From Batillaria attramentaria (lineage: Eukaryota; Mollusca; Gastropoda; Batillariidae), in assembly GCA_018292915.2 (NCBI GenBank), contig JACVVK020000017.1, forward strand, positions 1,263,501 through 1,327,500: a stretch of DNA of 64,000 nucleotides. Direction: 5' to 3'. The notes beneath the pieces are model-generated. The model had not been told where the DNA came from. It made no database searches and saw only the letters and a program-made list of their open reading frames with translations. A program made the position numbers and the translations under genes. Of this stretch, positions 1 through 64,000 are shown piece by piece (position 1 is the first letter of the stretch; every line of letters starts with the position of its first letter).

Positions 1-144
1 CCCTTCCCCTCCCCTCTCTCTCCGGATATAACGTCACCCGCGCGTAAAAGTGACGTTATAACCGACAGCCGGATATAGCGTCACCACATATAACGTCGCT
101 CAAAAACATTCCCCGATGGGTGACGTAATATCCGGAGTCGACTG
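1..144. mobile_element. Right end of a pogo/Tigger-like MITE (cut by window start)
   Basis: The stretch repeats variants of 'ggatataacgtcac' and ends in tccggagtcgactg followed by TA at 145-146. That end resembles the better preserved tccactg-TA ends at 4206-4214 and 6481-6489. The left end lies outside the window. No coding capacity is seen. Confidence 0.5.
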
Positions 145-146
145 TA

Positions 147-148
147 TT

Positions 149-184
<36 letters not shown>

Positions 185-291
185 TTTTTTTTTTGTTGTT
201 GTTGGGTTTTTTTTGGGGTTTTTTTTGTTTTTTTTTGTTTTGTTTTGTTTTTTTGTTTTTTTTTTGTTTTGTTTTTTTTTGGGGGGGGGGC
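147..291. repeat. (TG)n followed by T/G-rich simple sequence
   Basis: A TG dinucleotide run (about 153-182) passes into T-rich and finally G-rich low-complexity DNA that directly abuts the stop codon of the receptor gene. Short open frames read through it are artefacts of base composition. Confidence 0.95.
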
Positions 292-2337
292 TTAGACCGA
301 AGTGGAGTGAACAGAAGACTCGGGATCGTCCGGCACATATGAGTTGTAAGTAGTAAAGGTCCGAGCAGAAGAATCCGCCAACATACTATCGTCATGATTT
401 TCACTTACATACCCGTACTTCTTAACGATTTGCTCAGCACCTTCCACTAGCTCATTGTCGGTTTCGTGTTGAGCTTCATCTGCGTGAGCTTCATCGTCGC
501 GTGTTGCGTCCTGCTGAGCCAAAGCGCCATCAGTCCGTCTCCCTGCCGCGTATTTGTTGGCGGCATAGACAGTAAGGACAACACCCGCTGATGCCAATAC
601 TGCGCCTGAGATGGAACCTGCGATGACCGACGAGGTTTTGTCACTCCGAGCTAGACTGAGTTTGGTGCAGCTGGACACGATGGTAATGTGTTCAGCATCA
701 GTTACGCCGTCTTTGTCTGAGTTAGACGTTTCACAGCGGTAGGTGTCCACCGCTTGACAGGTTGCTGGTGACCTGACAATGTATTCTTTCAATAGTTTGT
801 ACTCGGAAGTGTTTGAGGCTTTAGTCGGTCTCAGTTGGTCACCACCTTCAGTAGCGGAAGAATTTCGACCTGCAACGAGGTAGACGTCTAGTTTCGTGGG
901 ACGTGGTCTTCCGAGTGCTCGACACACAAGCGTCAGGCGTTGGTTCGGTGTGTTTGCTGCAAATACATTTTCCACACCTTCCACTGCCAGATAGACGACT
1001 CTCGCCCGCCCGCTCCAATCTATGACTACATTGTGTGTAGCTGACTTATGAAACTGATAAACCCCACCGTTAGTGACTGTACAGCTTACGGATATGTTTC
1101 TATTGACGATGGCCGACTGAAGATTAAAAGTACACACACTACCGAATTTTCCTTCAAAACATTGCACGCCAGTCCAACTCCTGTCTGCAAAAGGCATCAC
1201 CGCACCATCCGTGAGACAAGACAAGACCACATCCTCTATACTGTCATCTATTCTCACAGTCGCTGGTCCCGCGATTCGAGCTCCTGAGGGTCCATACGCA
1301 ATTCTAGGGCGGTAAGTGATATTCCTCACAACTGGATCAGCGACGCTGGAATTTACCTGTTTCATCTGACAAACATATTCGGACAGATTTGCATTTCGCT
1401 CGAGAGATTCAAAAACGATGGTTGGTTTTAGATCAGCGTCGTCCCCAGATACGTTCCAGCCGACACGAGCTTTGGAGTCATTGCCTTTGGCACGACACTC
1501 GCAAGTGATAGTCTGGTTCTCAGGTATCCAGTTGCTGCAGTTATAGGACAGTTCGTTTGGTATGGCATTTTCGCATTTGACACCTGTAGAGCCTTCGTTA
1601 CAGTCGCATTGGTATCCAGATATTAGTTTTGTACAACGACCATTGTTTTGACAGGGCCTGGAGGCACACGGATTATAAGTAAACTCACATCTTTCTCCAT
1701 AATAGCCAGTGGGACAGGCGCAGTGATATCTCAAGCAGCCTTCTGAGCAGCTTCCGTAATTCTGACATGGACTACTGCTGCAGGATGTCGACAGTGGTTT
1801 TTCACAGATGAAATATCTAGCCAGAGAACAGTCTGCGTCGTATAACTGTTTATTCTGCAAGTATACGCATGATCGCCGACTTGGTGCACCCGACAGGGGA
1901 AATCCTCGCCAGTATTTCTTTAGATCATTGACGAAGGAACGACGCATTCCGCTTACATAGTACAAGCTTCCACTCCGTCTGTTTACCATCACTCCTATAG
2001 CCCATCTTGTACGGGACGCACCGTCCACAGCATTTCCTGCTTTCTCGAGGAAGCTCATGTCCGCATCAGACTCTGGTTCCGCCAGCTTCGAAGGCAGGTA
2101 GGCATAGTCACAGACGTGATTCTCATAGGCCCAGGGAGCTGTTGAAACGTATCTACTGAAGAAGAAACATTTCGTGTCCGCGGACAGCCATTTGCCAGTA
2201 GTGTAGCTTGCCTTTGCTGTGTCTAGAAAAGCAGCAGTAAACAACAGCAGCAGCAGCCGAATACTGAGAATCAGCGACCCGCATTCCATGATTTCTCTTG
2301 TTACAGGACAAACTTGCCGCGACTCAAGTCCGGGCAA
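292..2337 (-). CDS. Single-pass membrane receptor: C-type lectin-like domain, two EGF domains, Ig-like region
   Basis: The protein has 681 residues in one uninterrupted exon. A second Met at residue 17 (codon at 2287-2289) starts a typical signal peptide (17-43), so it is probably the real start; the first Met gives an N-terminal extension. Residues 44-180 form a C-type lectin-like fold with Cys57, Cys76, Cys157, Cys170 and Cys178 and the ending FICEK. The usual WND calcium motif is absent (LYDADC instead), so calcium-dependent sugar binding is doubtful. Two six-cysteine EGF domains follow (about 186-217 and 222-255, ending YGERCE and TGVKCE). Residues 260-556 hold paired cysteines and many NxS/T sites, as in Ig-like domains. 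A membrane helix lies at about 569-596. The 85-residue tail is acidic and has tyrosines in YGYVSE and YNSYVP. The role is inferred as cell-surface recognition or adhesion; no ligand can be named. An unsplit reading frame across this many modules is unusual. Confidence 0.85.
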   Translation of the reverse strand: MPGLESRQVCPVTREIMECGSLILSIRLLLLLFTAAFLDTAKASYTTGKWLSADTKCFFFSRYVSTAPWAYENHVCDYAYLPSKLAEPESDADMSFLEKAGNAVDGASRTRWAIGVMVNRRSGSLYYVSGMRRSFVNDLKKYWRGFPLSGAPSRRSCVYLQNKQLYDADCSLARYFICEKPLSTSCSSSPCQNYGSCSEGCLRYHCACPTGYYGERCEFTYNPCASRPCQNNGRCTKLISGYQCDCNEGSTGVKCENAIPNELSYNCSNWIPENQTITCECRAKGNDSKARVGWNVSGDDADLKPTIVFESLERNANLSEYVCQMKQVNSSVADPVVRNITYRPRIAYGPSGARIAGPATVRIDDSIEDVVLSCLTDGAVMPFADRSWTGVQCFEGKFGSVCTFNLQSAIVNRNISVSCTVTNGGVYQFHKSATHNVVIDWSGRARVVYLAVEGVENVFAANTPNQRLTLVCRALGRPRPTKLDVYLVAGRNSSATEGGDQLRPTKASNTSEYKLLKEYIVRSPATCQAVDTYRCETSNSDKDGVTDAEHITIVSSCTKLSLARSDKTSSVIAGSISGAVLASAGVVLTVYAANKYAAGRRTDGALAQQDATRDDEAHADEAQHETDNELVEGAEQIVKKYGYVSENHDDSMLADSSARTFTTYNSYVPDDPESSVHSTSV

Positions 2338-2366
2338 CCGATCTTTACTGGGCTGCTGCTCCGCTT

Positions 2367-2397
2367 CTCTTTTTATTTACGTCATAATTTGACGTCA
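2367..2397 (-). promoter_or_regulatory. Candidate core promoter of the receptor gene: TATA-like box and CRE palindrome
   Basis: On the minus strand a TATA-like TAAATAAAAAG (about 2369-2379) lies 30-40 nt before the first ATG. A perfect CRE palindrome TGACGTCA (2390-2397) and a half-site TGACGTAA (about 2378-2385) lie just upstream. A start site about 30 nt below the TATA box would fall near 2345, leaving a very short leader before the ATG at 2335-2337. That favours use of the second ATG at 2287-2289. The call rests on motifs only. Confidence 0.4.
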
Positions 2398-2577
2398 GTG
2401 AAAAATGTCGTCAGCAAGTGAATCAGAATTCCTTACCGCCGTGAGGGATCACACAGGATCCAAATATTCAGGTCAATGGAGGCAAAGACCGTAGATCTTT
2501 GATGGAGGGAACACTATCTGAGGCCCGAGTACCACCATGGCGTTTGTAGGAGCGACGGCCCCATACCCACCCACCCG

Positions 2578-2634
<57 letters not shown>

Positions 2635-2709
2635 ATGTTGTTGTTGTGTTGTTTGTTGCTCATGGTGGTGGTTTTGTTTGTTGGTTTGTTTTATGTTGTT
2701 TCCATAGTA
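2398..2709. other. Intergenic DNA with (TG)n and a left-arm remnant of an H1 element
   Basis: No gene is seen. (TG)n runs from about 2580 to 2632. The stretch 2690-2707 (ttttatgttgtttccatag) equals the left arm of the terminal palindrome of the H1 elements (36837, 49344, 62986). It is cut at the TA where the next MITE begins. Confidence 0.6.
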
Positions 2710-2902
2710 CAGTGGACTTCGGATATAAGAACAGCGCCGGGGCCAGCATTTGGGTGTCCTTATAAGCGAGGGTTCTTATAAGCATACCTCGGATATAAGG
2801 TCAGTTGTGCTAGTGTGTGTTCTTATAACCAAGGAAAGAAGAAAATATTGTGGACAAGCTAAAAAGAGTCGTATATCGACCTCTAATGGTCTGTGTGCGT
2901 GC

Positions 2903-2940
<38 letters not shown>

Positions 2941-4212
2941 ACTGCAATCTCTTGCTTGTTTCAGCCTTTGCGTCAATGAAGTGGAACTTGCTGGTTGGCT
3001 TGATCTCGATGCAATATAGTTTACTTCTTTTGCGTACGTGAAACATTAATGCAAATAACTCTAGAAGTTATGTAACAACCTAACAACCTCTCTAATTATT
3101 TCGATTTTTTGTTGGAGAGACAATGCTTTTCTCTAGACTCCAGAGTGCAGTCCCTTTTCGGCGGGGCGTGAAAATGTGACTGCTTACAGCCAGCGCCATT
3201 TTCAAAAATGGCGATTTTTTTTTTTAGAAAAGCGAAGACTTGTTTGTCATATGATTCGATTTGAAACGAAGTCTTGAATATCCGACCACTTTTCGTTTGG
3301 GCAACATCTTTGCCAGCCGACAATTATTGTTGCGCTTTGATGGCACTGTTTACATGGTACACTGATCCAACAGGATGTGAGTAAACGGCAAGGGGGTTGC
3401 ACTCTGACAGGCAAAGGTGTTGCACTCTACAGGCAAGTATTATTGCACGGTGCAGACGATCACGTACCTGCCTTGTGGTGGAATAAGAGACGATTACAAA
3501 AGAATACACACCCGTGCTCTAGGACTGAATGTAATAATAGATCTGTCCATTCAGACAGAGACATGTTATGTATGTCTCTGATTCAGAAACACGCCTACTT
3601 TCACTCTGAAGACAGCCTGCCATCACTTGCGCCATTGAGGATCCCTCTGGGTTCAAAGCTGGTCAAGGATGACATAGTGCGCGACCTTGTGTTTGAGAGC
3701 ACCGAGACAATTTAGGCCCATCACGGGAGCGCAGTGAGCGCCATTTCCCCACCGTGCACAGATGTACTTTCCACTGAAAGACTGTGCCCCAGAGAGTGGC
3801 TTTTCTCTTACGCTCCGCCATCTTGTAGAAGAAATGTTTCTTGGAAATTCCGGGAAATGAAACGAAACGAAAATGAACCTAGCATGACTTCTACTTTCGG
3901 TTCTTATATTCGAGGGGAGGTCGTGTTGGGAACAAGCAGATGGTGTCTTTACAAGCGAGGGTTCCAAAAATAGAATAATCGCAGACTTCCTAAAAATGAT
4001 CATTCCTACTTGCGGTTCTTATATCCGAGGAAAGTTTGATGTGGGGACCTAGCAAGTGCTGTCCATATAAGCGATGAACCCTATATCAGAGGGTTCTTCT
4101 ATGCGAGTTTTAATAAGTGATCACAAAGAACAACTTTGGCAGGGACCTGCTTTGGGGTGTCCCTATAAGCGATGGTTCTTATATCGGATGTCCTTAGAAG
4201 TGGAGTCCACTG
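2710..4212. mobile_element. Pogo/Tigger-like non-autonomous DNA transposon
   Basis: It begins CAGTGGACTTCGGATATAAG at 2710 and ends with the inverted form (gtggagtccactg, to 4212). TA dinucleotides flank both sides (2708-2709 and 4213-4214), as expected for the Tc1/mariner-pogo superfamily. The interior repeats degenerate 'cttatatccgag / cttataagcgag' motifs copied from the terminus near 2755-2830, 3895-4100 and 4140-4200. It contains (TG)n at 2889-2938. No transposase is seen. A unique middle (about 3000-3890) may be a nested insertion. Confidence 0.65.
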
Positions 4213-4854
4213 TATTTTGAAAAATATTTCTTATAACCGAGTTCAGTGAATAAAAGGTTTAAAACATTTCTTTTTTCTCAGTTCGTGTATGTTTTGCATT
4301 AAATTAAGAAATATCTGGTTTCTCTTAAAGACCTGCACAGAATATATATGTGTAGAGTGAATATACACCAGTGCGCTTGTGTCCTTCAATGTCAGATGTT
4401 TTTGTTTGAACATGAAAATACTGTTTTTGCTTCCCAACTGTAGCGCTGGCGGTCATGTGGTAAGAAAAAAACAAAACAAAAAGAAAAAAAAACCAACCAA
4501 CCAACCAACCAACCAACCAACCAACCAACCAAACAAACAAACAAACAAAAAAGAACTAAGGAGAGAGAGAGAGAGAGAGAATTCCCTTGTATTTATAGGA
4601 TATATTAAAAGTGCATTATGTATCAACTTTTGATCTATAAAACACTCGTCCCATTAGAGTATGATATGCGATGCTTTCCGTGTCTAATTTGGCTGAAAAA
4701 AGCTGCAAATTAGTTTTTTTTTCTGTTGGGAGGGGGAAGGGGGATGGAGGAAAGATGGACCACGTATATTGTCAAAGAAAGGAATTGATCAACAGTTAGT
4801 CTAATACTGATAGTTTTATTCTCCTGAACGCGAGCCCTGTAGACAGAGACAGAC

Positions 4855-4899
<45 letters not shown>
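4213..4899. other. Non-coding DNA with simple repeats
   Basis: No gene is recognisable. It contains a (CCAA/ACAA)n tract at about 4492-4548, (GA)n at 4561-4580 and (GA)n at 4858-4898. The beginning (4213-4250) still looks like pogo-type terminal sequence (ttcttataaccgag). Confidence 0.7.
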
Positions 4900-4900
<1 letters not shown>

Positions 4901-4984
4901 GAAATGAAATGAACTTTATTTTCCAAGGATAAAAGATTAGGTAACATGACCTCTATTAAATCTTGTCCTTGCTAAACTAATCTT

Positions 4985-5015
<31 letters not shown>

Positions 5016-5989
5016 GAAAAAGAAAAGAAAAAAAGAAAAAAAAAGCACACTGCAATAAGGAAAACGATGTGGTTACATAGGTGAGTAAGGAAGAATGTAC
5101 ACGAATACCGGCTGGAGTGGTCTGTTAATCCAACGTAATGATTATCACGCAATAAGAAAACGCAAAAGGCATGTTCATAGATTCAAGACCAAAAAAAAAA
5201 AAATTGATCAGGGAGTTTGCAAATATTTGTGCAGTCGGGCCTTGAAGGTGGGCATGGACGGAGCTGCTTTAACTACGGATGGAAGTGAATTCCAAAGAAA
5301 TGCGCCAGAGTAGGAGAGACTTGTCTTGAATAGGTCTAGACGAGGCCTGGGTACGAGCAGATCGTTCCTCGCAGTCCGATAGGGCGTTTGGGATGGGTAG
5401 AATAGGTTTGTAAGATAAGATGGGGTTAGCGACTTTGTAATTTTCCGCATGAGCACACATTTATTGAACACTAAGCACTTAGGGAGGGGGAGCATTTTAA
5501 GGGTCTGAAGCTTTTCGTCAGTGTTGATAGAGCACTTGTCGAGGATGAGATTGGCGGCCCGGCGATGCAGGGAGTTAAGCCTCTTTAAGCCGGCTCCACT
5601 ACATCCGTCCCACACTGTTGAGGCGTAATCTAGGTGGGGCTGTACGTGTGCGTTATAAAACAGTTTCCGGGTGGGGACATCGGCAAAATGTTTGAGTCGA
5701 GACAGCAAAAAGAGATTTTTGGAAACGGTTTTACATACACTGTTAATATGGGCATGCCAGCTGAGCTGATCATCGACAATGACGCCCAGCAGACGATGCT
5801 CATGAACCTGTTTAATGTCTTGAGAGTTAAGGGATAGGTCTAAAGAAAGTGGGTGTAGCTGGTGTCTTTGTCTTGTGGTTATAATCATGGATTCTGTCTT
5901 AGACGGGTTGGGTATCATGTAGTTTGCACTACACCACTCAGAGACCTCGTGCAGGCTTTGTTGAAGTGAGACCTTGATGGAGTAAATGT
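4900..5989 (-). mobile_element. 5'-truncated CR1/L2-like LINE: end of reverse transcriptase ORF and 3' UTR
   Basis: On the minus strand 5208-5987 encodes the last ~260 residues of a LINE ORF2, after the catalytic RT blocks. It is clearly related to the end of the element at 58535-61356; shared phrases are ASTVWDG, LNSLHRRAA and LWNSLP. The stop is at 5208. The 3' UTR runs to an AATAAA-type signal and a short ATTTC tail near 4900-4918, interrupted by (CA)n at 4985-5010. The 5' truncation coincides with a (GA)n tract at 5990-6014. It is a dead copy. Confidence 0.85.
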
Positions 5990-6189
5990 CGAGAGAGAGA
6001 GAGAGAGAGAGAGAGCTCCCAATCAGGCAAAAAAACAAAATAATAATAAAAACAACATATAACAATAGAACAACAAAAATGCATCTCGTATTTTTTCTTC
6101 TTGCCAACATTCAATTTTGCACGGAACACAATGGTAAAGAACCAATTCAAGAAAAGAAAATCATGCGCCATCATGTGCCTGTCCTAAGT

Positions 6190-6487
6190 GACGTCAGACC
6201 TGACCTGTTTTCTTAGAATGAGTGAAATTTTCTTGGAAATGTACTTTCGGTTTCTTACAATGAGTGAAATTTTCTTGGAAATGTACTTTCGGTTTCTTAT
6301 ATCCGAGTTTTTGTATCAAGCGGGACAAGAAATTTGCTTTCCTAAAACCGAGTTTTCTTATAAGCGAGTTTCTTGTATCCGAGTTTTTTGGAATACATAA
6401 TAAAGAAGAGTTTGGCCGGGGGAAAAAAATTCGTTGGCAATAACCGAGTTTTCTTATATCCGAGTTGCTTATATCCGGCGTCCACTG
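6190..6487. mobile_element. Right part of a pogo/Tigger-like MITE inserted at the 3' end of solenoid gene copy A
   Basis: It contains a duplicated ~50-bp block (6221-6300), repeated 'cttatatccgag' motifs and the terminal gcgtccactg, ending at 6487, then TA (6488-6489). Copy B of the neighbouring gene has the uninterrupted sequence cacgTAgttctt at 32371-32380, so the right boundary is fixed by an empty site. The left terminus was not found. Confidence 0.6.
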
Positions 6488-6494
6488 TAGTTTC

Positions 6495-9400
6495 TTAAAT
6501 CGGGTCGGCAGGGGGGAGCTTTTTCGTTTTCCTCCGACGTATTCTGGGTTTGGACACCCCGAGATGGTGTGAGATCACCAAACGGCAGATCGACTCAAGA
6601 CGTCGGGGTGTGGTGGCGACGCTCCTTAGATACAGCTGCAGGCGTTTTCCGGTTTCAGATCCGAAAGGAAAATAATGCTGGTGCAAGTGGTGTAGCTCTT
6701 TCCCTGTACACGCTCCTGATTCATACAGTATCTTCATGGTCACCTCATCTTCCCTGTCCAAAGCCAGTGCAAATGGCGAATACATCCCTAGGCGCCATTT
6801 TCTGTTCAGGAAAAACTCTGTGATTTGTGGTTGAAAAGTGCTCACGCCGAGATTGATGCACTCAGCAAGCACTTTTGGGTCAATGCTCGCGCCTCTGACA
6901 GCATAGTACAATGCCGTCTTGCCATAATTACAAACCGCCAGAGGGTTGACTCCCCTGCCAACAACAAAACGGATACTGTCCCACAATGCAGCCTCACACA
7001 CCGAATGAAGCGCGGTCTTTCCTTCGTGTTTCCCTCTCAGTCCGCCGTCACGCCCCCACAGCAGCGAGCAGCTTATGATATCCGCTTGGTTGTTCTGGAT
7101 AAGTCTCTCAAGCGGTGTGACTCCGGAGGGATCTGGCTGATTGATGTCGCCGTGGAACTCCACGAGAAACTTTGTGACATTCCATTTTCTGGCCATAACA
7201 GCCCTGTTCAACACGGTGTAATTGTCAGAGTCCAGCAAGATCTGGTCGGCATCCTGTAAAATCAGTCCCTCCACTGTGTCCCAGTCATTCTGCCTTCCCG
7301 CCTTGTGAAGCAATGTGTTGCCCTCAGCGTCCCGCTTGTTGATGTCCGCACCGTAACGTTGGCAGTACGTCACCATGTCCCACTGGTGATTGGCCACGGC
7401 AGCAGGCAGGGTGACGTCACGATGACTGATTCCTGTGTCGTCCTTCTCCTCCACCAGCCGCTTGAGTGCCTGCCACATGCCCTGACTGAGTGCCTTTTGG
7501 AACAAGTCTTGCCGCTCCTCTACTGACAGGCGTTCGTCCATACAGCTGATACCGTGGTACACTACACTACCTTCTCCCTCGGACATTGCTTCCTCTATAA
7601 TCTGACGTCGCTCTGTGTCATCTACACAGTTCTCAATCACCCTGGCAACCAAGATCCACTGCTTCATCTCGATCAGATGTGGAAGAGCGGTTCGACACAA
7701 GTCCACGTTCACACGTCGTCCCACGTCCACATAACGTTCCAACAGTTCCCTTGCCACGCCCCACAGCTCACGCTTAACAGCTTCCTGAAAGAGTGAATCC
7801 CGTTCTTCTGAGTTTATCATCCTCAGGAGTTTTATCACTGTATACTGAGACCTGTTTTCCATCGCTTTGTTCAGAGTAAGTCCGATAATGTCCGAATCCC
7901 TTGCTTTCCTTATACGATAAAGCAGTGCATTCCATTTCATTAACTTAACAGCCATCGTAACGTCCTTAGCAGTTTTTTTTCAGGTGACGTTCGAGCTGCA
8001 TTAGATCATGTAGCCTCTGCTTGTACCGTCTGACTTCTTCATCTGAAGGGGGGAGTCGGGGTGGTCGAATGGTAGAGTGTTGGACTTCTAATGCTCGGGT
8101 CGTGAGTTCGATCCCGGCTGGGGCCAAATATTTGTGCTGGCTTTTTCATCGTTGCCCCGTCTTTGATATCACCCTATGTGGTGGAAAAGGACGTTAAACC
8201 CCCAAACACCCACCCACCCTTCATCTGAAGGTGTCTTCCTGCTCACATTGGCTGTTTCCAGGTCTTCTCTAACACGTCGCAAATCCCCTCCCATTCCAAC
8301 CATCTCAGTGACTGTGTCCCAGTCCGCGTGTCTGGCCACCTGGCGTTGTACCCGCCTCGTCTGATCATCTGTCAATCCATGATTGGCCAAAACCGCCACG
8401 GCACTCCATTCTCCGGAATAAAAGGCTTCGAACATTGCCCATGAACGCTGGTCATCGTACACTGTGTGGTCTGCCAGCCGCTTCACAAAGGTCCATTCTC
8501 TGTTTTCTACGGCAGCGCGGAAAACAAGTCTCCTGACTTCTTCCCATACAGTGTTAAGTTTAGTGAGGGCAAAGTTTTGGATGTGACCGTTAACAGGTTG
8601 GGTGGCCAGTAAAGCGATGACTACGGAGTGCACGTGCGGACTACCAAGAGTGCCATCAAGGTGTGCCACATGAAATAACATGCGTTCAAAAACAGCATAT
8701 TGCAGTGACATGCAACAGTTGAACCGTTCAAAGGCGCTTTTTTGTTTGCTCATCCACTGTTCGGAGATTGACTTTAGCTCAGTGCCATTCATACCCTTCA
8801 CTGCAGTTTGAATGGGTTTCAAAATGTTGAACACAACTGCTTCGTTGAATTTGACTAGGTTCTGCAAGTCAGCCTTTGTGGGTTTGTTGACCTGAAGCGT
8901 TAGTTCCTTCACTGATTCACCATACAGACAAGACCAAAGACGCAGTAATTCTTCAAGGGGCTCATTCCTCCATCTTTCAGATTCTCTTATATGTTTGAAT
9001 ATGGCATCTTGCGCTTGATTTGAACATAGCATGTACTTTGCATATACATGTATCTGGTCTTTTGGTATGTGTGACAATAAAAGACCAACTGCATTTTCAG
9101 AACATCTGCTAGCCTCATCAACTGCCCATGCATACTGTTGATCACTGACTCTACGTTGAAACAGGCTACCAGTTACACGCCACAAACCCCGTTTCACACA
9201 TTCGATGAGAACTGACTGATGCTGGTCGTCAGAACAATAACTAAGAATCCGAATCGTCGTGTCAGAATCATCAGCACGCAAACTGGCTTCTCGGGCGGCC
9301 CACTGGACCATGCCGACACTGACTCCCAGCTTCAAACAAGTTTCTACAGTCTGCCACAGGCCGCGTTTGGTGGCTTCAGTCAACACAGATTCACGTTCGT

Positions 9401-10789
9401 CAGCGGTACACAGCTGAAGTACAAACGCTGTAAGTGTTTCATCATCAACGCGTCTACTGGCTTCTTTAACAGCCCATCTATGCTGTGTATCACTCACACC
9501 TCGCTTGAGACACTCAGTGACGGTCCTCCACAGGCCCCGTCTGACGGTCACAGTCAACACAGTTTCACGTCCATCGGCAGTACATTGGGAAAGTATGAAT
9601 TGTGTAAGACTTTCATTATCAGCATGGTCACTGGCTTCTTCAACAGCCCATCTATGTTGTGTATCACTCACACTTCGCCACAGGCCCCGACTGACGGCTT
9701 TAGTGGAGACAGTTTCATGTTCATCGGCAGTACACTGGGGAAGTATGAACCATGTAAGACTGGCATCATCAGCATGGTCACTGGCTTCTTTAACAGCCCA
9801 TCTGTGTTGTGTGTCGCTCACTCCTCGCTTGAGACACTCGCCGACAGTCCTCCACAGGCCCCGTCTGACGGCTACAGTCATCACCAATTCACGTTCATCG
9901 GCAGTACATTGGGGAAGTATGAACCATGTAAGACTGACATCATCAGCATGGTCACTGCTTCTTTAACAGCCCATCTGTGTTGTGTGTCACTCACACCTCG
10001 CTTGAGACACTCACCGACAGTCCTCCGCAGGCCCCGTCTGACGGCAACAGTGGACATACTTTCACATTCATATGCAGTACATTGCGGAAGTATAAGCCAT
10101 GCAAGTCTGTCATCATCAGCATGGTCACTGGCTTCTTCAACAGCCCATCTATGTTGTGTATCACTCACACCTCGCTTGAGACACTTACCGACAGTCCTCC
10201 ACATGCCCCGTCTGACGGCTACAGTCATCACCAGTTCACGTTCATCGGCAGTGCATTGGGGAAGTACACACGTTGTAAGTGTGTAATCATTAACGCGTTT
10301 ACTGGCTTTTTCAACAGCCCATCTATGATGTGTATCACTCACACCTCGCCTTAGACACTCAACGACAGTCATCCAGAGGCCCCGTCTGACGGCTTTAGTG
10401 GATACAGTTTCATGTTCATCGGCAGTACACTGGGGAAGTATGAACCATGTAAGACTGACATCATCAGCATGGTCACTGGCTTCTTTAACAGCCCATCTAT
10501 GTTGTGTATCACTCACACCTTGCTTGAGACACTCACCGACAGTTTCCCACGAATCCAATTCCCTATAAGCAGCCACAGCCTGTCTGACGGATCCAGTCAA
10601 CACCAATTCACGTTCATCGGCAGTACAGTGGGGAAGTATAAACCGTGAAAGACTATAACAGTCAGCAAGGTTACTGGCTTTTACAACAGCCCATCTACGT
10701 CGTGTGTCACAAAGCTCATGTGACAGACAGTCACCGACATCCTCCCGCCGACTCTGACAAACAGCATCTTCTAACAATACAGACTCCAT
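6495..10789 (-). pseudogene. Copy A of the ten-repeat/ankyrin/SOCS-box protein gene, disrupted
   Basis: Read on the minus strand from the ATG at 10789, this is a full paralogue of the gene at 32325-36496 and lies in the same orientation. It has ten 58-residue repeats, a helical middle segment, ankyrin repeats (phrases GNTLLHKAG, GKTALHSV, GKTALYYA) and the start of a SOCS box (RRLESICRLVISHHLG). It carries at least four lesions relative to copy B: a one-base deletion at about 9957 (actg-cttc instead of actggcttc); a SINE inserted at 8050-8219; an extra T in a T8 run at 7973-7980; and an extra G in a G6 run near 6512-6517, which shifts the frame into a stop before the Cullin-5 box. Repeat seven also has an in-frame eight-residue deletion. 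A MITE abuts the 3' end. It is probably non-functional. The frame is intact at the site where copy B is shifted (7221-7230). Confidence 0.85.
8050..8219 (+). mobile_element. tRNA-derived SINE inserted in copy A, with 12-bp target-site duplication
   Basis: The head is tRNA-like: an A-box-like region (gtggtcgaatggtagag) and a B-box-like gagttcgatccc. The body is shared with all other copies in the window (ggggccaaatatttgtgctg, tggaaaaggacgttaaac) and it ends in a CCCA-rich tail. The duplicated target TTCATCTGAAGG flanks it at 8038-8049 and 8220-8231. Copy B has the single empty site at 33920-33931. Confidence 0.95.
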
Positions 10790-11045
10790 GGTCCACCGTC
10801 AGTTCCTTGTCAGATGGTTTACGGTGCTGGTCTGTCACAGTTCTATACACTGTTACAATCGTCAGCTTACACAGCCACACGCCACAGTAAAGTCTCTCCT
10901 TTGTTCACGGTTCACAGGTCACTGTCGATTTGACAAAGAAGAAGAAAAAAAAACCCAGCGGCAACCAGCTAACTCATTTATGACGCTCAACACCGGACCA
11001 TATGACTTTTTGTTCTTCTGGTTGGAGGTTATCATAAAGGCATAG
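10790..11045 (-). promoter_or_regulatory. Upstream region of copy A, homologous to that of copy B
   Basis: The sequence matches 36497-36774 along most of its length (for example gtcagttccttgtcagatgg and ggttatcataaag), so the duplicated segment includes the leader and probable promoter. It lacks the TATA-like element present in copy B at 36625-36632. It ends where a LINE was inserted. Confidence 0.5.
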
Positions 11046-12989
11046 ACAGATGTATATCAAGGAGAGAGCCACAGTTAAGTCGGCCATTCAGTCAGCCAGG
11101 AGACAGTTCTACACGGACAAAATTGACTCTGGTGCATCATCTAAACAGTTGTTCTCTGTGATCGGTGAGCTCCAGGGTAAGCCCCGCACCACTCCCCTTC
11201 CGACCAACGTGCCTCGCGAGGATCTGCCTCAACGGTTCTGTACCTTCTTTTCGGACAAGATCAAGCGTATCCGCTCTGAACTTGACTCGTGTTCGTGTGA
11301 TCCCCCTACATTTAGTGTATATAACGGCCCTTCACTGTCATGTTTTGAGCCAGTGACTGAGCAGGAGGTCCGTGAACTGATTGTGATGTCTCCGACAAAG
11401 AGCTGTGCACTTGATCCGATTCCTACTCCTCTTGTCAAACAGTGTATTGATGAACTCATTTCATTGATCACTTACATTGTAAACGTTTCTCTTGCCACAG
11501 GTACTGTTCCCAGTCAGTTTAAGCACGCTGTTGTGACGCCGCTTCTGAAGAAGCCGGGACTCGATCCGAACGACCTGAAACACTTTAGACCTGTCTCTAA
11601 TCTTCCATTTATTTCTAAGATTCTAGAGAAGGTTGTCCTGAAGCAGTTGCAGCGCCATCTGTTTGAAAATGATTTACTTGAAGTCCACCAGTCAGCATAC
11701 CGGAGGGATCATAGCACGGAGACTGCTGTGCTGAGCGTCCTGGATGGTCTGCTAGTGAAGGCAGACGAGAGATTAGTCTCCCGTGTTGCTCTCCTGGATC
11801 TCAGCGCAGCATTCGACACGCTTGATCACTCTGTGATGCTGAAGAGGCTGGAAGTTACTTTTGGTATTCGCGGTACCGCTCTTGCATGGTTTTGTTCCTA
11901 CGTCAGTGAACGTTCCCAGGCTGTTACCGTTGATGGTAGGTTGTCCGCCCCTAGTCCGCTGTTATACGGGGTCCCTCAGGGCTCCGTGTTAGGACCTGTT
12001 TTGTTTACTTTGTATTCACAGCCTCTGTCTGACGTGATCATCGCCCATGCGTGTGATTTCCATAAATATGCGGATGATACGGAACTGTCAAAAAGTTGTA
12101 CACCTGGCAATTTCAGCTCCGCTCAGCTGAGCATTCAGTCTTGCATAGAGGATGTTTTACGGTGGATGACTAGCAACAAACTGAAACTTAACACTGAGAA
12201 ATCCGAAGTCATGCCTGTAGGCTCTCAGTCTCGTCTCAGTCTGATTGACAGCGAGTTCGTAAACATCGGCGGCTCGTGCGTTACTTTCCAAAACTGTGTG
12301 AGGTATCTAGGTGTAAGGATAGATCGCACGCTTTCCATGCATGATCAGATCAGCAGCGTCTGCCGCGCGGCTTTTCTCGAGCTTCGCAGGATCTCGGCAC
12401 TTAGACCGTACCTCTCAGAAAATTCAGCTTCTAAGCTTGTGAATGCAATGGTCACCTCTAGGCTGGATTACTGCAACTCTGTGTTCGCAGGTCTACCGGC
12501 AGACGAAATCTCACGCTTGCAAATGATACAGAACAACGCGGCGCGTCTCGTCCTTAGGAAACGCAAGAGAGACCACGTCACGCCTCTGTTAAAACAACTC
12601 CACTGGCTTCCCGTGAAATTCCGCTGCCACTTTAAGAGTGCAACCTTTGCATACCGGTTCTTTGAGGGCTCTCTCCCTCCGTATCTGTCTGCCTTGCTGT
12701 GCGCTTACCACCCATCTCGCACACTTTGTTCCGCCGATGAAAAGCCAAGCGCAACATGAAAACCGCAGGCGAACGCTCCTTCAGTTTCCTCGCCCCAAAT
12801 GTTTGGAACTCGCTGCCAGTCGAACTTCGTGACCTTCCCACACTGTCCCAGTTCAAATCGAACCTGCAAACCCATCTCTTTCGTCAGGCCTTTCACACTT
12901 ATGACTAGTCTGCCATTGTTTCAGTGCCTTTGACTGCAATCTGCATCAGGCTGGGTAGTGCATGTCAGTGTGTCAGTGCGTGTGTGTCA

Positions 12990-13042
<53 letters not shown>

Positions 13043-13043
13043 C

Positions 13044-13089
<46 letters not shown>

Positions 13090-13160
13090 CGCTATGAGTT
13101 GCTTTCATGCGAGATTAAGCGCTAAACAAGTACTATTCATTATTATTATTATTATTACAT
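11046..13160 (+). mobile_element. 5'-truncated CR1-like LINE with reverse transcriptase ORF
   Basis: The stretch 11050-12759 encodes 569 residues of ORF2 without the endonuclease. RT blocks are visible: DLSAAFDTLDH (about 250-260), GVPQGSVLGP (307-316) and the catalytic YADD (340-343). The ending in this frame (KPSAT-stop) is a frameshift; the family's C-terminus (FSFLAPNVWNSLPVELRD) continues in another frame at 12756-12908. The 3' UTR contains (TG)n at about 12990-13088 and ends in an (ATT)n tail at 13139-13156, a typical LINE 3' end. It sits directly against the upstream region of copy A. Confidence 0.88.
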
Positions 13161-13179
13161 TTCTCTCTTTCTCTCTCCG

Positions 13180-13181
13180 GC

Positions 13182-13223
<42 letters not shown>
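13180..13223. repeat. (TG)n microsatellite
   Basis: This is an uninterrupted TG run after a short CT-rich stretch. It has no coding meaning. Confidence 0.95.
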
Positions 13224-13224
<1 letters not shown>

Positions 13225-13559
13225 CGTCGGCCTCACTGACGCAGATCGTCTGACAGTGACACAGGATGCTTGTTTATGTCTAACCCCAGTCACGTGGCTA
13301 TGCGGTCTTCAAGATTTATCACTGGCTTGGTGCTGTCGTCCACATATTTTGGGATGAATAATGACATCACCATCTCATGGACGCTTGACCTCCTACTGTG
13401 ACTTACCTTGTACGCATGCGTCAACCTGAACATCACTTGTCATTTACCGTGAAGTAAAATGACAGTGGACGTGAGAGAGGCCAGGTGCCGCGGAAGAAAA
13501 GAAATACAGAACAATATGCTTGAAACTACACTGAGAAGTATGGTAATGGTTTCTTTCAC

Positions 13560-13998
13560 CGCTCTAGACATGCGACCGCACTCGAGCATATTCTCCTACG
13601 CTGGTCCTTCAGCCTGGAATTCCTTCCCTGATTCTCTCCGCCAGTCACACTTCCTTAAAACTTTCAAGAAAAATCTTAAAATCCATCCCTGAACACCATT
13701 TCACTGTTTGCATCATTGTTTCTGTATATACGTGTCGTTTCGCTTAAGCCCTGACCGTATGGCTCTGTATATTTTTGTATATATACTTCTTCCTTTTCAC
13801 CGGCTGGGGCCAAATATTTGTGCTGGCCTTATTCTCGTTGCCCAGTCTTATATATCACCCATACGTGGTGGAAAAGGACGTTAAACTCCCAAACACCCAC
13901 CCCACCCACCCTTCCTTTGCACTTGAGTCTGTTAAGTCTGTCTGTCTGCATCATGAGTTCGTTGCACTGCCAAATTGTATGTAAGAGGGGATTTAAAT

Positions 13999-14040
<42 letters not shown>

Positions 14041-14115
14041 CTTTAAGCGCAGCAAGTCCTTGGAAGTTGGAGAGCTCTATAAACACTATGTATTATTATT
14101 ATTATTATTATCATC
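13560..14115 (+). mobile_element. LINE fragment: ORF2 C-terminus and 3' UTR
   Basis: The frame ending at 13692 has the LINE C-terminal signature (FSYAGPSAWNSFP, then FKKNLKIHP-stop). The 3' UTR is interrupted by a SINE fragment (13801-13911) and (TG)n (14000-14039). It ends in ctctataaacactatg-(TTA)n at about 14070-14113, as in other CR1-like 3' tails. The 5' side is lost. Confidence 0.7.
13801..13911 (+). mobile_element. SINE fragment (body and tail only)
   Basis: It starts inside the element at cggctggggccaaatatttg, lacks the tRNA-like head, and ends in the CCCA tail. Confidence 0.8.
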
Positions 14116-14224
14116 ATTATCATTATTATTACTTGTTATTTTATTTTATCTTTAAGCTCTTAGAACTATCATTTATTACTAAGTTACAGCGCTATATTAT
14201 TATTGTTGTTTTGGGGCCAGATTA

Positions 14225-14730
14225 GGAAAACGTGTGTTTATAGGGACGTTTTTTGTGTGAGTAGCAAGGACAAGATGCATAAGACAGGTCTGCGAACCTT
14301 ATCTTCTGTCCTTGAGACGTTTTGATAAGGTTCCGCATGGGACAGCCCATTGCGGTGCCACAGATGGTTTGGGAAACTGACTTCACCTTACTGCCCATTT
14401 TGCCATGAATTTGAAGAAACTGAACATCATTTCTTGTGCACATGTCCAGCCTACTCCAGCTTTAGAGACAAATATATTGCTGCTGCTCTGAAGTACAAGT
14501 CAGGTAATCTGCTGGAGTCTCTTCTTCAAAACGAAGCATTTGCTAAGAAAACGGCAATGTACATATATCATGCTCTCCAGTTAAGACAGTCTTTCATAGA
14601 CTATGTACCTGAAACTGACAGTTGAACATATTGTATTCCCCCTCATGTACTGCATTGCCCGCATGTATCTTCATGTGTTCCCCGTGTGAACGGGCTGGCG
14701 GCCCAACACAATAAACAATAAACAAACAAT
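14225..14730 (+). mobile_element. LINE fragment: zinc-binding C-terminal region after the RT domain
   Basis: The frame ending at 14625 contains a C-x2-C...H-x4-C cluster (YCPFCHEFEETEHHFLCTC). This motif is common after the RT domain in several non-LTR clades. Downstream is a short 3' UTR with repeated AATAAA signals (14709-14727). The upstream region is frame-broken. Confidence 0.6.
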
Positions 14731-14765
14731 CTTCTGTCCTTGGAAAATAAATTGTCATTGCAATT

Positions 14766-14770
<5 letters not shown>
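14731..14770 (+). mobile_element. Extreme 3' end of a LINE of the 58535-61356 type
   Basis: The sequence cttggaaaataaattgtcat plus further ttgtcat units matches the 3' tail logic of the element ending at 61701 (aataaaggattgtcattg...). It then runs into (CT)n. It is a very short truncated insertion. Confidence 0.55.
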
Positions 14771-14830
<60 letters not shown>

Positions 14831-14987
14831 GGAGCCGGGATAGCCGAATGGTAGAGCGTTGGGCTCTCAATGCTCGGGTCGTGAGTTCGAATCCCGGCTG
14901 GGGCCAAATATTTGTGCTGGCCTTTTTCTCGTTGCTTCGTCTTTGATATCACCCGTATGTGGTGGAAAAGGGCGTTAACTCCCAAAC

Positions 14988-15033
<46 letters not shown>
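14771..15033 (+). mobile_element. SINE copy (14829-14990) flanked by (CT)n tracts
   Basis: A complete SINE from ggggagccgggatagccgaa to cccaaacacc lies between two (CT)n arrays (14771-14828 and 14992-15033). The flanking CT tracts may represent the target or slippage of the tail. Confidence 0.9.
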
Positions 15034-15036
<3 letters not shown>

Positions 15037-15199
15037 GGGGAGGGGGGGGGGATCGAGTGCATGCAAGTTCCCGGTACATGTGATAGAAGCCCAACTCTCA
15101 TTGCTAGGTCACCTTGCGCTTTCTGAGATAGTGCAGGCCGATGTGAAGCGAGTTGCCCCGATTCATGAAAGCTGGCGGAAGAAATAGAAACAATATATT

Positions 15200-16186
15200 T
15201 ACCTCATATAGCACAGTACAGCACGTTACGCACAGTAGGCTTGAAGCTGATATAGCACAGTACAGTACAGCACGTTACGCACAGTAGGCTTGAAGCTGAT
15301 ATAGCACAGTACAGTACAGCACGTTACGCACAGTAGGCTTGAAGCTGATATAGCACAGTACAGTACAGCACGTTACGCACAGTAGGCTTGAAGCTGATAT
15401 AGCACAGTACAGTACAGCACGTTACGCACAGTAGGCTTGAAGCTGATATAGCACAGTACAGTACAGCACGTTACGCACAGTAGGCTTGAAGCTGATATAG
15501 CACAGTACAGTACAGCACGTTACGCACAGTAGGCTTGAAGCTGATATAGCACAGTACAGTACAGCACGTTACGCACAGTAGGCTTGAAGCTGATATAGCA
15601 CAGTACAGTACAGCACGTTACGCACAGTAGGCTTGAAGCTGATATAGCACAGTACAGTACAGCACGTTACGCACAGTAGGCTTGAAGCTGATATAGCACA
15701 GTACAGTACAGCACGTTACGCACAGTAGGCTTGAAGCTGATATAGCACAGTACAGTACAGCACGTTACGCACAGTAGGCTTGAAGCTGATATAGCACAGT
15801 ACAGTACAGCACGTTACGCACAGTAGGCTTGAAGCTGATATAGCACTAGTACAGTACAGCACGTTACGCACAGTAGGCTTGAAGCTGATATAGCACAGTA
15901 CAGTACAGCACGTTACGCACAGTAGGCTTGAAGCTGATATAGCACAGTACAGTACAGCACGTTACGCACAGTAGGCTTGAAGCTGATATAGCACAGTACA
16001 GTACAGCACGTTACGCACAGTAGGCTTGAAGCTGATATAGCACTAGTACAGTACAGCACGTTACGCACAGTAGGCTTGAAGCTGATATAGCACAGTACAG
16101 TACAGCACGTTACGCACAGTAGGCTTGAAGCTGATATAGCACAGTACAGTACAGCACGTTACGCACAGTAGGCTTGAAGCTGAAGA
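15200..16186. repeat. 49-bp minisatellite, about 20 near-identical copies
   Basis: The unit reads gatatagcacagtacagtac, then agcacgttacgcacagtagg, then cttgaagct (49 bp). The first unit lacks five bases (one CAGTA step). Two units carry an extra T (cactagtac, at 15844 and 16041), spaced by 197 bases. That equals four units plus the extra base, so a four-unit block was duplicated recently. No function is visible. Confidence 0.97.
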
Positions 16187-17084
16187 ACGGGACGTATACT
16201 GCCTCAGCGTCCTCGATAACCTCCAAGGGTCTGACGCATGGAGCTAGACTAGGACACGTAATTATAGAGACTAAACTGAGACCCAAAGAGATGCATAAGC
16301 GGGGACTAGGGCAAGTCTGTGGCTATTTGATAACGATAAGACGTAATGAGTCTGAGACTACAGCTAAGGTACAGTATGAGGGTGATTATATCTGGCTTAG
16401 ACCAGAGGGGGGGGGGGGTACATCCTGCATTAAAACGGAAAGTGCCCCGGAATATTTGGAGATGGGGAGTGCATCCCGCGTATTAAAACTGGGCAGGTGC
16501 GTTGTTGTTGTTGTTGTTCGTGTTGTTGTTCTTGTTGTTGTTGTTCTTGCTGTTGTTCTACTGTTATTTTGTTTTTCCTTGTTGCCCTATGTTTCATATC
16601 AACCTTTTTGGGTGGGAAAATGACGTTAAACCCCAAAATAACCACCAACCAAAGGTTTATGAGGGCTTTTTGCCGCGGCGAAACTTTACCTATTTTCTGA
16701 TTGGCTAAAATAATGTGCGCTCTGGAGAGATACAGCTACGCCAGCGCCATGACAAATGGGCGACGGGTGTTCTTCGTGACGGACAATTAGTCACGCCAGA
16801 GATTGTGACAAGGTGTGACCCCGTCACGTACATGTCTCTTTTGGACGGGCTACCGCTTCAGGACAGACAGTGGAGACAAAGAAACTGGAAGGAAAAGGAG
16901 ACAGGAAGAGAGATGGACTGAGGTTACTGCACTGTTCGGTCTCTCGGGTTGAAGAGTGAATGTTCGGTTTTGGTGCTGTGTGTGTGCGTGTGTGTGTGTG
17001 CTGATATTGGTGACAAGTGTTTTACCAACTGTTACTATGGGAAGTTCTGTCTGACGGATTGACTTTGACACATTTAAATGAGGT

Positions 17085-17147
<63 letters not shown>

Positions 17148-17180
17148 CTCTCTCTCTCTCAAACGTTTGCATCTCTATAG
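16187..17180. other. Non-coding DNA with simple repeats
   Basis: No gene is recognised. It contains a G10 tract near 16409, (GTT)n at 16500-16560, a degenerate SINE-like tail at about 16610-16650 (tgacgttaaaccccaaaat), short (TG)n near 16977-17000 and (CT)n at 17091-17160. Confidence 0.7.
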
Positions 17181-17181
17181 A

Positions 17182-17338
17182 GGGGGTCGAATGGTAGAGC
17201 GTTGGACTTCTAATGCTCGGGTCGTGAGTTCGATCCCGGCTGGGGCCAAATGTTTGTGCTGGCTTTTTCATCGTTGCCCCGTCTTTGATATCATCCTATG
17301 TGGTGGAAAAGGACGTTAAACCCCAAACACCCACCCAC
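17182..17338 (+). mobile_element. SINE copy
   Basis: It carries the tRNA-like head, body and CCCA tail of the family copy at 8050-8219, with small substitutions (ccaaatgtttg). The first bases of the head are missing. Confidence 0.9.
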
Positions 17339-17344
17339 ATACCC

Positions 17345-17930
<586 letters not shown>

Positions 17931-17979
17931 CGTTTCTGACTTAGTCACTGCGCTACTGAACGACCGTCACCGCTGTCAC

Positions 17980-18205
17980 GACAAAAAAAAGCGTGGGTTC
18001 GAGCCCAGGTCGAGCTTGTGATATGTGATACCGGTTTCTCCTGGCTACTGGGCTGCTCATCGAGGATTTCTCTCCGGGTTATCCGGCTTTCCTCCTCCCC
18101 CAGCAAAACTAAAAAAAAATAGGATAGGTATTGGGTGACGCTGCACCGTGGCAACACGCTTTCCCCCGGGGGAAGCAGCCCGGATTTTCCGAAAGGGACA
18201 ATGAA
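17980..18205 (+). mobile_element. Second SINE-like family (tRNA-type B box)
   Basis: It contains a B-box-like gggttcgagccca (about 17995-18007), followed by a conserved-looking body (tactgggctgctcatcgagg, ttatccggctttcctcctcc). A poly(A) tract near 18110-18118 and a G/C-rich block are followed by T-rich DNA. Only one copy is in the window, so the family assignment is tentative. Confidence 0.4.
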
Positions 18206-18304
18206 GTTTTTTTTTGTTTTGTTTCTTTTTTTTTAATTTAAAAAAAAAGATTATTCCTTCATGCACAATGGGTACATTTTGTCCGCGTCCCTCTTATGTA
18301 GAAT

Positions 18305-18473
18305 GGGTGGGTGTTTGGGTGTTTAACGTCCTTTTCCACCACGTATGAGTGATATCAAAGACGGGGCAACGAGAAAAAGGCCAGCACAAAATATTTGGCC
18401 CCAGCCGGGATTCGAACTCACGACCCGAGCATTGAAAGTCCAACGCTCTACCATTCGGCCACCCCGGCTCCCC
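18305..18473 (-). mobile_element. SINE copy, minus strand
   Basis: The complete reverse-oriented element runs from the tail (gggtgggtgtttgggtg) to the head (ccattcggccaccccggctc). Confidence 0.93.
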
Positions 18474-18745
18474 TATCTAGAATGGAAGTTTAGCCTGACA
18501 TGCACACTTGATATGAAATGCATGTATGCCCTTCCATGCCTTATCTGTCCAAGACAGAAAAATTCCGACGGACATAATTCATACTTAACCCCCGAGCTTC
18601 CTGACACACACCAGCCCGGCTGAAGACAAGCACTTTCCACGAGTCAGACCGCTTCCATGACGAACATGACAGCGGTTCCCCCCCCCCCCCCCCCCATAAA
18701 GTGAAAGCTATTGCTATTTATAGTAAACAGACCCAGGCGTTTATA

Positions 18746-19170
18746 CAGCCTTCACAAAAAGTTATGGACCACTTTCAAATATCATTCAACTTTTGTCGTG
18801 GTGGCATGCTGGTATAGTGCTGAACATCGCTGAAACGGCGGCTTATGTAGGCAAACAAATGAGCACAGTTGATAACCAGGGATGTATTCTTTGACCTGCA
18901 TCTCATTTTTGCAGTGCAGAAAGCCCCATGTATCGCTCACTGAACACTGAAACTTGATCTAGTTTTGCCGAAATTGCAGATTTTCAAACGCGCCAAGCAT
19001 GCTGTGTGGCGCGCACGTGCCATCCACACAGTGGTCGCCATGTTCACTAATTACCCTTTAACCTTGCTACCGAATTTTACGGGAAAAAATCTTATTCGTT
19101 TATTTTTTCTGATTTATTGAAACTGTCACCCATTATGGTGACTGGTCCTCCTAACTTTTTGTGAAGACTG
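18746..19170. mobile_element. Tc1/mariner-type MITE, 425 bp
   Basis: The termini CAGCCTTCACAAAAAGTTA and (inverted) CAGTCTTCACAAAAAGTTA differ at one base. TA flanks both ends (18744-18745 and 19171-19172). The interior has no transposase frame. Confidence 0.8.
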
Positions 19171-19450
19171 TATGTCCATGGTGTTTAAGCCCTTTCCTCC
19201 TGAAAACGGCGGGGAGGTTACATGAGAACAATGCTGCCGTTATTTGTAATAAAGGACCTACGCCGTAAATGTCATGTATTTGGTAAGCGTTTATACCCTT
19301 TTCCCGCATGATGCTGGAGGGTAACGTGCGTTTTGTGTTTACTTTGGCGAAACAGCATACATGTGTGTTCCTGAAGGTCTATGTTCCTACAACAACCCTA
19401 GACCCTAACCCTAAGCGAACCCTACGCGTGTAATGACACACATGGAAGGA

Positions 19451-19632
19451 GGGTGGGTGGGTGGGTGTTTGAGGGTTTAACGGCCTTTTCCACCACATAC
19501 GGGGTGATATCAAAGACGGGGCAACGATGAAAAAGCCAGCACAAATATTTGCCCCCAACCGGGATACGAACTCACGACCCGAGCATTAGAAGACAAGTCC
19601 AACGCTCTATCATTCGGCCACCCCGGCTCCCC
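19451..19632 (-). mobile_element. SINE copy, minus strand
   Basis: It is a full-length reverse copy with a four-base insertion (agac) in the head, and is more diverged than others. Confidence 0.92.
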
Positions 19633-19659
19633 ACATATACATGGAAGGAACAAAGTGCC

Positions 19660-20300
19660 GGAAACATAGACCTGTCAGGACATCGACCTATGGGAACATA
19701 GACCTGTGGGAACATAGACCTGGGGGTACATAGACCTGTGGGAACAGAGACCTGGGGGGTACATAGACCTGTGGGAACATAGACCTGGGGGTACATAGAC
19801 CTGTTGGAACATAGACCTGTGCGAACAAAGACCTGAGGTTACATAGACCTGGGGGTACATAGACCTGTGGGAACATAGACCTGGAGTTACATAGACCTGT
19901 GGGAACATAGACCTGTACGAACATAGACCTGTGGGAACATAGACCTGGGGCTACATAGACCTGTGGGAACATACTTTTGTGAACATAGACCTGTACTGTG
20001 GGAGCATAGACCTGGGGTTACATAGACCTGTGGGAACATATACCTGGGGTTACATAGACCTGTGGGAGCATAGACCTGGGGTTACATCGACCTGTGGGAA
20101 CATAGACATGTGTGAACATAGACCTGGGGTGACATAGACCTGTGGGGACATATACCTCGGGTTGCATAGACCTGTGGGAACATAGACCTGGGGTTACATA
20201 GACCTGTGGGAGCATAGACCTGGGGTGACATAGACCTGTGGGAACACAGACCTGGGCTTACATAGACCTGTGGGAACATAGACCTGTGGGAACATAGGAC
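19660..20300. repeat. 16-bp minisatellite, about 40 units
   Basis: Units alternate between catagacctgtgggaa and catagacctgggggta, giving a 32-bp dimer period in much of the array. Because 3 x 16 = 48 and no unit contains a stop on the minus strand, all three minus frames stay open and read a 16-residue repeat (VYVPTGLCSHRSMFPQ). These frames are not genes. The array ends before ggctcttcacctt, the same flank as at 63985. Confidence 0.95.
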
Positions 20301-20365
20301 TGGCTCTTCACCTTGCATGTGCTGTAAAAGAAGCCTGCAGAACATTTCCTCCTCGTGCCCCCCCC

Positions 20366-20413
20366 CCCTCCATCCCTAACACCCCCTCCCCCCCCCCCCC
20401 CCCCCCCCCGCCC

Positions 20414-20467
<54 letters not shown>
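20366..20467. repeat. Poly(C) and (CA)n
   Basis: C-rich homopolymer-like DNA (about 20358-20412) passes into (CA)n (20415-20467). Confidence 0.95.
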
Positions 20468-21615
<1,148 letters not shown>

Positions 21616-21996
21616 TAGCTATGCAGAACACGTTGATCAGCATGTAGCTTTTGTGTGTTTCACATTGTGGTGTGTACGGCGGGCGCAACACATAGCTATG
21701 CAGAACACGTTGATCAGCATGTTGCCCTTGTGTGTTTCAGACTGTGGTGTGTACGGCGGGCGCAACACGTAGCTATGCAGAAGACGTTGATCAGCTTGTT
21801 GCTCTTGTGTGTTTCAGACTGTGGTGTGTACGGCGGGTGCAACACATAGCTATGCAGAACACGTTGATCAGCATGTTGCCCTTGTGTGTTTCAGACTGTG
21901 GTGTTTACGGCGGGCGCAACACGTAGCTATGCAGAACACGTTGATCAGCTTGTTGCCCTTGTGTGTTTCAGATTGTGGTGTGTAAGGCGGGCGCGC
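21616..21996 (+). repeat. 77-bp tandem array carrying a repeated 3' splice acceptor
   Basis: Five units start at 21616, 21693, 21770, 21847 and 21924 (exact 77-bp spacing). Units two to five each contain the acceptor-like pyrimidine/TG tract cttgtgtgtttcag followed by a(c/t)tgtggtgt; unit one has gtgtgtttcacatt instead. The last acceptor (AG at 21970-21971) sits directly before the GT14 coding exon. Confidence 0.9.
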
Positions 21997-23358
21997 CAGC
22001 CATGTCTGGCGCTCTCCGTGCTGTGTGTGGTCCTGGTCCCGGTGATCGTATGGACGCAGTTCTTCGTCACCGCGCACGAGGTCTACCTGGTGCCCAAGTT
22101 CACCTTCACTGAACGTCTCGTCACCCACGGCGGCGGCAGCGCGGCAGACCGGCCTTGCCTCACGTCAAAGCTCTACAATCTGGATTGCCGGGGTCTCGTC
22201 AGGGGTAACCCTGCCTATTTTGAGCAGCTTCTGAACAGGACTAACTGGACGTTGTCCAAAGCCTGCAAACAGTACCCCATGGAGGACCTCCTGCAGGACT
22301 GCGACGTCCTGAAACACCGGCACGGCTACTACCGCTGGCCTGTGACGCAGCAGGAGAAGGACTTCCCGCTGGCTTTCGGGCTGAAGGTTCACCATGCCCC
22401 TGACATGGTGGAGCGTCTCCTGAGGGTCATGTGGCGACCACATAACTTCTACTGTGTGCACGTCGACAAGAAAGCCCCTGCGAGCGTGTACGAGTCAATC
22501 CGGAACCTGACCAACTGCTTCGACAACGTGTTCATGGCGGAGAACCGCATCAGCCTGGTCTACCTGAGCATCGGATCCGTCTACAGTGACATGGAGTGCA
22601 TGAAACTGGCCCTTAAATCCAAACTCCCCTGGAAGTATTATCTGAACCTGTCCGGACAAGAGTTCCCGCTGAAGACCAACCTGGAATTGGTGCAAATCCT
22701 GACTCTTCTGAACGGCACGAATGACGTCGAGTCCTACCCCCACCCGAAAGAGTTGATCCAGTGGTACACCCGTCAGCACGAAATCGTCAACGGCAAACTG
22801 CAAAGGACTAAGAAGGAAAAGGTCCCGTTTCGATATCCCATCGAGCACCGCAAAGGAAGTGCTTACGGGTCCTTCAGCCGGAAATTTCTGGAGTTCGTCA
22901 TGACGGACCCTCTGGCCCTGGAGTACCTGGAGTGGCTGAACGACACCTGGGCACCTGACGAGCAGTTCTGGGCAACTCTGAACCACCTGCCGGGAGTGCC
23001 TGGAGGTGTGTACGGTGACGTAACACACGACGACAATACCGTGCTGTCCAGGGCCGCGGTGTGGTACTGGGACGATTACAAGTGTCGGGGGATGAGCATC
23101 CACGCCATCTGTGTCTTCAGCGCTTTTGATCTTCCTTGGCTGGTCTCCCGCCCGGAACTCATCGCCAACAAGTTCGACAACACTAGGGACCCTATTGTTC
23201 TGGATTGTCTGGAACAGTTCTTGGAGAACAGGACAGCCGCTGCCTTCAGAAAGACATTGTCGTTTTCGTCGCCTGAGTTCGGGGGCAGTTTGAACTGGAC
23301 GTTTTACAAATCGTTGCCCCATTTAAAGAACACGTGGCCGCGAAGGTCGTATATGTGA
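21972..23358 (+). CDS. GT14 glycosyltransferase (core-2-type beta-1,6-N-acetylglucosaminyltransferase), last coding exon
   Basis: It is predicted to add GlcNAc in beta-1,6 linkage to branch mucin-type O-glycans or related chains in the Golgi. The exon encodes a type II anchor (about LALSVLCVVLVPVIVW), a stem, and a Branch domain. Recognisable blocks are PLAFGLKVHHAPDMVERLL, YCVHVDKKA, YLNLSGQEFPLKTN, GSAYGSFSR, APDEQFWATL (its Glu aligns with the family's catalytic Glu) and WYWDDYKCRG. Cysteines and at least seven NxS/T sites fit a lumenal enzyme. The frame continues 5' through the tandem array to an ATG at 21886, but the acceptor AG at 21970-21971 suggests that the start codon lies in an unseen upstream exon. 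The stop is at 23356-23358. The exact acceptor specificity (core-2, core-4 or I-branching) cannot be told. Confidence 0.9.
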
Positions 23359-23431
23359 TTCTCGGAGACAAGTACGTGGGGGGTTGTTGTTGCTGCATGG
23401 TGAATGATCATCGGCACTAGTGTGGGAGTGT

Positions 23432-23437
23432 AATAAA
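23432..23437 (+). terminator. Polyadenylation signal of the GT14 gene
   Basis: AATAAA lies 74 nt after the stop codon and before T/G-rich DNA, the usual arrangement for a 3' end. It implies a very short 3' UTR. Confidence 0.6.
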
Positions 23438-23469
23438 TTATTTGATTGGTGTAAGTTGAGGAATTGTGT

Positions 23470-23527
23470 TGTTGTTTGTTTGTTTGTTTGTTTGTTTGTT
23501 TTGGTGGTGGTGGTGGTGGTGGTGTGC

Positions 23528-23585
<58 letters not shown>

Positions 23586-23600
23586 GTGTGTGTGTGATAA
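23470..23600. repeat. (TTTG)n, (GGT)n and (TG)n
   Basis: Three adjoining simple repeats lie just downstream of the GT14 gene: about 23473-23500, 23503-23523 and 23530-23596. Confidence 0.95.
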
Positions 23601-23765
23601 CAACAATAATAATAATGATGATAGTTCGTCCGGTTTTTCAGTCCACTTGGCCCTTCGGACCAGTAGGGAATGGTAGTGCATACTGACAGCAGTAACAGAG
23701 TTGCTTTTGTTAAACATATCAAACAACCTTCTTCTTCTTCTCCTTCTTCTGCGTTCCCGGTCATG

Positions 23766-23931
23766 CTAAATGGAAAGTCCAGTCTTGGTGACGAACTCCG
23801 CTGTCCGCCGCAGCGACGCTGTCGGTCCCCAAAGTTTCTCTTGTAGGTCCGCCTCACTGGGCCACAGCTGGCGTCGGAGGGCGCTGCAGGTGGGACACGT
23901 CTGGAGGATAATATTATGGGTTGGAGTCTGA
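23766..23931 (-). mobile_element. LINE fragment: C-terminal end of a reverse transcriptase ORF
   Basis: The minus strand reads LQTCPTCSALRRQLWPS, then KLWGPTASLRRTAEFV, then TGLSI-stop (stop at 23766-23768). The cysteine pair followed by R-x-x-x-WP and a KLWG block is the usual C-terminus of a LINE group common in molluscs (from memory of the family). It is too short to have been called as a long frame. Confidence 0.65.
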
Positions 23932-24010
23932 TATCAAACAAACAAGGCAGACGGCTTCCGTTCAGTTTACAGCACATTCACAAGAAGCCTGCACAAAAAC
24001 ACGTCGCCTC

Positions 24011-24035
24011 TGTGCGTGCGTGCGTGCGTGCGTGC

Positions 24036-24078
<43 letters not shown>
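24011..24078. repeat. (TGCG)n to (TG)n microsatellite
   Basis: A TGCG tetranucleotide run passes into a TG dinucleotide run. The same transition occurs at 17795, 38130 and 50686. Confidence 0.95.
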
Positions 24079-24079
<1 letters not shown>

Positions 24080-24136
24080 TTATTGTTATTGTTGTTTCTC
24101 TGCACTGCTGTTTCTCTGCACTGCTCTTTTCCTGTA

Positions 24137-24360
24137 GGGGAGCCGGGGTGGCCGAATGGTACAGCGTTCGACTTCTAATGCTCGGGTCGTGAGTTCTGAT
24201 CCCGGTTGGGGCCCAAATATTTGTGCTGGCTTTTTCATCGTTGCCCCGTCTTTGATATCACCCGTATAATAATAATAATTATTATTATTATTATTATTAT
24301 TATATCACCCGTATGTGGTGGAAAAGGACGTTAAACCCCAAACACCCACCCCATCCACCC
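24137..24360 (+). mobile_element. SINE copy split by (AAT/ATT)n
   Basis: The head and body are complete. At ttgatatcacccgtat the sequence runs through (AAT)n/(ATT)n (about 24266-24302). It then resumes with a duplicated tatatcacccgtatgtggtgg and the normal tail, so a microsatellite expanded or was inserted with a short duplication. Confidence 0.9.
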
Positions 24361-24914
24361 TCTGTTCCTGTATCCCCATCCCCGAAGGCACCGTGAGCAT
24401 GCTCCCTGCAATGCAGCCTTTGTAGCACTCCACTAACAGCCAGTCATGTAAAGTGCACTGGATTTAGGGATTATTTATGGATTTCTTTTGACATCAGGAA
24501 AGATGCATGAATGGTGCATTCTTGGCAGTGACAAATTGAAGCTGTTGTGCGAAATGTCAAGTACGCACATTTGTGAGGTTAATAAACCAGCCCAACGCCA
24601 TGATGCAACTCTAAGCTGTCAGCGTTATCCTTCCGGCTACGTCCTACATCGTGTGAAACAACTTACCCATGGTTTTTAAATAGGCAGATTGCAGCTTATT
24701 CCTAGTCCTGCATCGTGGGAAACAAATTACCCATGGTTTTTAGAGAGGTAAATTTCAACTTATTCCTAGTCCTACATCGTGGGAAACTGATTACCCATGG
24801 TTTTTATAATATTATAGGCAATTCACAACTTATTCTTTAATTACTCTGCTAATTACAAGTTAAACAACACAATTTTTGGCATGAACATAGTCAAACCATT
24901 TGTTGACAAAGTCA
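24361..24914. other. Non-coding DNA with a three-copy ~64-bp tandem repeat
   Basis: No gene is seen. Three units with the phrases tcctacatcgtgtgaaac, tcctgcatcgtgggaaac and tcctacatcgtgggaaac, each followed by ttacccatggtttttata-like text, lie at about 24640-24830. Period is about 64 bp. Confidence 0.7.
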
Positions 24915-25249
24915 TGAAATTTCATAGATATTTGGCCTTATATGCAAACCACCCCTACCTCGGAAATATTTTTCTTACACGAAACCTGTCAGAGCTACAG
25001 ACCTGTGCTACGAAAACAGGCAGTATAATTGGATGATCTTCCCAATTTCAGAAAATGAAGCCATTTGAACATTTTTTGCGGAAAAATTCGTAACATGACC
25101 GATTGTTAAAAATCGGCGATAACTCTTCTGAAAATGCAGTAGGCTAAAAATCGTGAAAGGTAGGTCTGGAGAAGGTGAATTCCCATCTTATCTCAAAGTA
25201 AAAAGGCCTCCAACGAGGTGGTTTAGGAGATAGCCATCATTACATCCGT

Positions 25250-25313
<64 letters not shown>

Positions 25314-25522
25314 ACACACGTCTCACAACTCCCGCCAAAAAGAACGCAGCAGCATAGAGTGCACGTAAGGTGACGCAGATTTCGTTACGTCACTGTGTGC
25401 GTGAAAGTAAGTATTGTGTGGAGAAACGTCACAGTTTTCCTTTGTATCACTGAAACTTGCTGCTGCGCGTAGCAAAATCTGCCCCGTCTCATAAAGTTGT
25501 TTCTCTATATAGAAACAACTTA
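24915..25522 (-). mobile_element. H2-element copy a (5' part only, minus strand)
   Basis: The terminal palindrome lies at 25495-25522 (aagttgtttctctatatag, then aaacaactt). The element then reads leftwards through the cgtaacgaaatctgcgtcac block, (CA)n at 25253-25318 and the gatggctatctcctaaacca block, and homology stops near 24915. Copies b and c (47661 and 51730) continue about 1 kb further, so this copy is truncated. Confidence 0.8.
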
Positions 25523-25599
25523 AAAAATGCAATTGTGAACTTCGAAACTTGAATAGCTCAGCTGATAAAGCGCCTAAACAATACTTATTGTTATGATTA

Positions 25600-26067
25600 T
25601 CATATAAAACAGAATATTCTTACAACTTATCGAGAACACATAGATAATATACCAAGAACAATTACAATGTATTTAGGAAGGAAACCTGTCTCAAGTGATT
25701 CTGCTCATTTTGACAATGTGACTTGTTCATCCAGTAAGCCGCTTTAACTGCGTAGCCCTCAGGTCTCAGTCCCAAGAGGTCAGGTTCAATGTCACTTAGC
25801 TTTTTCTCGAGATACAGCCTGTTGTGCTTTGCACGGGCAGACATTCACTGGCGAAAGTTTCCGTCAGCGTGTTATCTACAACGTCTGCCACATGTTGGCT
25901 TTCGGGGGTTCGGACACACTGCATGAAACATTTAGTGTACAGTTAGTCACTTCCCATGATGGACAGGGCCCTCTGACGAAACTGACATTTTCCGGGAAGT
26001 CAGGTCTGACTTTTTTGTTAGTGACTAACTGTTTTGGGCTGATGCAGACTGCAGTAGTCTTCCGGTA
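25600..26067. other. Segment duplicated at 28500-29590
   Basis: Two blocks recur in the same order and orientation. Block 1 (25618-25757, phrase cagtaagccgctttaact) pairs with 28525-28660. Block 2 (25830-25998, phrase tgctttgcacgggcagacat) pairs with 29427-29580. On the minus strand block 1 keeps similar reading in both copies (KAAYWMNKS versus KAAYWLNKS), so a remnant exon is possible, but no known protein is recognised. Confidence 0.5.
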
Positions 26068-26087
26068 GTTATATCTTTGTCTCCTTC

Positions 26088-26132
<45 letters not shown>
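26088..26132. repeat. (GT)n microsatellite
   Basis: The dinucleotide run lies exactly at the truncation point of the copy C reading frame. Confidence 0.95.
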
Positions 26133-26135
<3 letters not shown>

Positions 26136-26533
26136 CCTGCCTGATCCAACATCTCATTTTTCTCTGCGGCGTCCTCAAAGAACACAGAGGTCACTATTTG
26201 GTGAGCAAGTTGATGATCCTCAGCTCTTTTGCATGCCTCCTCGATGGCCTTCTTGCGCTCTGCATCACTCACTCCATGTTTCAGACACTCACCTACAGTT
26301 CTCCACAGACCCCGTTTGACCGTTTCAGTCAGCAAAGATTCACGTTTGTGTGCATTGCACAGGGGGACTATCCGACAGCTAAGGCTAAAATCGTTAGCAT
26401 GTTTACTGGCTTCCTCAATAGCCCATTGGTGCTGCGCTTCACTTACTCCCTGTTCCAGTAGCTCGGCGACAGTCTTCCACTCACCTGTCTCTACAGCATT
26501 TTCTACAGCATCTTCAAGGGACGTAGAAGCCAT
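26132..26533 (-). pseudogene. Copy C: N-terminal fragment of the ten-repeat/ankyrin/SOCS-box family
   Basis: The frame has 133 residues and starts at an ATG at 26533. It shares the family's N-terminal LEDAV and two 58-residue repeats (GEWKTVAELLEQGVSEAQHQ and RGLWRTVGECLKHGVSDAER). The third repeat begins (EMLDQA) and is cut at a stop beside the (GT)n tract. Its repeats differ much more from A and B than A and B differ from each other, so it is an older paralogue. It could also be a first exon of a split gene, but no donor or following exon with family similarity was found. Confidence 0.65.
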
Positions 26534-28363
26534 GTATTCAACGATGGAACCATATGAAATTATTATTATTCTTATTGCAGTAGATACAACAGAGTTTTCA
26601 GCTTCCCGCCGAGAGGCATGCTATTCAGCACTAAAAGTTCGTTTTGTTCGTTGACTCTTCTTCTTCAGAAGAAGAATGCATTGCACGACTGATCCCGGAT
26701 CACGTCTGAAACAATAAGCATACAGACACATATGAATAAGTGGTGCCGCATAACACAATTATAATTTTCTTGCTTTTCCAGGAAATAGGTCAAACAGTTT
26801 TGTCTGTTGCAAGTGAAAGAGATCACAAATCAAAACAAAATATACTTTATTAATTAGAAAACATTGACACGAAATCTAGTTTAGATCACAGATGAAACAT
26901 AATTTAAGAATATGTACTATGAATTTATGAATATAAATACTGTCGTAAGCTGGGAGAACTCGGAGAGGAGAAAAGCTGTGCAGATGTTTAATCATTGGCT
27001 TTAAAAGTTAAGTCTGAAGAACCATGGGCGATTGACTTACCTTATGGCAGAAGCACTGATATCATGAAGCTGTAACCCACGACTCTTCATTTCACCAATT
27101 CCCCAACAGAAGATGTTGCACCTGGATGACATTTCAACTTTCCTCAATACACGCAGTACATTTAAAACAAACCAAATTAATACTGTATAAATCACATATA
27201 GAGCTGGGAAAACACTGGACAAACCCTGGTGTGTATATAATTATATAGATGCAAAAACTCCAGGTTATAAGAAATGTCAACAGTAAGCAATTACACAGAT
27301 CAAATTTTTACAGATCAATTGGTAGCGTTGCGTATATGTTCTACAAAACTATAAACTAAAATTATAGTGAAACAGGTAGAGGAAGTTAACGCCTTGTCCA
27401 GTATTTTCCCAACTTCATATGTGATGTGATCATTTGTTTCGTCGAAAGTCCTGATTCCATGAGATGATTCTTGCGTCAAATACTCTCAAAGCTCGCGTGT
27501 GTTTGTTGTTCCATGGGAGTCCAATTACAAGGCAGTGAACACATTCTTCTGTATTCATTCTTTACTTTTTGCTGTATCTTCTTCTATTTCTTAAAACGCT
27601 CAGATGTGTTGATGGGGCACAAAGAAGCTTGTGAATCCGTGTTTACGTTAAAGTGTTCGAAAATCATTGAATGAAAACAAACTTACGCAGACTTTTGTAG
27701 TAGGTCCGCGACTACTGAGTGTGCTTGTGTTTTAAAAAGTGCTTATAAAATGTGAAGTTCAGTGAAATCAGCTCAACTCGTAGTCACAGGGGACAGCACA
27801 TTGACTACGATTTATCCGAACTACCATAGGAGCCAATATTATGTCCCCGCTTTCGTTCCATTGGCCTTTCTTTTTCGTCTGAAGGAATAATTATAGATTC
27901 TCTTACCTCGGACCAGACACACTGATTTGATGCAGCTTAGACCCACCGCCGGATCACGTTGACTCTACTGTCCTCAGGAGTTTTCATCACTCTGACAACT
28001 GCTCTAAATGTAAACAGTTTGTCTCAAACACACAAGTATAGCGGTGTTTTTTTTCCGCCACACTCCGAGCAGTGCTGTTATTTGTCGTACACAGCCTGTA
28101 AAGAAGTCACTAACGTCAGAATAACACCTTGTGATCTCGTGTCTCTGAATGGGTGTCTGCGCACTGCCGATATCAACAAATCCAATGTTGAATTCATGGA
28201 AGAAAAGACTGGATAGAATTTCTCCCCTACAGAGGTGCTTCTTGTGTATGTTCGTGAGATTCACCTCGACCCACAGGATGCAGAGCGTGACGTAGATAGG
28301 CAGACCACGAACTGCTCGTAATTTAAGATCATATTATATTGACAAGAACATACATCTACATTA

Positions 28364-28368
<5 letters not shown>
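26534..28368. other. 1.8 kb AT-rich DNA without a recognised gene
   Basis: Short open frames exist on both strands (up to 86 codons) but show no domain, composition or homology that I can recognise. AAAATAT-rich stretches dominate 26720-27400. Confidence 0.6.

Positions 28369-28421
<53 letters not shown>
28369..28421. repeat. (CA)n microsatellite
   Basis: This is a clean dinucleotide run between AT-rich flanks. Confidence 0.97.
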
Positions 28422-28423
<2 letters not shown>

Positions 28424-28821
28424 GGTTAACACTGAGGGTAAAAGATTTTATTAAAGAATACGTATAATATATGACAATCATTAATGTAGAACAGACATAA
28501 GAGCAGCATGTTAAATAGGACATACTTACAACTTACCGAGAACACTTAGAGACAATGTACCAAGATTATAAGTTACAGTGCATTTTGGGGAGGAAGCCTT
28601 TCTCGTGTGATTCTGACATTTTTGACACTGGGACTTGTTCAACCAGTAAGCCGCTTTAACTCTTAATAGCCCATGCAAAACTCGCGTTTTTACTTGAAAG
28701 ATTCATACCACTAGGAGTCACTTCAAAGCACGATTATGCAATCTGCAGCGGTCTGGGGCCTAGCGCCGCCTAGCGATGATGATCGACTGGGGTTTCACGT
28801 CCTAGGCACCTAGGTGATTAC

Positions 28822-29207
28822 AGATCTAAGCTCCCAACAAAAAGCTTTCCGAAGTGTGAAAAATTGTGCACGCACAGTCAGCTCTGTCACAGTTGCAGAG
28901 TTTTCAGCGCTTTGGGGACCCTTATAAAACCAGAGCACGAGTTTGCAGTGACATTATTTGGTTTTCAGTTTGGTCAGTGAGCGAGACACATCGCTACAGT
29001 GTCTAGCGGGTGTTGAGTGCTGCACGATCTTTCTCGCTCAGTGTCAAAACGCAAACTGAGCTGTGAAATCAGGCTGTCCTTGGCTTTTATTGGGGTTTCA
29101 GGGATGCTGAAAACTATGCAACAGTAACAGAGTTGACTGTGCTTGCACGATCGACTCTGTAAAAAATTTTCACACTTCGGAAAGCTTTTTGTTGGGAGCT
29201 TAGATCT
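28822..29207. mobile_element. 386-bp MITE with perfect 41-bp terminal inverted repeats
   Basis: Both ends read AGATCTAAGCTCCCAAC and then AAAAAGCTTTCCGAAGTGTG and AAAA on opposite strands without a mismatch over 41 bp. The 304-bp interior is non-coding. No convincing target duplication is visible. It lies inside the 25600/28500 duplication as extra sequence, so it arrived after that event or was lost from the other copy. Confidence 0.88.
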
Positions 29208-29426
29208 TTAAGGACGTGGGTCTAGCGAGGAAGGCCCACGCCTATTGTAATAGTGGCTTGAAGTGGGTCCTACTGGTGTGCAGTGGCTGTTACTTTGTGT
29301 TCAGTCTTTATCATACAGTGGTCGCGCTCGGGGCTCCGGCTCGTAAAAGTTCATGGCGTAACCTCGTCTCGGTACTGAGGTCATTTTCAATGTCACCTAT
29401 AGCTAGCTAGATATATTGCTGCTTTG

Positions 29427-29692
29427 CACGGGCAGACATTTACTAGCGAGATCTTCGGTCATCGTGCTAGCACATCTGCTGGGTTTGGGGGCCAGACAGA
29501 CTGCATGTAGCACTTAGTGTACAGTTACTCACTTCCCGTAGTGGACAGGTCCTTCTGGCAGAAATGACATGTTCCCGGAAGTCGTGTGTGTGTGCGTGCG
29601 TGCGTGCGTCTGTGTGTGTTGTTGTTTGTTTGTTTGTTTTAGTTTCTTTTTTACCTGCATTCCCTATGGACTACAATGTTGTTTTAAGGGCA

Positions 29693-29752
<60 letters not shown>
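29427..29752. other. Second block of the segmental duplication, then simple repeats
   Basis: Positions 29427-29580 match 25830-25998. A TGCG/TG run (29583-29621) and (TG)n (29695-29752) follow. Confidence 0.6.
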
Positions 29753-29755
<3 letters not shown>

Positions 29756-29759
29756 TTTC

Positions 29760-30496
29760 AGGAGACTAAACCTGTACTTCCACAGCAATAAAATAATGCA
29801 TACGTTGATAACTCCTCACAGAAAATAAAGTGTACTGATTCGGAGTCTATTGCTATCAACCAATAAACTTTCTGTGTACTATTTTACAAGTAGAAAACAT
29901 CTGTGAAGCTTAGCAAGAAGCCATACTAAAACAAAACAGCAAAGCATACCTCCATGAAAAGAAAATGTGCATGTGTCACAAATGATTCAAAACATTAAAA
30001 CTTATTTCAGATATCCTGCTTTTTTACATCACTGAGCAGCAAAACGTCGTCTTATTTGTATAAACACAGCAACTTAACTTAAAGAACTTAACGAGAGTGA
30101 AATCTGTAAGTAGAATATGTGTGGGTACTCACAAGCGACATAAAAAAATAAAAATTATAAAATATGTACAAAGTCAGCAGAAAACATGATGAACATGATT
30201 AATGTCGTTTCACATTTGTGACAATAAGCAATATTCTGCAGAACGAATAGACAAATGACATCCTGGACATAACCACCAAGTAGTTGTGTAAGTACGTGAT
30301 CCTCAAATCACATGATCAATGCACCCAGTATCGTCATTATTGATTATACAGTAGTATAGCATTCACCGCCACACAACGGACCAAAGAAAGCATTGAACAA
30401 CTGTATATTTAATTTCTGTAGGTGGGTACGATTCATTTATATATACGTAGCGTGTTGCTATAAGCATCATGAACAAAAACGTGTTTAACATTTTGG

Positions 30497-30500
<4 letters not shown>
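29760..30500. other. AT-rich DNA, nothing recognised
   Basis: I see no gene, element end or tandem repeat in this stretch. (CA)n follows at 30501-30534. Confidence 0.6.
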
Positions 30501-30536
<36 letters not shown>

Positions 30537-30538
<2 letters not shown>

Positions 30539-30698
30539 TCCTTTTCCACCAGGTATGGGTGATATCAAAGACGGAGCAACGAGAAAAAACAACAGCAAAC
30601 AAACAAACAGCATAAATATATGGCCACAGACGGGATTCGAACTCAAGACCCGAGCACTGAAAATCAAACGCTCTACCATTCGGCCATCCCGTGTCCCC
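30537..30698 (-). mobile_element. SINE copy, minus strand, diverged
   Basis: The tail is missing because the element begins at ttttccttttccaccagg beside (CA)n. Body and head are recognisable, with an insertion of (CAAA)n (30590-30608). Confidence 0.85.
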
Positions 30699-31170
30699 GT
30701 CTACAATGCAAACAACTAACGAGAATCATAACAAACAAAGAAACAAAAACAAAACAAACTGGAACGCATTTGGGTGCAAAAAAAAAAAAAAGAACTGCAG
30801 GCATTCGCTCCTACAGTGGTTGAAATCACAACTCTAGTGAAAGCTTCAGCGTTGTATAATGGTTATTAAAAGATACACATCTACCATTCATGATTATTTA
30901 AAAAATTCAAGTATCTGTACTTGGGGATCATCACTTTCATTTCTGAGGGGCGACCAGGCGCAACTCGCTTAACTCGAATCCCTCTCCAAACTTCAACCTT
31001 ATCCGTCGTCCACGGAGAAGTCAAACCTCGGATAAGTAGAACAGAAATCAATCTCTCCTGCGAATTCGACTAAAGCGTGTTCGACTGTATCATTAATCTT
31101 GCATTTGTAGACAACTTACTGTAACATCCGGACAAAAAGAGATCCTAAAGTCTATGGGTGTGCATGTACT
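30699..31170. other. Non-coding DNA with a possible pogo-like remnant
   Basis: The part 30955-31095 contains aactcgcttaactcgaatcc and ends gcgtgttcgactgta, which resembles a decayed pogo/Tigger terminus. Nothing else is recognised. Confidence 0.35.
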
Positions 31171-31449
31171 GGCCCCGTATGTAAAAGTCGAGGTTAATTT
31201 AACCCACGGCTACGGGCCTATCCCAGACTAGGACAAAAGAAACCCAAAAGAAAATAAAGAAAAATAAAAGGAAGCGAAGAAAGGTAGAAAAAAAAATCTT
31301 CTATAACGGCTTAGGCACCTTGCTGGAATGGGCCCTCTTCTTGATTTTAAACAAAAACAGCAGAAAATGTAACTCTATAGCTAGTTTAGTTCGAGGTTAG
31401 ACTCTAACCCGGGGCTAAAAGCCCTAACCTCGACTATTACATACGGGCC
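31171..31449. mobile_element. MITE with ~25-bp inverted ends (GGCCCGTATGTAA type), 279 bp
   Basis: The left end ggccccgtatgtaaaagtcg and right end (inverted) ggcccgtatgtaatagtcga, followed by ggtta on both, are nearly identical. The interior matches the nested copy at 17480-17752 (phrases agactaggacaaaagaaacc and ctagtttagttcga). Confidence 0.75.
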
Positions 31450-32130
31450 GTTGTCAATTACTAGCACTTAGAGCGTATCAATCCATGGCACAAATGGCAA
31501 ACGGTGCCCATATAACGGCGGAGAGTTAGCTTCGTCGAGCGTCCTGAGTACTCCCAGTGCAGTTATTTTGGGTTTCACGCTTTAACCTTCGCCGTTTGTC
31601 GTGGATGCGATTGCACTCACGCATTCATTCAAACGTCCGTAGCTCAGTCAGTTTTCGCGCTAGTTCCACGAAACATCATGACTTTGTCAATAAGGGTACT
31701 GGTGACGTGCTCACCAAAACGTGTGTGATTTTGTCCATGAATAAACAAGTGAATAAGCACAAGAAAACTTTGTTTAAGATCACGTGGTACAAGCTGTATG
31801 GAGCTTTGCGGTGATCCAATGAACAATCAATCAAATCAAATACACCTTTGTTATCCCAAGCGGGGAATTCAGGTATGGTGGACATTTTAAAAAAAAACAA
31901 TAATACGCATCAAGTAACGAAACATATAAAATAATGCACACACTATGTACAATGGAAAAACTAAGATGGGTCTGCGTCGTGAGTTGAATCAAATATGAGA
32001 ACCGAGTTCAACACGTCACACCCTTGCTAAATCAAAGTGAGCTGTCTCTGCTTCTGTCGCTAGTCTTTGTAACGGCTGCCAATGAATGTAGCCATCTGAC
32101 ATATGCCTGTGCGCCAAGATGCCCATACTA

Positions 32131-32258
32131 GGGTGGGTGGGGTGGGTGTTTGGGGATTTAACGTCCTTTTCCACCACATAGGGTGATATCAAAGACGGGG
32201 CAACGATGAAAAAGCCAGCACAAATATTTGGCCCCAACCGGGATCGAACTCACGGCCC
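32131..32258 (-). mobile_element. SINE copy, minus strand, head truncated
   Basis: Tail and body are intact. The element stops inside the B-box region (ggatcgaactcacggccc). Confidence 0.88.
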
Positions 32259-32324
32259 ATATTTGGGAAAAGATTCGACTGAAAAAGGCTGAAGAAAATG
32301 TCTCTGCTGTTGAGAATTCAAAAT

Positions 32325-35300
32325 TCAGGACCATTTGCCAAAGATGGGGTCGGTAAGGTCGGTGAATATCACGTAGTTCTTAAATCGGGTCGGCAGGGGG
32401 AGCTTTTTCATTTTCCTCTGACGTATTCTGGGTTTGGACACCCCGAGATGGTGTGAGATCACCAAACGGCAGATCGACTCAAGGCGTCGGGGTGTGGTGG
32501 CGACGCTCCTCAGATACAGCTGCAGGCGTTTTTCGGTCTCAGACCCGAAAGGAAAATAATGCTGGTGCAAGTGGTGTAGCTCTTTCCCTGAACATGCTCC
32601 TGATTCATACAGTACCCTCATGGTCACCTCATCTTCCCTGTCCAAAGCCAGTGCAAATGGCGAATACATCCCGAGGCGCCATTTTCTGTTCAGGAAAAAC
32701 TCTGTGATTTGTGGTTGAAAAGTGCTCACGCCGAGATTGATGCACTCAGCAAGCACTTTTGGGTCAATGCTCGCGCCTCTGACAGCATAGTACAATGCCG
32801 TCTTGCCACAATTACAAACCGCCAGAGGGTTGACTCCCCTGCCAACAACAAAACGGATACTGTCCCACAATGCAGCCTCACACACCGAATGAAGCGCGGT
32901 CTTTCCTTCGTGTTTCCCTCTCAGTCCACCGTCACGCCCCCACAGCAGCGAGCAGCTTATGATATCCGCTTGGTTGTTCTGGATAAGTCTCTCAAGCGGT
33001 GTGACTCCGGAGGGATCTGGCTGATTGATGTCGCCGTGAAACTCCACGAGAAACTTTGTGACATTCCATTTTCTGGCCATAGCGGCCCTGTTCAACACGG
33101 TGTAATTGTTGAGTCCAGCAAGATCTGGTCGGCATCCTGTAAAATCAGTCCCTCCACTGTGTCCCAGTCATTCTGCCTTCCCGCCTTGTGAAGCAGTGTG
33201 TTGCCCTCAGCGTCCCGCTTGTTGATGTCCGCACCGTAACGTTGGCAGTATGTCACCATGTCCCACTGGTGACTGGCCACGGCAGCAGGCAGGGTGACGT
33301 CACGATGACCGATTCCTGTGTCGTCCTTCTCCTCCACCAGCCGCTTGAGTGCCTGCCACATGCCCTGACTGAGTGCCCTTTGGAACAAGTCCTGTCGCTC
33401 CTCTACAAACAGGCGTTCGTCCATACTGCTGATACCGTGGTACACTACACTACCTTCTCCCTCGGACATTGCTTCCTCTATAATCTGACGTCGTTCTGTG
33501 TCATCTACACAGTTCTCCATCACCCTGGCAACCAAGATCCACTGCTTCAATTCGATCAGATATGGAAGAGCGGTTCGACACATGTCAACGTTCACACGTC
33601 GTCCCACGTCCACATAACGTTCCAACAGTTCCCTGGCCACGCCCCACAGCTCACGCTTAACAGCTTCCTGAAAGAGTGAATCCCGTTCTTCTGAGTTTAT
33701 CATCCTCAGGAGTTTTATCACTGTGTACTGAGACCTGTTTTCCATCGCTTTGTTCAGAGTAAGTCCGATAATGTCCGAATCCCTTGTTTTCCTGATACGA
33801 TAAAGCAGTGCATTCCATTTCCTGAACTTAACAGCCATCGTAACGTCCTTAGCAGTTTTGTCTAGGTGACGTTCGAGCTGCATTAGATCAAGTAGCCTCT
33901 GCTTGTACCGTCTGACTTCTTCATCTGAAGGTGTCTTCCTGCTCACATTGGCTGTTTCCAGGTCTTCTCTAACACGTCGCAAATCCCCTCCCATTCCAAC
34001 CATCTCAGTGACTGTGTCCCAGTCCGCGTGTTTGGCCACCTGGCGTTGCACGCGCCTCATCTGATCATCTGTCAATCCGTGATTGGCCAAAACCGCCACC
34101 GCACTCCATTCTCCGGAATAAAAGGCTTCGAACATTGCCCATGAACGCTGGTCATCGTACACTGTGTGGTCTGCCAGCCGCTTCACAAAGGTCCATTCTC
34201 TGTTTTCTACGGCAGCGCGGAAAACAAGTCTCCTGACTTCTTCCCATGCAGTGTTTAGTTTAGTGAGGGCAAAGTTTTGGATGTCACCGTTCACAGGTTG
34301 GGTGGCCAGTAAAGCGATGACTACGGAGTGCACGTGCGGACTACCAAGAGTGTTATCAAGGTGTGCCACAAGAAATAATATGCGTTCAAAAACAGCATAA
34401 TGCAATGGCATATCACAGTTGAACCGTTCAAAGGCGCTTTTTAGTTTGCTCATCCATTGTTTGGAGATTGACTTCAGCTCAGTGCCATTCATACTTCTTG
34501 CTTTCACTGCAGTTTGAATGTGTTTCAAAATGCTCAACACAACTGCTTCCTTGAATTTGACTAGGTTCTGCAAGTCAGCCTCTGTTGGTTTGTTGACCTG
34601 AAGCGTTAGTTTCTTCAGTGATTCACCATACAGACAAGCCCAAAGACGCAGTAATTCTTCAAGGGGCTCATTCCTCCATCTTTCACACACTCTTATATAC
34701 TTGAATATGGCATCTTGCGCTTGATTTGAACATAGCATGTATTTTTCATATACATGTATCTGGTCTTTTGGTATATATGACAATAAAAGACCAACTGCAT
34801 TCTCAGAACAGCTGCTAGCCTCATCAACTGCCCATGCATACTGTTGATCACTGACTCTACGTTGAAACAGGCTACCAGTTACACGCCACAAACCCCGTTT
34901 TACACACTCGTTGAAAACTGACTGATGCTGGTCGTCAGAACAATAGCTAAGAATCCGAATCGTCGTGTCAGAATCATCAGCACGCAAACTGGCTTCTCGG
35001 GCGGCCCACTGGACCATGCCGACACTGACTCCCAGCTTCAAACAAGTTTCGACAGTCTGCCACAGGCCGCGTTTGGTGGCTTCAGTCAACACAGATTCAA
35101 GTTCGTCAGCAGTGCACAGTGGAAGTACAAACGTTATAAGTGTGTCATCATCAGCGCGTTTACTGGCTTCTTCAACAGCCCGTCTATGTTGTGTGTCTGT
35201 CACACCTCGCTTGAGACACTCAGTGGTGGTCTTCCCAAGGCCCTGACTGACGGCCACAGTAAACAAAGTTTCACGTTCATCGGCAGTATATTGGGGAAGT

Positions 35301-36496
35301 ATGAACTGTGAAAGACTATCATCATCAGCATGGTCACTGGCTTCTTCAACGGCCCATCTATGTTGTGTATCACTCACACCTCGCTTGAGACACTCAACGA
35401 CAATCTTCCACAGGCCCCGTCTGATGGCTACATTCATCACCAATTCACGTTCATCGGCAGTACATTGGGGAAGTATGAAGCATGTAAGACTGACATCATC
35501 AGCATGGTCACTGGCTTCTTTAACGGCCCATCTATGTTGTGTGTCGCTCACTCCTCGTTTGAGACACTCGCAGACAGTCCTCCACAGGCCCCGTCTGATG
35601 GCTACATTTATCACAAATTCATGTTCATCGACAGTACATTGGGGAAGTATGAACCATGTAAGCCTGTCATCATCAGCATGGTCACTGGCTTCTTTAACAG
35701 CCCATCTATGTTGTGTATCACTCACTCCTCGCTTGAGACACTCACCAACAGTTTCCCACAGGCCCCGTCTGACGGCTACATTCATCACCAATTCACGTTC
35801 ATCGGCAGTACATTGGGGAAGTATGAAGCATGTAAGACTGACATCATCAGCATGGTCACTGGCTTCTTTAACGGCCCATCTATGTTGTGTGTCGCTCACT
35901 CCTCGCTTGAGACACTCGCAGACAGTCCTCCACAGGCCCCGTCTGATGGCTACATTTATCACAAATTCATGTTCATCGACAGTACATTGGGGAAGTATGA
36001 ACCATGTAAGCCTGTCATCATCAGCATGGTCACTGGCTTCTTTAACAGCCCATCTATGTTGTGTATCACTCACTCCTCGCTTGAGACACTCACCAACAGT
36101 TTCCCACAGGCCCCGTCTGACGGCTACAGTCATCACCAATTCACGTTCATCGGCAGTACACTGGGGAAGTATGAACCATGTAAGACTGACATCATCAGCA
36201 CGGTCACTGGCTTCTTTAACAGCCCATCTATGTTGTGTATCACTCACACCTCGCTTGAGACACTCACCGACAGTCCTCCACAGGCCCCGTCTGACGGCTA
36301 TAGTGAATACAGTTTCACGTTCATCGGCAGTACATTGGGGAAGTATGAACTGTGTAAGACTGACATCACCAGCACGGTCACTGGCTTTTTTAACAGCCCA
36401 TCTACGTTGTGTGTCACTATGCTCAAGCGACAGACAGTCACCGACATCCTTCCACCGACCCTGACAAACAGCATCTTCTAACAATACAGACTCCAT
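32325..36496 (-). CDS. Copy B: ten 58-residue repeats, helical solenoid, ankyrin repeats and SOCS box (one frameshift)
   Basis: The start ATG at 36494-36496 has a good context (A at -3, G at +4). The first 1,130 residues read without interruption to near 33110. There one base is missing relative to copy A (attgt-t-gagtcc against attgtcagagtcc), and the frame continues to the stop at 32325, about 1,390 residues in all. Ten 58-residue repeats (phrases RGLWRTVGECLKRGVSDTQH, RWAVKEAS, ILPQCTADE) fill about residues 7-590. A helical middle with similar A..G.W..V..L spacing reaches about 1060. Four to five ankyrin-type repeats follow (GNTLLHKAG, GVTPLERLI, GKTALHSVC, GKTALYYAV). The C-terminus is a SOCS box: RRLESICRLVISHHLG (Elongin-BC box) and LPLPTRFKNYVIF (Cullin-5 box). 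By analogy with ankyrin-SOCS-box (ASB) proteins it would recruit substrates to a Cul5 ubiquitin ligase. The N-terminal array is unfamiliar to me. The frameshift may be real or a sequencing indel. Confidence 0.82.
34930..36480 (-). repeat. 174-bp coding tandem repeat with 348-bp higher-order duplication
   Basis: DNA of the repeat array in copy B. The 174-bp period equals 58 codons. Units three-four and five-six form nearly identical 348-bp blocks: catgtaagactgacatcatc recurs at 35481 and 35829 with almost no difference between blocks. The outer units are more diverged, as expected for growth from the middle by unequal exchange. Because the period is a multiple of three, long antisense frames also stay open. 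Confidence 0.9.
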
Positions 36497-36772
36497 CGTC
36501 CACCGTCAGTTCCTTGTCAGATGGTTTACGGTGCTGGTCTGTCACAGTTCTATACACTTTTACAATCGTCAGGTTACACAGCCGCGCGCCACATTAAAGT
36601 CTCTCCTTTGTTCACGGTCTCTCTCTATTTATCATACAGGACACTGTGGATTTGACAGAAAGAAAAAAAAACATAACAGCGCCAACCACCTAACTCATTA
36701 TGACCCTCTACACCGGAGTGCATGACTGAAGAAAACTATTTATTCTTCTGGTCGGAGGTTATCATAAAGACA

Positions 36773-36774
<2 letters not shown>
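36497..36774 (-). promoter_or_regulatory. Leader and candidate promoter of copy B
   Basis: It is homologous to 10790-11045. A TATA-like ATAAATAG lies on the minus strand at 36625-36632, about 130 nt above the ATG. It lies in a ~15-bp segment (tctctctatttatcatac) that copy A lacks. (TG)n begins at 36775. Confidence 0.35.

Positions 36775-36822
<48 letters not shown>
36775..36822. repeat. (TG)n microsatellite
   Basis: It marks the end of the homology between the upstream regions of copies A and B. Confidence 0.95.
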
Positions 36823-36823
<1 letters not shown>

Positions 36824-36836
36824 CACCCCTTTTATT

Positions 36837-37049
36837 ATGCTGTTTCCATAGTAATGGAAACAACATAATAGGACGGGCTAAAATTTCCACGTTCATAGGC
36901 AAGCATCTGTGGTACAAACGCACGTCACTGCCGATCTCCCGCAGAGACGATTATGCAAGTGTAACTCTGACAATGACGTAAGAAAACCTGCGTCATCGAT
37001 GCTGGCATGTATGCTGTTCCGAACGCGCTTCTCCTCCTCACTGAGTGCC

Positions 37050-37101
<52 letters not shown>

Positions 37102-38128
37102 TGTGTCCGGGCCCGTTTCTTCGAAGATACTTAACCGAATGGCTTCAAATTTGGGGTATCCAAATTTATCAAAATGTTACATTAGACGATTCAAGCGTGT
37201 GATGATTGCTTAAGTGATTTGGGGGTTATCGCCCTTTTGAGACAAGTTGGTTGTCTTTCGTTTACAGGCGTAATATTTATTTAAATCACTCAATTTTTGG
37301 GCAGTAGATAGCTTGAATACGGACTCTGAATTGATTCACTACTAGAAAATGGTCGCTCTTATAGTTTTCATGTAAACCGAGCCTGAGTTGACATTGCATG
37401 TGAACCCAGTTCAGATGCCTATTTCTCCGAAAATACTGAACCGATCGATTTCAAATTTGGGGTTTCTAAATGAATCAAGATTGTTGAATAGAAGGCCTGA
37501 TCCAGGTACGATTGCACACATGATTTGCGAGTTATCGCCCTTTTCAAAAAAAGTGGCTTTCTGGCGTTTAAAGGCGTAATATTTACTTAAACCACTCCAG
37601 TTTTGGGACATAGATACCATGAATACGGACTCTCAACTGAGTGAATTTTGGAGGTTGTCGCTTTTATACTTTTGGCGTAAACCGTACCTGATGAAAGTGC
37701 TGGTGAACACACTTTAGATCTCAAAATCGCTTCTACTATACATAGATAATGAGCCTGGGGTGCCATAAAAAATATACAAAAAAATTAGAAAAATTCACTG
37801 CAGCCGTTGTCGTCAGTTGACTCGAAAATTTGTACTCGAAGCACATTTCCTTTACACAAGCCACACGCCTCACAAACATCGCAGAAAAGGCACACGCGCA
37901 CTGACGCAAAACTGTATCAGCGTCAGTTTGCCGACGTCATGTTTGATTGACGTGGGGGTGTGTCGTCACTTTTCGGAAGTTCTCTATTTGTAGACGGGGA
38001 AAGCGGGAGTTTCATTGATGTAGTGAGCTTTGTTTTTCCCACTGACTCTCACTCAATAGCATAGTAGAGTGAGAGAACACCACATAGGTCTCAATGGAGC
38101 ACATGCACAAACGCGGCTCGCGCAAGTC

Positions 38129-38165
<37 letters not shown>

Positions 38166-38510
38166 GCGCGCGTATGTCTGTGTGTGTCTGTGTGCGCGCG
38201 CGCGCAGCAGACATAACACATAGTGAAAAAACGTTCGCCGCGCAGACTTGTCTGTTAAACACATTGAGCCGGTATAAATTCGATCTTTACACTGCGCAGC
38301 AGCAACACTTCAATTTTCATGGGGCTGCTTTCATTGCAAGAATTGTATCCGAGTCAAAGTTATTACGTCAAATGTATTATGCGTCATCCCAATGAGGAAA
38401 ACGTCATAGATTTCAAAGAAAACAACTTGACGTCTCTCTTCCAAAACCAAGATTGGTCTGACAAGCCCGGTCAGTTGTTTCCATTCAGAGAGAGAGAGAG
38501 AGTGTGTGTG

Positions 38511-38562
<52 letters not shown>

Positions 38563-38655
38563 TCCCGTATACATGGCATTACAAAAGAACGACCGTGACG
38601 ACAGCAGGTGATTAAATGGAAACAACATATTGGGCTGGTCAGTGGCCATCTTGTT
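36837..38655 (+). mobile_element. H1 palindrome-ended element, copy a
   Basis: It opens with inverted arms ATGCTGTTTCCAT and ATGGAAACAACAT separated by AGTA (the other copies have ATGTTG, which pairs fully). It contains (TG)n at 37052-37098, two ~306-bp diverged direct repeats (gaatacggact at 37315 and 37621), a TGCG/CG-rich block (38129-38206) and GA/TG tracts (38489-38560). It closes with atggaaacaacatattggg, a near-palindrome tggtcagtggcca, and tcttg. It has no long conserved frame. Non-autonomous; its class is discussed in the findings. Confidence 0.75.
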
Positions 38656-38864
38656 TATGCTTTATCCTTGGTAGAGCTGTCAAATCAACCAGCATAACAA
38701 CCACCTAAAAAAAAAAATTAAAAATTGGTAAAATCAGAATCACGGTTTTTCTTGCTTTGACCAGACATTAGAACAAAAGAAAAATTATATTTGTAACTGT
38801 TTTCACAGAAGTAAACAAATAAACACTAGGTGCAATGTTGGGGCACCTCCACTTGTACATTTAA
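38656..38864. other. Short unique AT-rich spacer
   Basis: Nothing is recognised between H1-a and the next MITE. Confidence 0.6.
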
Positions 38865-38948
38865 CAGGCGCGTAGGAAGATGCTGAGAGGAAGGGGGGCC
38901 CACTAAGTCGGGTGAGCCATACGGCCGGGGTGAAGAAGGGGGGGGGGG

Positions 38949-38999
<51 letters not shown>

Positions 39000-39171
39000 G
39001 ACTGCCAAAGATTGTGTCCTGCGACAGCAGAGCAGGGGGGCCCCACCACTGGTGGCCGGGCCCCCTCTCCTCTTATCAAAAGCAAGGGGGGCCCAAAGAT
39101 ATTCGGGCCCCCCTTCCAAAAATCGAACGGGGGCCTGGGCCCCCAGGGCCCCCGTGGTTCCTACGCCCCTG
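38865..39171. mobile_element. 307-bp MITE with CAGGGGCGTAGGAA-type ends and TTTAA target duplication
   Basis: The left end CAGGCGCGTAGGAAG and right end (inverted) CAGGGGCGTAGGAACC are flanked by TTTAA at 38860-38864 and 39172-39176. The interior is very G/C-rich (gggccc runs) with (TG)n at 38950-38998. No coding is seen. Confidence 0.8.
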
Positions 39172-39176
39172 TTTAA

Positions 39177-41883
39177 AGAACAGTAATACAAACGACTTGC
39201 GTGCGCCAACTGGTGCGAGCATGTCAATTGATTTTGGTGTCCTCCGGGTGTTGAAGGGAAATAACTTCATAAAGCCAGGAAGGTTACCAGGAAGAGTTAC
39301 GTTTCTTGTCAATCGTGTCTGTCCACTTCACTTGCGTCGCGAAGTCTCGAGTGGGGTGGGTGTTTGACGGTTTAGCGTCCTTTTCCACTGCACACTGAAA
39401 GTCCGGTTCACCAAGGACGTCACAAAGAATGATTACAGCATTTCAGCCGATTTCACGTTTCTGGTGTTTCAATTCGTGCATTAGAACAGTCACAGTAGAA
39501 CAAAGACTGGAAATGATGTGTAAAGATCTCGACTGAGTCAGGCTTCCTCGCTACAGCCTTGAAAATCTGATTTTTTTTTTTTTTCCAAACTAGGCTTTCG
39601 CTAGTGACTCAAAAGTTCAAGTACTAGCCAACCTAGAGAAGTTACATTATACACGCTAAACATTTTGTCTTTTGGCCATACCGCCGTCTTCAGCCACGAA
39701 AATCATTTCAGTCTCAGTGTTACACCTCGGAAGACGGAAACACTGAAGCGCCGCCGGCTCAGCTCAGTGCTGTTGCCGACTTTTGCCTTCTTTGGACCAG
39801 GACGTATCTCTGTCTCCGCTGCTTGTTGCCGCGCTTCCTGGATAAGTGCACTGTTACGACAGCAAAATCCAAATAACCAGCACGACTTCAAGCCCCAATA
39901 CCATCCACTAGAATGACAGTTCATAGATTTCTAGAGCAGCAAATGCGAAACAGGTACACGGACGGCAGCTCAGAATGGGGAAATATCAAATTTTACAACA
40001 CCATTCAATCACTAATAGCGATTCCTAGAGTGACAGTTGGTAGGTTTTCCAAAGGAGTGAACGCGAAAACAGCTACTTGAGCAGCAGTTCAGAGATATCA
40101 CAGCGAGATTCAAATCAGCAGCACGACGTTAGCTTTAACAAAAACTCCCGGCGTTAACAGCCGTCAGAAGCAGCGAATGTGCAACAGCTTTATAAACGTT
40201 TGCTCCGCGTGTTTACAGGGTTTTGACAAAGCCGCAATGCCGAAACATCTGTGGTGAAACTATCTTTGATCATAAACTTGAAACCGCAGGTAAGCTAGTG
40301 GCGTGACAGGAACAGTGTTTGATGATCACTCGAACTCCCTAAATCGGCATGTATATATAAACTCCTTTCATACAGACCAGTCTGAGGGCCTCGCTGGCAA
40401 TGTAAGGCGAAAAGGACGTTAAACTTCCAAACACCCACCCACCCGCAATGTAAGGCATCTTTATCGATACGACTCTTTATAGGGACGAGAATAAGTGTTC
40501 TGCGACATAAGATATAAAAGGTACAGTCGATAACATCTTACTTCAGAATTTACCGCGTAACATAGGCGAACACCTGACAGCTGTGACGCAGCTTGACATG
40601 AAAGACTGGTCTGCATTTCCATTGGAGAGAAAATCACTCGATTTATATATACACTTGATGCACGTCCAATATGAGGGAATATTACCAATAACCGTATTTG
40701 CGCAAGTTATTACCCGCCAGCTCTTTCCTTCAATGATGGGATCAGTTAGAGACGAGGTCACAATGAAAATCTTCACTTCACTTTGCGCTGACACTAATGA
40801 ATTCTCTCTCCCTAGCATCCATGCAGCCCCTGAGATATTTGTGGAGATGTCTGTCAAGATATCATTGACGCACAATACGTATAGACGTGTGGAAAATTGC
40901 TGGAGTGTAATCCACGTAAATTTCGTCAAAAAATTCATAACGGAATGATGAAAACGACATGCCGCCTGGTCCTACAAACAACGCTGTCCATTAGATTGGC
41001 TGGAGCAAGGGGGAGACAGATGCAGGCGCCCACACCCTGATCAACTGGTCGCTCGGCTGTCACTCCCTCTCAGTGACGTGTCTACTTTTAGATCTGCACT
41101 TTACGTGGCGGTGTAAGTTTTCGTCGTTGGGACAAAGGTCTTGCTCGACAGAATGGGATTGTAACTCTCTTTATGCTAAAGTCCCCATCTGGGGCCTTCA
41201 CAACACTTGGCTGCAGGGGTCCGATTTATGGAATCGTCAGCTTTCTACGTTTTATTCTCAGCCTAATGTGCGGAGTTAAATACAGCGCTAGCAAAACGGG
41301 TTTCTATCAGTCAGAGGGAAGCAACCATCTGTGAGTATGCCTAAAAACAGCGTAAAGACAGTTAAAGAAATAATATTGCCTGAATAGCACACGGTGTGAT
41401 ACTGAGACTGAGAGCCTAAAGCTGGTAAAAGATGTGAAGTAGTTTTAGTTGATTGGTAAACATAACATTGCCTCAGTAACTCATTAATCATTCATACATG
41501 TACCAGTTCTTAGACACAAGCACATCATAAAAATCCCAACAATTTAAAAACAACAAACAAACAAACAAAACCCCTTCCGTGCTTCCTTGGTCCAGATCTA
41601 TAGTTGATTTCTTACCTTAAAAAACCCACAACAACCCAGCTGTGCCCGACCAGGAGTATCAAGAAGTAGTAGTGCTGAATGTTGACTAATCGACTCTAAA
41701 TCTAAGCAAATAAAAGGGACAGAAACCACTTCACTTTCACAAAGGACGGCACAGGTCAACGTTTTGGCTTTCGCCTTCCTCAGGACACAAACAAATGGGA
41801 CATAACTTCAACAAACAAACAAAAGGTAACTCTGCGGACGTGCTGACATACACGGCGCGGGGGAAAAAAACAACAACAACAAA
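39177..41883. other. 2.7 kb without a recognised gene; two SINE tail fragments
   Basis: The only recognisable pieces are a minus-strand SINE tail scrap (39353-39395, tgggtgtttgacggtttagc) and a plus-strand one (40399-40445, aaaaggacgttaaacttcca). The longest open frames (about 120-130 codons near 40543-40948, on both strands) overlap each other and show no familiar features. Confidence 0.55.
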
Positions 41884-41974
41884 CAAGATGGCCACTGACC
41901 AGCCCAATATGTTGTTTCCATTTAATCACCTGCTGTCGTCACGGTCGTTCTTTTGTAATGCCATGTATACGGGA

Positions 41975-42016
<42 letters not shown>

Positions 42017-42361
42017 CACACACACTCTCTCTCTCTCTCTCAATGGAAACAACTGACCGGGCTTGTCAGACCAATCTTGGTTTTGGAAGAGAGACGTCAA
42101 GTTGTTTTCTTTGAAATCTATGACGTTTTCCTCATTGGGATGACGCATAATACATTTGACGTAATAACTTTGACTCGGATACAATTCTTGCAATGAAAGC
42201 AGCCCCATGAAAATTGAAGTGTTGCTGCTGCGCAGTGTAAAGATCGAATTTATACCGGCTCAATGTGTTTAACAGACAAGTCTGCGCGGCGAACGTTTTT
42301 TCACTATGTGTTATGTCTGCTGCGCGCGCGCGCACACAGACACACACAGACATACGCGCGC

Positions 42362-42394
<33 letters not shown>

Positions 42395-43670
42395 GACTTG
42401 CGCGAGCCGCGTTTGTGCTCCATTGAGACCTATGTGGTGTTCTCTCACTCTACTATGCTATTGAGTGAGAGTCAGTGGGAAAAACAAAGCTCACTACATC
42501 AATGAAACTCCCGCTTTCCCCGTCTACAAATAGAGAACTTCCGAAAAGTGACGACACACCCCCACGTCAATCAAACATGACGTCGGCAAACTGACGCTGA
42601 TACAGTTTTGCGTCAGTGCGCGTGTGCCTTTTCTGCGATGTTTGTGAGGCGTGTGGCTTGTGTTAAGGAAATGTGCTTCGAGTACAAATTTTCGAGTCAA
42701 CTGACGACAACGGCTGCAGTGAATTTTTCTAATTTTTTTGTATATTTTTTATGGCACCCCAGGCTCATTATCTATGTATAGTAGGAGCGATTTTGAGATC
42801 TAAAGTGTGTTCACCAGCACTTTCATCAGGTACGGTTTACGCCAAAAGTATAAAAGCGACAACCTCCAAAATTCACTCAGTTGAGAGTCCGTATTCATGC
42901 TATCTATGTCCCAAAAATGGAGTGGTTTAGGTAAATATTACGCCTTTAAACGCCAGAAAGCCACTTTTTTTGAAAAGGGCGATAACTCGCAAATCATGTG
43001 TGCAATCGTACCTGGATCGGGCCTTCTATTCAACAATCATGATTCATTTAGAAACCCCAAATTTGAAATCGATCGGTTTAGTATTTTCGGAGAAATAGGC
43101 ATCTGAACTGTGTTCACATGCAATGTCAACTCAGGCTCGGTTTACATGAAAACTATAAGAGCGACCATTTTCTAGTAGTGAATCAATTCAGAGTCCGTAT
43201 TCAAGCTATCTACTGCCAAAAAATTGAGTGATTTAAATAAATATTACGCCTGTAAACGAAAGACAACCAACTTGTCTCAAAAGGGCGATAACTCCCAAAT
43301 CACTTAAGCAATCATCACACGCTTGAATCGTCTAATGTAACATTTTGATAAATTTGGATACCCCAAATTTGAAGCCATTCGGTTAAGTATCTTCGAAGAA
43401 ACGGGCCCGGACACAATTCACACACGCACACACGCACACACGCCCGCACAGACGGCACTCACTGAGGAGGAGAAGTGCGTTCGGAACACCATACGCGTCA
43501 GCATCGATGACGCAAGTTTTCTTACGTCATTGTCAGAGTTACACTTGCATAATCGTCTCTGCGGGAGATCGGCAGTGACGTGCGTTTGTACCACAGATGC
43601 TTGCCTATGAACGTGGAAATTTTAGCCCGTCCTATTATGTTGTTTCCATTACTATGGAAACAACATAAAA
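41884..43670 (-). mobile_element. H1 palindrome-ended element, copy b (minus strand)
   Basis: It is a complete inverted copy. The 3' end caagatggccactgaccagc lies at 41884, and the terminal palindrome (gttgtttccattactatgg, then aaacaacat) at about 43640-43666. Both internal 306-bp repeats are present. The dinucleotide tracts are shorter than in copies a and c. Confidence 0.8.
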
Positions 43671-43705
43671 ACGGTGGGCGAAAAAAGGACCAGAAACAAT
43701 AATAA

Positions 43706-43862
43706 AAATATCACAACACCCATCCTTTGGTGACAAGACCATGGACTGTGTGTGAAAAAAAAGTGGGGCAGAAAAGAACAGAAAGGAATAGTAAAAAATA
43801 GCAGACATCACAACACCCATCCTTTGGTGACACAAGACCATGGACTGTGTGTGAAAAAAGTT
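43706..43862. repeat. Two-copy tandem repeat (~100 bp)
   Basis: The phrase atcacaacacccatcctttg, followed by gtgacaagaccatggactgt, recurs after about 100 bp. A short (TTCTG)n run follows at 43870-43892. Confidence 0.75.
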
Positions 43863-43892
43863 CAGAGGGTTCTGTTCTGTTCTGTTCTGTTC

Positions 43893-44338
43893 TTAACTTG
43901 TAACCACTTCGCAGTCATTACCGTTTCCGACTCTAAATCTGTTTTCAATCAGTAGATGCTAAATCACCACCTTTCGGACCATCTATCTTTCTGCGCTTAT
44001 TGTGAAATGGCTCCCGGTTGATTCTACATGTTTCTGCCTTTACGCTGAAAAGCTGTTTGCAAAGTACAGTACTAGAAGTCAAGTTTCAGTTGCGTCACCG
44101 ACTGATTACGCATTACAAGCCGGGAATGCGCGTTGGAAGTCAGGCGGTACAGCCGTCGATTAAGCCACTATCAAAAGCGGGGCGAATACTTTTTTTTTCT
44201 CTCGTGTGTACTAGTTCTACTTCACAACACACTTGTGGTGTATCAGTACGTTTCCTACATGGCGCTACCCTCAGCAGCCAGTGGATATTCACACGGACAT
44301 GTGCAATTCGTACGGACACGTGTAATTAGTGTGGAAAG

Positions 44339-44340
<2 letters not shown>
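43893..44340. other. Unique sequence, nothing recognised
   Basis: I see no gene or element end. It leads into (TA)n at 44341-44372. Confidence 0.55.
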
Positions 44341-44376
<36 letters not shown>

Positions 44377-44631
44377 GGGAAGTAAGTAAAGCTGAGAGCG
44401 CTCCCTAGATCTAGGAGGTGTGTGCTTTGTATGCCATTGGACAAGTCCGCCTTGCCCTATATTGGCTACAAGCCACAATGGGAGGTGGGGGGGGGGGGGG
44501 GGAACCTACCATCCTACCGCTGAAACGTCTAACAGATCTAAGGGTATCTCACCATTCATAGTGCCCCCATTCCCCTCCCACCGGGAGGAAAATGGTCGGT
44601 ACGACCAAGGCCATATGAATTGGTGATTTTA

Positions 44632-44683
44632 GCCGCTCACGACCATGGTTTCGGGTCAATGGGACCCTCATCAGGTGAGCATG
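44632..44683 (-). ncRNA. Type I hammerhead ribozyme
   Basis: Read on the minus strand: stem I GCTCAC, core CTGATGA, stem II GGGTC-ccatt-GACCC, core GAAA, short stem III CC-at-GG, then TC, then stem I GTGAGC. All conserved core bases and the G10.1-C11.1 pair are present. Predicted self-cleavage is after the GTC complementary to 44641-44643. The very short stem III is typical of metazoan retrozyme hammerheads, which often act as dimers. Confidence 0.88.
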
Positions 44684-45236
44684 CGGCGATACCCACGAGG
44701 GCTGCAGCGTCCAACTAGCACCAAAAGGCTGCCCCAGAATAATCTGGTGCGTCTCCAGTACTAGCAGACGCTGCTACTCTAAAGCTCTGCAAGAGGTTTC
44801 AGCGGAAAAAGACTAAATAATTTAGAATGAGCAACTGCCTAGGTGTAATGTCATGTAATTACATTTAATATAGAATAGGAACAAAGGCGTTACTAAAGCC
44901 GAAAACATGCGCTCAATCAGGTCAATTTGAAAGTAGGGGAAGTAAGTAAAGCTGAGAGCGCTCCCTAGATCTAGGAGGTGTGTGCTTTGTATGCCATTGG
45001 ACAAGTCCGCCTTGCCCTATATTGGCTACAAGCCACAATGGGAGGTGGGGGGGGGGAGACCTACCATCCTACCGCTGAAACGTCTAACAGATCTAAGGGT
45101 ATCTCACCATTCATAGTGCCCCCATTCCCCTCCCACCGGGAGGAAAATGGTCGGTACGACCAAGGCCATATGAATTGGTGATTTTAGCCGCTCACGACCA
45201 TGGTTTCGGGTCAATGGGCCCTCGTGGGTATCGCCG

Positions 45237-45288
45237 CATGCTCACCTGATGAGGGTCCCATTGACCCGAAACCATGGTCGTGAGCGGC
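45237..45288 (+). ncRNA. Type I hammerhead ribozyme (inverted copy)
   Basis: Stem I GCTCAC (45240-45245), CTGATGA (45246-45252), stem II GGGTC/GACCC (45253-45257 and 45263-45267), GAAA (45268-45271), stem III CC/GG (45272-45277), T45278 and C45279, then stem I GTGAGC (45280-45285). Predicted cleavage is after C45279. The sequence is identical to the minus-strand copy. Confidence 0.88.
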
Positions 45289-45599
45289 TAAAATCACCAA
45301 TTCATATGGCCTTGGTCGTACCGACCATTTTCCTCCCGGTGGGAGGGGAATGGGGGCACTATGAATGGTGAGATACCCTTAGATCTGTTAGACGTTTCAG
45401 CGGTAGGATGGTAGGTCTCCCCCCCCCCCACCTCCCATTGTGGCTTGTAGCCAATATAGGGCAAGGCGGACTTGTCCAATGGCATACAAAGCACACACCT
45501 CCTAGATCTAGGGAGCGCTCTCAGCTTTACTTACTTCCCCTACTTTCAAATTGACCTGATTGAGCGCATGTTTTCGGCTTTAGTAACGCCTTTGTTCCT

Positions 45600-45606
<7 letters not shown>

Positions 45607-45656
<50 letters not shown>
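45607..45656. repeat. (TA)n microsatellite
   Basis: This is a perfect AT dinucleotide array next to the inverted arm. A shorter one lies at 44341-44372. Confidence 0.97.
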
Positions 45657-45658
<2 letters not shown>

Positions 45659-45659
45659 C

Positions 45660-46915
45660 AAGGTCCGAGGAAGCCAATGATAATAATAATAATGAAGAGA
45701 CAAAGCCTGTAAATACTCAGCAACCACACCTCTTCAGCCCTGTCCCTAGTCCAAATCGAGACCGTACGTTTTTCACTTACGTCGGACACTTGCTCGGCCA
45801 ATTACAGCATCGGCTCCCAGTTTCCCCCTAAAAAAACACTCTATTTTTCGATTCTTTATTCAGTTCCACTCTCAGAAATCATAGTGATTAGGAGGCACAA
45901 AGCCTGTAAATACTCAGCAGCTACACATCTTCAACCCTGCCCCCCATTCGAAATCGCGACGTTTTTCACTCACGTTCCACACAATTCCTCTGCCTATTAC
46001 ACCATCGGTTCCCGGTTTCCCCCAAAGAAACACTGAAGTTTTTTATTCTTTGTTCACAGTGAGTATTTACAGGGTTTGTTCCTCCTAATCACTATAATTT
46101 CTGCAACTGAAATTGAATAAAGAATCGAAAGTATATAGTGTTTATTAGGAGGGAAACCGGGAGCCGATGGTGTAAGCTGAAGATGCGTACGACGTGAGTG
46201 AAAAACATCGCAGTTTGGAATGGGGGCAGGCTGGAAGAAGTGTGGCTGCTGAATATTTACAGGCAATGTGCCTCCTAATCACTATGATTTTTGAAATTGA
46301 ATAAAGACTCGAAAAATATAGTGTTTATTAGGTGGAAACCGGGAGCCGATGGTGTAATACGCCGAGGAATTGTGTGGAACGTGAGTGAAGAACGTAGCGT
46401 TTTGGAATGGGGGCAGGGTTAAACAGGTGTGGCTGCTGAGTATTTACAGGTTTTGTGCCTCCTAATCACTATGATTTCTGAGACTCAAATTGAATGAATA
46501 ATGGAAAAATATATTGTTTATTAGGGGGAAACCGGGAACCGATGGTGTAATAGGCCGAGGAATTGTGTTGAACGTGAGTGAAAAAGGTCGCGTTTTGCAA
46601 GGGGGGCAGGGTTGAAGAGGTGTGGCTGCTGAGTATTTACAGACTTTGTGCCTCCTAATCACTATGATTTCTGAGAGTGGAATTGAATGAAGAATCGAAA
46701 AATTTAGTGGTTATTAGGGGGAAACCGGGAGCCGATGGTGTAATTGGCCGAGGAAGTGTGTGGAATGTGAGTGAAAAACGTCGCGTTTTGTGCCTCGTAA
46801 TCACTATGATTTCTGAGACTGAAATTGAATAAAAACTCGAAAAATATAGTATTTATTGGGGGGAAACCGGGAACCGATGGTGTAATAGGCCGAGGAAGTG
46901 TGCGACGTGAATAGT
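45660..46915. repeat. ~190-bp satellite array that switches orientation
   Basis: Units contain gtgcctcctaatcactatga and ggaaaccgggagccgatggt. In 46055-46915 they run in the plus direction (unit marks at 46269, 46455, 46648 and, after a shortened unit, 46793). In 45660-46045 the same unit appears reverse-complemented (phrases tcatagtgattaggaggcac and accatcggttcccggtttcc). The switch point is near 46045-46060. Units contain stops in all frames; no gene. Confidence 0.85.
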
Positions 46916-47660
46916 AGTTTGTGCCATCAACGGAATGTACGTTACTGTGGGTTTCGGACCTATTTGCCCGGTCTTCGTGCGAATAGCGTGTGGCTGCTCA
47001 GTCTGGATGCTGAGTTCAACACGGTGTTTCCGACTTTTTAACCTGTATGATATAATTAGCGCAACAGAAGTTTGCCGACACGGAAGTTTGCGACGTACTC
47101 CGCTTCACAGAAAAGAAGTTTATTATCTACTCATGATTACACTAAACAAAGACAGCAATCTTACGGTCATATACCACATCATTGTAGAAGATGCAGACAT
47201 TTCTTGTAAACGTCACCGATGCAAATGTTCCTCAATTTTCACCAAAACATAAACTGCAGCTCGGGAACTTTGCAAAACTACCACCATTTTGATTTGGCCT
47301 CGGTCGTCCACGACATAGGGATAGATGGGGGCGTGGCCTCTGCTTATAGTTTCGAAACCAAGGTTAATTCAGCGAAAACGATTTTTAGCCTCTAGCCATT
47401 TTTAGCGCCACTCGCCATCCTCGAAAAGTAATATTATGGGGTATAAGCACATAACGGTTATAATTGCTAACCTCTCGCCGGCACAGTTTTCACTCGCCCA
47501 GGAACACATAGTTTGGACCTGTGGCTAAAAGTACGACCTCGACTTCTTAGCCACGTGACTGGGGTTAGGAGTGGGGGGGGGGGATGTGTTTGTTCGTTTA
47601 TATATTTTCGTGCTGTTCTTGTTGCTTTTGTTATCGTTTGAATTTGTGGTGGGTGTTGTT
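46916..47660. other. Unique sequence, nothing recognised
   Basis: There is no element end or domain-bearing frame; a G9 tract lies near 47574. The phrase tcgaaaccaaggttaattca (about 47352) weakly recalls the GGCCCGTATGTAA MITE family but has no matching end. Confidence 0.5.
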
Positions 47661-47860
47661 AAGTTGTTTCTCTATAGAGAAACAACTTTATGAGACGGGG
47701 CAGATTTTGCTACGCGCAGCAGCAAGTTTCAGTGATACAAAACAAGACTGTGACGTTTCTCCACACAATACTTACTTTCACGCACACAGTGACGTAACGA
47801 AATCTGCGTCATAGACACCTTACGTGCACACTTTGCTGCTGCGTTCTTTTTGGCGGGAAT

Positions 47861-47939
<79 letters not shown>

Positions 47940-48895
47940 ACGGATGTAATGATGGCTATCTCCTAAACCACCTCGTTGGAGGCCTTTTTACTTTGAGATA
48001 AAATGGGAATTCACCTTCTCCAGACCTACCTTTCACGATTTTTAGCCTACTGCATTTTCAAAAGAGTTATCGCCGATTTTTAAAAATCGGTCATGTTAGG
48101 ATTTTTTTCGAAAAAAATGTTCAAATGGCTTCATTTTCTGAAATTGGGAAGATCATCCAATTATATTGCCTGTTTTCGTAGCACAGCTATGTAGCTCTGA
48201 CAGGTTTTGTGTAAGAAAATTATTTCCGAGGTAGGGGTTGTTTGCATATAAGGCCAAATATCTATGAAAAGACTCCTTCAAATTACTCATCATTCCGGTA
48301 TTTTTGCCACTTGTGCCAACTGCACATTGACATGAACTGCTGCACTATTGTAGCTTTAGTATTAACAATAGCAGAGCTTTTAGATAAACACATTTTTCAC
48401 GTTTCTGCGAGAAGCGCCGGTCAAAAAAGTTCCAATTTTGCAATTTCGTAAGTACAAACCAAGGCACTTAAGTCCACGTTTCATCAGCTCTCTAGATCTT
48501 CCAGATTTTATGTCAAAATTAATTCAGTCACGGAAGTCACAAAAGCAACAAGGAAATCACAAGATATGAAGAAGTATCATCTGTCAGACGACCAGCGTGA
48601 GGCTGACGTCAAATGTTTGGTTCACAGACAAAATCTGCAAGTATCGCCACTGCTTCCGACATTTCATCAGCCCTCTAGATCTTCCAGATTTCATGTGAAA
48701 AAATAATTCAGTCGGAGAAGTCACAAAGCCAACAGGGAAATCACAAGACATGAACAAGCATCCTCAGACGATCTCAGTGCTAGAGGCTGACGTCGAAAGT
48801 TTACTTCACGGAATTGACGTCATCTCTCTCTCTCTCTCTCTCTGTATGACGACCTGCCTGAGGCTGACGTCAAATGTTTAGATCACGGAACTGAC

Positions 48896-48951
<56 letters not shown>

Positions 48952-49336
48952 GGAGCCAGGGTGGCCGAATGGTAGAGCGTTGGACTTTCAATGCTTGGGC
49001 CGAGAGTTCGAATCCTGGCCGCTGGGGCCAAATATTTGTGCTGGCCTTTTTCTCGTTGCCCCGTCTTTGATATCACCCTTATGTGGGGGAAAAGGACGTT
49101 AAACTCTTAAACACCCACCCACCCACCCACCCTCTCTCTCTGCCTCTCTCTCTCTCCCTCCCTTCTTCCCCCACCCGGCCCCACCCCCAGTCACGTGGCT
49201 AATCGGTCGAGGTCGTAGAGGATCTAGTGTCATTGGTAGAACTTGGAGAGGGGAGAACCGGCAACAATAACTACAAAGACAAAATAAAATGAAGTTTGGA
49301 GAAACAACTTTGTAGGACGAGGCCGTTCCTCCTTGG
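47661..49336 (+). mobile_element. H2 palindrome-ended element, copy b, with internal SINE (48950-49133)
   Basis: It opens with a perfect 28-bp palindrome (arms AAGTTGTTTCTCTA and TAGAGAAACAACTT), then tatgagacggggcag. (TG)n runs 47862-47938, followed by a long AT-rich body with tandemly related blocks (tcatcagctctctagatctt at 48482 and a variant at 48663), (CT)n and an embedded SINE. It closes with gagaaacaactttgtagga, a hairpin-like ggacgaggccgttcc, and tccttg. No coding frame is seen. Confidence 0.75.
48950..49133 (+). mobile_element. SINE copy inside H2-b
   Basis: It is complete and carries the variant ggccgctggggcc shared with the copy in H2-c at the same relative position. Confidence 0.92.
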
Positions 49337-49343
49337 GGTTTTT

Positions 49344-49566
49344 ATGTTGTTTCCATAGTAATGGAAACAACATAATAGGACGGGCTAAAATTTCCACGTT
49401 CATAGGCAAGCATCTGTGGTACAAACGCACGTCACTGCCGATCTCCCGCAGAGACGATTATGCAAGTGTAACTCTGACAATGACGTAAGAAAACCTGCGT
49501 CATCGATGCTGGCATGTATGCTGTTCCGAACGCGCTTCTCCTCCTCACTGAGTGCCGTCTGTGTGG

Positions 49567-49654
<88 letters not shown>

Positions 49655-51046
49655 TGTGTCCGGGCCCGTTTCTTCGAAGATACTTAACCGAATGGCTTCA
49701 AATTTGGGGTATCCAAATTTATCAAAATGTTACATTAGACCATTCAAGCGTGTGATGATTGCTTAAGTGATTTGGGAGTTATCGCCCTTTTGAGACAAGT
49801 TGGTTGTCTTTCGTTTACAGGCGTAATATTTATTTAAATCACTCAATTTTTGGGCAGTAGATAGCTTGAATACGGACTCTGAATTGATTCACTACTAGAA
49901 AATGGTCGCTCTTATAGTTTTCATGTAAACCGAGCCTGAGTTGACATTGCATGTGAACCCAGTTCAGATGCCTATTTCTCCGAAAATACTGAACCGATCG
50001 ATTTCAAATTTGGGGTTTCTTAATGAATGAAGATTGTTGAATAGAGGGCCCGATCCAGGTACGATTGCACACATGATTTGCGAGTTATCGCCCTTTTCAA
50101 AAAAAGTGGCTTTCTGGCGTTTAAAGGCGTAATATTTACCTAAACCACTTCATTTTTGGGACATAGATAGCATGAATACGGACTCTCAACTGAGTGAATT
50201 TTGGAGGTTGTCGCTTTTTATACTTTTGGCGTAAACCGTACCTGATGAAAGTGCTGGTGAACACACTTTAGATCTCAAAATCGCTCCTACTATACATAGA
50301 TAATGAGCCTGGGGTGCCATAAAAAATATACAAAAAAATTAGAAAAATTCACTGCAGCCGTTGTCGTCAGTTGACTCGAAAATTTGTACTCGAAGCACAT
50401 TTCCTTTACACAAGCCACACGCCTCACAAACATCGCAGAAAAGGCACACGCGCACTGACGCAAAACTGTATCAGCGTCAGTTTGCCGACGTCATGTTTGA
50501 TTGACGTGGGGGTGTGTCGTCACTTTTCGGAAGTTCTCTATTTGTAGACGGGGAAAGCGGGAGTTTCATTGATGTAGTGAGCTTTGTTTTTCCCACTGAC
50601 TCTCACTCAATAGCATAGTAGAGTGAGAGAACACCACATAGGTCTCAATGGAGCACATGCACAAACGCGGCTCGCGCAAGTCTGCGTGCGTGCGTGCGTG
50701 CGTGCGCGCGCGCGTATGTCTGTGTGTGTCTGTGTGCGCGCGCGCGCAGCAGACATAACACATAGTGAAAAAACGTTCGCCGCGCAGACTTGTCTGTTAA
50801 ACACATTGAGCCGGTATAAATTCGATCTTTACACTGCGCAGCAGCAACACTTCAATTTTCATGGGGCTGCTTTCATTGCAAGAATTGTATCCGAGTCAAA
50901 GTTATTACGTCAAATGTATTATGCGTCATCCCAATGAGGAAAACGTCATAGATTTCAAAGAAAACAACTTGACGTCTCTCTTCCAAAACCAAGATTGGTC
51001 TGACAAGCCCGGTCAGTTGTTTCCATTCAGAGAGAGAGAGAGAGAG

Positions 51047-51133
<87 letters not shown>

Positions 51134-51225
51134 TCCCGTATACATGGCATTACAAAAGAACGACCGTGACGACAGCAGGTGATTAAATGGAAACAACATA
51201 TTGGGCTGGTCAGTGGCCATCTTGT
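49344..51225 (+). mobile_element. H1 palindrome-ended element, copy c
   Basis: It has the full terminal palindrome: arms ATGTTGTTTCCAT and ATGGAAACAACAT around AGTA. Both ~306-bp repeats, long (TG)n (49568-49650), TGCG/CG block (50686-50748) and GA/TG tract (51031-51131) are present. It ends tggccatcttg. It begins eight bases after the end of H2-b. Confidence 0.82.
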
Positions 51226-51729
51226 TGTTTTTTTGTTGTTAAAACTTATCATCCCCCCCCCCCCCCCCCCGCGCTACGAGCATGCTGGGCATGGAGTTTT
51301 TCAGCGCGTTACAAGACACCATCATCATCATCATCATAATGAGAACCGTACGAGGTATGCTTGTAGTTGGCGAGGTTTGTAATGATACACAGCTTGGAAA
51401 CTTGTTTTGCAGTCGACGTGTAGCAATAAAAGCCTGTTTATGCGCCGCGCCTCCACAACGTTGGCTCGGGTGTCAGAATAATGACAGGTTGTCAATACAG
51501 CTTTTCCGCTAGGGAAGTCTACAGAGTGTAGATTATTCACTGACAAACTCGCTTTCCTTATGCCTGCATCCTGTTGAGCACAGCTTGGAAGCTTCTTGGT
51601 TTCACCAGTCACCGAGATATCTACCGATGCTGAAAGAGAGCGCCCACGAACTGAGCCCCCCCCCCCCCCCAACTCTCTCTCTCTCTTAGAATTTGTGATC
51701 TGCCATTGTAAAGGAGTTGCGTTTTTGTT
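51226..51729. other. Unique spacer with poly(C), nothing coding recognised
   Basis: Poly(C) lies at 51253-51270, an (ATC)n run at about 51319-51335, poly(C) again at 51657-51670 and a short (CT)n. No gene. Confidence 0.6.
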
Positions 51730-51928
51730 AAGTTGTTTCTCTATAGAGAAACAACTTTATGAGACGGGGCAGATTTTGCTACGCGCAGCAGCAAGTTTCA
51801 GTGATACAAAACAAGACTGTGACGTTTCCCCACACAATACTTACTTTCACGCACACAGTGACGTAACGAAATCTGCGTCATAGACACCTTACGTGCACAC
51901 TATGCTGCTGCGTTCTTTTTGGCGGGAG

Positions 51929-52014
<86 letters not shown>

Positions 52015-53369
52015 ACGGATGTAATGATGGCTATCTCCTAAACCACCTCGTTGGAGGCCTTTTTACTTTGAGATAAAATTGGAATTCACCTTCTCCAGAG
52101 CTACCTTTCACGATTTTTAGCCTGCCTCATTTTCAGAAGAGTTATCGCCGATTTTAAAAAATCGGTCATGTTACGAATTTTTTCGAAAAAAATGTTCAGA
52201 TGGCTTCATCTTCTGAAATTGGGAAGATCATCCAATTATACTGCCTGTTTTCGTAGCACAGCTCTGTAGCTCTGACAGGTTTTGTGTAAGAAAATTATTT
52301 CCGAGGTAGGGGTTGTTTGCATATAAGGCCAAATATCTATGAAAAGACTCCTTCAAATTACTCATCATTCCGGTATTTTTGTCACTTATGCCAATTGCAC
52401 ATATGACATGAACTACTGCACTATTATAGTTTTAGTATTAACAATAACAGAGCTTTTAGATAAACACATTTTTTCACGTTTCTGCTAGAAGCGCCGGTCA
52501 AAAAAGTTCCAATTTTGCAATTTCGTAAGTACAACCCGAGGCACTTAAGTCCACGTTTCATCAGCTCTCTAGATCTTCCAGATTTTATATCAAAATTAAT
52601 TCAGTCACGGAAGTCACAGAAACAACAAGGAAATCACAAGATATGAAGAAGTATCACCTGACAGACGAGCAGCTTGAGGCTGACGTCAAATGTTTGGTTC
52701 ATAGACAAAATCTGCAAGTATCGTCACTGCTTCCGACATTTCATCAGCCCTCTAGATCTTCCAGATTTCATGTGAAAAAATAATTCAGTCGGAGAAGTCA
52801 CAAAGCCAACAGGGAAATCACAAGACATGAACAAGCATCCTCAGACGATCCCAGTGCTAGAGGCTGACGTCAAAAGTTTAGTTCACGGAATTGACGTCAT
52901 CTCTCTCTCTGTATGACGACCTGCCTGAGGCTGACGGCAAATGTTTAGTTCACGGAACTGACCTTTCTCTCTCTCTCTCTCTCTGGGGAGCCAGGGTGGC
53001 CGAATGGTAGAGCGTTGGACTTTCAATGCTTGTGCCGAGAGTTCGAATCCCGGCCGCTGGGGCCAAATATTTGTGCTGGCCTTTTTCTCGTTGCCCCGTC
53101 CTTGATATCACCCTTTTGTGGTGGAAAAGGACGTTAAACTCCTAAACACCCACCCACCCACCCTCTAGCTCTGCCTCTCTCTCTCTCCCCCCCTTCTTCC
53201 CCCACCCGGCCCCACCCCCAGTCACGTGGCTAATCGGTCGAGGTCGTAGAGGATCTAGTGTCGTTGGTAGAACTTGGAGAGGGGAGAACCGGCAACAATA
53301 ACAACAAAACAGACAAAATAATATGAAGTTTGGAGAAACAACTTTGTAGGACGGGGCCGTTCCTCCTTG
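51730..53369 (+). mobile_element. H2 palindrome-ended element, copy c, with internal SINE (52985-53163)
   Basis: It has the same structure and nearly the same sequence as copy b: palindrome 51730-51757, (TG)n 51932-52012, embedded SINE, and end ggacggggccgttcctcctt-g at 53369. It differs by point changes and by shorter CT tracts around the SINE. Confidence 0.8.
52985..53163 (+). mobile_element. SINE copy inside H2-c
   Basis: It shares the ggccgctggggcc variant and insertion point with the copy in H2-b, so it was probably part of H2 before H2 was copied. Confidence 0.92.
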
Positions 53370-53417
53370 TTTTTTGTTGGTGGTGGTGATGCACGTGGTG
53401 GGAGTGGTAGCGGTGGT

Positions 53418-53421
53418 GTGC

Positions 53422-53489
<68 letters not shown>
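53418..53489. repeat. (TG)n microsatellite
   Basis: A TG run after GGT-rich DNA. Confidence 0.95.
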
Positions 53490-53491
<2 letters not shown>

Positions 53492-54244
53492 CTCTCTATG
53501 CAAACCTGTACAACAAGCACAGCCTCGGGGCGTGTCTGTTATCGAGTTGCAGCAGATGTCTTCTTCACAGGAACGAGTCCCGAGTATCACACCCACTGCT
53601 TCTGCCGTCAGTGCAGTCTCGCTGCTTGCATGGTGCTGATTTCATGCATCATGCATTTGACGGCAACCGAGCAACGGTCTTAGGAATTCGCTCCTTCCGC
53701 CAAAAATTTACGGTAATGAGTATGAGACGCTAGCAGTATTAGCAAGTTTTGTTCACTTAGGTCTGTGTCTGACGGGAGACGTTTTAGTTAACAGAGAACA
53801 CGGCCGAACACGGCGGTTTTCCGTGTTCCTCTTGTGACATATAGCCGCAACACGCCTTTGCTCTAATTTTCCAGGTCGTGTTCGAGCCGTGTTCGAGCCG
53901 TGTTCGCTGCTTGTTCCGACTAAAATGTCTCCCGTGTGACTTCAGCCTCAGTATTTTTCCTTATTTTGATTTTGGCTGCTTGGCTGTTCGGTGCGCAGGT
54001 ACGGTGGAACTGGTAAGTGTGTTTGGCTGTCATTGCCTGGGTTGTGAGTTCGAATCCATTGATAATTGATTTTGTCCTTGTTTCCCAGTGTTGGGTATCA
54101 CCCTTGTGATGTGGAAGAAAAGGACGTGAAACCCATCAACTACAGTATTAACCAAAAAAAATCAACATGTCTGTTACCCGTTTCTTCATCCGTTACAGGT
54201 AAGAGGGAAATGTTCGTGTGCTCCTCTTCCCCCCCCCCCACCCC

Positions 54245-54274
<30 letters not shown>
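53490..54274. other. Unique sequence; possible diverged SINE tail
   Basis: The stretch 54030-54145 (gttgtgagttcgaatccatt ... gtggaagaaaaggacgtgaa) resembles a diverged SINE body. (CT)n lies at 54244-54273. No gene is recognised in the rest. Confidence 0.45.
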
Positions 54275-54275
<1 letters not shown>

Positions 54276-54936
54276 ACTAGTGTTCTATTGCAAGGACTTT
54301 CTACTCAATCAGTTGAACTTTGTGTGTTTCTGCCAAGTTGGAGTTATCTTCATTACTGATCTTCATCTGTGGATTTTAATCATCTGGACATTAGTTCCGA
54401 AGTTACTTCTGTTCGGGAACAACTTTTCTTGCCAAGATTTGTGTTGTGACACGGACCGTGCTGTGATTTATCGTCGTCTTCGTCAGCAGTCTACTTTCAT
54501 GACCTTGAACTGACGAGTGAACAAGGTATTCAGGTTTTGTGCATTTACATTATTGTTTTCTCTGCCTGTGATACACTGCCCATCAGCCTTGTTTGTGACT
54601 TCTAAAAACTAAAAACGTTCTTTGTCACTTTCGTTGAGTGACTGCAGTTCTCACGTTGTGTCATAATCGGCTTAGTGTCGGCATGGTCATCGCATCTTCG
54701 TTCCCGGACTGCCCAGTGTTTGCGTTTGAGATTAACGAGGATAACGTCTCACTGTCGAGTGTCTTGTGAGACGAGAGCGGGGTGTCATCCACAGCTGTAC
54801 CTCGTCTGATCGCGGCAGCAATCAACCAGACGGCGCCAGCCGATGCGTTGGCACTTCCTGTGGTCAGCATCAGCGGAACCCACCCCCTCCTCCCCTTCTC
54901 CAGTCTCCTCGCCACCCTCCCGCTCCCACCAACTTG

Positions 54937-57743
54937 ATGATAGTTGCTGATCTAAAGCACAAACATTCTGACACGATGGCATGTGTTGCTCAGAGTCCAG
55001 GTGTTGTGACGCAACAGCCTTCCCCGTCTTTAAGTGTGGCCCTGCAGCCAACCTTCCGTCCTGCATCAACCCCCCACATGCCAGACCCTCCCTCCACCCC
55101 CCGCTTAACGAACCCTGACATGCCACCGCTTGCTGACACTGCCTGCGGGACCCAGACACGCTTCTTTGCAAACGGACCGGATGCCACATTCACCCTCAAG
55201 CGCTGGCGTGCCGCTCTTCATGCCCGCTACTACAGACAACTTCAGGATGCCGGATACCATACCGTTTTCTGGCGTGACACTGACCACTACGATGAGGACA
55301 TTGTAGTTGATGACAGTCTCCTAGACTGTTCTACGCCAGCCATCCCTGATGATCTGGGAAGGACATTTGTCCAGGTGTATGAGGGTACTGCAAAAAAAAA
55401 TCACAATTACCCTCATCTACCGACAGAGGCGATCTTCAGGTGGGACGTGTCACATACAAGGACAGCAGAAGGATGCGTGGGTGGCAGCGGAATATCGATC
55501 CCTGTGTGCATACGTCGAAGCACTCAAAAATGGACTTGCTGATCCTGCTGATAATGTCCCTGTTGACGTGATGCAACACCAGTCCTGCGTCGCTACCCTC
55601 CGCGCCAATTATCACGCTCCCTCCCGACACCCCTCCACGCCCTTCGGCGGATTTCGTAGACGCCCCTCTTACGTCTTTACCCCAGTCAGAAAACTCTAAC
55701 CCCTTAGTGGTTGACCGGGCAACCGACTTTGAACAGCTCTCCTCACCCGCCACTCCCGACTTCCAAAAAGCAACCCCGTCCTGTGGCAGAGGCCGTGTGC
55801 AGTGTTGACACGAGCCTTCAAGTGCAGACAGCGTCCTCCACTGATGATCCTATCAATGGATCATCTGTCTCGCCTGATTGTTCGCAGAGCGTATCCGTTG
55901 ATGCCCAGGCTGGCGATAGCGAGCGGACTGTTAATCCCTCCCCTAACCCATCTGCTACGCAAGACTGCACACCCGCACTATCCTCCTCTGTCAGCAGCAA
56001 AATGCCCGTGCCATGTAGCGATGAGGACACAGCGAGTGAGCTTGTTGTTTCCGGCAGCTGCTCATCATCGCCTACATTGTGTATGACACTTCACTCCCAG
56101 TTAGACAAGGCGCATGATGTAATCGATGCACTTCGCAGAGAAATGTACACCTTGAAAAGAGACGTCGCGGCGGCTGTGATCAAGGTGGACCAGCTAGACT
56201 GTGGGGTTAGGGACAACGCTGTGCGAGCATCTAATGCTATCGGGATGTCCGAGAAATGGCTTTGTGATCAGCTTGATGAACTTCGAGAAGAAGTCAACAA
56301 ACTCCAAAAGTCAAACTACCACACCAAGGACAGCGTCAAGAGACTTTCCTCCGCCCGTGACAGCCATAGTAACCTCATACGTGATCTCACGAAGCGGGTA
56401 GAGACTACGGTTACACTGCCCTCAGGTCAAGCTTCCCTGCGGCAATCAGCGGCCACAAACAGTAAGAGTGTGCCCTCTCCCAGTGCGCCGTGTGATAAGC
56501 GGATTACCACTATTAGTGACGCAACCGCGTCACGCGTCGACGGTACCGCCATCCCTGTACGGGTGTCTGTACCCGGACACATCATCCCAGGGACAGATGC
56601 TAACCCGGAGACCAGTCACCCAGAAGCAAGGATACTAAGCGGATTAGTGATCGTCCTCCCGCTGACCGTGGACCTTGCTGCCCTGTCTCCCGCTGAGGTC
56701 ATGTCACAGCATAGTGTTCAGCCTGACGCATCTTCCGTCATCATAGGTGACTCTGTTTTGAAACACATGCGTAGTGACAGGATGTCAACCAAACAGGAGA
56801 AGGTGCAGGTGATCTCTGTGTCTGGCCTGTCCACTGTTGATCTCACTGAATGGCTACTCCAGCAGCCAGAGGCCCCACACGTTGACGTCCTTACTGTGGC
56901 ATGTGGGTTGTCAATGACTGCAAGTCCGGCGTTATAACAGCACCAGAGTGGGACCAGCTGTTCGGCCTGTGTCGGCAGGTATTCAGTCATGCGCGACTAC
57001 AAGCCTCCAGTATTCTTCCTGCCAAAGGAAGGCACGAACTTAATCACGTCATTGTGCCGTCTAATGACTGTCTTCAGCGAATGTGCGAACGGAGAAAACG
57101 TGCTGTTTATAGACAACACGCCCACGTTCACAGCACCTAGTGGTGCTCCCCGTCTTGCACTGTATCGCCAGGACAAGCGTGATGCCATCCCACCCGAGTT
57201 TCAAAGGCCATGACTCGCCTGGCCAGTAACATCAAACGTGCGGGCCAGCCAGTCAACAGCTCCAGCTACCCTACACCGACAGGCACCGACAGTACCTCCC
57301 AACAACCATCGGGCAGGGAGATGTACTATACTGTTACTGCTAGGCACCAACAGTCACCCGTGGAACCACCTGATTGTACAGCTCATGGTCAGGCAACCTC
57401 CCAATCACTGGCATCCTCAGAGCTGCAGCAGCCGCTTCTACAATACGACCAGCCTTTGCAGCATCACCAGCTCCAACAACAACAGCAACATTACGCTCGT
57501 CATCAGCAGCAAACTATGCCCTCCACCATTGTCACCTTCCACACAACGCATCCAGGCGACCCCTCAGTTTTCCGCCAGCTTCTGCCAACCATCTTCCTGG
57601 AGCGACTACAACACTCTTTCTGTGTTCCGGCATCCACATGGTTTCCCGCCCTCCTTCACCTCCACAGGGATACTCATCCAGGTCCTTCAATTGCACCGTC
57701 ACATCAGTGGGCCTCGTTTCCAGGTGCATGTCATCTGTACTAG
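54937..57743 (+). pseudogene. LINE ORF1: coiled coil and SGNH (esterase-like) domain, frameshifted
   Basis: The first part (54937-55542 and a shifted continuation to 55699) has no known domain. A frame change lies in or after the A9 run at about 55391-55399. The second part (55711-56937) is Ser/Pro-rich, then has a coiled coil (LDKAHDVIDALRREMYTLKR ... LDELREEVNKLQKS) and the SGNH block I (VIIGDSVLKH). The block with GVND-like VNDCKSG and the following ARLQASSILPAKGRHELNH lie in another frame from 56901. A third frame carries FIDNTPTF (about 57106-57129), and 57210-57743 is a Gln/Pro-rich tail. At least three frame changes make the copy defective unless some are sequencing errors. Confidence 0.7.
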
Positions 57744-57795
57744 GTGTGTGTGATATATCGCGGTGTTAAGTGTAGCCTGTGTCTACATTGTGCTC

Positions 57796-57930
57796 TACAT
57801 TGGATTACCCTCTGTGTTCTACTTTGGATTACCCTCTGTGTTCCACATTGGATTACCCTCTGTGTTCTACTTTGGAGTACCCTCTGTGTTCCACATTGGA
57901 TTACCCTCTGTATTTGGATTACTCCCTGTG
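57796..57930. repeat. 24-bp tandem repeat inside the LINE
   Basis: About five to six units of ggattaccctctgtgttcta followed by cttt or the variant cacatt lie between ORF1 and ORF2. Confidence 0.85.
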
Positions 57931-58534
57931 CTCCCCATTCGATTACTAATAACTGTGCTTATTTGGCCTAGCTTTCTCGGTAACTTGTCAGTGTTGAGTG
58001 GCCTTTCAAAGCGCGAACTGCAGATATACGCACGACTGAGTGCTATAGACACTGGTGTGCGTATCAACCTTTATTAACATCGTCATTTTTAAACATTCTT
58101 TTATATTCTTTTGTGGCATTCTGTGGTTTACTTCATCCTGCTTACGTGATTAGCTAATAACTCATATCACCCTTTAAGTATTTGACCAGTGATTTCGTCA
58201 GGCAACATATACCTCTACAAACAGTTCCTGCTTGACGAATCTACGAACTGACACAGAAGCCTTTGTGCTCAGCTAAAAGATTCCTCAGTCGTGTGATTGG
58301 TCTGATTTACTTCAATCATTTATCTAATTTTGTGCTTTCTTGTTTTGTTTGTTTTCCCTTTCTTTGTTTGGTCTACTAGTGCAACCCGAGTCTGTGACCG
58401 GCATAGCCCTGAATAGTTTATACTGCTTATAGTGCTTGTTTTTAAATCGTTTTGCTTACGCCTATCCACCCAACACGAGCGTCTTTAAACTGTAAACAGT
58501 ACCTGCATATCGATTGTTCATTAACATAGTAAAT

Positions 58535-61356
58535 ATGTCAAGTGTTCGACGACAAACTCAGTTAAAGATTGGGCACCTTAACGTATATCATTTATCCAAC
58601 AAGGTAAACGACCTTTGTGCTTATCTTAACAACTCTGAACCATTCCACCTGTTTGGTCTAAGTGAGACACGTCTTAACGATTCCATTAGTGACGATGCGA
58701 TACGTATTCAAAATTTTTCTGTTCTTCGTCGCGACCCCGACACCCCCTGGTAAAACGGGCATTGCAGTGTATGTTCACAACTCCATCCAGCACTTAGTCC
58801 GCCGGCGCAAGGACCTTGAAATCCCCAAAGTTGAATGCCTGTGGCTTGAAGTTAGGGACACCAAGACTCGGCCTTTCTTCCTTGGATTTGTCTATCGTAA
58901 CCCTAATTCTACCTTTGAGTGGTACGACGATTTTCTGTCCGCAGTCGAAAATATTGGCTTACCCAATAGTGACGTCCTTCTCTTGGGAGACTTTAATATT
59001 AATCTTCTAAAATCATATCCTGCCTGGGAATGCACTAGCTCACTGGTCGGCCTTCAGCAACTTGTAACAACTCCTACCAGAATAACACCGTCCTCCTCAA
59101 CACTCATTGATCATATCTATACAAATCGCCCCCACTTGGTATCAGATGTCTGTGTTCCCACCTTCAGTATAAGCGACCACTATCCAGTTGTCTGCTCCTG
59201 GCGGTTTAAAATTCCAGCCAAAAATAAGCATGGTCACACGACTATTAACTACAGGTGTTTTAAAACACTTCAATGAGGCTGCGTTCCTCTTTGATCTGTA
59301 TCACACACCCTTCACCGACGTATTCAATGAAAGCGACCCAGAAGCTGCCTTGACACTTTGGTACGAGCTGTATACTTCTGTCCTAAATAAACACGCACCA
59401 CTCCGACAAAAACGGGTTAAACATCATACTATGCCCCCTTGGTTAACTCAGGAAATAGTTCAAGCAATGGCACTCCGGGACGAGCTGCGTGCACAGAAAC
59501 GCTTCAGCGAATTTAAGCAACAGAGAAACCGCGTAAAGACTATGGTCAGGCGGGCTCAGAGAGATCTCTGTGAACAAATGATTAAAAATGACAAAGACAC
59601 AGCATCACTCTGGCGAGCCTTATCAGTCGTTACTAGAGGAAACAATAAACAGTCACCCAATATTCCACCTAATCTCAATGCAAACACCTTTAACAATCAT
59701 TTCCTCTCAGTCGCTGAGTCTCTCGCTAACTCTTGTGGTGATAGTGGTCAGTATACTTGTCCTGATGCCTTGCGGGCATTTTGTGAAACAAAAACAGTGG
59801 GCTCTGAACCATTTGTGATTCCGCCTCTGGCGGTACACGAAGTGGGAAACTTGATCACTTCAATGCGAAGCAAAAAATCATCAGGACCTGATAACATAAG
59901 CCCGAAGTTGCTCAAGCTTTCCCTACCTTACATTGTTGATTCCCTAACTTATATTTATAATCTTTGCATTCACAACCACACTTTCCCATCTGCGTTCAAA
60001 CATGCTAAAGTCATACCATTGCCCAAATCAAAGGATTTAACTGATGTAAACAATTACAGACCAATTTCCCTACTCTCCGCTCTTTCAAAGCCACTTGAGA
60101 GGCATGTGCACAAACATCTCCTTAACTACTTGGAGAGCCGCAGTCTTCTCTATTCACTCCAGTCAGGCTTTCGTCCGCAACATTCCTGCCCCACAGCTCT
60201 GTCACGATTAGTAGACACTTGGTTGTCTTCTGTGAACGAGTCAAAAGTAACAGGTGTGGTATTTTTAGATTTCAAGAAAGCATTTGACCTAGTCAACCAT
60301 AACATTCTGCTGGAAAAATTAAAATGTTATTTGCCGAACTCAGAAACAACGTCTTTTTTCAAATCTTACCTGTCTGATAGGAATCAGAAGGTTCTGTTAA
60401 ATGGTTCTTTTTCTTCCCTTGGTTTGGTGAAACACGGCGTGCCTCAGGGCTCTGTGCTCGGCCCACTTCTGTTTTGTTTATTTATCAATGATTTACCTCT
60501 CCATATAACTCACACCGAAGTCACATGTGACATGTTCGCAGATGATACAACCATCCACACTCCTGACACAGAACTTAACAACATCAGTGCACGACTGCAG
60601 CAGAGTCTGGACGAAGTGTCTGACTGGTGTGATAGTAATCACATGATTCTAAACCCAAATAAAACTGAATCAATGGTCATAACCACACGCCAAAAACATC
60701 AGCTCCGCCCCTTGTCTCTCAGCTTGTCCTTCAGTGACCGCGACATTCAGCAGGTTACCCAACATCGCCTACTAGGGATTACGATAGACAACCAGCTCAA
60801 ATGGCAAAGTCATATAGACAATGTCTGTAAGACTGTCTCTCGTAATCTCTACATGTTGTCCAAACTAAGGTATATGGTCGATGTTGATGCCCGCAAAATG
60901 TTCTATAATGCGCATATAAAGTCTCACTTGGACTACGCATCTACCGTGTGGGATGGTTCAGGGGAAGTCCACACGAAGAGGTTGAATTCCTTACACCGAA
61001 GGGCAGCGAAATTAATCCTTCCTGATCCCCTCTTGTCAACGGACCAAAAACTTAAAAAATTAGAGATGCTACCACTAAAACAGCAGTTTCAGTTTAATAA
61101 AGGTTTAACAATGTACAAGGCTTGGAAGCACACTCTTCCGCCATATCTTTGCTCCTTGTTTTCACAAAAAGAATCCCTTTATTCCAGGTCCCACAATCAG
61201 TTTAAAATCCCCCGCCCCAGGATTGACAAGTACAAATCCAGTCTATCCTTTTCTGGTCCCGATCTTTGGAATTCGCTGCCTCTCCATGTGAGATCATCCC
61301 CTTCACTTTATACCTTTAAGAAGCGGCTTTTTAACTTTTTTCGTTCAGTTCAATAG
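58535..61356 (+). pseudogene. LINE ORF2: AP endonuclease and reverse transcriptase with two 1-base frameshifts
   Basis: Endonuclease motifs: GHLNVYHL, LSETRLN, VYRNPNS, LLGDFNINLL and SDHYPV. RT motifs: DFKKAFDLVNHN, GVPQGSVLGPLLF, and the catalytic FADD (residues 450-453 of the last frame). The C-terminus is SLSFSGPDLWNSLP. The frame shifts once in a C5 run (58743-58747) and once in an A4 run (59262-59265); in each case one base too many explains the shift and the protein otherwise continues smoothly. A start at ATG 58535 gives MSSVRRQ. The element could be recently active, or the shifts could be homopolymer errors. Confidence 0.88.
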
Positions 61357-61695
61357 AGCTGGAAAGCCAGTTTCGTCCACACGTACTTAGAAACCAGTCT
61401 TCACTAAGCATTATTACCGTAGTCATTTACTAACACCCAACATGTACATATTTACATAATCATGTTAGTTTGCATTAACTTTAATCATTTCTGTTTCTTG
61501 GTTATCCCTGCCATCTATTTTAACTATCATGCTTATTCTCCGCCTTCTTGTATTTCATTTTTGAGTGTCTGTAATGTGTATGCTCCTAAGCTTTTAGTCT
61601 TATACTGTAGTCTAGCAACGGCAAGGTTGTAAACTGGCCCTTTGGCCAAAATCTTCTACCGTTGTAAAATAAAGGATTGTCATTGTCATTGTCAT

Positions 61696-61701
<6 letters not shown>

Positions 61702-61748
<47 letters not shown>

Positions 61749-61791
61749 TAATACTTGCGTGATGTTGTGTATGAATGTGTGATGTGGTACG

Positions 61792-61860
<69 letters not shown>

Positions 61861-61959
61861 TTACTTAGTATCTCCTCTTTTTTCTTCTTCTTTTTTTTTG
61901 ACAGTAGTATCAGCTCATGTAGTGTAGCGACGGAAAGTTTTAAAATGGTATCAATATGC
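61702..61959. repeat. (CT)n and (TG)n with short unique DNA
   Basis: (CT)n at 61699-61740, (TG)n at 61793-61853 and a T-rich stretch at 61876-61900. No gene. Confidence 0.9.
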
Positions 61960-61986
61960 CTGTCACTTCTACCGTTGTAAAATAAA

Positions 61987-62036
<50 letters not shown>

Positions 62037-62049
62037 GCACGGCGTAAAG

Positions 62050-62085
<36 letters not shown>

Positions 62086-62086
62086 C
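61960..62086 (+). mobile_element. LINE 3' end scrap followed by (CT)n
   Basis: The sequence cttctaccgttgtaaaataa at 61969-61988 repeats the 3' terminus of the 61701 element. (CT)n lies at 61988-62034 and 62060-62086, with poly(C) between. Confidence 0.65.
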
Positions 62087-62277
62087 GACCTGTACCCCAC
62101 TACACAAAGTCAAGAATGTCATTTAGTGTACCAAGACCGCGCACCGACATATTCAGGACTAGTCTTTCATTTGCTGGGAGTTCTCTTTGGAACTCACTCC
62201 CAATATATGTACAAAGTGCACCAACCCTTTCCTCTTTTAAAAGGAAGCTGTTTAGCTATCTTCAGCTCATTTTGTGA
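62087..62277 (+). mobile_element. LINE fragment: ORF2 C-terminus of the same family
   Basis: The frame to the stop at 62275-62277 reads FSVPRPRTDIFRTSLSFAGS, then SLWNSLPIYVQSAP, then FKRKLFSYLQL. It aligns with the end of ORF2 at 61356. It is a 5'-truncated dead copy about 64 codons long. Confidence 0.75.
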
Positions 62278-62349
62278 AAAGATATTCTTTTGTTGTTGAA
62301 ATGCTGCTAGGAATGATTTTATCCCCCATGAACAATCCACAGCAAGTGC

Positions 62350-62390
<41 letters not shown>

Positions 62391-62985
62391 CCTCTCTCTA
62401 TTGTGTGACAGGTAGGGCCCTACGTCAGTAATACACCGGAGTAAATGATGAGTCCTGTGGTCGGGACGAAAGTAGTCCATGTCATTCTGCTGGGACAGCT
62501 GACCGAAGTGATGTATGGGTCAGCATTAATGTTTCCTCCCACAACTTCTGTTACGGCAGCAAACTACTATCTTTAGTATCACGCCGTGCGATAAGAAATC
62601 TCCACCTCACGCTCATCGATGGTTTTGACAAGGTTTCACATCCGTGAATTTCCTGGTTGGTCGTAGAGGAACATTTTGTCCTGAACATTGTCCTGTGTTG
62701 CGAAAAAATGATGATTATTCTGTATATGACCGATGTCCGACGTGGTCATGCAGCCCTGGTTTCGAGAAGATTCTTACTGTGTCTATAGATTTGATATAGT
62801 TGTTCAGTTGGCCGCTGGTGGTCTTGCTCTGGTGGTTGACTTCTAGCGGACCGCTTGGCCAGTTGGTTAGGTTTTTGGATTTTGCCTTTGTTTGTTTGTT
62901 TGTTTGTTTTGTTTGGGATTTTTTGTCGTTGCGTTTTTGTTATTGTTGTTGTTGGTGGTGGGCTGTTGGTTTTTTGTTGTTTTTT
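62278..62985. other. Mostly unique DNA with one hammerhead-like motif
   Basis: (CT)n lies at 62352-62398. The hammerhead-like segment 62420-62475 is listed separately. T/G-rich DNA at 62880-62985 precedes H1-d. No protein gene. Confidence 0.6.
62420..62475 (+). ncRNA. Degenerate hammerhead-ribozyme-like motif
   Basis: The order CTAC-GTC (62420-62426), a ~19-nt segment, TGATGA (62446-62451), GTCC-loop-GGAC (62452-62455 and 62464-62467), GAAA (62468-62471), GTAG (62472-62475) matches a type III hammerhead. However, C3 of the core is A, the base after GAAA that should pair with the G of GTC is missing, and stem I pairs poorly. It is probably inactive. Confidence 0.4.
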
Positions 62986-63598
62986 ATGTTGTTTCCATAG
63001 TAATGGAAACAACATAATAGGACGGGCTAAAATTTCCACGTTCATGGGCAAGCATCTGTGGTACAAACGCACGTCACTGCCGATCTCCCGCAGAGACGAT
63101 TATGCAAGTGTAACTCTGACAATGACGTAAGAAAACCTGCGTCATCGATGCTGGCATGTAAACGCGCGAACGCGCTTCTCCTCCTCACTGAGTGCCGTCT
63201 GTGTGTATGTGTGTGAATTGTGTCCGGGCCCGTTTCTTCGAAGATACTTAACCGAATGGCTTCAAATTTGGGGTATCCAAATTTATCAAAATGTTACATT
63301 AGACGATTGAAGCGTGTGATGATTGCTTAAGTGATTTGGGAGTTATCGCCTTTTTGAGAAAAGTTGGTTGTCTTTCGTTTACAGGCGTAATATTTATTTA
63401 AATCACTCAATTTTTTGGCAGTAGATAGCTTGAATACGGACTCTGAACTGAGTGAATTTTGGAGGTTGTCGCTTTTATACTTTTGGCGTAAGCCGTACCT
63501 GATGAAAGTGCTGGTGAACACACTTTAGATCTCAAAATCGCTCCTACTATACATAGACAATGAGCCTGGGGTGCCATAAAAAATATACAAAAAAATAG
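62986..63598 (+). mobile_element. H1 palindrome-ended element, copy d, deleted and truncated
   Basis: It has the full terminal palindrome at 62986. (TG)n is almost absent. One of the two ~306-bp repeats is missing, with the junction inside the shared gaatacggactct. Homology ends at aaaaaaatagaa, where the 16-bp minisatellite begins. Confidence 0.85.
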
Positions 63599-63602
63599 AA
63601 CC

Positions 63603-63981
63603 GGGGGAACATAGACCTGGGGGTAACATAGACTTGTGGGAGCATAGACCTGGGGTTACATAGACCTGTGGGAACAGAGACATGTGTGAACATAGACCTG
63701 GGGTGACACAGACCTGTAGGGACACATACCTCGGGTTACACAGACCTGTGGGAACATAGACCTGGGGTTACATAGACCTGTGGGAGCATAGACCTGGGGT
63801 GACATAGACCTGTGGGAGCATAGACCTGGGGTGACATAGACCTGTGGGAGCATAGACCTGGGGTGACATAGACCTGTGGGAACACAGACCTGTGGGAACA
63901 CAGACCTGGGGTTACATAGACCTGTGGGAACATAGACCTGTGGGAACATAGACCTGTAGGAACATAGACCTGTGGGAACAT
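63603..63981. repeat. 16-bp minisatellite, second array
   Basis: It has the same alternating units as 19660-20300 (catagacctgtgggaa and catagacctggggtga variants). It ends in ggctggctcttcacctt, the same right flank as the first array, so both belong to one larger dispersed repeat. The window ends 19 bases later. Confidence 0.95.
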
Positions 63982-64000
63982 AGGGCTGGCTCTTCACCTT

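What the first reader, a model, noticed from the sequence alone, without database searches (positions are those of the whole stretch)
44632..45288. Two complete type I hammerhead ribozymes in opposite orientation
Both copies show stem I (GCTCAC/GTGAGC), CTGATGA, stem II (GGGTC/GACCC), GAAA, a two-pair stem III and the GTC cleavage triplet. Every required core base is present, and all three stems pair. Short-stem-III type I hammerheads are known from small metazoan retrozymes. Here they are placed so that transcripts from either strand could self-cleave.
Basis: partly seen in the sequence, partly recalled or inferred. Interest (0 to 1): 0.9.

Follow-up and report, generated by a model that had tools for sequence, protein, structure and literature searches.

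The report
Self-cutting RNA jumping element, head-to-head
What looks like an animal chromosome carries a recently inserted small non-coding mobile element, a likely retrozyme, whose 555-base unit includes a self-cutting hammerhead RNA motif; it landed in a TA-repeat as two opposed partial copies, which looks like the trace of how such RNA circles are copied back into DNA.

Summary
The same complete type I hammerhead motif lies at 44634-44681 (-) and 45239-45286 (+). Every core base is present; 0 of 60 simulated windows gave one. Helix III is weaker than stated: one pair plus A-U with a palindromic CAUG tetraloop, like newt/axolotl hammerheads that cleave as dimers.

The two ribozymes are not a designed two-strand device. 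They belong to one 555-nt, non-coding, strongly self-paired unit, present as 1.5 copies on the minus sense (44375-45218) and 0.7 copy on the plus sense (45218-45608). RNA 5' ends meet head-to-head; both 3' ends abut (TA)n. Each strand has one complete hammerhead, so the locus cannot excise its own monomer in cis; the plus-strand ribozyme is predicted buried in a hairpin.

Best reading: a young non-autonomous metazoan retrozyme insertion, made by reverse transcription of a circular or multimeric RNA from both strands of a TA-repeat break. Other copies, expression and cleavage could not be tested.

The parts
44343..44373 (.). (AT)15.5 microsatellite abutting the left outer end; presumed target
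44375..45218 (-). Left array, ribozyme sense on minus: 844 nt = 1.52 monomers (monomer positions 533-555, 1-555, 1-261); RNA 3' end at 44375
44634..44681 (-). Complete type I hammerhead; predicted cleavage between 44641 (C17) and 44640
44641..45195 (-). Complete 555-nt monomer between two GTC sites; 49.2% GC, longest stop-free run 74 aa (circular)
45196..45218 (-). 3' part of a second minus-sense hammerhead, 5' half lost at the junction
45216..45221 (.). Head-to-head junction GGGCCC; 1-nt overlap (45218) between the arrays
45218..45608 (+). Right array, ribozyme sense on plus: 391 nt = 0.70 monomer (positions 494-555, 1-328, one C more in the C run); RNA 3' end at about 45608, overlapping the TA run
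45239..45286 (+). Complete type I hammerhead; predicted cleavage between 45279 (C17) and 45280
45604..45656 (.). (TA)26.5 microsatellite abutting the right outer end

Best explanation
A recent insertion of a non-autonomous, non-LTR metazoan retrozyme with a 555-nt monomer. Elsewhere in the genome a tandem copy is transcribed; its hammerheads, probably acting as dimers through the palindromic ACCAUGGU helix III, cut the RNA into monomers that a host tRNA ligase closes into circles (inferred from published retrozymes, not shown here). At a break in a TA microsatellite both DNA ends primed reverse transcription on such a circle (or on a multimer): one cDNA ran 1.5 times round, the other 0.7 times, and the two cDNA ends were joined with about 1 nt of overlap. 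That leaves two arrays head-to-head with their RNA 3' ends at the TA flanks. The enzyme is most likely that of a Penelope-like element (PLE), with a LINE as the alternative. Shown: the motif, the unit, the arrangement and the near-identity of copies. Inferred: transcription, cleavage, circle, priming, joining and enzyme.
For: Shown: full hammerhead core twice, none in 60 simulated windows; full-length Hammerhead_1 matches; 555 nt from GTC to GTC, and array limits inside the monomer, not at the ribozyme cut, at both outer ends, as a circular or multimeric template would give; near-identity of copies (right against left array: 0 mismatches and 2 gaps over 358 columns, 1 mismatch and 1 gap over 328; left against itself: 1 mismatch and 2 gaps over 295), so young; longest open run 74 aa; circular fold -196.8 kcal/mol against -162.5 +/- 5.6 in 60 dinucleotide shuffles, lowest -173.1, z -6.2, like the highly self-paired retrozyme circles of PMC7229834; (TA)n at both ends and a TATAT overlap on the right. 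Published: metazoan retrozymes are tandem repeats with type I hammerheads and are proposed to be moved by PLEs or LINEs (PMC7229834); a PLE enzyme cleaves and extends both target strands and prefers AT-rich DNA (PMC11167929, passages); head-to-head is the most frequent inverted arrangement of PLEs, and they favour simple AT-rich targets (PMC3846280, passages).
Against: Only one locus seen: no other copy outside 44375-45608 in the window beyond short chance matches, and the own-genome search did not complete. Rfam score below gathering. Monomer longer than the ~170-400 nt reported for metazoan circles, although the same paper's discussion speaks of lengths from 150 to >1000 nt. The isolated motif's lowest-energy fold is not the active one (-21.3 against -15.3 kcal/mol); the dimer's lowest-energy fold has the active shape, but its energy gain (-5.6) is no better than in controls (258 of 300 shuffles and 60 of 166 loop scrambles at least as large). 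No PLE reverse transcriptase among the 27 distinct ORF stretches scanned (30 entries, 3 of them repeats), and most of the window's smaller ORFs were not scanned; the two RT ORFs found look LINE-like. The published PLE junction palindromes are longer (18 and 38 bp) than the 6 bp here, and that paper itself favours self-priming rather than two-strand priming. No target-site duplication can be read inside a TA repeat. No expression or cleavage data.
Confidence: 0.62

Rival explanations
1. It is the pseudo-LTR of a Penelope-like element, present as a tandem and inverted pLTR remnant without its ORF.
For: PLEs carry type I hammerheads in pLTRs, occur as partial tandems with a head-to-head inverted pLTR, and insert in AT-rich DNA (passages).
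Against: PLE hammerheads are described as minimal, usually lacking helix III or its nucleotides and the loop-loop contacts (PMC7761336, PMC6155905, passages); here helix III has the full 8-nt palindrome. The unit is periodic at 555 nt with nothing between copies, and the longest open run is 74 aa.
Confidence: 0.2
2. The inverted half is an artefact of library making or assembly, and the true locus is a plain tandem.
For: Inverted duplications of near-identical sequence are a known kind of artefact (recalled); no reads could be checked.
Against: The 1-kb flanks outside the TA runs are not mirror images (only four 11-nt matches); the arrays differ in length, end point and C-run length.
Confidence: 0.08
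3. A decayed satellite-type repeat whose hammerhead is no longer active.
For: Rfam score below gathering; inactive lowest-energy fold as monomer.
Against: All core bases and stems intact; copies almost identical.
Confidence: 0.06
4. A bidirectional ribozyme unit under selection, in which transcripts of either strand self-cleave.
For: One intact motif on each strand.
Against: Copies almost identical along their whole length, not just in the ribozymes; no second complete motif on either strand; plus-strand motif predicted buried in a hairpin.
Confidence: 0.04

Closest known systems
Metazoan non-LTR retrozymes (Cervera and de la Pena 2020, PMC7229834, parts 1-4 of 6 read)
   Same: Type I hammerhead in a short non-coding tandem repeat, GC below 50%, highly self-paired unit
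   Different: 555 nt rather than the ~170-400 nt reported for the circles (the discussion also speaks of 150 to >1000 nt); head-to-head inverted arrangement, of which a word search of that paper found no mention ('inverted', 'opposite', 'orientation', 'head-to-head': 0 each)
Newt/axolotl satellite hammerheads (HHR_Amex1 type)
   Same: Helix III of one pair capped by a palindromic tetraloop, suited to dimeric cleavage
   Different: Axolotl units are 330-350 bp; the loop 1-loop 2 contacts reported there could not be verified here
Penelope-like element pLTRs
   Same: Hammerhead, partial tandem plus head-to-head inverted copy, AT-rich target (passages)
   Different: No ORF; hammerhead not of the minimal kind; junction palindrome only 6 bp
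LINE twin priming
   Same: Also gives head-to-head segments with RNA 3' ends outward (recalled)
   Different: Here one segment exceeds a full unit length, which needs a circular or multimeric template

Membership tests
Type I hammerhead ribozyme (RF00163) | Core CUGANGA / GAAA / NUH with three stems, helix I open | tested here: met
   helix III is only A-U plus one C-G in the monomer
Type I hammerhead ribozyme (RF00163) | Rfam gathering score of 34 bits | tested here: not met
   24.7 bits on both copies; 0 hits at gathering
Type I hammerhead ribozyme (RF00163) | Loop 1-loop 2 tertiary contacts | tested here: inconclusive
   A GCAU bulge in an extended stem I and a CCAUU loop II can be drawn, but no test of contact was possible; mussel retrozymes also lack most conserved contact bases
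Type I hammerhead ribozyme (RF00163) | Self-cleavage | not testable with these tools
   needs in vitro transcription
Metazoan non-LTR retrozyme | Type I hammerhead in tandem non-coding repeats | tested here: met
   1.5 head-to-tail copies at 555 nt; longest open run 74 aa
Metazoan non-LTR retrozyme | Unit size ~150-450 bp | tested here: not met
   555 nt; published range; the same paper's discussion allows 150 to >1000 nt for such circles
Metazoan non-LTR retrozyme | Low GC (text: <50%; Figure 1 legend: <45%) | tested here: inconclusive
   49.2%: below 50, not below 45; limits
Metazoan non-LTR retrozyme | Highly self-paired circle | tested here: met
   z -6.2 against 60 dinucleotide shuffles
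Metazoan non-LTR retrozyme | Multiple genomic copies; circular RNA in tissue | not tested
   The genome search not answered in 6 tries; no RNA data available
Penelope-like element | RT with GIY-YIG endonuclease between pLTRs | tested here: not met
   no ORF above 74 aa in the unit; no such domain pair among the 27 distinct ORF stretches of the window that were scanned

The most novel reading that the evidence does not exclude
The locus is a readable footprint of how ribozyme RNA circles re-enter the genome: a Penelope-type enzyme primes on both strands of a TA-rich break, runs more than once round an RNA circle on one side, and the two cDNAs are joined head-to-head. It would tie metazoan retrozymes to PLE machinery through insertion structure, not just through co-occurrence in genomes.
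Probability: 0.3. Interest if true: 0.6.

Novelty: new member of a known kind. Interest (0 to 1): 0.42.

Why it matters
Which reverse transcriptase moves animal retrozymes was open in the 2020 paper, which offers PLEs as a strong candidate from co-occurrence, tandem copies and shared hammerheads. A young insertion with both ends and the internal junction readable gives a testable prediction: other copies should also show TA-rich targets, more than one turn of the circle, and head-to-head junctions. The unit would also extend the size of animal retrozymes, and it shows a newt-like palindromic helix III in what looks like an animal genome (phylum not determined).

Tried and rejected
Rfam over the whole window and over 1.4 kb did not list the motif; only 86-base slices showed it. 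The 22 matches are all below their gathering scores; the best ones lie on the long inverted repeat or the TA runs and were dismissed as hairpin matches. Strict Pol III box A/B patterns in the unit and tRNA genes in the window: none. Coding in the circle: rejected. Dimer energy as evidence for dimeric action: rejected, controls do as well or better. A pattern with this core and helix III in viral and prokaryotic contigs gave 0, as expected for an animal element; both answers warn that records of the window's own genome may be left out. The neighbouring ~190-bp repeats at 45700-46900 were checked for a ribozyme: nothing at gathering in the window; one slice, 46230-46440, gave only 2 sub-threshold hits, neither a ribozyme. 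Not in print: the listings of five word searches (25 of 106, 14 of 14, 20 of 35, 12 of 17 and 15 of 306 papers shown) showed no head-to-head retrozyme array, but they were read by title and abstract start only, and the library lacks most subscription papers (the 2014 PLE hammerhead paper is not held).

Full report
WHAT IS THERE. The window probably comes from an animal genome, judged from Pfam matches to EGF, ankyrin, SOCS box and core-2/I-branching domains, and to VOMI just below its cut-off; the phylum was not determined, because the protein database was off and the genome search did not complete. At 44634-44681 (-) and 45239-45286 (+) lies the same hammerhead: GCTCAC-CTGATGA-GGGTC-CCATT-GACCC-GAAA-CCATGG-TC-GTGAGC. 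The scan found these 2 and no others in the window; 60 Markov simulations of the window gave 0. With helix III left free and shorter stems the window again gave 2, the simulations 0.15 per window and none as strong. Rfam Hammerhead_1 matches both copies over its whole length at 24.7 bits, E 1.7e-4 for 86 bases, below the gathering score 34; at gathering the window has no Rfam hit at all, and at E up to 10 over 1.4 kb no hammerhead is listed.

HELIX III. The realistic monomer form is A-U and one C-G pair with a CAUG tetraloop. ACCAUGGU is a perfect palindrome, so two ribozymes can share an 8-bp helix III. This is the design described for newt and axolotl hammerheads: a single pair capped by a palindromic tetraloop, weak as monomer, efficient as dimer (PMC7229834, parts 1-4 of 6 read and a word search; PMC6155905, passages). 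In ViennaRNA the lowest-energy monomer fold is not the active one (-21.3 against -15.3 kcal/mol), while the lowest-energy dimer has both cores in the active shape with the 8-bp helix III. The energy gain itself proves nothing: 258 of 300 shuffles and 60 of 166 loop scrambles gained at least as much.

THE UNIT. Between the two minus-sense GTC sites (45196 and 44641) lie exactly 555 nt, 49.2% GC, with no open run above 74 aa in circular form. As a circle it folds to -196.8 kcal/mol; 60 dinucleotide shuffles average -162.5 with SD 5.6 and reach -173.1 at best, z -6.2. No similar stretch was found elsewhere in the window beyond short chance matches.

THE ARRANGEMENT. The left array (44375-45218) reads, on the minus strand, monomer positions 533-555, 1-555 and 1-261: 1.52 monomers. 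The right array (45218-45608) reads, on the plus strand, positions 494-555 and 1-328: 0.70 monomer. Their RNA 5' ends meet at GGGCCC with a 1-nt overlap; their RNA 3' ends face outward into (AT)15.5 and (TA)26.5. On the right the monomer's own TATAT overlaps the TA run. Between copies the alignments show at most 1 mismatch plus gaps, mainly the length of one C run, so the insertion is young. The 1-kb flanks share only four 11-nt matches, which argues against a mirrored assembly.

CONSEQUENCES. Each strand has one complete hammerhead only. The second minus-sense copy lacks its 5' half, so this locus cannot release a 555-nt monomer by two cis cuts; circles, if any, must come from other, tandem copies. 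In the predicted fold of the 1234-nt plus transcript most of the ribozyme is paired with the left arm and the junction; in the minus transcript the ribozyme region folds on its own, as in isolation, which is to say in the inactive lowest-energy form. The claim that either strand could self-cleave is therefore weak for the plus strand and untested for both.

MECHANISM. Shown by sequence: tandem copy number above one with outer ends unrelated to the ribozyme cut, head-to-head junction, TA flanks, youth. Inferred: a circular or multimeric RNA template, priming by both DNA ends, end joining of two cDNAs. A PLE enzyme has been shown to cut and extend both strands at AT-rich DNA, starting inside its RNA (PMC11167929, passages), and PLEs show partial tandems, head-to-head inverted copies and AT-rich targets (PMC3846280, passages); the authors of the latter favour self-priming for the inverted copies, with junction palindromes of 18 and 38 bp, longer than the 6 bp here. 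LINE twin priming (recalled) gives the same polarity, and the two RT ORFs found in the window are LINE-like: 59173-61356 with an upstream exo_endo_phos ORF, and 11050-12759. No PLE ORF was found, but only 27 distinct ORF stretches were scanned.

STANDING. As a member, it meets the hammerhead core, tandem, non-coding and fold criteria of animal retrozymes; it fails the published unit size (555 against ~150-450 bp, though the same paper speaks of circles up to >1000 nt) and the Rfam cut-off, and its GC lies between the two limits given; copy number, expression and cleavage are untested. It is best filed as a probable new member of a known kind, with an unusually legible insertion structure.

Noticed in passing
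45700-46900: A second, more diverged repeat array next door: ~190-bp units (about 85% alike) in one orientation to ~46056 and in the opposite orientation after it, also a tandem-plus-inverted layout; no ribozyme found in the slice checked.
   Followed up: partly
58662-61356: LINE-type retrotransposon: exo_endo_phos ORF followed by an RT ORF.
   Followed up: partly
11050-12759: RT ORF resembling LINE-1 ORF2 chains by sequence.
   Followed up: partly
9678-10543 and 35050-36418: 174-bp tandem repeats (period a multiple of 3) inside long ORFs at two places in the window; ORFs there have VOMI-like and ankyrin matches.
   Followed up: no
15213-16183: 49-bp tandem repeat, 19.8 copies, 99% matches.
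   Followed up: no
9884-10789 (-): Weak match to SNAD3, a secreted AID/APOBEC-like deaminase family, just under its cut-off.
   Followed up: no
44487-44502 and the matching places in the other two copies: The unit's C run (ribozyme sense) differs between the three copies (16, 10 and 11 C), with a TT/TCT difference beside it, as slippage during copying might give.
   Followed up: partly
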